Part shown: positions 1 to 33,052 of the stretch, piece after piece | How positions within the stretch are numbered: the first letter of the stretch is position 1 | How the letters are laid out: each line of letters starts with the position of its first letter | From: Candidatus Falkowiibacteriota bacterium | Lineage (GTDB): Bacteria; Patescibacteriota; Patescibacteriia; Patescibacteriales; UBA12465 | Direction: 5' to 3' | NCBI GenBank assembly: GCA_903847415.1 | Contig: CAINDR010000004.1 | Location: 1 to 33,052 of the forward strand | DNA: 33,052 nucleotides | Position numbers and translations under genes: made by a program | The notes under the pieces: model-generated | Told to the model about the DNA's origin: nothing | The model's database searches: none | The model's input: the letters and a program-made list of their open reading frames with translations, nothing else

Positions 1-18
1 ATTGTTAAAAAATTATTT

Positions 19-885
19 TTATTTTTTTAATAAATTTTTACCAGAAATTTCATGGTCATCAACATTCATCAGAGCCAGAATCGTTTTTGGAAGGTCATCG
101 AAATTAGCAACCGGAGCCAACAAACTCAAATCTCCACCAGGAGCATCACTATTAAACAAAGAGCGTCCTTTAAAATCATTACCGATAATCAACAAAGGAA
201 CTGGATTAAAAGTACCCTCTTTATCTACTAACTCTGTCCTAATATCTAGCATTCGCTCAGCTTTTCCTCCTAGTGAAGAGATTACCAAGACACCATTTTT
301 CAATAAAACCTCTTCTGTAATTTTTCCTAAAAAAGAATCAACTTTAGCTACCGCTTTTTTTGTTGCAATTAAATCACCACTAGAAGCAACGAGATCGATG
401 TTTGGAAGACTAATTAAAACAAAGCCAAAGGTATTATCACGAACAACTTTTACTGCCACTCGACTCAGTTCTTCCAGACTCATTTCCGGTTCAAGGCTAT
501 AGGAATCGCAAACTGGAGAAGAAATAATCCTACTTTCAACTTGATTAATATTTTCTTCGCCCACAAAAAAACCAAGCACCGCCGAAGACTTTTCACTTTC
601 AGTGAGATAGAACTGTTTTATTTTCTGCTCAGATAATTTAGCAGAAAACTTTCCCTGAGCCCCAATCTTCCGATATTTCATGGACTCAGAAAGATCTTCG
701 GAAACCAAGGTTCCTGCTGGATATTCTGACGATAATTTTAAAAAATTTTTTGAATTGTCTAACCTAATCGCACTACCTTCACTATCGGAGGCGATTCCCC
801 AGCCATCCACTAACAAAAGCACTACTGTGCGAGAAGTACTGAGAGGGTCATCGGTTATTTGCTTAACTGCGTTTTCTCTTGGCAT
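19..885 (-). CDS. Shortened, degenerate phosphoglycerate-mutase-like (iPGM/alkaline phosphatase superfamily) protein
   Basis: The 288-residue protein resembles cofactor-independent phosphoglycerate mutase (iPGM, normally about 510 residues) at both ends: VVLLLVDGWGIA near residue 22, a DLVASSGDLIATKKAV stretch matching the usual DMVGHTGNxxAAxxAV, and FNPVPLLI matching HTxNPVP. What is missing matters more. The GNSEVGH motif with the catalytic serine is absent, the inserted phosphotransferase domain is gone, the usual ADHGN reads SSLGG, and the histidines of GHTG and HTxNPVP are S and F. Only the first aspartate of the metal site (VDGWG) is visible. I therefore read it as a non-catalytic or re-purposed relative. 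It overlaps the end of the enolase-like gene by 31 nt and is the last gene of the pgk operon. The position suggests a glycolytic link, but the residues argue against mutase activity. The next upstream start would lie deep in the enolase gene, so ATG at 885 is the natural start. Confidence 0.75.
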   Translation of the reverse strand: MPRENAVKQITDDPLSTSRTVVLLLVDGWGIASDSEGSAIRLDNSKNFLKLSSEYPAGTLVSEDLSESMKYRKIGAQGKFSAKLSEQKIKQFYLTESEKSSAVLGFFVGEENINQVESRIISSPVCDSYSLEPEMSLEELSRVAVKVVRDNTFGFVLISLPNIDLVASSGDLIATKKAVAKVDSFLGKITEEVLLKNGVLVISSLGGKAERMLDIRTELVDKEGTFNPVPLLIIGNDFKGRSLFNSDAPGGDLSLLAPVANFDDLPKTILALMNVDDHEISGKNLLKK

Positions 886-2129
886 AATAATTCAATTTCT
901 AAAAGTCTATTGTACTTCGCCACCCTTTCACCACGAGCCGGAGCTCCTGATTTCAGATAATCAGCGCCCGTAGCAACGGCGAAATCAACAATAAAATCAT
1001 CATTTGTTTCGCCACCTCTAGTTGAAACAATGGTTTGATAAGAATATTTTTTTGCTAATTTTACACATTCAAACGCCTCACTGAGTGTCCCAGACTGAAT
1101 TGGTTTTATCACCATAGCATTGGCAGCTTTTTCTTTCAAGCCCTGACGCAAACGACTAATTTGGGAAGAAAATAAATCATCACCAGCAACCAAAACCCGG
1201 TCACCAATCATTGCGGTTAGTTCTCGCCAATCGGAAAAAGATTCTTCGGTTAAAGGATCCTCCAGATAATCAACTCCGTGAACAGCAAACCATTCTTGAT
1301 AAATACCCGCTAAACTATTTTTACTAATTAACTGATGATCAGCGGCAAAAACATATTTATTTTCATTCTTATCAAAGAATAAAGACGCTCCTAAATCAAG
1401 GCCCAGAGAAAAATCTTTACTTAATCCATACTCAGTATTAATTGCAGCCGCCCTAATCATCTCTAGTGCTTGAATACTAGAGTCAAGATTTGGCGCATAA
1501 GCTCCTTCCACACCAGTATCTGTATCAAAACCATTTTCCCTTAAAACTAACCCAAGATTTTGATAAATTGCCTGCCCCATCAAAATATTGCCACTGACTG
1601 TTTCTTGTTTTGATAAAATCAAATATTCTTGAAAATCGAGATTAGTGTCAGCATATAAACCGCCGTTAAACATTGTAAAGATTGGTTTTGGTAAGGTTGT
1701 GATATTTGGTGTCCCAAACAAATCCGCAAGATAGGTGTAGAGTTCAATTTTTTTAGACAAAGAAGCTGCTCTAGCACAAGCAATCGATACAGCAAAAATA
1801 GCATTAACTCCCAAATGGCTACGATCCTCGGTCCCATCAAGAGCTAAGAGAAGATCATCGATTTCTCTTTGTTTGGTGGGGTCTATTCCCTTCAGGGCTG
1901 GAGAGATAAGGGCCTCAACGATTTTCACTGCTCGCAAAATACCAGAAACTGATTGACTGTTAAAATTATCTTCACCAAACTCCTTGAGTTCAAAAGTGTT
2001 ATGATAAACACCTGAAGGAACCGAAGCTTTCGCCTCCAAACCATTATCAAGAATTACTTTCACTTCTAAACTAAAATATGAGCGGCCATCTAATATTTCT
2101 CGAGCACTAATTTTTTTAATTTTTGGCAT
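855..2129 (-). CDS. eno: Divergent enolase (phosphopyruvate hydratase) or enolase-like protein
   Basis: Enolase converts 2-phosphoglycerate to phosphoenolpyruvate. From ATG at 2129 the protein is 424 residues, the normal length. Conserved features are AREILD near residue 9, LGVNAI (106), QEY with E168, EGAYAPN with E209, metal ligands D245, E290 and D317 (LEDP, GDDLF), catalytic K342 (VIKPIQSGTLSE), R371 and K393 (LKSGAPARGERVAKYN). Departures are striking: the mobile loop SGASTGxxEA reads SGVYHNTFEL, the histidine of GGxHADN is Y159, and the histidine of VSHRSGET is T370. The acid/base pair and metal site are therefore kept while two substrate-contact histidines and the loop are changed. ATG at 2129 lies 4 nt after the pgk stop; the alternative ATG at 2147 would overlap pgk and add a tail not typical of the family. 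It could be a true but divergent enolase or a paralogue with another substrate. Confidence 0.85.
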   Translation of the reverse strand: MPKIKKISAREILDGRSYFSLEVKVILDNGLEAKASVPSGVYHNTFELKEFGEDNFNSQSVSGILRAVKIVEALISPALKGIDPTKQREIDDLLLALDGTEDRSHLGVNAIFAVSIACARAASLSKKIELYTYLADLFGTPNITTLPKPIFTMFNGGLYADTNLDFQEYLILSKQETVSGNILMGQAIYQNLGLVLRENGFDTDTGVEGAYAPNLDSSIQALEMIRAAAINTEYGLSKDFSLGLDLGASLFFDKNENKYVFAADHQLISKNSLAGIYQEWFAVHGVDYLEDPLTEESFSDWRELTAMIGDRVLVAGDDLFSSQISRLRQGLKEKAANAMVIKPIQSGTLSEAFECVKLAKKYSYQTIVSTRGGETNDDFIVDFAVATGADYLKSGAPARGERVAKYNRLLEIELLCQEKTQLSK

Positions 2130-2133
2130 ATTT

Positions 2134-3324
2134 TTATTTGCTAACAATTTTGGTTAAACCTGGCATTTTTTCGCCACCCAAATAGGCAAGCATGGCTCCA
2201 CCAGCGGTAGAAATCCAGTCAACATAAGCTGACATTTTTGTTAACTTAATTGCCTCAACAGTTTCACCACCACCAACAACCCCCCAGGCAGTTCCTTTGG
2301 AGCGAGCTGCAATTAAACGTCCAATTGCCAAAGTGCCAAAAGAAGACTCTTTCTCCTCAAAACAACCCATTGGACCATTCCAAATAATAGTTGCTGCTGT
2401 TTTAATGGTCGCAGCAAAAGCCTCAACGGTTTTTGGCCCAATATCAACAATCGCATCCCTTTCTTTTAAATCACTAATTGGGCGCACAAAAACTTTTCCT
2501 GCGTTTAAAACAACAACATCCATTGGTAAAATAATCTTCTTATCTAATTTGCCATTTTTTATAAATTTTTTAGCAAAAACTAAACTAGACTTATCAATTA
2601 AAGAAATTCCAACCTCATAGCCAAGGGCTTTTAAAAAATTATTTGCCAAAGCTCCTCCCACCAAAATACACTCCGCTTTTTTGTGCATTTTTTCGAGTAA
2701 TGGCGCCTTAGTATCTATTTTCGCTCCTCCCATTACAGCGACTAGCGGTTGCTTTGGTTTGATCACTTTCGCCAAAGAAGTGACTTCATCTTCCAATAAC
2801 AAGCCGGCATAACTTGGCAAAAAATTCTTAATTTCTGATACTGAAGCTTGATTACGATGAGAAACAGCAAAGGCATCATTAACATAAAGATCGCCAAGTG
2901 ATGCGAGTTTTTTTGCAAAAATACGACTATTTTTTTCTTCACCAATTTCAAAACGTAAATTTTCCAGAAGAATCAAATCACCAGATTTGAGGTCATTAAC
3001 CTCTTTTGCAACCTTAGCTCCAACAACTCCGGAAGAAAATTTTATTTTTTTCTTATAAGCCTGCGAGCTTAGCAATTTTTGCAAAACTTTAGAAACCGGA
3101 AGTAATGAGAGGTCTGGATTAACCTTTCCCTTTGGCGCTCCCAGGTGACTCATTAAAACCACTCTTGCTCCTTTTTTTAAAAGATATTCAATGGTCGGCA
3201 AAGACATCGCAATTTTATAATTTTCTCTCACCTTGCGATCTTTGATTGGAACATTAAAATCGACACGCAATAAAACTATCTGATCTTTTAGATTTTTAAT
3301 TTGACGAATTGATTTAATTTTCAT
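2134..3324 (-). CDS. pgk: Phosphoglycerate kinase
   Basis: Makes ATP and 3-phosphoglycerate from 1,3-bisphosphoglycerate in the cytoplasmic lower half of glycolysis. The 396-residue length is normal. Visible family motifs are LLRVDFNVPI near residue 18, MSHLGAPKG (about 58) in the substrate-binding basic patch, AVSHRNQASV (about 153), VMGGAKIDTKAPLLEK (about 197), WNGPMGCFE (about 315) and the nucleotide-binding GGGETVEAI (about 350). Nothing essential looks lost, unlike its two downstream neighbours. It sits 12 nt after the HtrA-like gene and 4 nt before the enolase-like gene, so it is surely co-transcribed with them. No Shine-Dalgarno site is obvious in front of the ATG. Confidence 0.97.
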   Translation of the reverse strand: MKIKSIRQIKNLKDQIVLLRVDFNVPIKDRKVRENYKIAMSLPTIEYLLKKGARVVLMSHLGAPKGKVNPDLSLLPVSKVLQKLLSSQAYKKKIKFSSGVVGAKVAKEVNDLKSGDLILLENLRFEIGEEKNSRIFAKKLASLGDLYVNDAFAVSHRNQASVSEIKNFLPSYAGLLLEDEVTSLAKVIKPKQPLVAVMGGAKIDTKAPLLEKMHKKAECILVGGALANNFLKALGYEVGISLIDKSSLVFAKKFIKNGKLDKKIILPMDVVVLNAGKVFVRPISDLKERDAIVDIGPKTVEAFAATIKTAATIIWNGPMGCFEEKESSFGTLAIGRLIAARSKGTAWGVVGGGETVEAIKLTKMSAYVDWISTAGGAMLAYLGGEKMPGLTKIVSK

Positions 3325-3336
3325 AAATATCTTTTT

Positions 3337-4581
3337 TTATTTGATTTCGCCAAGACGAAGAGAGGTCTCAAGATTCACTCCAGACCGAGAATAAGAAACT
3401 AGGAGCTGTTGACCAGGGAGATAATTCTGAATGATTGAACTAAGATCATTGTTTTCATTAATCGCCTCCCCGTTAATCTCAAGAATTAAATCGCCCTTTT
3501 TAAGACCAGCCTTCTCTGCCGGACTTCCAGAAGCAACTGCTTCCTTTTTTTCAAAAGAATAAAGAAGAGCTCCTTTGTCCTGATTAAAACCTGGAATCTT
3601 TAAGTCCGCCAAATTATAATAGTTGACACCAAAAAGAGGTTCGGAAAAACGACCAGTTTCAAACAAAGAACTTAATTTAGCGTTAAAAGAGTAAATTGGA
3701 AAAACTTTGCCGGAAATATCTCGCCAAGCTAACAAATCGCCAGCAAAATTAAAAATAAAGCTTGGTTTTTTTGAAGGCTCTAAATTAAAACTAAAAGACA
3801 ATTCCTCAGAAAAATCTTCGCTAGAACGAATTAAATCTATTTTTTTTCGATCAATTAAGAATCCGAAATCCACTCCCCGACCACCATCATAAGAAAAAAC
3901 TGATTGACCGATTTTCAAATCCGCCGAACGAACTAAATTTCTAACAGCCAAATTATTAGCTGAGCCAAGATGAATCAAGATGGGTGTAGCCTCGATGTTT
4001 TTGGTGTCAGTATTTTTTTCAACCAAAAGAACTTGATCAATTTGATAAACCTTACCTTCAAAAGTCAGAGCTTCAAAATTATTTTTAACTTTTTTAAGAT
4101 CCAAATCCTTGCCACTTTCCGGCCAAAGAGCCAAAACCCAACCATCAACTGACATTGTTAACCCGGTGGCAAAAGGATTTTTTAACAAATAATAATTATT
4201 GTTATCAATTTTTTTAGCAAAAGGCTCAGATGAGGAATTAATTAAACGAGGATAGAACTTAATCATGCTTGAAGAAATGGAACTAAGACTTTCTTCAATT
4301 TTGAGGTCCTGATTAACAACAACTTTCTTTGGGTCACGAATCACTAAACCAGCTCCACCCCAATTATAATCAGAAACTTGAACTTCAGATCCAGTTTGAG
4401 GATTAATAAAATAAGGAACAATTAAAAGCGAGGCAATTGACCCAGCCACCAAAGAAATCAAAGCCGCTGAAATTATGGTAATTAAAGAAGAGCTAATCAG
4501 CGGATCTCTTTCTTGTTGAATATTTTCTAAATTATCTGTATTTTTATGTTTTTTTAAAACTATTTTTTTTTCTTTCTTCAT
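3337..4581 (-). CDS. Membrane-anchored HtrA/DegP-like protein with PDZ domain, catalytic triad not visible
   Basis: From ATG at 4581 this is 414 residues: a charged cytoplasmic N-terminus, one transmembrane helix (about 33-57, ISAALISLVAGSIASLLIVPYF), a trypsin-fold-like extracellular region and a C-terminal PDZ domain (about 325-410, with SPAEKAGLKKGDLILEING). The layout is that of S1C (HtrA) proteases. At the place of the usual GYILTNxHV it reads DGWVLALWPES, so the histidine is gone; no DLAVLK-type aspartate and no GNSGGP serine motif occur (FNFAGDLLAW is in its place). I infer a pseudoprotease that binds misfolded or C-terminal peptides through the PDZ domain. A longer reading frame starting at 4671 overlaps the preceding gene and adds unlikely residues in front of MKKEKK, so I reject it. 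It lies in the operon between a polytopic membrane protein and pgk. Confidence 0.75.
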   Translation of the reverse strand: MKKEKKIVLKKHKNTDNLENIQQERDPLISSSLITIISAALISLVAGSIASLLIVPYFINPQTGSEVQVSDYNWGGAGLVIRDPKKVVVNQDLKIEESLSSISSSMIKFYPRLINSSSEPFAKKIDNNNYYLLKNPFATGLTMSVDGWVLALWPESGKDLDLKKVKNNFEALTFEGKVYQIDQVLLVEKNTDTKNIEATPILIHLGSANNLAVRNLVRSADLKIGQSVFSYDGGRGVDFGFLIDRKKIDLIRSSEDFSEELSFSFNLEPSKKPSFIFNFAGDLLAWRDISGKVFPIYSFNAKLSSLFETGRFSEPLFGVNYYNLADLKIPGFNQDKGALLYSFEKKEAVASGSPAEKAGLKKGDLILEINGEAINENNDLSSIIQNYLPGQQLLVSYSRSGVNLETSLRLGEIK

Positions 4582-4637
4582 AAAAATTAAATTAAACTTA
4601 CTAAAACAATTGTAACACGAAAAGCCAAATCGAAAAA

Positions 4638-5396
4638 CTATAACCACCGAGCAGTTAACAACAAGAGACAAGCGGCTAAAATAGAAAATATAAAATAATA
4701 ACGAAAATGTTTAGTTAAAAAATTTCCTTGCAAATAAAAACGCCCAACTCCTACAACAAAATAAAAAGCAATTGTCATAATTACTGCCAATAAACGATAA
4801 TTAAAGGGCAAGAAAAAAAGAACAAACGCAAATTGAAGAACTACCAAAAGAGCAATTAGGAAAAAATCTAGATTTTTTTTAAATGAAAATTTAGCATAAA
4901 CAAAAATTTGATACCAAGAAGCAACTAAAAACAAAGCAAGACCCAAAAAAATTGGTAACAATGGATAACCAAGAAAAGCTCTAATCCCATAAGCAGTGCT
5001 GGCTGAAAAAAAGACTACTAAAACTCCACCAAAAAATGAAATGTTTTTTAACTGTTCAACTCTTTTTTCTTTCTCGGTAGTTAAATAGTACAAATTTTTT
5101 AAATAAGTAAATTGAAACCAACAATTCAAAAAAACAATAAATTGACCAATAAAAAGATTGGGTTCAATTGAGAAATAAAGAATACTAGAAATATGAAAAA
5201 TAACCGGTAAGACCGAATAAGACCACCAATGATAATCAGATTTCCAATTTTTCAATAATTGATAACACCAAAAAATAAGAAAAAAAGAAATTAATAGAAT
5301 CACCAAAAAAAGAATTTTTGGGAAAAAAATAAGAACCTGTGATAACAAGATAGTGGTGAGCGGTAGTAATAAAACACTTAAACGAAGATAAAACAT
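4638..5396 (-). CDS. Polytopic membrane protein of unknown function
   Basis: A 252-residue, very hydrophobic protein with about seven or eight likely transmembrane segments, starting at once with MFYLRLSVLLLPLTTILL. The loops are short and carry a few positive clusters (KNLYYLTTEKEKRVEQLKN near residue 100, KFSFKKN near 170). I recognise no enzymatic motif. It starts 9 nt after the stop of the large transferase/transpeptidase fusion gene and ends 56 nt before the HtrA-like gene, so it belongs to the same minus-strand operon. An envelope role is likely from its neighbours only. Confidence 0.7.
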   Translation of the reverse strand: MFYLRLSVLLLPLTTILLSQVLIFFPKILFLVILLISFFLIFWCYQLLKNWKSDYHWWSYSVLPVIFHISSILYFSIEPNLFIGQFIVFLNCWFQFTYLKNLYYLTTEKEKRVEQLKNISFFGGVLVVFFSASTAYGIRAFLGYPLLPIFLGLALFLVASWYQIFVYAKFSFKKNLDFFLIALLVVLQFAFVLFFLPFNYRLLAVIMTIAFYFVVGVGRFYLQGNFLTKHFRYYFIFSILAACLLLLTARWL

Positions 5397-5405
5397 AAGA
5401 AAAAA

Positions 5406-7745
5406 TTATTTAATTAACACTTCAGTGCCGATTGGTAATCTTTCAAAAAGATATTTAGAATCATTCAACCCCAAACGAACACAGCCGTGAGAAACAGCTT
5501 TTCCAAGATGAGAAACTCCCTCTCGATAACCATTTGGCCAAACCGGCAATTCATGCAAACCAATTTGACCGCTATTTAAACCCATCCAATAAGGCATCCA
5601 AAGACCATAGGATTTTGACCAAGCCTTCAAAGATTTATTAGTAATTTTAAATTTACCCTTTGGGGTGGGCGTGCTTGCCTTGCCACTAGAAATAATAAAT
5701 TCTCGCCACTTAATTTCATTAATAAACAAAAATAATTTCTGATCCTTAAGCAAAACCTCCACTCTAATTGGTAATTTTTTATCTGCTTGAACAGAAAGCG
5801 GATCATGAGCTTGATCAATTTCTGTAAAATCACGATAACTATCACCATCTGTATCTGGGTTAGTTAAATTTGTTCCAAATTTTAACTCTCGATCATCATT
5901 CAAGCCATCGCTATCGGTGTCTACTTCTGATAATTTTTTATTTGGAAATAATGGTGAATAATTATTTTTAATCTCTTCCCCGTCCAAATAAGAATCTCCA
6001 TCGGAATCTGAATTATTTGGGTCACTAAAATATTTTGTTGTCTCCTCGTAATCACTGAGGCCATCGCTATCTGAATCTAAAACAAAATCATTATTAACTA
6101 CTGGGATTGTAGTTGAGACTGAAGAGAGGTTTTCAGCACGCACTGAATTAGTAAAAAAACTAAAAGAAAGTACTAACAACAAAATAACTATTTTTTTGGA
6201 AAACTCGCAACCGCAAAATTTCTGACGATAATATCCTTCTTGTTTGGCAAACTCTTGAGAAAGCTGAAAGCCACGACTAGCTTGGAAATCTTCAGCCAAA
6301 TAACTAACATTATATTGGCGAGCTAGATCTTCGCACATAGTAGCAATCTCAGTAGTTCTTTTGTAGGGACTGGTTAGCAAACTAGTGGAAAAAAAATCAT
6401 AATGTTTTTTAGCAGCCAGTTCTGCTGTTTTCTTTAAACGATCAAGATAACAAATTAAACAGCGCCCTCCCCTTTCCAAATCGTTTTCCCTCCCACTAAC
6501 TAGCGACAAAAAACCCCGGTGATCATAAGGTTCTGTGATTAATTTAATTCCATATTTTCGACAAAAAGACTTCACCGCCAAAAGACGTTTTTCATATTCC
6601 TCTGGAGAATAAATATTAGAATTATAAAAATACCAAGAAACCCGAAAACGATTCATTAGACTAGAATGGGTGATATAAGCCGCACAAGGAGCACAACAAA
6701 CATGTAACAACAAACGTGGTTGCTTTTTTTTAAAACGTGACAAAAGAGCTACTAAAACTAACATGATAATCAATAACAAAAATAAAGCGATTGTTTTTCC
6801 ACGACTCTGCAAAAATAAACCACTAAGACCAAAAAAGAAAGCGAGGGCATAAAAAACCGCAACCGTTTGTCTTTGACTTAAACCAACGGCAAGCAAACGA
6901 TGGTGTAAATGATTTTTATCTGCGAAACGAAATGGGTTCTTCTTTTTAAGCAAGCGACGAATAATAGTCCAGACGACATCTAGGATTGGAATCCCCATAA
7001 TCAAAAGAGCAATAGCAATTTTTCCACCAGAAATAATGGCTAAAACTCCAAGCACATAACCAATCAATAAAGAACCACCTTCACCTAAAAAAATTGAGGC
7101 TGGATGCCAATTAAAAACCAAAAAACCAGCTACTGCGGCAGAGAAAATCCAAGCCACCCAAGCAATATCTGGTTGAAAATATTGAGTGGAAATAGTAAAT
7201 AAAAAAATAATTAAAGAGCCAATCAGCCCTAATCCAGAAACCAGGCCATCAACACCATCTAAAAGTTTGGTGGTATACATCATTCCTAGCAACCAAACGG
7301 AAATTAAAATACTGGATAAAAATTGCCAATGAAAATAAATTAATCCTCCAAAAGGATTGCTAATTTTGGGAATTTCAATTCCTCCTAATAAAACCGAGAT
7401 GACCGCTAAAATTGGAAAGATAATTTGCCATTTCGGCTTCAAATTATAGCGATCATCCAAAATACCACCAAAAATTAAAAACAAGGCTCCAAAAAAGAAA
7501 CCAAGCCAGTGCTGATAATTTAAATCGCTTGGAAAAAGATGAGAGCGACTAAGAAATAAAACCAAGAAAAAACTAGTGAAGATTGCTACTCCTCCCATTA
7601 ATGGGATCGATTGATGATGTATCTTTCTTTCGCCTGGCTGATCAAGAATACCCCAGCGAAATGCCAAAAAACGCAAAAAAGGAACCATTAAAGCACTAAT
7701 CGCGAAAGTAATTAAAAAATAAGTTAGATAAACCAAGGTTGACAT
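5406..7745 (-). CDS. Three-part fusion: WecA/MraY-family sugar-phosphate transferase + QueH-like reductase + TSP3-repeat/L,D-transpeptidase
   Basis: From ATG at 7745 the product is 779 residues with three unrelated parts. Residues 1-338 are a polytopic glycosyltransferase family 4 protein (WecA/MraY type): DD at 97-98, LLDGVDGL at 161, FLGEGGS at 219 (the usual FMGDxGS aspartate is E222) and HLHH at 279; such enzymes load a sugar phosphate on undecaprenyl phosphate. Residues 344-518 match QueH (epoxyqueuosine reductase for tRNA queuosine): VCCAPC at 349, CLIC at 429 and CGC at 511. Residues 519-536 form a signal-like helix ending in SVRA, followed by Asp-rich thrombospondin type 3-like calcium repeats (about 557-645) and a YkuD L,D-transpeptidase domain with SHGCVRL (nucleophile C755) that cross-links peptidoglycan. 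The topology fits one chain: transferase in the membrane, QueH inside, transpeptidase outside. The upstream start at 7832 is rejected because the family N-terminus begins at MSTLVYL. See findings for a possible poly-A length effect. Confidence 0.85.
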   Translation of the reverse strand: MSTLVYLTYFLITFAISALMVPFLRFLAFRWGILDQPGERKIHHQSIPLMGGVAIFTSFFLVLFLSRSHLFPSDLNYQHWLGFFFGALFLIFGGILDDRYNLKPKWQIIFPILAVISVLLGGIEIPKISNPFGGLIYFHWQFLSSILISVWLLGMMYTTKLLDGVDGLVSGLGLIGSLIIFLFTISTQYFQPDIAWVAWIFSAAVAGFLVFNWHPASIFLGEGGSLLIGYVLGVLAIISGGKIAIALLIMGIPILDVVWTIIRRLLKKKNPFRFADKNHLHHRLLAVGLSQRQTVAVFYALAFFFGLSGLFLQSRGKTIALFLLLIIMLVLVALLSRFKKKQPRLLLHVCCAPCAAYITHSSLMNRFRVSWYFYNSNIYSPEEYEKRLLAVKSFCRKYGIKLITEPYDHRGFLSLVSGRENDLERGGRCLICYLDRLKKTAELAAKKHYDFFSTSLLTSPYKRTTEIATMCEDLARQYNVSYLAEDFQASRGFQLSQEFAKQEGYYRQKFCGCEFSKKIVILLLVLSFSFFTNSVRAENLSSVSTTIPVVNNDFVLDSDSDGLSDYEETTKYFSDPNNSDSDGDSYLDGEEIKNNYSPLFPNKKLSEVDTDSDGLNDDRELKFGTNLTNPDTDGDSYRDFTEIDQAHDPLSVQADKKLPIRVEVLLKDQKLFLFINEIKWREFIISSGKASTPTPKGKFKITNKSLKAWSKSYGLWMPYWMGLNSGQIGLHELPVWPNGYREGVSHLGKAVSHGCVRLGLNDSKYLFERLPIGTEVLIK

Positions 7746-7817
7746 TCTTAAGAAATATATGTATAAATATAGATAACAATCTAATAATAACAAGAAAAAA
7801 AACAAAAACAAAGAAGG

Positions 7818-8213
7818 ATGAGAAAGAAACAAGAGAAAGAAAGGAAGGAAAGTAATTTAAAAAAACTAATCGACTCTAATCAAAATGGCTTTTTTGAAGA
7901 AGCTTTACTAGATCTGTCACCCCAAGAAATTGGTAACTTAGGACCTTTTGTTTATCAGAAGTGCTTAGAACAGAGAAAATTGCTTCAAGAAAAAAAGACT
8001 CAAAAATACAAAGCAACAAAAGAATTAGATGAGAAAGGAACAAACAAAAAGATCGCAAAGGCTTTTGAAAATTCATTAGAAAATTTTATCAAAGCCATTG
8101 AAGAAGATTTGAAAGTGCTAGAAAGTATTAATCAAAAATTAAATAAGCTAAAAGAAGAAAAGAAAAAAAGAAAAGAACATGAAAAACAACTAACAAAAAT
8201 CACCACAATTTAA
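7818..8213 (+). CDS. Small charged coiled-coil protein, unknown
   Basis: A 131-residue protein rich in Lys and Glu. Residues 25-60 contain a short ordered segment (FFEEALLDLSPQEIGNLG), and about 60-125 look like a continuous coiled coil (heptads in ENSLENFIKAIEEDLKVLES and INQKLNKLKEE). There is no signal peptide or membrane segment. It is transcribed divergently from the large fusion gene and is followed by a clear intrinsic terminator, which supports it being a real transcription unit. I do not recognise the family. A purine-rich stretch touches the ATG, too close for a normal ribosome site. Confidence 0.65.
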   Translation: MRKKQEKERKESNLKKLIDSNQNGFFEEALLDLSPQEIGNLGPFVYQKCLEQRKLLQEKKTQKYKATKELDEKGTNKKIAKAFENSLENFIKAIEEDLKVLESINQKLNKLKEEKKKRKEHEKQLTKITTI

Positions 8214-8221
8214 GTAAACTG

Positions 8222-8246
8222 CCCTGACTAAAAATCAGGGTTTTTT
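8222..8246 (+). terminator. Rho-independent terminator of the coiled-coil gene
   Basis: CCCTGA (8222-8227), a 7-nt loop and TCAGGG (8235-8240) are followed by TTTTTT. It begins 8 nt after the stop codon of the plus-strand gene and also abuts the 3' end of the opposing Clp-like gene, but only the plus-strand side carries the T run. Confidence 0.85.
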
Positions 8247-10920
8247 ATAAACTCCGCCCTTTTTCAACAGTTATTTCTCCATTTTGATCAACTACCACCG
8301 TATCCCTCCTTTTCAAAGAACCAGCCAAAATAAGTGAAGCAACTCGATCCTCAATTTTTTCTTGCAACAATCTGCGAAGTGGCCGAGCGCCAAATTTTGG
8401 ATCATAACCAGCTTTTGCTAAAGCCAAGGCACCAGTTTTATCCACTCGAAAACTAATCCCCTTCTCTTCTAATTGCTTCTTAATTTTACCAAGCAATAAT
8501 TTGGAAATTTGAAACAAATTATCTTCGCCCAGAGGCTTAAACACGATAATACCATCAAAACGATTTACCAATTCTGGCCGCATGTATTGATTCAATTGAC
8601 CATTGATAAGTCCATTTTTGATTTCTTCAATTGGTTTTTGATCTCGTAATTGTTCTTGAATATATAGCGCGCCGATGTTAGAGGTGGCGATCACAATCGA
8701 GTCCTTGAAATTAATTGTTTTTCCCTGTCCGTCGGTTAAGCGACCGTCATCCATTAACTGAAGAAATAGATTTAAGATATCAGGATGGGCTTTTTCAACT
8801 TCATCAAAAAGAATCAAAGAAAAAGGTTTTTTTCGAACAGCCTCGGTCAAATAACCGTCGCCGTTTTCATCGCCAATCATTTTGTGAACACTGTCTGGAT
8901 GTTGATATTCACTCATATCCAAACGGATCATAAACTCTTCACCACCAAAATAGACCTCCGAAACGGCTTTCGCTAATTCAGTTTTACCAACTCCGGTTGG
9001 GCCAAGAAATAAGAAACTCGCCATTGGACGATTTTTATCCTTCAAATCCAAACGTGCCCGTCGCAAACTATTTGCAACCATTGATACTGCCTCTTCTTGA
9101 CCAATCAAACGATGATGGATTTCTTCTTCTAATTTTAATAATCTCTCCCCTTCACTTTCTGTGATTTTGTTTGCCGGCACCCCGGTTAAAGCACTAATTG
9201 CTAAGGCAACTTCTTCTTTCCCACAAAAAGATGACGATCCTCGACGAGAATTTTTCGCAGAAATAACTGCTGCATCTTGTAAAAGATTCAGGGCTTTAAG
9301 GGGTAAAAAAGAATCATGTTGATATTTCTCAGACATCAAAACCGCCTCTTCAATTGCTTCATACAAAAAATAAATATGATACTTTTGCTCCAAGAAAGCG
9401 ACCTTGCTTTCTAAAATTAAAATCGCCTCATTTTCACTAGGTTCCTCTATCTTTATTTTCGCCAAAGCTTCATCAAGAGATTTGCCTTCTAAATGCTCCT
9501 GATAATTTTCCAAACTAATCGTTGCCAAACAAATAACTTGACCACGAGATAAAGATTCCGCCAAAACTCCGGACAAGTCTAAGCCACCATCCGAGCCAGC
9601 ACTGAGCCCAATAATATTTTCAATATTCTGAATAGCTAAAATAATATTCCCCGAAGAAGCTGCTTCATGAATACAGCGCAATAATCGATCCTCGGCCTCA
9701 GAAGCAGAAGCCCCAGCTACTAAACGAGAGATATCTAACTCAACCAATCTTTTGTCACGTAAAAATTCTGGAACCTCTTCTTGAACCATTAATTGCGCTA
9801 AGCCCTCTAGCATTGTTTTTTTACCCACGCCTGGATTACCAAGAAGCAAAATGCCATTACGTCCGCCACCAATATTTTCAAATATCTGAGTGAATTCATC
9901 TTCGCGAGCAACACACATTTCCAAGTAACCATATTTTGCAGCTTGCGTGAGATCGTGAGAAAAATTATTAAGAGTAGGGGTCGCAATTGCCGTATAAGAA
10001 CGATTCATGCCGCTATCCGGCTTGAAACGAGCAAGAGTTCGAAAGCGCTCATAATTTTCCCGAAGACGATCGTTAATCTGAAACCAAGACACTGCATTTT
10101 CTAGTTTATCTCCAGGGATCTCTAAATCAAATAAGATCTCGGTGAGAACTGGATCGTTTTCTGGCAACAACGCCAAAATATCTAAAATCTCAACTGCAGC
10201 CCGGCGACTCAGAGCGGTATTTTGAAACGCGGCAATCAGCGCATTTTCCAAAGCTGGCGAAATAATTGTTTTATTTTCCCGGAGATCACCTTCCTTAACG
10301 TGATTATCAATTTTTTCTAATAAAGACCGAGCATTAACATTGAGACGCACAAAAACTGCTTGAATTTTTTTATTTTTTAATAAAACCCTAAAAAAATGAA
10401 TTGGACGAACCTCTACTTGCTTGAGTTTTCGTGCTAAAAGATAAGCCTCATTAAGGGTTGAAAAACTTTCATCACTAAAACCTTTGGTGATTTCCAATTC
10501 CTGTGGTTTTCCCTTTAAAAAAGGTAGTAAGAGATCTTCGCGAGGCAAGTCTTTTTGAAACCAACGATGATAATTAATTTTTTTTTGAGAAGCAATTTTT
10601 TCGCTATGGCGATAAAACAAAAATAAATCTGCCAACAAAGAGATTGAGAAAATTAATAAGAGAGAATGTTTTTCTCGCCAGAAAAATAAAATTTTTTCAG
10701 GATTAGCAATAAAAGGATCCCCTTCTTGATAAGCCCACAAACCAAAAGCAAATAGTCCGGCGATTGAAGAAAACCAAAAAATTAAATCTATCGCTGATAA
10801 TATTTTTTTCTTGAGGCGTGAAATAGCGATTAAACCAAAATGGGGTTCATAATGACAAACCAAAGGTCGTCCACCATACCAATTGTCTTCACCTTCCGAA
10901 TGATTACTTGAATAATTCAT
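8245..10920 (-). CDS. Membrane-anchored ClpC/ClpB-like double AAA+ ATPase
   Basis: An 891-residue Hsp100 relative with two N-terminal membrane helices (about 42-65 and 85-103), a Clp N-like helical region (about 140-280) and two AAA+ modules. AAA1 has a Walker A, GNPGVGKKT at 361, but its Walker B reads LAIQNIE (428) instead of FIDExH, so it probably binds but does not hydrolyse ATP. AAA2 has GPTGVGKT at 640, LFDEVEK at 704 and the sensor TSNIG near 746. The usual pore segment GxPPGYVGxxEGG is replaced by the shorter GDENGDGY (683-690), and no ClpB middle domain or ClpP-docking (I/L/V)GF loop is visible. I infer an unfoldase or scaffold working at the inner membrane face, not a standard ClpC. 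It follows the small membrane protein gene by only 6 nt, and the two diverge from clpB. Confidence 0.85.
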   Translation of the reverse strand: MNYSSNHSEGEDNWYGGRPLVCHYEPHFGLIAISRLKKKILSAIDLIFWFSSIAGLFAFGLWAYQEGDPFIANPEKILFFWREKHSLLLIFSISLLADLFLFYRHSEKIASQKKINYHRWFQKDLPREDLLLPFLKGKPQELEITKGFSDESFSTLNEAYLLARKLKQVEVRPIHFFRVLLKNKKIQAVFVRLNVNARSLLEKIDNHVKEGDLRENKTIISPALENALIAAFQNTALSRRAAVEILDILALLPENDPVLTEILFDLEIPGDKLENAVSWFQINDRLRENYERFRTLARFKPDSGMNRSYTAIATPTLNNFSHDLTQAAKYGYLEMCVAREDEFTQIFENIGGGRNGILLLGNPGVGKKTMLEGLAQLMVQEEVPEFLRDKRLVELDISRLVAGASASEAEDRLLRCIHEAASSGNIILAIQNIENIIGLSAGSDGGLDLSGVLAESLSRGQVICLATISLENYQEHLEGKSLDEALAKIKIEEPSENEAILILESKVAFLEQKYHIYFLYEAIEEAVLMSEKYQHDSFLPLKALNLLQDAAVISAKNSRRGSSSFCGKEEVALAISALTGVPANKITESEGERLLKLEEEIHHRLIGQEEAVSMVANSLRRARLDLKDKNRPMASFLFLGPTGVGKTELAKAVSEVYFGGEEFMIRLDMSEYQHPDSVHKMIGDENGDGYLTEAVRKKPFSLILFDEVEKAHPDILNLFLQLMDDGRLTDGQGKTINFKDSIVIATSNIGALYIQEQLRDQKPIEEIKNGLINGQLNQYMRPELVNRFDGIIVFKPLGEDNLFQISKLLLGKIKKQLEEKGISFRVDKTGALALAKAGYDPKFGARPLRRLLQEKIEDRVASLILAGSLKRRDTVVVDQNGEITVEKGRSL

Positions 10921-10926
10921 AAATAA

Positions 10927-11292
10927 TTAAAACAGCTGCCAAAAAATAAAAGCTAAGATTGTTGGTAATAACAAAAGCCAAGCAATCACCAAAATAAGAA
11001 CTAGAGCTAAATAAAACAATAAAGCAATTCCTCGAAAAATAATTTGAAAGACTCTCATGAAAAAACTAACCAGTCTGCCAGTCAGATCTTCTTGTCCATA
11101 CATCGGCCGAAAAATATTTTTTAACCAAACAAACAGAGCTAAACTTTCTTGTTTATTCGACAAAAAACGCCACAAAGCGCCTAAAAAACGAAAAAAACCA
11201 ACTGAATACCACCAAAAAGGAAAATAAAAAACAACAAAAGCAACTTCTCCGGCGGCAATTAAAAAAGCAAAGAAAGGATTTTTATTAATCAT
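10927..11292 (-). CDS. Small membrane protein in operon with the membrane Clp ATPase
   Basis: A 121-residue hydrophobic protein with an N-terminal membrane segment (about 8-35, including FAFLIAAGEVAFVVFYFPFW) and one or two further segments in the last 40 residues (IALLFYLALVLILVIAWLLLL). Between them lies an amphipathic, basic stretch with FRPMYGQEDLTGR. I recognise no enzyme motif. It is the first gene of the minus-strand unit and stops 6 nt before the membrane Clp-like gene, so the two products probably act together, perhaps as anchor or adaptor; this is inferred from position only. Confidence 0.7.
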   Translation of the reverse strand: MINKNPFFAFLIAAGEVAFVVFYFPFWWYSVGFFRFLGALWRFLSNKQESLALFVWLKNIFRPMYGQEDLTGRLVSFFMRVFQIIFRGIALLFYLALVLILVIAWLLLLPTILAFIFWQLF

Positions 11293-11307
11293 ATTATTAT
11301 AAATAAA

Positions 11308-11316
11308 TTATAACAT
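11308..11316 (-). promoter_or_regulatory. Extended -10 promoter for the membrane Clp operon
   Basis: On the minus strand TGT followed by TATAAT (11313 down to 11308) forms an extended -10 element about 16 nt in front of the ATG at 11292. I see no good -35 hexamer. It is back to back with the CIRCE-controlled clpB promoter, so HrcA binding might influence both directions. Confidence 0.5.
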
Positions 11317-11328
11317 AATTTTAAACTG

Positions 11329-11357
11329 TTGACAGCATCAAATTGCTAAGGTATATT
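11329..11357 (+). promoter_or_regulatory. Sigma-70-type promoter of clpB
   Basis: TTGACA at 11329-11334 and TATATT at 11352-11357 are separated by exactly 17 nt. The start of transcription would fall inside the CIRCE element that begins 5 nt after the -10 box, so a repressor bound there would block initiation directly. Confidence 0.85.
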
Positions 11358-11361
11358 ATCT

Positions 11362-11388
11362 TTAGCACTCACAACTATAGAGTGCTAA
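11362..11388 (+). promoter_or_regulatory. CIRCE operator (HrcA binding site)
   Basis: TTAGCACTC, a 9-nt spacer and GAGTGCTAA form a perfect match to the known CIRCE consensus TTAGCACTC-N9-GAGTGCTAA. It overlaps the predicted transcription start of clpB. HrcA is the known CIRCE repressor that responds to heat stress through GroEL; hrcA itself is not in the window. Confidence 0.96.
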
Positions 11389-11416
11389 GAAAAGCAATAA
11401 AATAACTTATTTTTCT

Positions 11417-14050
11417 ATGTTTAATAAATTTACAACCAAGTCTCAAGAAGCAATAATTAACGCCCAAGTTATTGCCAATGAAAACGGCCAAATCCATATT
11501 GAGTCACTACACCTCCTCCTCGCTCTTCTTGAGCAAGAAGAAAGTTTAGTGAAAACGATTCTAGAAAAACTACGAATCAACCCCGAAGAAGTGGCTGAAT
11601 ATACTGAAAATAAAATCAGAAAATTAGAAAAAACTGAAGTTAATGCCAACTTAGCTGGACCAGTTAATACTGTCCAAGGAAATGGCGAAACGGCAATGGT
11701 TTTGGAGCGAGCAAAAAAAGAAGCCGACTTAATGAATGACGAATTTATTTCCACCGAACACATCCTTTTAGCTCTCATCGGCACCAAGAATCAAGCTCAG
11801 AATGTTTTATTGTATTTTAAAGTGGTCTATGAAAGTGTCGCCCCAATTATCAAAGAGCTACGAGGCAACCAAACTATTTCCGACCCCGATCCAGAAAATA
11901 AATATCGAGTTTTAGAAAAATTTACCACCAATTTAACCGAGTTAGCAAAACAAGAAAAATTAGATCCAGTTATTGGACGTGATGAAGAAATTCGCCGAAT
12001 CATGCAAGTTCTTCTGCGTCGAACAAAAAATAATCCAGTGTTAATTGGTGAGCCGGGTACCGGAAAGACCGCCATTGTTGAAGGATTGGCTCAACGAATT
12101 GTCTCTGGTGACGTACCGGAAAATTTAAAAAATAAACAAGTTCTTACTCTAGACCTTGGCGCCTTAGTTGCAGGCGCAAAATTTCGTGGTGAATTTGAAG
12201 ATCGCTTAAAAGCGGTTTTAAAGGAAGTCCAAAATAATGGCCAAATCATTCTTTTTATTGATGAACTCCACACTATTATTGGTGCTGGCGCTAGCGAAGG
12301 ATCAATTGACGCTAGCAATATGCTCAAACCAGTTTTGGCACGTGGCGAGCTAAGAACTATTGGTGCAACTACCACCAAAGAATATCAAAAATACATTGAA
12401 CGCGATGCTGCTCTTGAAAGAAGATTTCAACCAATCATGGTTAATGAACCAAATTTGGAAGATTCAGTTGCAATTCTGCGCGGAATCAAAGAAAAATATG
12501 AAGTTCACCATGGCGTCAGAATCACTGATAACGCTTTAATTGCTGCTGTAAAATTATCCAATCGCTATATTGCTGATCGTTTTTTACCAGACAAAGCGGT
12601 TGATTTGATTGATGAAGCAACCTCTGCACTCAGAATGGAAATCGATTCCATGCCAGAAGAATTAGACCGCCTAAAACGGGAAATTAAAAGACTAGAAATT
12701 ACTCGCGCTGGTCTCATTAGCACCGAGCCGAAATCAATCAAACTGCGGAGTATTAATAAAAGTTTAAGTGAATTAAAAGAAAAAAGCTCCCAACTAGAAC
12801 TACATTGGCAAAATGAAAAAAACATTATTGATGCTATTAGAACAAACAAAAAAGAGATTGATGAATTAAAAGCAAAGGCTGAAATCATTGAAAGACGAGG
12901 CGATGATTTAACTGAAGTGGCAAAAATAAAATATGGTCTGATTCCAGAGAAAGAAGACAGTATCCATAAATCTCAAGAAAGTCTTACTAAAATTCAAAAA
13001 AATGGTCAAAGAATTCTCAAGGAAGAAGTTGATGAAGAGGATGTTGCAAAAGTAGTAGCTAGGTGGACTGGAATCCCTGTTCAAAAAATGCTTCAAAGTG
13101 ACCTACAAAGATTAGTTCACACTGAAGAAGAATTAAAAAACGAAGTCATTGGCCAAGACGAAGCAATTACTGCAGTTTCAAATGCTATTCGTCGCAGTCG
13201 AGCTGGAATTAACGAAGAAAAAAAACCAATCGGCTCCTTTCTTTTTGTTGGTCCCACTGGTGTTGGTAAAACTGAATTAGCTAAAACTTTAGCAAAATTT
13301 ATTTTTAATGATGAAAACTCCTTGATTCGCTTAGACATGAGTGAATTTATGGAAAAACATAGTGTAGCCAAATTGATTGGTTCTCCTCCTGGTTATATCG
13401 GTCATGAAGAAGGTGGACAATTAACTGAAAAAATCCGCCGCAAACCTTATAGTGTTATTCTCTTTGACGAAATCGAAAAAGCTCATCCCGAAATGTTTAA
13501 TATGCTTTTGCAAATTCTGGACGATGGACGCTTAACTGATTCCAAAGGGAGAACGGTTAGTTTTAAAAACACTATTATTATCATGACCTCAAATCTCGGT
13601 AATGAAGTGATTCGACAATATTCTATTGGCTTTGGTGATCATGATCCTAAAAACCAAGAAAAAGAAAAAGGCGAAGAAATGAAAGAAAAAATTGATAAAA
13701 TTCTTCGTGATAATTTCAAGTTAGAATTCCTGAATCGCATTGATGAAATTGTTGTCTTTAAAAATCTTAACAAAGAATCGCTTGGTAAAATTGTTGAACT
13801 AGAATTAATTAAAGTAGAAAAAAGATTAAAAAACAAAAATATTGTTTTAAAACTTGGTCAAAAGGTTAAAAAGCATCTGGCCGAAAAAGGCTATGACCCA
13901 ACATTTGGGGCACGACCATTGAAGCGATTAATTCAAACCATGATTCTTGATGAACTAGCGATGGAGATTATTGAGGGAAAAATTCAAGAGGGTGACAAAA
14001 TTAGTATTGACTTAGGATTAAAGAATGAAGTAGTGATGAAAAAGATTTAA
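11417..14050 (+). CDS. clpB: ClpB-type disaggregase with a ClpP-docking-like loop
   Basis: An 877-residue Hsp100 protein: Clp N domain (1-145), AAA1 with GEPGTGKT at 211 and LFIDELH, a full ClpB middle domain coiled coil (about 410-535, beginning with [14 protein letters not shown]), and AAA2 with GPTGVGKT at 612, the pore loop GSPPGYIG and [11 protein letters not shown]. The presence of the long middle domain, ARWTGIPV and [10 protein letters not shown] identify ClpB, which rescues aggregated proteins together with DnaK. Unusually, after TSNLG the chain carries IGF at 737-739, where ClpC and ClpX-type unfoldases have the tripeptide that docks into ClpP. Control by heat stress through CIRCE and a consensus promoter is directly visible upstream, and a strong terminator follows. 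The ATG at 11417 matches the family N-terminus; no Shine-Dalgarno site is visible. Confidence 0.93.
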
Positions 14051-14060
14051 ACGGACTAAA

Positions 14061-14090
14061 AAACAAACCTCCCTAGTGAGGTTTGTTTTA
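14061..14090 (+). terminator. Terminator of clpB
   Basis: An 11-bp stem, AAACAAACCTC (14061-14071) against GAGGTTTGTTT (14078-14088), with a 6-nt loop and a short T-rich tail, begins 10 nt after the clpB stop codon. Confidence 0.85.
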
Positions 14091-14101
14091 ATTATTGCAA
14101 A

Positions 14102-14130
14102 TTGCCCTTATTTTTCTTTTATATTATAAT
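14102..14130 (+). promoter_or_regulatory. Promoter of the secreted lysozyme-like gene
   Basis: TTGCCC (14102-14107) and a perfect TATAAT (14125-14130) are 17 nt apart and lie about 30 nt before the ATG at 14160. Confidence 0.65.
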
Positions 14131-14159
14131 GAATAACGTAATTATTAATACTTTATTTT

Positions 14160-15653
14160 ATGTTGAAAAAATATCAGTCAACGATTTTTTTGGCGTTATT
14201 AGGGATTTTCATCTATTTTCCAACCGTTCAGGCAGCCAATCTTGACCCAGAGTTTAACCCTGAAAATATTATTAGCGATACCGAATTACTGGATTATAAT
14301 AGTATGAATTTATCAGAAATTCAAAATTTTCTCCAACAAAAAAATAGTTATCTGGCAAATTATCGAACCATCAATTCTCATGGAACACTGGACAAAACTG
14401 CTGCCGAAATTATTTATGATGCTACTCATCAAAACTACGACTGTAGTGGCATTGATCTCGGAGTTTCACCAACTGAAGCAGATAAAAAAGCTAAGTGCAA
14501 AATAATTAGCACTGTTAGTCCGAAATTAATGCTTGTTCTTCTGCAAAAAGAACAAGGTTTAATTGAAAAAGCAAATCCTAGTCAAAGTAGTTTGGATTGG
14601 GCAACTGGATATGGTTGTCCAGATAGTATCGCTTGCAACCCTTACTACAAAGGATTTGGCAAACAAATTAATAGCGCTTCCCTGCAATTTTTAGCATACA
14701 TCAAAGAACAGCACCGTTATGCCTATAAAGCTGGTCAGACCTATGAATTTACCAACCCCTACGGAACAATCAGTACCGCAACAATGACTGTCACCCCACA
14801 AAATAAAGCAACTGCCGCTCTTTATAACTACACTCCTCATGTTTTTAATGGTAATTACAATTTCTTTAAATTATGGAAAAAGTATTTTCCAACCATGAAA
14901 ACCTTTTATCCAGACAGCACTATTCTCCAAGCTGATGGTGAAAAAATAGTATGGTTAATTGAAAATGGCAAAAAACATCAATTCATGAATTGGGGTGCCT
15001 TTATTTCTCGTTTTAATCAAAGCCAAATTGTCAAAACCAGCTCAGAGATATTAGCAAATTATGAAATTGGCTCCGAAATTAAATTCCCAAACTATTCATT
15101 AGTAAGTGATCCAAACAAAAACATCTTTCTTTTAGTTGATAATGAAAAAAGATTAATTGCCGATAACAATGCTTTTAAAAAAATTGGTTTTAACAAAGAA
15201 GAAGTAATCAGTGCTAGTGCCTCTGAACTCAGCGCTTATCAAACTGGTCCAGAAATTACTGCCACCAGCGCATACGCAACTGGAGCAATTCTTCAAGATA
15301 GTAAAACTGGAGCCAGATTCTATGTTGAAAACGGTGAAAAATTCCCAATTCTCGACAAGGCAATCATGACCTATAAATTCAAAGATCGCAAAATAATCAA
15401 AGTAACGACCGCCGAACTGAATCGTTATCAAACCAAAGACCAAGTTCTTTTTGATAACGGAACTCTATTATCATCACCAAGTGCTCCAACCATTTACATG
15501 ATTGTTGGAGGGAAAAAAAGAGCATTTGCATCTGAAAGTGTCTTTTCTCAGATGGGCTACAATCGAAAAAATATTATCACCGTTAGTCCGCAATTATTAT
15601 ATGTCTATGATATGGGTGAAGCGATTCAGTTTAATACGACTAATATAAATTAA
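14160..15653 (+). CDS. Secreted lysozyme-like protein with four C-terminal repeats
   Basis: A 497-residue exported protein. Residues 1-25 are a signal peptide (LALLGIFIYFPTVQA, cleavage before ANL). Residues about 80-245 look like a lysozyme-fold domain: LMLVLLQKEQGLIE with candidate catalytic Glu131, then GYGCPD, the aromatic NPYYKGFGKQI and LYNYTPHVFNG. Four cysteines (95, 113, 153, 159) could form disulfides. After residue 250 come four imperfect repeats of about 50 residues (about 257-308, 315-366, 377-428, 441-490), each with a strand pair containing a G-K/E-K-R turn and ending in a hydrophobic x-x-Y-x-x-G segment; these probably bind the cell wall or another surface. The glycan-cleaving role is inferred from the fold-like motifs and is not proved. 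It is followed 8 nt later by the MEMO-like gene. Confidence 0.75.
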   Translation: MLKKYQSTIFLALLGIFIYFPTVQAANLDPEFNPENIISDTELLDYNSMNLSEIQNFLQQKNSYLANYRTINSHGTLDKTAAEIIYDATHQNYDCSGIDLGVSPTEADKKAKCKIISTVSPKLMLVLLQKEQGLIEKANPSQSSLDWATGYGCPDSIACNPYYKGFGKQINSASLQFLAYIKEQHRYAYKAGQTYEFTNPYGTISTATMTVTPQNKATAALYNYTPHVFNGNYNFFKLWKKYFPTMKTFYPDSTILQADGEKIVWLIENGKKHQFMNWGAFISRFNQSQIVKTSSEILANYEIGSEIKFPNYSLVSDPNKNIFLLVDNEKRLIADNNAFKKIGFNKEEVISASASELSAYQTGPEITATSAYATGAILQDSKTGARFYVENGEKFPILDKAIMTYKFKDRKIIKVTTAELNRYQTKDQVLFDNGTLLSSPSAPTIYMIVGGKKRAFASESVFSQMGYNRKNIITVSPQLLYVYDMGEAIQFNTTNIN

Positions 15654-15661
15654 AAAAAAAT

Positions 15662-16456
15662 ATGAAAATATCGTTTGCCGCCTTAGTTCCTCACTCCCCG
15701 CTTCTGATTCCAGAAATTGCCAAAGATAATTATCGCTTAATTTCCAAAACGACTGCGGCTTATGAAAAATTGGCCGAAGAGCTCACTACTATTAATCCCG
15801 AAACAATTATTGTCATCACTCCCCACGCCAAAAATACAAGCAAACATTTTTCTTTTAACAGTAACCCTGAGTTAAGCACCGACTTTTCCGAACTAGGATT
15901 TCTCGCAAATGGCCGAAAATTTAAGAATGATTTAATTCTTCTGCAATTATTTAAAGAAAAATTGCGACCAGAATTTCCCCTTCAGTTTTTAAGTTCAGAA
16001 AAACTAGACTACGCCTCCTCAATCCCGCTTCAAATTCTGGCAAACAATTTAAGTAGTCCAAAAATTATTCAACTATCTTATTCGAGCGGCAATTTGGAAG
16101 ATCACATTCTTTTTGGAAAAGCTTTGGGAACTATTTTAAAAGATTATCCAAAAAAAATTGCAATTATTGCTTCCGGAGATTTATCACATCGTTTGAAAAA
16201 AAATTCACCAGCTGGTTATTCACCAAAAGGAGCGCGTTTTGATAACAAATTAATTGAATACTTAAATAGTGAAGAACCAATCGAAAATATTTTGAAAATT
16301 GATGAGAACTTAATTAAAAATGCCTCCGAATGTGGACTAAAATCTGTTGTGCTGGCCCTAGGAATCTTGAGTGGCGCAGAAAATACTATTAGTGCCCAAG
16401 GATTAGCTTATCAAACTGAATTAGGAATTGGTTATCTCACGATGAGACTAATTTAG
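15662..16456 (+). CDS. MEMO1/LigB-like class III dioxygenase-fold protein
   Basis: A 264-residue protein of the MEMO/extradiol dioxygenase (LigB) fold, often called AmmeMemoRadiSam system protein B. Visible marks are LVPHSPLLIPEIA at 8 with a metal-site-type histidine, IVITPHAKN at about 50, SGDLSHR at about 180 and EYGL-like ECGLKSVVLALG at about 225. Substrates of this branch are unknown; human MEMO binds iron or copper. It is 8 nt downstream of the lysozyme-like gene and 9 nt upstream of the small WQDLAL protein, so the three are likely co-transcribed with def. A radical-SAM partner, which the family name implies, is not in the window. Confidence 0.85.
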   Translation: MKISFAALVPHSPLLIPEIAKDNYRLISKTTAAYEKLAEELTTINPETIIVITPHAKNTSKHFSFNSNPELSTDFSELGFLANGRKFKNDLILLQLFKEKLRPEFPLQFLSSEKLDYASSIPLQILANNLSSPKIIQLSYSSGNLEDHILFGKALGTILKDYPKKIAIIASGDLSHRLKKNSPAGYSPKGARFDNKLIEYLNSEEPIENILKIDENLIKNASECGLKSVVLALGILSGAENTISAQGLAYQTELGIGYLTMRLI

Positions 16457-16465
16457 AAAAAAATT

Positions 16466-16831
16466 ATGAATGATTTCTCTTCGTTTTCAGAAATAATTGC
16501 TAAAAAACAAAAAGTGAAAGCTCCTGCCTACCCCTGGCAAGACTTGGCTCTCTCGGTAATCAAAGAGTTAGCAATTCCCAACTTTAAACGCGGTTCAGTT
16601 TTTAAAGTTTGCAAAGAAAAAACTCCCGAAGAAATCCGAAGAGCAATCACCGACACTAAAGAACTTTGTCAGTTGGGGGAAAAATGGAAATACTTTTTTA
16701 AGTTAATCGAAAAAAAATATGAAACACCAGGAAATAGCAAAACTTTTGGAAATAGTACACTACCCAGACCCTATTCTCCGCAAAATTTCCAAAGAAATAC
16801 CAGAAAGCGAAATTACGAAGAAGAAGATTAG
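16466..16831 (+). CDS. Small conserved protein (WQDLAL motif), 3' end probably frameshifted into def
   Basis: A 121-residue reading frame. Residues 1-82 look like a genuine small domain, with APAYPWQDLALSVIKELAIP, FKRGSVFKVCKE and WKYFFKLIEKK; I associate such proteins with Patescibacteria and know no function for them. The last 36 residues (from about 86) are low-quality, Arg/Asn/Pro-rich, and coincide with the start of def in another frame, an overlap of 113 nt. The change happens at an A8 tract (16710-16717). One extra A would give ...FFKLIEKKI and a TGA forming the common ATGA overlap with the def start. I therefore trust the N-terminal part and regard the C-terminal tail as a product of tract length, either a true mutation, an assembly error or slippage. 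Confidence 0.65.
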   Translation: MNDFSSFSEIIAKKQKVKAPAYPWQDLALSVIKELAIPNFKRGSVFKVCKEKTPEEIRRAITDTKELCQLGEKWKYFFKLIEKKYETPGNSKTFGNSTLPRPYSPQNFQRNTRKRNYEEED

Positions 16832-17213
16832 AAGTCTCGCTCTTGATTTAGAAAAAACCATGCTTGAAAAAGATGGGGCCGGATTAGCGGCACCTCAAGT
16901 TGGGGAAAATGTGCGCATGGTTGTCTTGAGGCATAAAAACCAAAGTCTCTTTTTAATCAATCCAAAGATCACCAAAAAATCTTGGGGAAAGGTTACTGAG
17001 CAAGAGGGTTGTTTATCGGTAATTGATGAAGCAGGGGAAATCATTTATCATCCCATTGAACGAAACAAAAAAGTAACCTGCCTTTATTTTGATCTTGATG
17101 GAAAAAAAAAGAAAATCCAAGCTAACGATCAATTACTTGCGAGAGCTATTCAACATGAAGTTGATCATCTAGACGGAATCCTCTTCATTGACTACCTTAA
17201 ACCAAAGAAATAA
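16719..17213 (+). CDS. def: Peptide deformylase
   Basis: Removes the formyl group from the N-terminal methionine of new proteins. The 164-residue length is typical. All three active-site motifs are intact: GAGLAAPQVG at 53, EGCLS at 96 (metal ligand C98) and HEVDH at 146 (ligands H146 and H150, catalytic E147). The start must be ATG at 16719, because the family N-terminus (IVHYPDPILR) begins at residue 12 and the next ATG lies after it. It is the last gene of the plus-strand unit begun at 14160. Its functional partner fmt is 1.8 kb further on in the same direction but separated by other genes. Confidence 0.96.
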   Translation: MKHQEIAKLLEIVHYPDPILRKISKEIPESEITKKKIRSLALDLEKTMLEKDGAGLAAPQVGENVRMVVLRHKNQSLFLINPKITKKSWGKVTEQEGCLSVIDEAGEIIYHPIERNKKVTCLYFDLDGKKKKIQANDQLLARAIQHEVDHLDGILFIDYLKPKK

Positions 17214-17224
17214 AACTCAAAAAT

Positions 17225-17260
17225 AAAAAAAGAAGCAGTTATCCATTAGGATAACTGCTT
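17225..17260 (-). terminator. Terminator of the 199-residue unknown gene
   Basis: A 12-bp perfect stem (17233-17244 with 17249-17260, loop ATTA) is followed on the minus strand by a T-rich run (17231-17225). The plus side lacks a T run, so it mainly ends the minus-strand gene, whose stop codon lies 5 nt away; it may also slow read-through from def. Confidence 0.85.
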
Positions 17261-17264
17261 TAAA

Positions 17265-17864
17265 TTAGCAAGCTTCTTGAAACTTATTCTTTTTAACAAG
17301 AATAGGTTTCTGTTTTTTAATAACAACTAATTTTTCAATTTTTTCAATTTTTTCAAAACTGATAAATTGTTTAGAATACGGGATATTTATTTGTCCCTCG
17401 TTACTGATTCCTAATAATTTCCAATCGGAAATTTTTTGGTCAGTAACGATGATGTCTAAAATAAGACTATCCACGCCCTTCAGTTCATCCACTTTGTGGA
17501 TGACTTTAACGTCCGCGACAACCCACTGGTTGTAATACTTCTCTTCAAGATTGAAGAAATTCCTGGTGACCAAAACACCATCGTCAGTCTTAAGACCAAA
17601 GCGATAATAATCTTGGATTTTTGAGACAACAGAACGACCTTTTTTTGGGCTAAGAGTCACCGTAGTGAAACCTTTCACTGGTTTTCCCCGTTTGTCCTTT
17701 TTATGACACTTTGGGATTTTTACAGAAACATTCTTAAACACCTTGCAGGTTTCAAATTCTGCACAAATAAATTTTGCTCCCCACATACGAGCAATGAATT
17801 CTCTTGCCAGTACTCTACTGACTAAACTATTCAATTCGGCGTCGGCGCCTTTTTTTTCTTCCAT
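17265..17864 (-). CDS. Unknown cytoplasmic protein
   Basis: A 199-residue protein with no signal peptide and no membrane helix. The first 50 residues are likely helical (LNSLVSRVLAREFIARMWGAKF), the middle is basic and probably beta-rich (KIPKCHKKDKRGKPVKGFTTVTL, then NFFNLEEKYYNQWVVADVKVI), and the C-terminus is a lysine-rich tail with KIEKIEKLVVIKKQKPILVKK. Two or three cysteines are scattered. I do not recognise the family. The gene has its own consensus promoter and its own terminator, is monocistronic, and runs against def and its neighbours. Confidence 0.75.
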   Translation of the reverse strand: MEEKKGADAELNSLVSRVLAREFIARMWGAKFICAEFETCKVFKNVSVKIPKCHKKDKRGKPVKGFTTVTLSPKKGRSVVSKIQDYYRFGLKTDDGVLVTRNFFNLEEKYYNQWVVADVKVIHKVDELKGVDSLILDIIVTDQKISDWKLLGISNEGQINIPYSKQFISFEKIEKIEKLVVIKKQKPILVKKNKFQEAC

Positions 17865-17905
17865 TACTTTGATTTTTTTTAAATTATACTTTTAATGAAC
17901 CTAAA

Positions 17906-17934
17906 ATTGTATAACAATAATTAACTATTGTCAA
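17906..17934 (-). promoter_or_regulatory. Promoter of the 199-residue unknown gene
   Basis: On the minus strand TTGACA (17934-17929) and TACAAT (17911-17906) are 17 nt apart, about 40 nt before the ATG at 17864. Confidence 0.8.
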
Positions 17935-18027
17935 TAGCAAGCTAAAAAACAAGCACAACTAGCATAACAAAAAAGTTATTATTTTATTAAAAATTAGCTA
18001 AAAATAATCATAGAAAGTAAATATACT

Positions 18028-18056
18028 TGACAAAATATAATATATATGATATAGTG
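18028..18056 (+). promoter_or_regulatory. Promoter of the small lipoprotein gene
   Basis: TTGACA (18028-18033) and TATAGT (18051-18056) are separated by 17 nt. The predicted transcript has a leader of about 80 nt before the ATG at 18144; the leader contains a small CAAC-AAAA-GTTG hairpin (18113-18124) but no structure I can name. Confidence 0.8.
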
Positions 18057-18143
18057 TAGTTATCAGTAAATAAACAAGTAAATTAACAAAAAAAGAAAGC
18101 AGCGTGAGATCAACAAAAGTTGGGGTAAGCGTTGTTTATATAA

Positions 18144-18332
18144 ATGAAAAAAATATTTTTAATGATTGCAGTGATTTTTATCACTGCTGTAATGTCTACC
18201 AGCTGTAGCAGTGGCAGACACACAACTGGATCTTCTTATAACAAGAAAGGTTCCAGTTTTTCTCCAAATAAGAGAAAAGTGGCTAGCCGTTACAAGGCTG
18301 GTCATCTATGCTCTAAAATGAAGTCTTTTTAG
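18144..18332 (+). CDS. Tiny secreted lipoprotein-like peptide
   Basis: A 62-residue peptide: lysine start (MKKIF), a hydrophobic core (LMIAVIFITAVMS) and a lipobox-like TSC with Cys21, so it is probably lipidated and held at the outer face of the membrane. The mature 42 residues are Ser/Lys/Arg-rich (SSGRHTTGSSYNKKGSS) and end in GHLCSKMKSF with one more cysteine. The strong promoter upstream and the strong terminator directly downstream argue that this is a real, highly transcribed single gene in spite of its size. Function unknown; a basic peptide that binds the wall or nucleic acid outside the cell is possible. Confidence 0.75.
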   Translation: MKKIFLMIAVIFITAVMSTSCSSGRHTTGSSYNKKGSSFSPNKRKVASRYKAGHLCSKMKSF

Positions 18333-18342
18333 AGCAAAAACA

Positions 18343-18376
18343 AAAAGCCTTTGGATAATAACCAAAGGCTTTTTTT
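18343..18376 (+). terminator. Terminator of the lipoprotein gene
   Basis: A 12-bp stem, AAAAGCCTTTGG (18343-18354) against CCAAAGGCTTTT (18362-18373), with a 7-nt loop runs into a T tail. It lies 10 nt after the stop codon and close to the 3' end of the opposing DedA gene. Confidence 0.9.
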
Positions 18377-18393
18377 CTAATCTTTTTTTAGAT

Positions 18394-19008
18394 TTACTTC
18401 TTGAAAATCTTCTGACGAAATTTTACTAATAACCAAATTACGCCCAAGCCCAACAAGAACCAACTAATTTCTTGATAATATTGCTGGAGCAACTCTCGAT
18501 TTTCTCCCAAAAAATAACCCAAAATCGCTAGAATTGAGACCCAAACAAAAGAGCCGAGAGCAGTATAAATAACAAAGGAGCTATAAGGCATCTTGCAAAA
18601 ACCAGCGGGAATAGAAATCAAATGACGAACAACAGGAATTAAGCGTCCAACGAGAGTCGCTTTTTTGGAATCTTTTAGAAACATCTTCTCTGCTCGATCT
18701 AAATTAATTTTAGTAATTCCTAAAACCTGAAAAAATTTCTTACTAGCCAATTTGTAAATTATTAATCTACCTAACCATCTTGAAAGAAGATAATTAATTG
18801 TCGCCCCAAGAACACTTCCTAAGGTGCCAGCAATAATCACTAACCACAGATTCATTTTTCCTTCACTAGCCAGCCAAGCCGCTGGCGGAATTACTAACTC
18901 CGAAGGAAGAGGCAAAAAAGAACTTTCTATTGCCATTAAAATTGTAACACCGGTATAACCGAGGCCTTGAGTTAAATCGAGAACCCATTGAATGATTGTT
19001 TCAAACAT
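18394..19008 (-). CDS. DedA-family membrane protein
   Basis: A 204-residue integral membrane protein with the DedA/VTT domain. The signature ESSFLPLPSELVIPPA is at residue 28, and the second signature with the functionally important arginines, VGRLIPVVRHLISIPAG, is at about 120. Four or five membrane or re-entrant segments are visible, with LLGLGVIWLLVKF at the C-terminus. Family members flip or recycle lipid carriers such as undecaprenyl phosphate and support membrane-potential homeostasis; which substrate applies here cannot be told. A role in carrier recycling would fit the WecA-like transferase earlier in the window. It diverges from fmt with only 32 nt between the starts. Confidence 0.92.
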   Translation of the reverse strand: MFETIIQWVLDLTQGLGYTGVTILMAIESSFLPLPSELVIPPAAWLASEGKMNLWLVIIAGTLGSVLGATINYLLSRWLGRLIIYKLASKKFFQVLGITKINLDRAEKMFLKDSKKATLVGRLIPVVRHLISIPAGFCKMPYSSFVIYTALGSFVWVSILAILGYFLGENRELLQQYYQEISWFLLGLGVIWLLVKFRQKIFKK

Positions 19009-19040
19009 AGTAAGCTAACTATATCATTTAACTCCATTTT

Positions 19041-19985
19041 ATGTCTAATACGCCATATTCTGTTATTTTCATGGGAACACCGGAATTTTCCGTTCCCACC
19101 TTGGAAGCACTAATAAATAGTGTGGATTTTGAGGTATTAGCAGTGGTCACTCAAGAAGACAAACCGATTGGCAGAACTCAGGCTTTGAGTGCGCCGGCGG
19201 TGAAAGTTTGTGCTGAAAAAAATAGAATTCCAGTTCTTCAGCCAAAAAAGGTGAAAGAAATTTTTACTGAAATCGAAAAATTAGCTCCAGATCTAATTGT
19301 TGTTCTTGCCTATGGCCAAATTATTCCGCAAAATATTTTAGATATTCCTAAATTTGGTTGCATCAACATTCACGCTTCCCTTCTCCCCAAATATCGTGGC
19401 GCTGCCTGTTTACAAGCGGCTATTTTAAACGGTGATAAGGAAACTGGCTTAACAATCATGAAAATGGAAGCTGGACTGGACACTGGACCAATTTTGAAAC
19501 AATTCACGATTCCTTTAATTGGACGAGAAAATATTGGCGAGCTCCACGACCAAGCGTCTTTATTAGCTGGCCAGGTGGTCTGCCAGTCGTTAAAAGATTG
19601 TTGTGAGGGCAAGTTGCCGGAGCAGGTTCAAAATGATACCCTGGCGACTTATGTGCGGACTATCAAAAAAGAGGATGGCCATTTGGATTTTGGGAAGAGC
19701 GCAATTGAATTAGAGCGCCAAATTCGGGCTTTTAACCCTTGGCCAGGAAGTTTTGCCTTGACAGAAGATAATAAAATGATAAAACTAATAGCAGTGTCCT
19801 TGAATTCTGATTTAAAGAATAATTACTTGCCCGGAGAATTGTTTTCCGAAGACAAACAATTATTTGTTGCAACGGCTGATGGAGCTCTAAAAATTGAGAG
19901 TTTGCAATTGGCGGGAAAAAAATCCATGTTAGCTCAAGATTTTTTAATAGGACATCAAAATTTTATTGGTAAAATTCTAAAATAA
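19041..19985 (+). CDS. fmt: Methionyl-tRNA formyltransferase
   Basis: Formylates initiator Met-tRNA using 10-formyl-tetrahydrofolate; its partner deformylase gene is also in the window. The 314-residue length is normal. Motifs are FMGTPEFSVPTLEAL at 10, the catalytic cluster INIHASLLPKYRG with N109 and H111, MEAGLDTGPIL with D147, and the C-terminal OB-like domain with RAFNPWPGSF at about 230. One small change is AACLQAAI where AAPIQWAI is usual. It lies 8 nt before tRNA-Glu and may be read through into it. Confidence 0.96.
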   Translation: MSNTPYSVIFMGTPEFSVPTLEALINSVDFEVLAVVTQEDKPIGRTQALSAPAVKVCAEKNRIPVLQPKKVKEIFTEIEKLAPDLIVVLAYGQIIPQNILDIPKFGCINIHASLLPKYRGAACLQAAILNGDKETGLTIMKMEAGLDTGPILKQFTIPLIGRENIGELHDQASLLAGQVVCQSLKDCCEGKLPEQVQNDTLATYVRTIKKEDGHLDFGKSAIELERQIRAFNPWPGSFALTEDNKMIKLIAVSLNSDLKNNYLPGELFSEDKQLFVATADGALKIESLQLAGKKSMLAQDFLIGHQNFIGKILK

Positions 19986-19993
19986 AATATAAT

Positions 19994-20065
19994 GGCCCCT
20001 TCGTCTAACGGTTAGGACGTTTGGTTCTCATCCAAGAAAAAGGGGTTCGATTCCCCTAGGGGCTA
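19994..20065 (+). tRNA. tRNA-Glu (anticodon CTC)
   Basis: A complete cloverleaf of 72 nt: acceptor GGCCCCT with AGGGGCT (closing pair G-U), D-arm GTC/GAC with loop TAACGGTTAG, anticodon stem TTTGG/CCAAG with loop TTCTCAT giving anticodon CTC for GAG codons, a 4-nt variable loop, and T-arm AGGGG-TTCGATT-CCCCT. The discriminator is A, and CCA is not encoded. The sequence closely resembles bacterial tRNA-Glu. The accessory part of the window starts right after it. Confidence 0.95.
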
Positions 20066-20072
20066 CAGCATT

Positions 20073-20108
20073 AAAAAAACATCCAGCATTTACTGTTGGA
20101 TGTTTTTT
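20073..20108. terminator. Bidirectional terminator between tRNA-Glu and fic
   Basis: ACATCCAGCA (20079-20088) pairs with TGTTGGATGT (20094-20103) around a TTTAC loop. A run of A precedes and a run of T follows, so it can end both the fmt/tRNA transcript and the convergent fic transcript. Confidence 0.85.
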
Positions 20109-20119
20109 ATAGAAAAATT

Positions 20120-21148
20120 TTACTTTAACTTATAGTAAGTTGCTTTCCCTTTGCCAACTTTTTCAATAATCCCATCAGCGATTAATTTTCTAAAATCTAA
20201 ATTCCTAGTTGGCTTAGCTCGTTTGGTAAACGCAGCATAATCTCTATCAGCGATATAGCCTTTCTTTTTTATATAAGCGATTATTTTTAAGTGATAGTCT
20301 TTTAATTCATTGTCGGGAGAAATTTTTTCTTTTTCCAGCTCCTTAATAATTCGTAAAAGTTCATCAATAATACCATCGGTAAAATATTCCAACCAAGAAG
20401 TGAAATCAATTTTATCTTTAATCTCATAATAATTTCCCAACACACCAACTTCCTGAAAATAACGACTAACATTTTGATTATAATAGTTTTCAAAACTAAA
20501 AAGATAAAAGGTATTAAGTCCCATTTTAGCGAGTAATGCTTTAGTGGCTAATCTGGTGGTTCGTCCATTACCATCAACAAAGGGGTGGACAACAACAAAT
20601 TGTTTATGAAATATTCCAGCTAATATCAAAGGGTCTATTGTATTTTTATTTTTATTAAGATATAAAAATAATTCTTCAAGCAGTTTATCTACATCTTGAT
20701 GGTCTGGTGGCAAATAAACAGTTTGGCGTGTTTTAGGATTATTAACGAAAACTGATTCTTGACGAATTTTACCACATCGATATTTTTCAATTAGTCCCGT
20801 GGTAATTGTTTGTTGTATTTTTAATACCAAACCTTTATTAAAAATATCCCTTTCATTCTTAATTAATGTATCTAATTCGGTCAAAGCTTTGTTATAGTTT
20901 AAAACTTCTTTCTCACTGTCTCTAGCATTTTCTGGACTATTTTTTAAAATTCTTTTTACGTCCGTTAATGGCAACGGGTTACCTTCGATGCTAGTTGAAG
21001 AATAAGCTGATATTTCGCGAGCGCGACGCTCCATGTCAAGTAAAACTACGCGAGAAAAAGTTCGATTATTAAGATCGACAATAATTTCACTAATTCTTTT
21101 AATGTTAGCTAATAGTTTATTTGTAATTGTGTATTTTGGTTTAAACAT
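20120..21148 (-). CDS. Fic-family AMPylator with N-terminal autoinhibitory motif
   Basis: A 342-residue Fic protein. The core HPFVDGNGR at 188-196 is a perfect HPFxxGNGRxxR site, which transfers AMP (or another nucleotide phosphate) from the nucleotide to a hydroxyl side chain of a target protein. The N-terminal inhibitory motif SxxxEG is present (S51, E55, G56), so this is a class II, self-inhibited Fic. The flap region VYLPPDHQDVD lies before the core. The C-terminal 65 residues (about 278-342) look like a winged helix (YADRDYAAFT-type helix-turn-helix ending in GIIEKVGKGKATYYKL), suggesting DNA binding and perhaps autoregulation at the repeats in its own promoter. No antitoxin gene adjoins it, as expected when the inhibitor helix is built in. 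Confidence 0.92.
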   Translation of the reverse strand: MFKPKYTITNKLLANIKRISEIIVDLNNRTFSRVVLLDMERRAREISAYSSTSIEGNPLPLTDVKRILKNSPENARDSEKEVLNYNKALTELDTLIKNERDIFNKGLVLKIQQTITTGLIEKYRCGKIRQESVFVNNPKTRQTVYLPPDHQDVDKLLEELFLYLNKNKNTIDPLILAGIFHKQFVVVHPFVDGNGRTTRLATKALLAKMGLNTFYLFSFENYYNQNVSRYFQEVGVLGNYYEIKDKIDFTSWLEYFTDGIIDELLRIIKELEKEKISPDNELKDYHLKIIAYIKKKGYIADRDYAAFTKRAKPTRNLDFRKLIADGIIEKVGKGKATYYKLK

Positions 21149-21158
21149 ATATAGTCTA

Positions 21159-21187
21159 ATTATAGACGATTATTAGACGATTGTCAA
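21159..21187 (-). promoter_or_regulatory. Consensus promoter of fic with embedded operator-like repeats
   Basis: On the minus strand TTGACA (21187-21182) and TATAAT (21164-21159) are 17 nt apart, both perfect. The spacer and flanks carry two copies of TAGACGATT on the plus strand (21163-21171 and 21174-21182) and the inverted repeat GTCTA-ATTA-TAGAC (21154-21167). Transcription should begin about 21152, leaving only about 4 nt before the ATG at 21148, so the mRNA is nearly leaderless. Confidence 0.88.
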
Positions 21188-21292
21188 TAATCTTGGTGTT
21201 GCAATATTATAACTTATTCTTCATATGGTTTATGTATAAATTAGATATATACCATGTTAAGCCATTGTTCAAGATATATTTATACTCTAATT

Positions 21293-21352
21293 CCCCAATA
21301 ATCTCGCTTAAATTTTGTGAAATTTCGTAAGACGGGGCTACGCTTACAAAAG
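21293..21352 (+). repeat. Diverged direct repeat, left copy
   Basis: This 60-nt intergenic stretch aligns without gaps to 22468-22527 with 41 of 60 identical positions by my count; the best blocks are CCCAATAATCT and GGCTACG. The two copies flank the acyltransferase gene. Confidence 0.6.
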
Positions 21353-21379
21353 ATTCGATTAATATCGAATCTTTTTTTG
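21351..21379 (+). terminator. Orphan terminator in front of the acyltransferase gene
   Basis: AGATTCGAT (21351-21359), loop TAAT and ATCGAATCT (21364-21372) are followed by seven T. No plus-strand gene precedes it, so it either ends a small RNA from about 21200-21350, attenuates the acyltransferase, or shields that gene from outside transcripts. Confidence 0.75.
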
Positions 21380-21382
21380 TTA

Positions 21383-21391
21383 TGATATAAT
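21383..21391 (+). promoter_or_regulatory. Extended -10 promoter of the acyltransferase gene
   Basis: TGA followed by TATAAT (21386-21391) makes an extended -10 element directly after the orphan terminator, 24 nt before the ATG. The -35 region would fall inside the terminator hairpin and shows no match. Confidence 0.6.
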
Positions 21392-21415
21392 TTTATTGAT
21401 AATAAATAATTGAAT

Positions 21416-22429
21416 ATGCCCCAATTAACTTTTACCCGTTTTATCGCCGCTATCTTAATAGTGCTTTTTCACTTTGGACAAAATACATCATTATCTACTA
21501 ATCCTATAATAAATCTGGCTACAGCTGGAGTTAGTTATTTTTTTCTACTATCCGGTTTTATTTTAAGCTCCGTATATTACAAAAATACAGAAAACTTAAA
21601 TAAGAAACAATATTATTTGAAACGTTTTGTACGCATTTATCCTGTCTATATTTTAGCCTTACTGATTTTAATAAGCTTTATTTTTCTGACAAAACAAACA
21701 ATAGACTTTAAAGCGGTTTTCTTGCAAATATTTTTATTACAATCATGGTTCCCTGATTTTGTAAAAACTCTTAATATTCCTAGTTGGTCTCTTTCAGTTG
21801 AAGTATTTTTTTATTTACTTTTCCCTTTTTTAATTAATAGTTTGAAACAAATAAGAAAAAAATGGCTAATAACTTTGATTGGTTTGATAATTTGGTTCTT
21901 ATCTTTAATTATTTATTATTATGGTTTAAATAGTGGCTTGTTTATAAATTTCTTTAATTATAATCCATTACTTCATTTAAATTCTTTTATTTTAGGGATA
22001 ATTAGCTATCTACTATTTAAAGAATTAAAACCTATTTCTCCTATACGGTCATTATTTTGCACCTTCTCCCCGTTAATAATTATTGCTCTGTTGCTAATTA
22101 TCCAAGCACCTATTTTGCATTATAATAACAATGGATTACTCGCTCCATTGTTCGCCATTTTCTTGTTCGGACTAGCAAGTGATCAGTCTTATTTGTCAAA
22201 ATTTTTATCTTTTAGACCATTTATAATACTCGGAGAAATTAGTTATGCAATTTATATCCTGCAAGTTCCTCTTTATGCTTGGTGGGATGCTGTGTCGAAT
22301 CGTTATTTAAATAATTATCAAAATTTACAATTATCAGGATTCATAATATTATTAATTGTTGTGTCCTGGATTTCGTTTAAACTTATTGAAGAGCCAATAA
22401 GAAAATACCTCAAACAAAAGATTAATTAA
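21416..22429 (+). CDS. Membrane acyltransferase family 3 (O-acetyltransferase-like)
   Basis: About 337 residues with some ten membrane helices, matching the acyltransferase 3 family (OafA/ExoZ type) that transfers acetyl or other acyl groups to surface sugars. The typical start, LTFTRFIAAILIVLFHFGQN, holds the conserved Arg and His; YFFLLSGFILSSVYY and the basic KKQYYLKRFVRIYPVY follow, and SWSLSVEVFFYLLFPF (about 125) is the family's mid-protein mark. The C-terminus ends in SWISFKLIEEPIRKYLKQK, as in most members. It is a single gene flanked by diverged direct repeats, with AT-rich composition like the rest. Target glycan unknown. ATG at 21416 is preferred to an upstream TTG at 21410. Confidence 0.9.
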   Translation: MPQLTFTRFIAAILIVLFHFGQNTSLSTNPIINLATAGVSYFFLLSGFILSSVYYKNTENLNKKQYYLKRFVRIYPVYILALLILISFIFLTKQTIDFKAVFLQIFLLQSWFPDFVKTLNIPSWSLSVEVFFYLLFPFLINSLKQIRKKWLITLIGLIIWFLSLIIYYYGLNSGLFINFFNYNPLLHLNSFILGIISYLLFKELKPISPIRSLFCTFSPLIIIALLLIIQAPILHYNNNGLLAPLFAIFLFGLASDQSYLSKFLSFRPFIILGEISYAIYILQVPLYAWWDAVSNRYLNNYQNLQLSGFIILLIVVSWISFKLIEEPIRKYLKQKIN

Positions 22430-22467
22430 TAAATGTTAACTTGAAATTTCCATCCACTTCTCGATTT

Positions 22468-22527
22468 TCCCAATAATCTAGTTAAAATTTTTTAAAATAT
22501 CAGACTTCAAGGCTACGTAAACAAGAA
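22468..22527 (+). repeat. Diverged direct repeat, right copy
   Basis: Gap-free partner of 21293-21352, same orientation, about 1.2 kb apart. It begins about 40 nt after the stop of the acyltransferase gene. Confidence 0.6.
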
Positions 22528-22549
22528 ACTAGCGAAAATCCTGTTTTTT

Positions 22550-22620
22550 AACAATGACCTCCTCCCCGCACTCAGCGGCTGACAAGCAGCCGCAGCGGAA
22601 AATCGTGCGTGGCTTCCTGA
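22550..22620. other. GC-rich non-coding patch with hairpin
   Basis: In this AT-rich window the stretch from about 22556 to 22620 is clearly GC-rich. It can fold a hairpin GCGGCT (22575-22580) with AGCCGC (22588-22593), extended by flanking CCGC/GCGG. No reading frame of note covers it. It may be a structured RNA, a binding site, or foreign DNA. Confidence 0.45.
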
Positions 22621-22626
22621 CCTATT

Positions 22627-22650
22627 AAAAAAGCCGCATATTTTGCGGCT
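22627..22650 (-). terminator. Terminator of the small zinc-ribbon gene
   Basis: AGCCGCA (22632-22638) pairs with TGCGGCT (22644-22650), loop TATTT. On the minus strand six T follow. It lies 23 nt after the stop codon of the 66-residue gene. Confidence 0.85.
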
Positions 22651-22673
22651 CACATAGTTTAACAACTATAATT

Positions 22674-22874
22674 TTACATACTCTGATCCATGTCAGCAGT
22701 AATTGTTCCACAGAAAGTGCATTTGCAGCGATTTGGCGGATAATCATTTTTTCCTGGCGCAGATACAAAATTGTGATCACCTAACCTTACTTTGCCAACG
22801 TGATTGCAGCTGGAACAGCCTTTTCCTTGACAGTGTGGACAAACTACTATGTCTAAGCAATTTTTTTCACTCAT
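22674..22874 (-). CDS. Small zinc-ribbon protein
   Basis: A 66-residue protein with two cysteine knuckles at the N-terminus, CPHCQGKGCSSC at residue 12, of the CxxCxGxGC type seen in DnaJ-like zinc fingers, and a second set, CKCTFC, at about 50. Zinc binding is likely; the partner is unknown. It has its own promoter (TTGACA, 18-nt spacer, TATTAT) and its own terminator, which supports expression of a single small gene. Confidence 0.75.
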   Translation of the reverse strand: MSEKNCLDIVVCPHCQGKGCSSCNHVGKVRLGDHNFVSAPGKNDYPPNRCKCTFCGTITADMDQSM

Positions 22875-23197
22875 GATTGAATACTTTTAATAATTAATAA
22901 TAAAAAGAACTACAAATATAATACAACAATTATCATTAAATTGTCAATAATTACAAATATCTTACAATAATTGACCAAGCCCAATGGAATCTTATATCTT
23001 TTTCTTTGCTTCTTTAGTTAAATTATCAAACACTAGTAAATCTAGCTCACAATTTATAATATACACCGATAATAAAGTGCGCCTTACTAATATTGGCAAT
23101 ATTTATAAAAATTAATATTCCAATTGCTGAGGTTCTTGAGTGATCATAAAATATTTAATCAATAGATTATTCTTGAAATATCAACCCCTAAACTCAA
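22875..23197. other. Intergenic stretch with promoter and a possible gene remnant
   Basis: Next to the zinc-ribbon gene it holds that gene's promoter (22918-22947). From 23099 down to 22992 on the minus strand a 35-residue frame beginning with TTG (PILVRRTLLSVYIINCELD..., ending NLTKEAKKKI) has protein-like composition but no convincing start, and could be the tail of a decayed gene. I see nothing else in the stretch; no clear terminator follows the sppA-like gene. Confidence 0.4.
22918..22947 (-). promoter_or_regulatory. Promoter of the small zinc-ribbon gene
   Basis: On the minus strand TTGACA (22947-22942) and TATTAT (22923-22918) are 18 nt apart, about 43 nt before the ATG. Confidence 0.75.
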
Positions 23198-24133
23198 TTA
23201 CCAACAAACATTTGCTTCCTCGCCTAACTTCTCTGTCAGATAATCGTTTATCTCATAAACACCGCCTATTTTATCTATCAAACCATTGTCCAGAGCCATC
23301 TGGCCGGGCATTGAAGACCCATCAGCTAGTAATTTTACTTTATCAATCGGTAAATTGCGATTATCGGAGACTGATTTAATAAAAATATTATGTGCTATCT
23401 CCAAATCTCGCATCAAGAGCCCCTTCTCTTCTTCGGCTAACACCTTATCTGGGTTGCCATAGTCTTTAAATTTGCCGACACTTAGAGAGTTGTAGGTTAG
23501 ACCATCTTTAGTATTTTTTTTGGTGTTATCAAGATATGACATAGTAATCCCAATACCTCCGATGTCTGATAACGAAGAGGCAAAGATAGTGTCAGCTCCA
23601 GTGGCAGCCCAATAAGCCGCAGAAACAGCTGAACCTCGAACAAAGGCCACTGTTGGTTTAGTCGCTTTTTTAAGAGCTTCACTTATTTCCTGAGCGGCAA
23701 CTGGTGAGCCTCCATAAGAGTCTACTTCTAAAATGATAGCTTTGGTATCTTCATCGGCTTCAGCCTGGTCAATTAAAGAAATCACCTCTTCCGACGATGT
23801 TTCGTCAACTATGACATTATCTTCTTTATCTTTATTTTCCGGTGAAACATATGTCACCACGTCACCTCTCAATTCTATTCCTAGAATATTGCAACTTACC
23901 TCTTCTTCGCTATTATTGGTTACTTCTTCTAAACCATTAGAATATGAACCAAATTGATAATTATACTCATCCTTGAGAATAATAAGAGCTGCTAAAAATA
24001 TAATCAGAAAAGTCACCCCTTTAATGAACTTTTTAAAAGATGGTCTTTTCCAATTTTTAGAGTTTAATTTTTTATAATTAATCTCCGCTTTACAGATTTT
24101 AAAGTGCATTATTTTTTTGAAGAGATTTGGCAT
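23198..24133 (-). CDS. sppA: SppA-type signal peptide peptidase (family S49)
   Basis: A 311-residue membrane-anchored serine protease of the ClpP/crotonase fold; SppA enzymes degrade leftover signal peptides and act on membrane proteins. One membrane helix lies at about 35-53 (KGVTFLIIFLAALIIL). The active-site region reads VDSYGGSPVAAQEI at 137, VRGSAVSAAYWAA with nucleophile S171, SDIGGIGI at 189 and VGKFKDYGNP with general base K223, so the Ser-Lys dyad looks intact. The length fits the short, single-domain bacterial form. It is the last gene of a four-gene minus-strand group, 11 nt after the OB-fold-like exported protein; in this setting processing of a neighbour's product is possible. 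Confidence 0.92.
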   Translation of the reverse strand: MPNLFKKIMHFKICKAEINYKKLNSKNWKRPSFKKFIKGVTFLIIFLAALIILKDEYNYQFGSYSNGLEEVTNNSEEEVSCNILGIELRGDVVTYVSPENKDKEDNVIVDETSSEEVISLIDQAEADEDTKAIILEVDSYGGSPVAAQEISEALKKATKPTVAFVRGSAVSAAYWAATGADTIFASSLSDIGGIGITMSYLDNTKKNTKDGLTYNSLSVGKFKDYGNPDKVLAEEEKGLLMRDLEIAHNIFIKSVSDNRNLPIDKVKLLADGSSMPGQMALDNGLIDKIGGVYEINDYLTEKLGEEANVCW

Positions 24134-24144
24134 ATATTTTATAT

Positions 24145-24609
24145 TTAATCATTTAACACAATAACCTGGTCAGCCACAACTTCACCAACACATTCTCCAA
24201 ACACTGTGTCTGCGTAGGCACAAGTCATCCCGATTAGTCTCCCGACAACCCGCACATTCGCACCAGGCTCGCCAGTATATTTATTTTGCCCATCTACGTA
24301 AAACTGCTTATACTTAGTATTTTTACTAAATCTTTCAATCCCAAAATCTTCGCCACTAACAAAGGTTGATATAACTCTCCCACTCCAAACAACGGGATAC
24401 TCTTGTTTAAATCTTTTTTCACAATCACAATCAATAAAATCTCTTTTTGGATAAATAATTTTTGACTTATCACAACTATTGTCGATGTAAGTTGTAGCTA
24501 ATAGCTCACGAGTTGGTTTCGCGATAAGAAAAACAGAGATAACAACAATGGCAATTGCTGAAGACCAGAAAAATATTCGAGATGACGCTTTAAGTGATTT
24601 ATTTAACAT
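24145..24609 (-). CDS. Membrane-anchored extracytoplasmic protein with OB-like domain
   Basis: A 154-residue protein with one N-terminal membrane helix (about 11-30, IFFWSSAIAIVVISVFLIA) and an outer domain. Five cysteines occur outside, including DCDCEKRF (about 60) and TCAY and GECVG (about 128-140). The stretch GANVRVVGRLIG ... GEVVADQVIVL has the strand pattern of a small OB fold. No enzyme motif is recognised. It sits 5 nt after the coiled-coil/helix-turn-helix gene and 11 nt before sppA, so it is co-transcribed with both. It may be a substrate or partner of the peptidase. Confidence 0.7.
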   Translation of the reverse strand: MLNKSLKASSRIFFWSSAIAIVVISVFLIAKPTRELLATTYIDNSCDKSKIIYPKRDFIDCDCEKRFKQEYPVVWSGRVISTFVSGEDFGIERFSKNTKYKQFYVDGQNKYTGEPGANVRVVGRLIGMTCAYADTVFGECVGEVVADQVIVLND

Positions 24610-24614
24610 AAAGA

Positions 24615-24977
24615 TTATTTTCGATGTATATTAAGTCTTCTTTGTTTAATATAACTCATCACATCACTTTTTAAATACCGAAATTCTCCAAGTTTTTTTG
24701 TCGTTGCAATTTGTTTAATATCTGCTTCACGTAACCCAAGTTTATTTTTTATTTGTTTCTTACTAAGAGAGTCTTCAACAAAAACTTTTTTCTCTAAATT
24801 TAAACTCCTAATATCACGCTTGATTCTACTATTTTTTGTATTCAGTTTTTTGTTTTCGATAGAAAATTTTAGTTCTTCAATTTTTTTTATTACAAAATCA
24901 AGTTCAATTGTCTGAGACAAACTATTAACTTCTAAATACTCAAATAATTTTTTAACTTTGATGCTTTTCATTGACAT
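24615..24977 (-). CDS. Coiled-coil protein with excisionase-like helix-turn-helix
   Basis: A 120-residue protein. The first 70 residues are Lys/Glu-rich and likely helical (IELDFVIKKIEELKFSIENKK). The last 50, SLSKKQIKNKLGLREADI, then GEFRYLKSDVMSYIKQRR, follow the pattern of MerR/excisionase-type winged helix-turn-helix domains (HTH_17), with the recognition part before a strand and a final helix. DNA binding is therefore plausible but inferred. It is 39 nt downstream of the zinc-ribbon gene and 5 nt upstream of the OB-like membrane protein. Confidence 0.6.
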   Translation of the reverse strand: MSMKSIKVKKLFEYLEVNSLSQTIELDFVIKKIEELKFSIENKKLNTKNSRIKRDIRSLNLEKKVFVEDSLSKKQIKNKLGLREADIKQIATTKKLGEFRYLKSDVMSYIKQRRLNIHRK

Positions 24978-25016
24978 CTCATTAAATAACTAGCAGCTCC
25001 AGAATTTCTGGGATAC

Positions 25017-25595
25017 TTACGATAAAGTTGCTTTTGGGTTTAACCCAGACCTTTTATCTTTTTTAAACTTTTCATACTTTAAAAACCATTTTGTGTAATG
25101 CCTTAAATGAAAATCTGGAAACTCTGATTTAAGAAAATTTCTGATATCAGAAGAGTTCACGCTAGAAGCAGCCTGATGTAGGTGACAATATAATTCCCAA
25201 AACATTTTATAACCATTTTTTGAAACAACCATATTACTATTTTCTTTAATTACATCGGATTTGAGAACGGTCTTTAGTGTGTTTAGATCGTCCAAGAAGG
25301 TGCAGATAAAGTTACGGAAAAGAGTGTTGTAATGCGCCCCCCAAGTACATTCAATAAAATGGGCAAGATACTCACCCATATTATATTTAATAGCAGTAAC
25401 GACCATTTTGTACTCGCGGCTATCAGGAGTCTTGCGAGAGCTTATTAATAGTTCGTTTAATTCGTAGTCGTTTTTATTTAAATAGACATCTAGGCCAACA
25501 AAATTAAAGCCACAGAGAGGATTAGGACAACATTTATCTATAAAAGATAAATCCAGGATATTCTTACAGTCCGGGCACTTGATATAATTTGACAT
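25017..25595 (-). CDS. Zinc-ribbon protein, unknown
   Basis: A 192-residue protein beginning with a treble-clef-like zinc site, CPDCKNILDLSFIDKCCPNPLCGF (cysteines at 8, 11, 22-23 and 28). The remainder is probably all-helical and soluble (ELLISSRKTPDSREYKMVV, FLDDLNTLKTVL, NSSDIRNFLKSEF) and ends in a basic tail. I do not recognise the family. It has its own extended -10 promoter and leads the group of four genes that ends with sppA. Confidence 0.65.
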   Translation of the reverse strand: MSNYIKCPDCKNILDLSFIDKCCPNPLCGFNFVGLDVYLNKNDYELNELLISSRKTPDSREYKMVVTAIKYNMGEYLAHFIECTWGAHYNTLFRNFICTFLDDLNTLKTVLKSDVIKENSNMVVSKNGYKMFWELYCHLHQAASSVNSSDIRNFLKSEFPDFHLRHYTKWFLKYEKFKKDKRSGLNPKATLS

Positions 25596-25616
25596 AAAAT
25601 TGTTATTAATACTTAA

Positions 25617-25625
25617 ATTATATCA
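25617..25625 (-). promoter_or_regulatory. Extended -10 promoter of the sppA-containing operon
   Basis: On the minus strand TGA precedes TATAAT (25622-25617), about 21 nt before the ATG at 25595. The -35 hexamer is weak (TTAGCG, 17 nt upstream). Confidence 0.6.
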
Positions 25626-25647
25626 CTTTGCCCTAAAAACGCTAACT

Positions 25648-25935
25648 TTACCATAATTCAAAGAATTCTACTGAAATATAGCTCTGCCCAGTCGCGCCTT
25701 CAATCATGTCGGTATATTTTCTATCTCGACTAATTTTGTAAGCAAAAACTCTTCCCCAAAAATTATCTTTGTTTTTTGCCCCCATAGTGAAACAATGAGC
25801 AAAATTTACCCCATAGCCAGTACCTAAAATTGTATAATATTGCTCTTCTCCGTCTTCTAGCCCATAAACCATAACATCTTCCGTGGAACCATCTGAAGCT
25901 GTTTTTCTCATAAATTCAATATTTTCTTTCTTCAT
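25648..25935 (-). CDS. Small protein of unknown function
   Basis: A 95-residue soluble protein rich in aromatic residues and glycine, probably a small beta-fold (EQYYTILGTGYGVNFAHCF, NFWGRVFAYKI, SYISVEFFELW). It has one histidine and one cysteine side by side (AHCF) but no zinc motif. I do not recognise it. It starts 22 nt after the Cys-rich gene, so it is the second gene under the SAM riboswitch. Confidence 0.55.
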   Translation of the reverse strand: MKKENIEFMRKTASDGSTEDVMVYGLEDGEEQYYTILGTGYGVNFAHCFTMGAKNKDNFWGRVFAYKISRDRKYTDMIEGATGQSYISVEFFELW

Positions 25936-25957
25936 ATAGATAAAATCAATTTATTTA

Positions 25958-26215
25958 TTAAAAAGGGCTGGGCCCAGCAAAATGAGGCGTATGACAACAC
26001 TTGCCATCTTCTTCAATATGTTCTGAAATTGGAGTCCAATAAAATTTATCCCTTTTGGGGCAAATCATACTTGGGCTAATGGTGCCATTATTTCTACTTT
26101 TTGCTACTGCGCATGCACAATAAACAGGAACTGTGCCATTATATTTCTCTTCCACATTTCCTTTCCACCTATTACATTTATTGCAGAGATCGATATTTAT
26201 TTGTTCTACTTTCAT
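25958..26215 (-). CDS. Small Cys-rich protein controlled by a SAM riboswitch
   Basis: From ATG at 26215 the protein has 85 residues with eight cysteines: CNKC at about 10, YCAC at about 33, MICPKR at about 50 and KCCH at about 73, which suggests binding of zinc or an iron-sulfur centre. I do not recognise the family. A longer frame starting at 26254 is excluded because it would run through the terminator stem of the riboswitch. The upstream SAM-I riboswitch predicts that the gene is shut off when S-adenosylmethionine is plentiful, so a link to methionine, sulfur or methylation is likely; this is inference from regulation, not from the protein. Confidence 0.7.
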   Translation of the reverse strand: MKVEQINIDLCNKCNRWKGNVEEKYNGTVPVYCACAVAKSRNNGTISPSMICPKRDKFYWTPISEHIEEDGKCCHTPHFAGPSPF

Positions 26216-26234
26216 AGATTTATTTATTAATAAT

Positions 26235-26263
26235 AAAAAAGCTCTTCCCAACAAAGGAAAGAG
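26235..26263 (-). terminator. Riboswitch-linked intrinsic terminator
   Basis: On the minus strand CTCTTTCC (26263-26256), loop TTTGTT and GGGAAGAG (26249-26242) are followed by C and six T. It lies between the SAM aptamer and the ATG at 26215, as expected for the expression platform. Confidence 0.85.
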
Positions 26264-26291
26264 TTTCTATTTATGAAAATAAAAAATCGAC

Positions 26292-26396
26292 CTTTATCTT
26301 TCCCTTATCGGGCTAGAATTGGCACCTTCCGGATGGATTACTCCGGGGTTGCTGGCAGGTCATAGGGCTAGTTCCCTCGCTGCACTCTTTATAAAA
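26292..26396 (-). promoter_or_regulatory. SAM-I (S-box) riboswitch aptamer
   Basis: Read on the minus strand it shows the S-box core in order: a P1 arm TTTTAT, AAGAG, GCGAGGGAACTAGCCCTATGA, the K-turn part CCAGCAACC, a P3 helix CCGGA...TCCGG, AAGGTGCCAATTC, a P4 element and AAAGATAAAG, whose ATAAAG pairs with the P1 start. Spacing and the invariant AGGTGCCAATTC / GAAAGAT blocks agree with the known SAM-I family. A terminator stem follows. On SAM binding the terminator should form and the Cys-rich gene be switched off. Confidence 0.9.
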
Positions 26397-26458
26397 CGAT
26401 TATTCAATTGTACTTATACGGTAACAAAGTACGGATATTTAATCAATACAACTAATAT

Positions 26459-27238
26459 TTAAATCGAGGGGTAATCAGCAACTAAAAGCATTTTGTCGCA
26501 AATTGGGCAAGAAACATCAAGGCAAAAATGGCTATCAGTATTTATGCAATCACTCGTTTTCGGTGTTCCTTTCCAGCCACAGGCTGGGCATTCTAGTTCA
26601 ATATTTTCATTATAATCTTCATACTTAATAACTGGAGCGGGGTTATCTTTCATAAATGTTAAACTATCAATTCGGCTTAAATCACTAGCCAAAAATTTAA
26701 GATCCCAGGCTAGTGGGCTCTCGGGCCAACGACTAACTAGTGCACTTATAACTTTTAGTTGATTTGGGATTATTTTCTCTCGAGGCGCATTAAAACGTTC
26801 AAAAACTTCGTCTCCATATTTTTTGTGATCATCAATAAGCTCGGAAATATTACTTATAACATCAGCGGATTTAACAAGAACAGACTCATGAGAAAAATTT
26901 TTAATATGTTTTAGGGCCTCGGCTTTTCTTTCGTCCCAAGATAAAGATTTATTCTGTTCAGTAACACTTAAAACAAGTTTCATTACTTCATTCCCAAACC
27001 TTTCCTTAATCATCTCAGATGTCACTTTTTTTTCATTAATACTGTCTTCAATGGTGTCATGCAAAATACCAGCCAAAATAACATCTTCTGACGCTTTAGC
27101 TAAAGAGAGAATAATGCCAACTGTAAGAGGGTGAATGATATATGGAGTTTCCTTTCCCTTTCGTTTTTGCTGCTGATATTGGTTATGTGTTTTTGTGGCG
27201 AACTTAATTGCCTGTTGAATTGTTGTTGTATAAATCAT
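26459..27238 (-). CDS. HD-domain hydrolase (SpoT/Mesh1-like) with C-terminal zinc ribbon
   Basis: A 259-residue protein. Residues 1-190 are an HD domain of the (p)ppGpp hydrolase type: KETPYIIHP with H36, AGILHDTIED with H60 and D61, and VKSADVISNI with D126 and N130, i.e. the four metal ligands and the typical KxADxxxN line are all there. There is no synthetase or TGS domain, so it is a stand-alone hydrolase like the small alarmone hydrolases. Unlike those, it carries a zinc ribbon at the C-terminus (about 212-250: CPACGW and CPICDK plus two further cysteines). Alarmone is the best-known substrate, but another nucleotide is possible. It follows the 102-residue gene by 19 nt and shares the structured leader RNA. 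Confidence 0.85.
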   Translation of the reverse strand: MIYTTTIQQAIKFATKTHNQYQQQKRKGKETPYIIHPLTVGIILSLAKASEDVILAGILHDTIEDSINEKKVTSEMIKERFGNEVMKLVLSVTEQNKSLSWDERKAEALKHIKNFSHESVLVKSADVISNISELIDDHKKYGDEVFERFNAPREKIIPNQLKVISALVSRWPESPLAWDLKFLASDLSRIDSLTFMKDNPAPVIKYEDYNENIELECPACGWKGTPKTSDCINTDSHFCLDVSCPICDKMLLVADYPSI

Positions 27239-27257
27239 AAATTTTTAATTAGTTTTA

Positions 27258-27560
27258 TTATACCATTTTTCTCTTTATATAATTTTCTGCTTCCCGCTCA
27301 ACATAAGTCCAGGCAGAAAAGTGTATTCCTTTTTGTTCACTATAAATCCAAGGATCTTCACCAAAGAATCTATAGCGCCTGATAAGCTCTTCGACACTTA
27401 TATTAGGAAGGTATACGCCATCCATACTGTTTTCGGTAATAATCTTGCATGCCTCGATTGCTTCTTCTAGTGTATTGTATTCCCCCGCTCTATAGCGATA
27501 GCTTTCATCCATATGATGAAAATTATCATCTACATATACTATAACTTTTTTGTTTTCCAT
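27258..27560 (-). CDS. Small conserved-looking acidic protein
   Basis: From ATG at 27560 the protein has 100 residues with a beta-strand start (KKVIVYVDDNFHHMDESYRYRAG), a helix (NTLEEAIEACKIITENSM), and then EELIRRYRFFGEDPWIYS and HFSAWTYVEREAENYIKRK. I think similar small proteins occur widely with unknown function, from memory only. GGGAGG, 8 nt before the ATG, is the strongest Shine-Dalgarno site I noticed in the window, and a GTG 9 nt upstream of the ATG overlaps it and is rejected. The gene lies behind a ~190-nt leader RNA with a terminator and before the HD-domain gene. Confidence 0.75.
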   Translation of the reverse strand: MENKKVIVYVDDNFHHMDESYRYRAGEYNTLEEAIEACKIITENSMDGVYLPNISVEELIRRYRFFGEDPWIYSEQKGIHFSAWTYVEREAENYIKRKMV

Positions 27561-27590
27561 ATTTATCACCTCCCTACTAGCTTAGTCGAC

Positions 27591-27660
27591 AAAAAAAGCG
27601 GCTAAGAGATTTACCCAAAAGATATTGCTATCTCTTAGATTGAAATCTCCCAACCGCTTT
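27591..27660 (-). terminator. Large two-step terminator hairpin of the leader RNA
   Basis: On the minus strand an 18-nt arm (27660-27643) pairs with 27612-27595 through Watson-Crick and G-U pairs and is followed by T7. The 30-nt interior forms its own hairpin, AGAGATA-GCAA-TATCTTT. It sits between the leader RNA and the Shine-Dalgarno site of the 100-residue gene, as in attenuators. Confidence 0.8.
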
Positions 27661-27780
27661 AACGATTAGTCATTCATTACATCTGGCTCTCAGCAGATTT
27701 CCCTGATTGCCTATTCACACGAGGTGAAAGAAATAAATGGTGCTGTTATGCTCCGCACTAGAGCTTGTATTGTTAACTAC
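27661..27780 (-). ncRNA. Putative structured leader RNA (unidentified cis-regulator)
   Basis: About 120 nt between a promoter and a large terminator with no protein-like frame. On the minus strand it can form at least three local helices: GTGC...GCAC (about 27757-27737), TTCAC-CTC-GTGTGAA (about 27727-27713) and ATCTG-CTGAGAGC-CAGAT (about 27699-27682). I compared it from memory with T-box, TPP, FMN, purine, preQ1, guanidine and cobalamin classes and found no match. Confidence 0.55.
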
Positions 27781-27786
27781 ATTATT

Positions 27787-27815
27787 AGTTTACCTTATAA
27801 TTAGTGAAAAGTCAA
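27787..27815 (-). promoter_or_regulatory. Promoter of the leader RNA / HD-protein operon
   Basis: On the minus strand TTGACT (27815-27810) and TAAACT (27792-27787) are 17 nt apart, placing the start near 27780. Confidence 0.55.
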
Positions 27816-27848
27816 ATTTTCACAGCATATTTCTTAAAGTTATTGCTC

Positions 27849-28541
27849 TTACTTTAATAAGAAAATCGCATCCCCTTGCTTAGTGAGCTTCTCTGCTCCA
27901 TCTCGTCCCAATATTAAAGCCGAATCTTCTTTAGTGGTTGTTTTAAACGCAAGGCGGGCAGGAATATTATCTTTCATTAAGCCAGTAAAAACTTCCGGAG
28001 ATGGCCGCGAAGAAGCCATTATCATATGGATTCCAACAACGCTACTCGTTTGCGCCAATCTTAATACTTGAGATTCAAATTTACTTGTTTCTCCTAAAAT
28101 AAAATCGGACATTTCATCCATCACAAAAACCACATAAAACATTTTATTTTTGTGTTTTTTGTTGTAAGTTTCAATGTTTTTACAACTGGATTCCATTAAA
28201 ATATCATAACGACGATTTACTTCATCTACGCACCAATTCAAAGCATCGACAACGTCCTTGGCTTTCCATAAAACCGGCCTCAAGAGAAAGGGATTCCCAT
28301 CGTAAACAGGTAAATCACATTTTTTAGCATCAGCTAAAATAAGTTTCAAGACATCTGGAGTGTTTTGAGCTATCAAACTATTAATAACGGAATGGAGAAA
28401 ATAAGATTTCCCAGAACCAGTTTCTCCACCTACAAATAAGTGTGGTAGCAAATGCAAATCAAAACTAAACGGTTTGCCATTGGTGTCCTTATCAAAAGTA
28501 ACAACTAAATTTGCTGCCACTGATTTTAGCTCTGTTTTCAT
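27849..28541 (-). CDS. Free-standing FtsK/SpoIIIE-like motor domain
   Basis: From ATG at 28541 the protein has 230 residues: the RecA-like motor of the FtsK family alone. Walker A GGETGSGKS is at 38-46, KLILADAKKCDLPVYDG at about 66, Walker B VVFVMDEMSDF at 137-147, and the family signature SSRPSPEVFTGLMKDNIPARLAF at about 177. The membrane domain, linker and the DNA-recognising gamma winged helix of cell-division FtsK are all absent, and the chain stops soon after GDAIFLLK, slightly shorter than usual. It begins 7 nt after the hsdR stop and is therefore co-transcribed with the type I restriction genes. It may pump or grip DNA for that system or derive from a conjugative/integrative element. 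The longer frame from 28586 overlaps hsdR and is rejected. Confidence 0.85.
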   Translation of the reverse strand: MKTELKSVAANLVVTFDKDTNGKPFSFDLHLLPHLFVGGETGSGKSYFLHSVINSLIAQNTPDVLKLILADAKKCDLPVYDGNPFLLRPVLWKAKDVVDALNWCVDEVNRRYDILMESSCKNIETYNKKHKNKMFYVVFVMDEMSDFILGETSKFESQVLRLAQTSSVVGIHMIMASSRPSPEVFTGLMKDNIPARLAFKTTTKEDSALILGRDGAEKLTKQGDAIFLLK

Positions 28542-28548
28542 ATATTTA

Positions 28549-31500
28549 TTATAATTTCCCGCCAGAAATATCAAAAAACCTTTCAAAAAAACTTGTCAGT
28601 TTAGTTAAGACGCTTTCGCGTTTCTTGCTACGCTCACCTGTTGGAGAAAATCTAGAAACTGGTGGTAAAACTTTTGTAATAGCGGTACCAGTTGTTGCAA
28701 CACTACCATCACGGAAGGAATTTTTTACAAATAAATAAGTTGCATCGTGGTCCAAGCCTTCGTTATCAATGATCTTATCGAGTTCCTCAAATTTTTTCTT
28801 ATCTACAAATTTATGCCAGTCTTCATCGATAACCGAATGAACATCAAGTGAGTTAATAAATTGATTAATAAGCTCCTTTTTATTTCTTAATTCAAAACTG
28901 GAATCTATAGCCTTATTAATATCAATCAGAATTTCACGATTTTTATTGTGATCTTCATGATATCTCTTGATAAGCCCTAATACAAAATCAATATTAATTT
29001 CCACCTGTTTAATGAGCTCCATCTCAAATACTAAATCGTCATTAATATTTTCTTGCTCAACCTCTATGCCCTTTCGAAATTCATTATAGAGGTCTATGTA
29101 CATACTGTGGTAATCCTGAACATCGCGCTCAGTCAGAATCTTATTGCCAATAAATTCATCAAAAGTTGTTAAAATATTGCGTACTCGTAAAATGCCACTA
29201 TATAGTTTAATAAAATCTTTTTGCGCTTGTTCGCCAATAATGCGTTCGCCCACAGGAAATTTTTCCAAGAGTTCGGTTGCTAGGCTGACATAGCCCCGGA
29301 CTTCCTTGTCACCATCTTTATATCCATTATAATATTCTTCATATGATTTAAGAAGGACAATACCACCCGCTTCTTTATCGCCAAATAGTGCGATAGACTC
29401 ATTTGTCGCTTTTTCTAAATTACGAAAGCAAACAACGTTTCCAAAAGTCTTAACGCTATTTAAAATACGATTTGTGCGTGAAAATGCCTGTAAAAGACCA
29501 TGCAATCTAAGATTTTTATCTACCCACAAAGTATTAAGTGTTATCGCATCAAACCCAGTTAAAAACATGTTAACCACAATAAGCACGTCAATTTCACGAT
29601 TTTTAACTCTTAAGCTTACATCTTTATAATAATTTTGAAATTTATCAGACGAGGTATCATAAGAAGTTCCAAACATAGCATTATAATCAGTAATGGCGTT
29701 GTCCAGAAAATCTCTAGAGCTAACATCAAGCCCGCTAGTATCTTCAGAATTTTCGTCTATCATTCCATCAACATCCTCATCATTCACTCCAAAGCTATAA
29801 ATGGTTGCTACTTTAAGTTTTTGGTCACTCGGCACGTCAGCGAGTTGTTTTTTAAATTCAGCGTAATATTTTTTAGCAACATCAATAGATGAGACAGCAA
29901 AAATAGAATTAAAGCCAGCTAATCTGCGGTCCTTAAGTTTATAAAGACTATTGCGCTTGGTTTTCTGATCAAAGTGTTCACGAATATAACTAACAATGTT
30001 TGTTAATCGTTCTGGTGATGCAAGTACTGCTTCGCGATCAATATCGCTCACTTTTTTATCTTCAATATTCTCAGCTTCATGAACTGTAGAAACATAATCA
30101 ACTTTAAAAGGTAAAACATTTTTATCAGCGATAGCGTCAACAATAGTGTAGGTGTGTAATTTTTCTCCGAATGCCTGCTCTGTAGTTTTCAAATCTGGTC
30201 TTCCTCCAGCAGATGCATTCTTCGAGAAAATAGGAGTTCCAGTAAAACCAAAAAGATTATAGTTTTTAAACGTTTTTGTAATTGCAGCATGCATGTCACC
30301 AAACTGAGAACGATGACATTCGTCGAAAATAAGAACCACGTGAGCATCAAAGATAGTGTGTCCTGCATTACGACCGATAAAACGATCGAGCTTCTGTATA
30401 GTTGTTATAATAATACGTGTATTTGGGTTTTCTAATTGTCGCTTTAAAATTGTTGTGCTGGTATTGCTATTAGCTGCGCCTTTTTCAAATTTGTCATATT
30501 CTCGCATCGTCTGATAATCTAAGTCCTTACGATCAACGACAAACACAACCTGATCAACAGAAGGAATTTTACTGACTAACTGTGCTGTTTTAAAACTAGT
30601 TAAAGTTTTTCCTGATCCAGTGGTATGCCAAATATAACCACCTGCTTCTACTGTGCCAAGTTTTTTATAATTTGTACTAACCTCTATACGACTTAAAATT
30701 TTCTCTGTTGCTACTATCTGGTAGGGTCGCATAACCAAAAGTTGTCGATCGGTAGTAAATACACAATAGCGAGTTAAAATATTCAAAAGGGCATGCTTGG
30801 CAAAAAATGTTTTGCTAAAATCCATTAAATCGGTAATCGGACGATTAGTAGCATCTGCCCACCAACTAGTAAATTCAAAACTACTACTTGCTCGCTTACC
30901 TTTCTTTACTATTCCCTCACTTGATTCTTTTATATGTTCAGAGCGAGTAGTGTTACTGTAATATTTTGTATGTGTGCCATTAGAAATAATAAATAATTGA
31001 ACATATTCGAACAACCCAGCAGAAGCCCAGAAACTTTCACGCTGATAGCGATTAATCTGATTAAAGGCTTCAGCAATAGCAACTCCTCGACGTTTTAGCT
31101 CGACATGTACCATCGGCAAACCGTTTACAAGAATTGTCACATCATAACGGTTAGAGCGCTGACCATCTTCTGTCGTATATTGATTTATAACCTGCAAACT
31201 ATTGTCGTGAATATTATCCTTTTTAATAAGATATATGTTCTTAGTCGTCCCGCTGTCACAAATTAGATTCTTGACGTGATCCTCTTGAATTGTTGCAGTT
31301 TTTTCTGCGATACTTTGATTTGGATTAGCCAGCTCGCCCACAAAAAAACGCTCCCATTCAGAATCGGCAAAAGTATAGTTATTAAGCTTCTCTAATTGCA
31401 GGCGGAGATTCGCGGTCAAATCAGCCTCGGAAGTAATAGAGAGGTATTCGTATGCTTGAGTCTCTAATTGTTTAATAAAAGCCTGTTCGAGTTCTGCCTC

Positions 31501-31602
31501 GCTTTGATAATGAGCCACGCGAACACTATTTGTAGTATATTCCGCCACCACAGTACTTTGAGAATTTTCTGCGACAAGATTATATTTATTATTAATCGAC
31601 AT
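28549..31602 (-). CDS. hsdR: Type I restriction enzyme, R subunit
   Basis: The 1017-residue motor-nuclease of a type I restriction-modification complex, which translocates and cuts DNA lacking the host methylation. The PD-(D/E)xK nuclease motif is intact: YDVTILVNG with D154 and VELK with E168 and K170. The SF2 helicase follows, with TTGSGKT at 327, LIFDECHRSQFG at 424 and FTGTPIF at 453. The rest is the helicase second half (MFLTGFDAITLNTLWVDK) and the helical C-terminal part that binds the methylase core. The start overlaps the hsdS end by 11 nt. It appears complete. Confidence 0.96.
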   Translation of the reverse strand: MSINNKYNLVAENSQSTVVAEYTTNSVRVAHYQSEAELEQAFIKQLETQAYEYLSITSEADLTANLRLQLEKLNNYTFADSEWERFFVGELANPNQSIAEKTATIQEDHVKNLICDSGTTKNIYLIKKDNIHDNSLQVINQYTTEDGQRSNRYDVTILVNGLPMVHVELKRRGVAIAEAFNQINRYQRESFWASAGLFEYVQLFIISNGTHTKYYSNTTRSEHIKESSEGIVKKGKRASSSFEFTSWWADATNRPITDLMDFSKTFFAKHALLNILTRYCVFTTDRQLLVMRPYQIVATEKILSRIEVSTNYKKLGTVEAGGYIWHTTGSGKTLTSFKTAQLVSKIPSVDQVVFVVDRKDLDYQTMREYDKFEKGAANSNTSTTILKRQLENPNTRIIITTIQKLDRFIGRNAGHTIFDAHVVLIFDECHRSQFGDMHAAITKTFKNYNLFGFTGTPIFSKNASAGGRPDLKTTEQAFGEKLHTYTIVDAIADKNVLPFKVDYVSTVHEAENIEDKKVSDIDREAVLASPERLTNIVSYIREHFDQKTKRNSLYKLKDRRLAGFNSIFAVSSIDVAKKYYAEFKKQLADVPSDQKLKVATIYSFGVNDEDVDGMIDENSEDTSGLDVSSRDFLDNAITDYNAMFGTSYDTSSDKFQNYYKDVSLRVKNREIDVLIVVNMFLTGFDAITLNTLWVDKNLRLHGLLQAFSRTNRILNSVKTFGNVVCFRNLEKATNESIALFGDKEAGGIVLLKSYEEYYNGYKDGDKEVRGYVSLATELLEKFPVGERIIGEQAQKDFIKLYSGILRVRNILTTFDEFIGNKILTERDVQDYHSMYIDLYNEFRKGIEVEQENINDDLVFEMELIKQVEINIDFVLGLIKRYHEDHNKNREILIDINKAIDSSFELRNKKELINQFINSLDVHSVIDEDWHKFVDKKKFEELDKIIDNEGLDHDATYLFVKNSFRDGSVATTGTAITKVLPPVSRFSPTGERSKKRESVLTKLTSFFERFFDISGGKL

Positions 31603-32830
31603 ATTTGTTGAAAGTTAAGAGTTTTTCTCTGTAATATTCGTATTGAGACCTGCGGGCGGAAACTTCCGCCGCCAAACCTAATGAAATGTCGTTCATAAGT
31701 AAATCGAGTTTATCAAGATTTTTAACAATCTCTTGCTGGATCTTAATTGGCGGAACAGGAATGATTGCTTTTTTTAAACCAGAGGCATTTATAGACGAAA
31801 TTTTACCAGATGATATATATTGTTCTATCTGAGAATGAAAATTCTTAGTTTGTAAAAAATAAGAAACATATTTTGGATCCAAATTGTGTACAAAGGTAAA
31901 ACAGGCATCATGAGTTACAATATCCGAATCTCCTAACCACGCCACCCCTCTCCCAATATCTTCGATGGTCTCACCGGCCGCTACAATAATAACATCCCCT
32001 GGGTGTGCAACCCTGAGTTTTTTTGCTAAAGATGGCTCCAAAAAAGACTTAGACTCTCGTGCCCAGATATTATAATGGGTATACATTTCTCCATAATGGA
32101 TGCATGGGACACCTTTTGCAACAATATCGCTTTTAACGAATCTCTTTCCTCTAAAAAAAGTTCCAAGCTCTCCCAAAGTTTTATGCTCAACATCTTTAAT
32201 ATTAAACATTTCATCTCTATAATGCTTATATTGTTTCTTTCTGTCTTCTAGTTCTTTCTTGAGTTCTTTTTCTAGTTCCGCCTTTAGCTCTGTAAAACTG
32301 TCCAGAATTTCAACAATTTTTTCTTGAATTACAATTGGAGGAAGAGGAATTTTAATTGATAATATTTTTGCCATATCTGGGTGCTTAACCCCAGAACCAC
32401 GAAAACAATTTTCAATATAATCATTTTTAACTAAAAGATAGTAATAACAATATTTTAAGTTTAATATTTTATGATTAAATGAGCTGGCTAAGATATTTCC
32501 GCTATCAACAAACATGCCTTTGTAATATTTTAAATTCGCCGAACCGCCTGATGGGATAGCAATAACTTCACCGTTATTTAGATTTTCTCTGGCCAAATCT
32601 TCATTAGTCCAACCATTAAACTGTCCTGTAGACAATAATTTAACGCACCCATTGGGAGTTTCTAAATCCTTCAATTTTTTAGCGGAAACATGCCTAAAAG
32701 ATAAAACCTTTGTCTGTTTTTCTTTTGACACTCCATTGAATCTTTTATCCCAAACTGTGAGCTCCCTTAGCTCTTTAAATTCCATTACCTTCGGGCAGAG
32801 CTCATCTATTAGTTTGTCGATTTTACTCAT
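31592..32830 (-). CDS. hsdS: Type I restriction enzyme, specificity subunit
   Basis: A 412-residue DNA-recognition subunit with the standard two target-recognition domains, each closed by a conserved helix: LPPIVIQEKIVEILDSFTEL followed by a long charged coiled coil (about 165-205), and VPPIKIQQEIVKNLDKLDLL near 360-385. It sets the bipartite sequence recognised by both methylase and nuclease. No truncation is seen. Its ATG lies 12 nt after the stop of the remaining hsdM end, the usual M-S-R order. Confidence 0.95.
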   Translation of the reverse strand: MSKIDKLIDELCPKVMEFKELRELTVWDKRFNGVSKEKQTKVLSFRHVSAKKLKDLETPNGCVKLLSTGQFNGWTNEDLARENLNNGEVIAIPSGGSANLKYYKGMFVDSGNILASSFNHKILNLKYCYYYLLVKNDYIENCFRGSGVKHPDMAKILSIKIPLPPIVIQEKIVEILDSFTELKAELEKELKKELEDRKKQYKHYRDEMFNIKDVEHKTLGELGTFFRGKRFVKSDIVAKGVPCIHYGEMYTHYNIWARESKSFLEPSLAKKLRVAHPGDVIIVAAGETIEDIGRGVAWLGDSDIVTHDACFTFVHNLDPKYVSYFLQTKNFHSQIEQYISSGKISSINASGLKKAIIPVPPIKIQQEIVKNLDKLDLLMNDISLGLAAEVSARRSQYEYYREKLLTFNKYVD

Positions 32831-32842
32831 ATTTGTTTTATA

Positions 32843-32916
32843 CTACTTGGATCCTTCGATATCGGACACAATTTCATTAATTGAAATACGGAGTTCATTC
32901 TCTTTAGCCACGGTAA
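32843..32916 (-). pseudogene. hsdM: 3' stub of hsdM, cut by an insertion
   Basis: On the minus strand a frame runs TVAKENELRISINEI and ends VSDIEGSK with TAG at 32845-32843, 12 nt before the hsdS start. Place, frame and the helical, acidic ending fit the C-terminus of a type I DNA methyltransferase subunit. The frame is interrupted at about 32917, where an inverted-repeat-containing sequence starting TGTGCACACACA begins. That hsdM is broken is inferred; the rest of it lies outside the window. Confidence 0.6.
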
Positions 32917-33052
32917 TGTGCACACACATATTGCACTTTTTGCTAATCTAGAGGCATATGTCAAAAACTATGCCTAAATCAACTAGAGATGAGAAATATC
33001 GCTGGATAAAGCCCATTCTAGATAAAGAGATTAGTATCCAACAGCTAGCCAA
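32917..33052 (+). mobile_element. Left end of a probable insertion sequence (partial)
   Basis: It begins TGTGCACACACATATTGCAC, which holds the inverted repeat GTGCA-N9-TGCAC (32918-32935). A transposase-like gene starts 41 nt inside. The right end and any target duplication are beyond the window. Confidence 0.55.
32958..33052 (+). CDS. Transposase-like protein, N-terminal fragment (runs off the window)
   Basis: Thirty-one residues are visible: a basic start (MSKTMPKSTRDEKYRW), IKPILDKE, then ISIQQLA at the edge. Sequences like this (RWIKPIL..EISI..) open the helix-turn-helix of DDE transposases of the IS481/IS3 kind, from memory. GAGG stands 3 nt before ATG 32958; the ATG at 32970 is an alternative start. 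Confidence 0.5.
   Translation, partial: MSKTMPKSTRDEKYRWIKPILDKEISIQQLA

Follow-up and report, generated by a model that had tools for sequence, protein, structure and literature searches.

A SAM-I riboswitch precedes small proteins of undescribed families in Patescibacteria, mostly in genomes without a detectable metK gene

On the minus strand of the window, the whole stretch of 33,052 nucleotides of Patescibacteria DNA analyzed in this work, a SAM-I (S-box) riboswitch aptamer (26397-26291) is followed by an intrinsic terminator (26263-26242) and by two small genes, the first encoding a Cys-rich protein of 85 amino acids (C; 26215-25958) and the second a protein of 95 amino acids (P; 25935-25648). 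The initial annotation had noted the aptamer core and the terminator, and both have been borne out. In a minus-strand scan the RF00162 model matched the aptamer over its full length (model positions 1-108 of 108) with a score of 62.3 bits (E 2.3e-12), well over the gathering score of 44.4, including the pseudoknot between the P2 loop and J3-4 (CUAG/CUAG). It is the single SAM-I copy in the assembly of the window genome (G000; 0.93 Mb in 64 contigs, 95.6% complete). The terminator, detected by a terminator scan and by comparison of the platforms of 15 leaders, consists of the hairpin CTCTTTCC-TTTGTT-GGGAAGAG followed by CTTTTTT. Its 5′ strand, CUCUUUCC, is also able to pair with the GGGAAAGAU stretch on the aptamer's 3′ side and thus to form an antiterminator; such competing pairing is present in the window and in its relatives, as judged by sequence and energy only. 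A promoter scan 5′ of the window leader gave a score not above chance. By its sequence, the window RNA is a genuine SAM-I riboswitch with a transcription-termination platform.

Upstream of the riboswitch on the same strand lies a gene (27238-26459) for an HD hydrolase, which the initial annotation had already named as a neighbour and which can now be placed in the RelA/SpoT type (PF13328, 5.3e-16; TIGR00691, 1.3e-17; best E value against solved small HD hydrolases 7.8e-26). The product resembles small alarmone hydrolases and ends in a zinc ribbon. Since the gene is located 5′ of the riboswitch, it is not under riboswitch control on present evidence; its presence fits a starvation theme. Farther along, an FtsK-like ATPase (27849-28586) resembling the SspH and mads_8 defence proteins of PADLOC adjoins a type I restriction system (HsdR, 28549-31602; HsdS, 31592-32830). 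A second small Cys-rich orf of 66 amino acids, CPHCQGKGCSSCNHVG, is found at 22674-22874.

The two genes behind the terminator have the sizes first proposed for them, and neither product matches Pfam or NCBIfam; the count of eight cysteines in the first has to be corrected to seven (C11, C14, C33, C35, C52, C73 and C74), four of which are conserved. These four, C11, C14, C33 and C35, are invariant in five relatives with the spacing CxxC...CxC. The AlphaFold model of C is poor (mean pLDDT 54), with a beta-rich N-terminus; from the invariant cysteines and this weak model it may be suggested that C probably binds zinc through a zinc-knuckle-like N-terminal part. The Cys-rich protein encoded in G027 is related to the window C with a local alignment score of 59, against 29 ± 5.5 in 1000 shuffles. 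A single-sequence search of genome_contigs with C found no relatives, and a sequence search of viral_contigs with the G027 relative gave no match. A five-row profile identified C with confidence in five of 362 genomes of the class (G000, G027, G139, G248 and G324), representing four genera and three families. The Cys-rich gene had been proposed as a new member of the SAM regulon, and a survey of its homologues for upstream S-boxes supports this: in all five genomes C stands directly behind SAM-I, and no confident copy away from a riboswitch was found among the 362. Between G139 and G248 the NG86 estimates for C are dN 0.08 and dS 0.47 (ratio about 0.17), and C evolves under purifying selection.

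The proposal was too narrow in one respect, as the 95-residue neighbour P and a third family, F, share the association with the riboswitch. A P profile built from three sequences (window, G139 and G319) and run on 380 genomes of the class detected P in seven of them (G000, G139, G319, G324, G209, G356 and G395). In all except G395, where the relative is weak and SAM-I was not found nearby, a SAM-I copy precedes P on its own strand at a distance of no more than about 700 bases. In G139 (39% identity) and G319 the P relatives stand directly behind the riboswitch. For any one locus, a crude estimate puts at 0.00035 the chance that a gene lies, correctly oriented, within the 700 bases that follow a SAM-I copy. 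Members of the F family are encoded behind SAM-I in G139, G248, G215, G305, G280 and G324, and F is fused to P in G319; this association is partly one of ascertainment, because the F loci were located via SAM-I or P. Across 250 genomes of the phylum the search for F yielded one marginal match. F evolves under purifying selection (NG86 for G139 and G248: dN 0.14, dS 0.63, ratio about 0.21). A fourth protein, D, defined by a 'DDNFH.MD' module, is encoded on the minus strand of the window at 27569-27258; a profile matched the module in the window and in L075. In G209 this module forms a fusion with P that follows a SAM-I riboswitch. Since C, P, F and D occur in varied combinations and fusions behind one type of switch, these pieces have been shuffled. 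A C-P fusion considered in G324 was dropped, the C frame there being apparently shifted and the fusion doubtful; at this locus (G324:C67, L074) the F and C frames behind the riboswitch appear disrupted, through either assembly error or decay.

Gene neighbourhoods of these module loci are not conserved and offer no clue to function, and leaders from distant families of the class may be very alike (window versus G215, 91%). Together with the restriction systems near the unit in the window and, as read from its orfs, in G209, this would suit a horizontally spread mobile cassette of leader and small genes, for instance a gene for defence or conflict that is switched on by SAM depletion, such as a SAM-degrading phage enzyme would cause. 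We hold this very unlikely: C, P, F and D have no usable match in PADLOC or PHROGs, their relatives are absent from phage records, viral contigs and plasmids where these were searched, and no mobility genes were recognised directly beside the window unit.

The search for known relatives was extended to Pfam and NCBIfam for all four proteins, again with no usable match, and to the sequences of solved structures, where neither the C profile nor a P+F profile found one. The fused P+F protein is modelled with confidence (pLDDT 85), and its fold has no informative relative by Foldseek (best E 0.088 in PDB and 0.028 among viral structures); the best VIA-align hit (Z 6.2) is in the range of common arrangements and covers mainly the F part and P barely. 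C, P and F are undescribed families without family or fold match. In the open-access literature covered, we found no paper joining a SAM riboswitch with Patescibacteria, nor any on SAM-I with CPR or Parcubacteria. As SAM-I normally governs methionine or SAM genes, C, P and F might be divergent components of a route by which SAM or methionine is taken up or salvaged, which would also suit host genomes that require SAM and lack metK. We consider this unlikely for proteins that are small and soluble-looking, show no evident membrane segments where their sequences were read, and match no enzyme or transporter family and no informative fold.

SAM-I is present in 105 of the 380 genomes of the class (E <= 0.001), and where the orfs behind it were read, these were in many cases metK and in a few methionine-cycle genes, as identified by reading the sequences. 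In the family of the window genome it was found in five of 39 genomes. Two of the five copies (window and G027) stand 5′ of a small Cys-rich orf and three (G014, G005 and G037; L008, L009 and L010) 5′ of a gene for a short MetK of about 323 amino acids, that of G005 being recognised from its N-terminal part, where the contig ends. Over aptamer and platform these three leaders are 79-91% identical to that of the window. The initial annotation had allowed that the Cys-rich gene might occur elsewhere without the riboswitch while the riboswitch preceded a classical methionine gene; the latter is what the metK leaders of the relatives display, and the former was not encountered. Other members of the family encode a canonical MetK of about 390 amino acids, about 44% identical to the short form and with no SAM-I match. 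The product of 24145-24609 of the window is 31% identical to a protein encoded about 2.2 kb 3′ of the G014 metK (L139:12924-13340); this being the sole gene found to be shared with that locus, it does not amount to synteny, and the idea that metK had been replaced in situ was rejected. Elsewhere in the class, tandem pairs of SAM-I occur in G118 (C10, L079:330-634) and G305 (C28, L080:891-1196), two genomes with no detectable metK, and precede other unknown proteins of about 207-239 amino acids, some of them zinc-ribbon-like (CPxCG...C). G139 has a third SAM-I unit at the start of contig C37 (L138:13-400), in which the riboswitch (13-118) is followed by a gene for a membrane-like protein of 73 amino acids (179-400).

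Twelve leaders of the module loci were compared over 34 base pairs. Standard pairing is retained in 90.6% of cells, versus 84.5% in shuffles, and drops below 47% when the partner is shifted by one column; two-sided changes are seen in 13 pairs, versus 5.8 in shuffles. The helices of the four-way junction and the pseudoknot between the P2 loop and J3-4 are maintained, the latter being paired in all 12 leaders (100%) with covariation in three of its four pairs. Compensatory changes maintain the pairing of the module leaders, that of the pseudoknot among them. The terminator scan was positive in 11 of the 12, the terminator of G356 being weak and seen by eye, and antiterminator pairing is visible in most leader folds.

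The metK gene (PF02773) was detected in 222 of the 380 genomes of the class and was not found in eight of the 11 that bear C, P or F loci (G000, G027, G139, G248, G319, G324, G305 and G280). A MetK query likewise found no counterpart in the two congeners of G000, and no archaeal-type MAT was found in the eight metK-less module genomes. Among genomes with SAM-I, metK is undetected in 8 of 11 with C, P or F loci versus 11 of 94 others (Fisher p 3e-5), a comparison that is approximate because only some of the other SAM-I loci were read for C, P and F. Since the assemblies are incomplete drafts, failure to find metK is not proof of its loss, and true absence from the eight genomes is graded as probable. 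RsmH, a SAM-dependent enzyme, was found in seven of the eight. These organisms look to be in need of SAM and incapable of making it, and most likely obtain it from outside. The remaining three module-bearing genomes (G209, G215 and G356) have metK, so SAM auxotrophy is not required for carriage of the module.

The likeness of the G014, G005 and G037 leaders, which precede metK, to that of the window, together with the lack of a detected metK in G000, its two congeners and G027, invites the view that the leader is a relic of a lost metK, with C and P behind it by accident and of no adaptive role. We regard it as improbable. The protein families in question recur behind SAM-I across several distinct families of the class, the leaders are kept paired by compensatory changes with their platforms intact, and G209, G215 and G356 have metK and yet carry the module behind a separate SAM-I. 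The recurrence and the compensatory changes leave this view disfavoured.

The reading that we prefer, and think likely, is that the leader is a SAM-I transcription-attenuation OFF switch on the C and P unit and that the two encode accessory proteins for SAM shortage. From SAM-I biology and the terminator layout we infer that the unit would be off with SAM: binding of SAM would stabilize P1 and let the terminator form, switching off C and P, and under SAM shortage the aptamer's 3′ side would pair with the 5′ strand of the terminator and C and P would be transcribed. C, P, F and sometimes D would then be small, reshuffled accessory families placed behind one switch in several lineages of one Patescibacteria class, mostly in genomes that would need SAM but be unable to make it. 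We also infer that C, P and F serve a response to SAM shortage, in which, for example, growth or uptake may be adjusted when host-derived SAM falls. The recurrence of the switch-gene pairing in related lineages suggests an undescribed response to SAM running out. A more specific version, in which SAM-I of SAM-auxotrophic, host-dependent Patescibacteria senses SAM supplied by the host and induces C, P, F and D when the supply fails, e.g. on loss of the host, is put forward tentatively, as a possibility that we doubt. Riboswitches are a reliable guide to the roles of unknown genes. The bacteria concerned are uncultured and reduced, with a physiology that is for the most part out of reach, and in them a known sensor points to three or four protein families not described before. 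If this reading is right, a feedback element would have been redeployed to sense an imported cofactor after loss of its synthesis, and a concrete entry would be gained to the starvation or host-contact response of such bacteria.

Compared with known systems, the window RNA shares with SAM-I (RF00162) the full aptamer, pseudoknot, terminator and antiterminator, but lies in a genome in which metK was not detected and precedes small orphan proteins instead of recognised genes for methionine, SAM or sulfur metabolism. Its closest counterparts in the family, the leaders of G014, G005 and G037, are 79-91% identical to it and differ in the gene that they precede, the short MetK there and C and P in the window. 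C resembles zinc ribbons and zinc knuckles in its two conserved Cys pairs, suitably spaced in all five relatives, whereas it matches no named zinc-ribbon family and its C-terminal half (PIS...HxPxF) is peculiar to it. The neighbouring hydrolase shares its HD domain with the solved small HD hydrolases of MESH1-like type and with RelA/SpoT, and differs from the small alarmone hydrolases by its C-terminal zinc ribbon.

Follow-up and report, generated by a model that had tools for sequence, protein, structure and literature searches.

A pseudoknotted leader RNA preceding HD-protein genes, a probable new class of transcription switch

Introduction

The ZTP riboswitch is an ON switch in which a stabilised pseudoknot serves as the antiterminator (PMC7337938). 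Its aptamer, also known as ZTP/ZMP or pfl, is pseudoknotted, and the 3′ strand of that aptamer is the 5′ arm of the terminator (PMC7337938), an arrangement to which the leader RNA described here bears a likeness. Phosphorylated nucleotides are sensed by ykkC subtype 2a, the ligand of which is ppGpp, and by the PRPP riboswitches, and the ppGpp class of ykkC RNAs activates its genes (PMC7266159). In a 2024 review of Patescibacteria, riboswitches are mentioned only as possible genetic tools (PMC11665869).

The leader lies in a stretch of DNA of 33,052 nucleotides, which we refer to as the window. As a pairing pattern, it meets the hallmark of the ZTP riboswitch, an antiterminator pseudoknot that shares a strand with the terminator. 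This concerns the working principle only and not membership of the class, as the leader has a three-way junction, an additional hairpin (P5) and a pseudoknot that starts from the loop of hairpin P4, and both its conserved sequence and its genes are different. The pfl/ZTP model in Rfam did not match the leader and neither did the ykkC-related models, so by this criterion the leader belongs to neither class. Whereas the ppGpp class of ykkC RNAs controls amino-acid biosynthesis genes, the present leader precedes HD hydrolases. A sequence-only reading had been unable to assign the leader to a known class, and the search of Rfam 15 (4227 families) bears this out: the window and the relatives of the leader gave no match at gathering thresholds, and relaxed E-values yielded only chance-level matches far below the family cut-offs. 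A literature search, limited to open-licence papers and therefore only weak evidence of absence, revealed no such element in the present group of bacteria or before alarmone hydrolases. The element is a new orphan riboswitch-like class, absent from Rfam and from the open-licence literature searched.

Results and Discussion

The element is sparse but spans several classes of one phylum

Among 192 related genomes queried by DNA search, five besides that of the window contain clear relatives of the leader, with 75–92% identity, although the related genomes searched gave no match to the adjoining 100-aa gene. The alignment of these first relatives consists of long invariant blocks and hypervariable loops. 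We built a covariance model, R1, from six leaders, and models were then used to enlarge the set to 32 non-identical members. With R1, 23 of the 381 genomes searched from the same class proved to carry the element (E-values of 1e-4 to 1e-27), and it was also found in other classes of the phylum. Its occurrence is sparse and scattered: an even draw of the phylum contained it in three of 380 genomes, the classes of two other members in 4/192 and 3/152 genomes, and the richest order sampled in 7/41. The genomes that carry the element measure 0.5–1.7 Mb, a range compatible with the Patescibacteria presumed in the sequence-only reading.

Searching for the leader via the 100-aa protein was abandoned, as relatives of this protein occur elsewhere without the leader; the reason is that the companion of the element is the HD gene and not the 100-aa protein. 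The plasmid and phage collections contained no DNA match to the element. A pattern of the conserved core retrieved 54 matches from viral contigs, which is chance level, and a stricter two-part pattern identified one IMG/VR contig as a true member (L124). Two genomes assigned to different families (G794 and G533, members L097 and L098) are 100% identical over 3120 bp around the element, owing either to a transfer in recent times or to misbinning of a contig.

Five stems and a pseudoknot are conserved

The conserved RNA domain, including the strand that it shares with the terminator, occupies positions 27762–27641 of the minus strand, on which the elements below also lie, and matches all 120 positions of covariance models R1 and R2. 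Its predicted fold consists of a 5′ hairpin (P1), a three-way junction in which P2 encloses P3 and P4, a hairpin P5 and a pseudoknot. Hairpin P1 (27758–27740) pairs GUGC at 27758–27755 with GCAC at 27743–27740; four of its five pairs changed on both sides among the members, and 97.5% of its alignment cells are paired. The junction is closed by P2, formed by CAUUUAUU (27739–27732) and AAUGAAUG (27678–27671), where seven of eight pairs changed on both sides. RNAalifold lengthens P2 by two pairs, including C27730–G27680 (column pair 44–121, CG in 28 members and UA in four). P3 joins UUC at 27728–27726 to GAA at 27716–27714, with two more pairs possible; its length varies among members, all three counted pairs changed on both sides and 99% are paired. 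P4 is made up of two helices, GGC 27711–27709 with GCC 27687–27685 and UCAG 27706–27703 with CUGA 27693–27690, in which 97.9% and 98.4% of the cells are paired and four of seven pairs changed on both sides. Its loop contains GGGAAAUCU, and conserved unpaired bases are found both there and at the junction. The pseudoknot links GAAAUCU in the P4 loop (27701–27695) to AGAUUUC (27648–27642), with 99.1% of cells paired across the 32 members. Hairpin P5, the putative antiterminator, pairs CUAAUCG (27669–27663) with CGGUUGG (27656–27650): its first five pairs are standard in 100% of the 32 members, with U-G/C-G and A-U/G-U exchanges, and the two pairs next to the loop in 87.5%.

The several local helices that had been noted from the sequence alone are real, but that picture was incomplete, as it lacked P2, which is a long-range stem, together with P5 and the pseudoknot. 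These are the parts that make the leader a switch. Our own first structure attempts lacked P5 and the pseudoknot, and the switch was missed there as well.

Compensatory changes were counted in an alignment of the 32 non-identical members (A7), with a structure of 37 pairs or 1184 cells. Mean pairwise identity among the members is 58%, with a minimum of 27%. Standard pairs fill 97.0% of the cells (80.9 in shuffled alignments), and 22 of the 37 pairs changed on both sides (15.2 in shuffles), accounting for 200 cells against 51.0. The covariation score is 0.525, compared with 0.190 for shuffled alignments and 0.036–0.090 when the partners were slid by one to three columns. Because A7 was fitted to the P1–P5 of the model, these counts are biased towards those stems. 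Still, the initial MAFFT alignment of six sequences, with P1 loops trimmed, has the same pattern (score of 0.405 vs 0.215), and RNAalifold recovered P1–P5 without a supplied structure, with 21 of 31 pairs compensated. Folded alone, the aptamer RNA of the window spontaneously forms P1–P5, and its folding energy is no better than that of shuffles (z = −0.63).

The pseudoknot pairs were left out of the model that built the alignment. Changes on both sides of these pairs are confined to L117 and L148, which are also the only members with a differing AGAUUUC strand. L117 (GAGGUCU/AGAUCUC) keeps all seven pairs, with one compensatory change from A-U to G-C, while L148 (AGGACCC) keeps five of the seven, with two compensatory changes and two register mismatches, and also offers a shifted GGG/CCC plus CCU/AGG pairing. 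Few pairs vary otherwise, and this joint change of the P4 loop and AGAUUUC in two members is the best comparative evidence for the predicted pseudoknot. An Rfam hit to a known class, or homologous leaders without conserved stems other than the terminator, had been named as results that would refute the sequence-only reading. Neither was seen, and 32 leaders keep five stems and the pseudoknot with abundant compensatory changes. They support the riboswitch or attenuator architecture read from the window, without data on ligand or transcription.

The terminator and the putative antiterminator share one strand

As the sequence-only reading had it, the leader ends in an intrinsic terminator (27660–27591), in which an 18-pair basal stem (27660–27596) contains a second, inner hairpin and is followed by T7 (27597–27591). 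A terminator with a T tract is found in 32/32 members, with a stability of about −30 to −40 kcal/mol in most. The whole leader of the window folds with z = −4.95 and none of 200 shuffles was as good, mostly owing to the terminator.

The 5′ arm of the terminator, CGGUUGGGAGAUUUC (27656–27642), is the same strand that P5 and the pseudoknot take up. Since both structures use CGGUUGGGAGAUUUC and all 32 members have the terminator, the P5/pseudoknot fold and the terminator are mutually exclusive. The two arms of the terminator also differ in conservation: 28 of the 32 members share an identical 5′ arm, whereas the 3′ arm has at least 17 forms, which mostly keep the pairing through G-C/G-U exchange. 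A nearly invariant 5′ arm alongside a drifting 3′ arm is the pattern that a second partner for the 5′ arm alone should produce. A riboswitch should lie in the 5′ leader of related genes and have a conserved RNA structure that covaries, both of which hold here. Its expression platform should offer two exclusive folds, as the present one does on sequence comparison, in the absence of an experiment. That the leader is a transcription switch with two exclusive predicted folds is, in our judgement, very probable.

HD proteins follow the leader in most members

The first gene of the operon in the window (27560–27258, minus strand) encodes a 100-aa protein of a family with the sequence YVDDNFHH, for which no Pfam or NCBIfam family scored above its cut-off; a small protein of unknown function had been expected here. 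Its relatives are 39–46% identical and come from scattered MAGs, one of them adjoining an HD gene. The family occurs in MAGs of Acidobacteria, Chloroflexi and Micrarchaeota and on plasmids of Granulicella, Bradyrhizobium and Caballeronia. In the Micrarchaeota MAG (L006:2399–3264), its gene adjoins an HD gene without the present leader.

The second gene (27238–26459, minus strand) encodes a 259-aa HD protein that is small-alarmone-hydrolase-like and has a Cys-rich C-terminal part (HD_4, E-value of 5.3e-16). Its best PDB matches are 7qoe, 7qoc, 4yf1, MESH1 and RelA/SpoT hydrolase domains, in agreement with the alarmone-hydrolase-like protein proposed from the sequence. It keeps the H...HDxxED...D pattern, and the alignment places the H, HD, ED and SAD positions. 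Small alarmone hydrolases have an HD domain of RelA/SpoT type with the residues H, HD, ED and D, and the 259-aa protein meets this description. Judged by its sequence, it resembles small alarmone hydrolases, without assay data on the hydrolysis of (p)ppGpp, (p)ppApp or NADPH. The zinc ribbon that had been assigned to it is less secure: CxxC pairs are visible, but the profile match is weak (16.9 bits against a cut-off of 27). PADLOC matched neither the HD protein nor the 100-aa protein to a defence family.

HD_4 matches are rare in the genome of the window, with only three in 0.93 Mb, while an HD protein is the first or second downstream gene in 24 of the 32 members; the best-scoring ones are small-alarmone-hydrolase-like. 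Of these 24 cases, 21 rest on a Pfam HD_4 or HD match (E-values of about 1e-22 to 0.003, several below Pfam gathering scores) and three on similarity or motif only (L107, L113 and L115), where the reading frames of L113 and L115 are broken. The HD protein of L126 also matches small alarmone hydrolases and RelA/SpoT hydrolase domains. Divergence is greater in the subgroup of L104–L108 type, part of which scores below the Pfam cut-offs. In five members (L129, L131, L133, L134 and L135), HD is fused to at least three different uncharacterised domains, which elsewhere behind the same leader are separate genes or parts of other fusions.

Three members have partner genes only: L103 encodes an N-terminal domain also seen in L129 and L146, and L109 and L152 encode the CxxC domain of L105. 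Such partner genes accompany HD or are fused to it in other members. The remaining five members are followed by other genes. These are unknown in L116, L150 and L124; in L099, they encode a small membrane protein and then a type IIG-like restriction-methylation enzyme. In L117, the downstream gene encodes AAA-Csx3 (NCBIfam TIGR02579, 76.8 bits against a cut-off of 55.4), which PADLOC also identified. This member (G529; gene at L144:6750–8611) is the most divergent by sequence context and has a TTGACA-17-TATAAT promoter before AAA-Csx3, a CRISPR ring-nuclease family.

A predicted ON switch, possibly with a nucleotide-type ligand

Comparison of the homologous leaders shows the predicted fold, the pseudoknot, the exclusive pairing, the conserved promoter (see below) and the HD-gene context. 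From these, we propose that RNA polymerase would start at the promoter and produce P1, then the P2-P3-P4 junction, and then P5 and the pseudoknot. With the P5 strand CUAAUCG and the P4 loop GAAAUCU holding CGGUUGGGAGAUUUC, no terminator would form and the operon would be read. If this fold is not stabilised, the downstream strand AAAUCUCUUAGCCG would capture CGGUUGGGAGAUUUC, and the resulting terminator would end transcription ahead of the Shine-Dalgarno site. Binding of a small molecule to the three-way junction and the pseudoknot may stabilise the antiterminator, giving an ON switch in a ZTP-like arrangement. We regard it as likely that the leader is an undescribed class of 5′-leader transcription switch, probably ON, with both its ligand and its direction being inferences. 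Sensing of a small molecule is also fairly likely, though inferred without binding data.

The ON direction is favoured somewhat less firmly and is inferred without transcription data. Selection preserves the state in which the aptamer incorporates the terminator 5′ arm, hence stabilising the aptamer should let transcription continue. Against the switch reading as a whole, the pseudoknot is so conserved that only few of its pairs vary, and of the 32 members, five precede other genes and three precede accessory genes alone. The ligand, for which a nucleotide or a metal had first been suggested, may be a nucleotide akin to what the HD enzymes act on, such as (p)ppGpp or (p)ppApp, in which case the hydrolase would be made as its substrate rises. 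An alarmone-type ligand is our leading guess, though an inferred and doubtful one. The host genome also carries a RelA/SpoT protein with hydrolase and synthetase domains, from which we infer that (p)ppGpp is probably a real signal in the host. Because the host has this ordinary RelA/SpoT protein, the need for an extra alarmone hydrolase is not obvious.

A protein or RNA partner could take the place of the small molecule. The same switch might be worked by a protein in autoregulation, be it an RNA-binding protein or a product of the operon, such as the 100-aa protein or the Cys-rich partners. The element is repeatedly accompanied by small accessory proteins or domains, HD-fused in some members, and a protein-bound leader would likewise covary. 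However, the accessory proteins differ and are absent from several members (e.g., L098, L108 and L112), while the RNA core is constant. The conserved unpaired bases of the junction and the P4 loop are aptamer-like as well, although a protein site is possible too. We consider a protein-worked switch improbable, but it is the alternative that survives best.

It is more doubtful still that a ligand would stabilise the terminator (OFF), or that no ligand is involved and folding kinetics or the supply of nucleoside triphosphates set readthrough. The very stable terminator makes a default-off leader with kinetic escape possible. Yet the terminator 5′ arm lies within the conserved P5 and pseudoknot, so the antiterminated state is the most constrained, and a purely kinetic attenuator would have no use for a P4 loop and junction that hardly vary.

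The element is the 5′ leader of the downstream genes

The leader (27815–27591, minus strand) has an FtsK-like gene, which ends at 27849, on its upstream side and a start codon at 27560 on its downstream side. A near-consensus promoter had been proposed at its upstream end, and a sigma-70-type site is indeed present there, composed of TTGACT (27815–27810), 17 nt and TAAACT (27792–27787) with a 9/12 match; we infer that transcription starts at about 27780. Promoter-like matches in the window are no more common than chance (22 found vs 20.2 expected). Taken alone, the match in the window would not convince, as the background of such sites equals expectation. Its position is conserved, with a sigma-70-like site ending 24–33 nt upstream of P1 in 27 of the 32 homologous leaders, where the mean best promoter score is 9.9, against 7.7 in shuffles. 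The terminator is followed by a strong Shine-Dalgarno site, AGGGAGGTGA (27575–27566, minus strand), and the ATG at 27560, again as first read.

A prosaic explanation is that the hairpin terminates the upstream type I restriction operon, the conserved part being a stable 3′ end. Only about 190 nt separate the hairpin from the end of the upstream genes at 27849, which would allow for this, but the promoter of conserved position lies in between. Moreover, the upstream genes vary from member to member whereas the downstream HD gene is common, and with the Shine-Dalgarno site directly after the T tract, the interval is too short for any promoter. The downstream genes are co-directional with the element and start about 60–150 nt past the aptamer in most members. 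We find this explanation very unlikely: on the comparative evidence of the conserved promoter, the co-directional downstream genes and the variable upstream genes, the element appears to be a 5′ leader and not the 3′ end of the upstream operon. Weakest of all is leader-peptide attenuation, in which translation of a short upstream frame would choose between terminator and antiterminator: ORFs of at least eight codons exist in 25 of the 32 leaders, but we rejected this reading because they are not conserved, differing in position, length, frame and start codon, lacking in seven leaders and having a Shine-Dalgarno-like site in only five, and because the region is paired RNA with compensatory changes and not codon-like.

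An orphan riboswitch candidate with legible anatomy

As an orphan riboswitch candidate, the 5′ leader has an unusually clear anatomy, with antiterminator, pseudoknot and terminator all legible from the alignment, and what was an unknown leader is now open to testing through 32 natural variants. Should its ligand prove to be an alarmone, alarmone breakdown would be under the control of an RNA sensor that does not belong to the ykkC group. Provided that the hosts are Patescibacteria, to which their genome sizes point, the element would also supply a signal input for bacteria with little-explored gene regulation.

Ring nucleases such as Csx3 remove a nucleotide second messenger. The member that precedes Csx3 fits a nucleotide-sensing scaffold with a changed ligand, but as one divergent case it is suggestive only. 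The boldest version of our proposal is that small-genome bacteria possess a new class of riboswitch that responds to alarmone-type nucleotides by turning on the enzymes that destroy them, with the specificity of L117/L144 shifted to cyclic oligoadenylate. We think this unlikely to hold in full; if the shift is true, the RNA of that member would sense a second messenger of CRISPR systems.

Other features surround the element. Directly upstream in the window (27849–32830, minus strand) are the FtsK-like ATPase gene and type I restriction genes, the latter being hsdR (28549–31602, PADLOC) and an hsdS-like gene (31592–32830). L124 and L127 likewise have restriction genes flanking the element, and in L138 and L139 a similar gene is nearby. 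The element may travel in defence islands. About 1.2 kb downstream of the element, beyond the HD gene, lies a SAM-I riboswitch (26397–26291, minus strand; RF00162, 62.3 bits, E-value of 2.3e-12), the only one in the genome. It precedes a gene for an unknown 85-aa Cys-rich protein (26215–25958) and more small unknown genes. While it is also a leader riboswitch, its sequence and fold are unrelated to those of the element studied here. Given the small genome, it seems unusual to find two leader switches within 1.5 kb.
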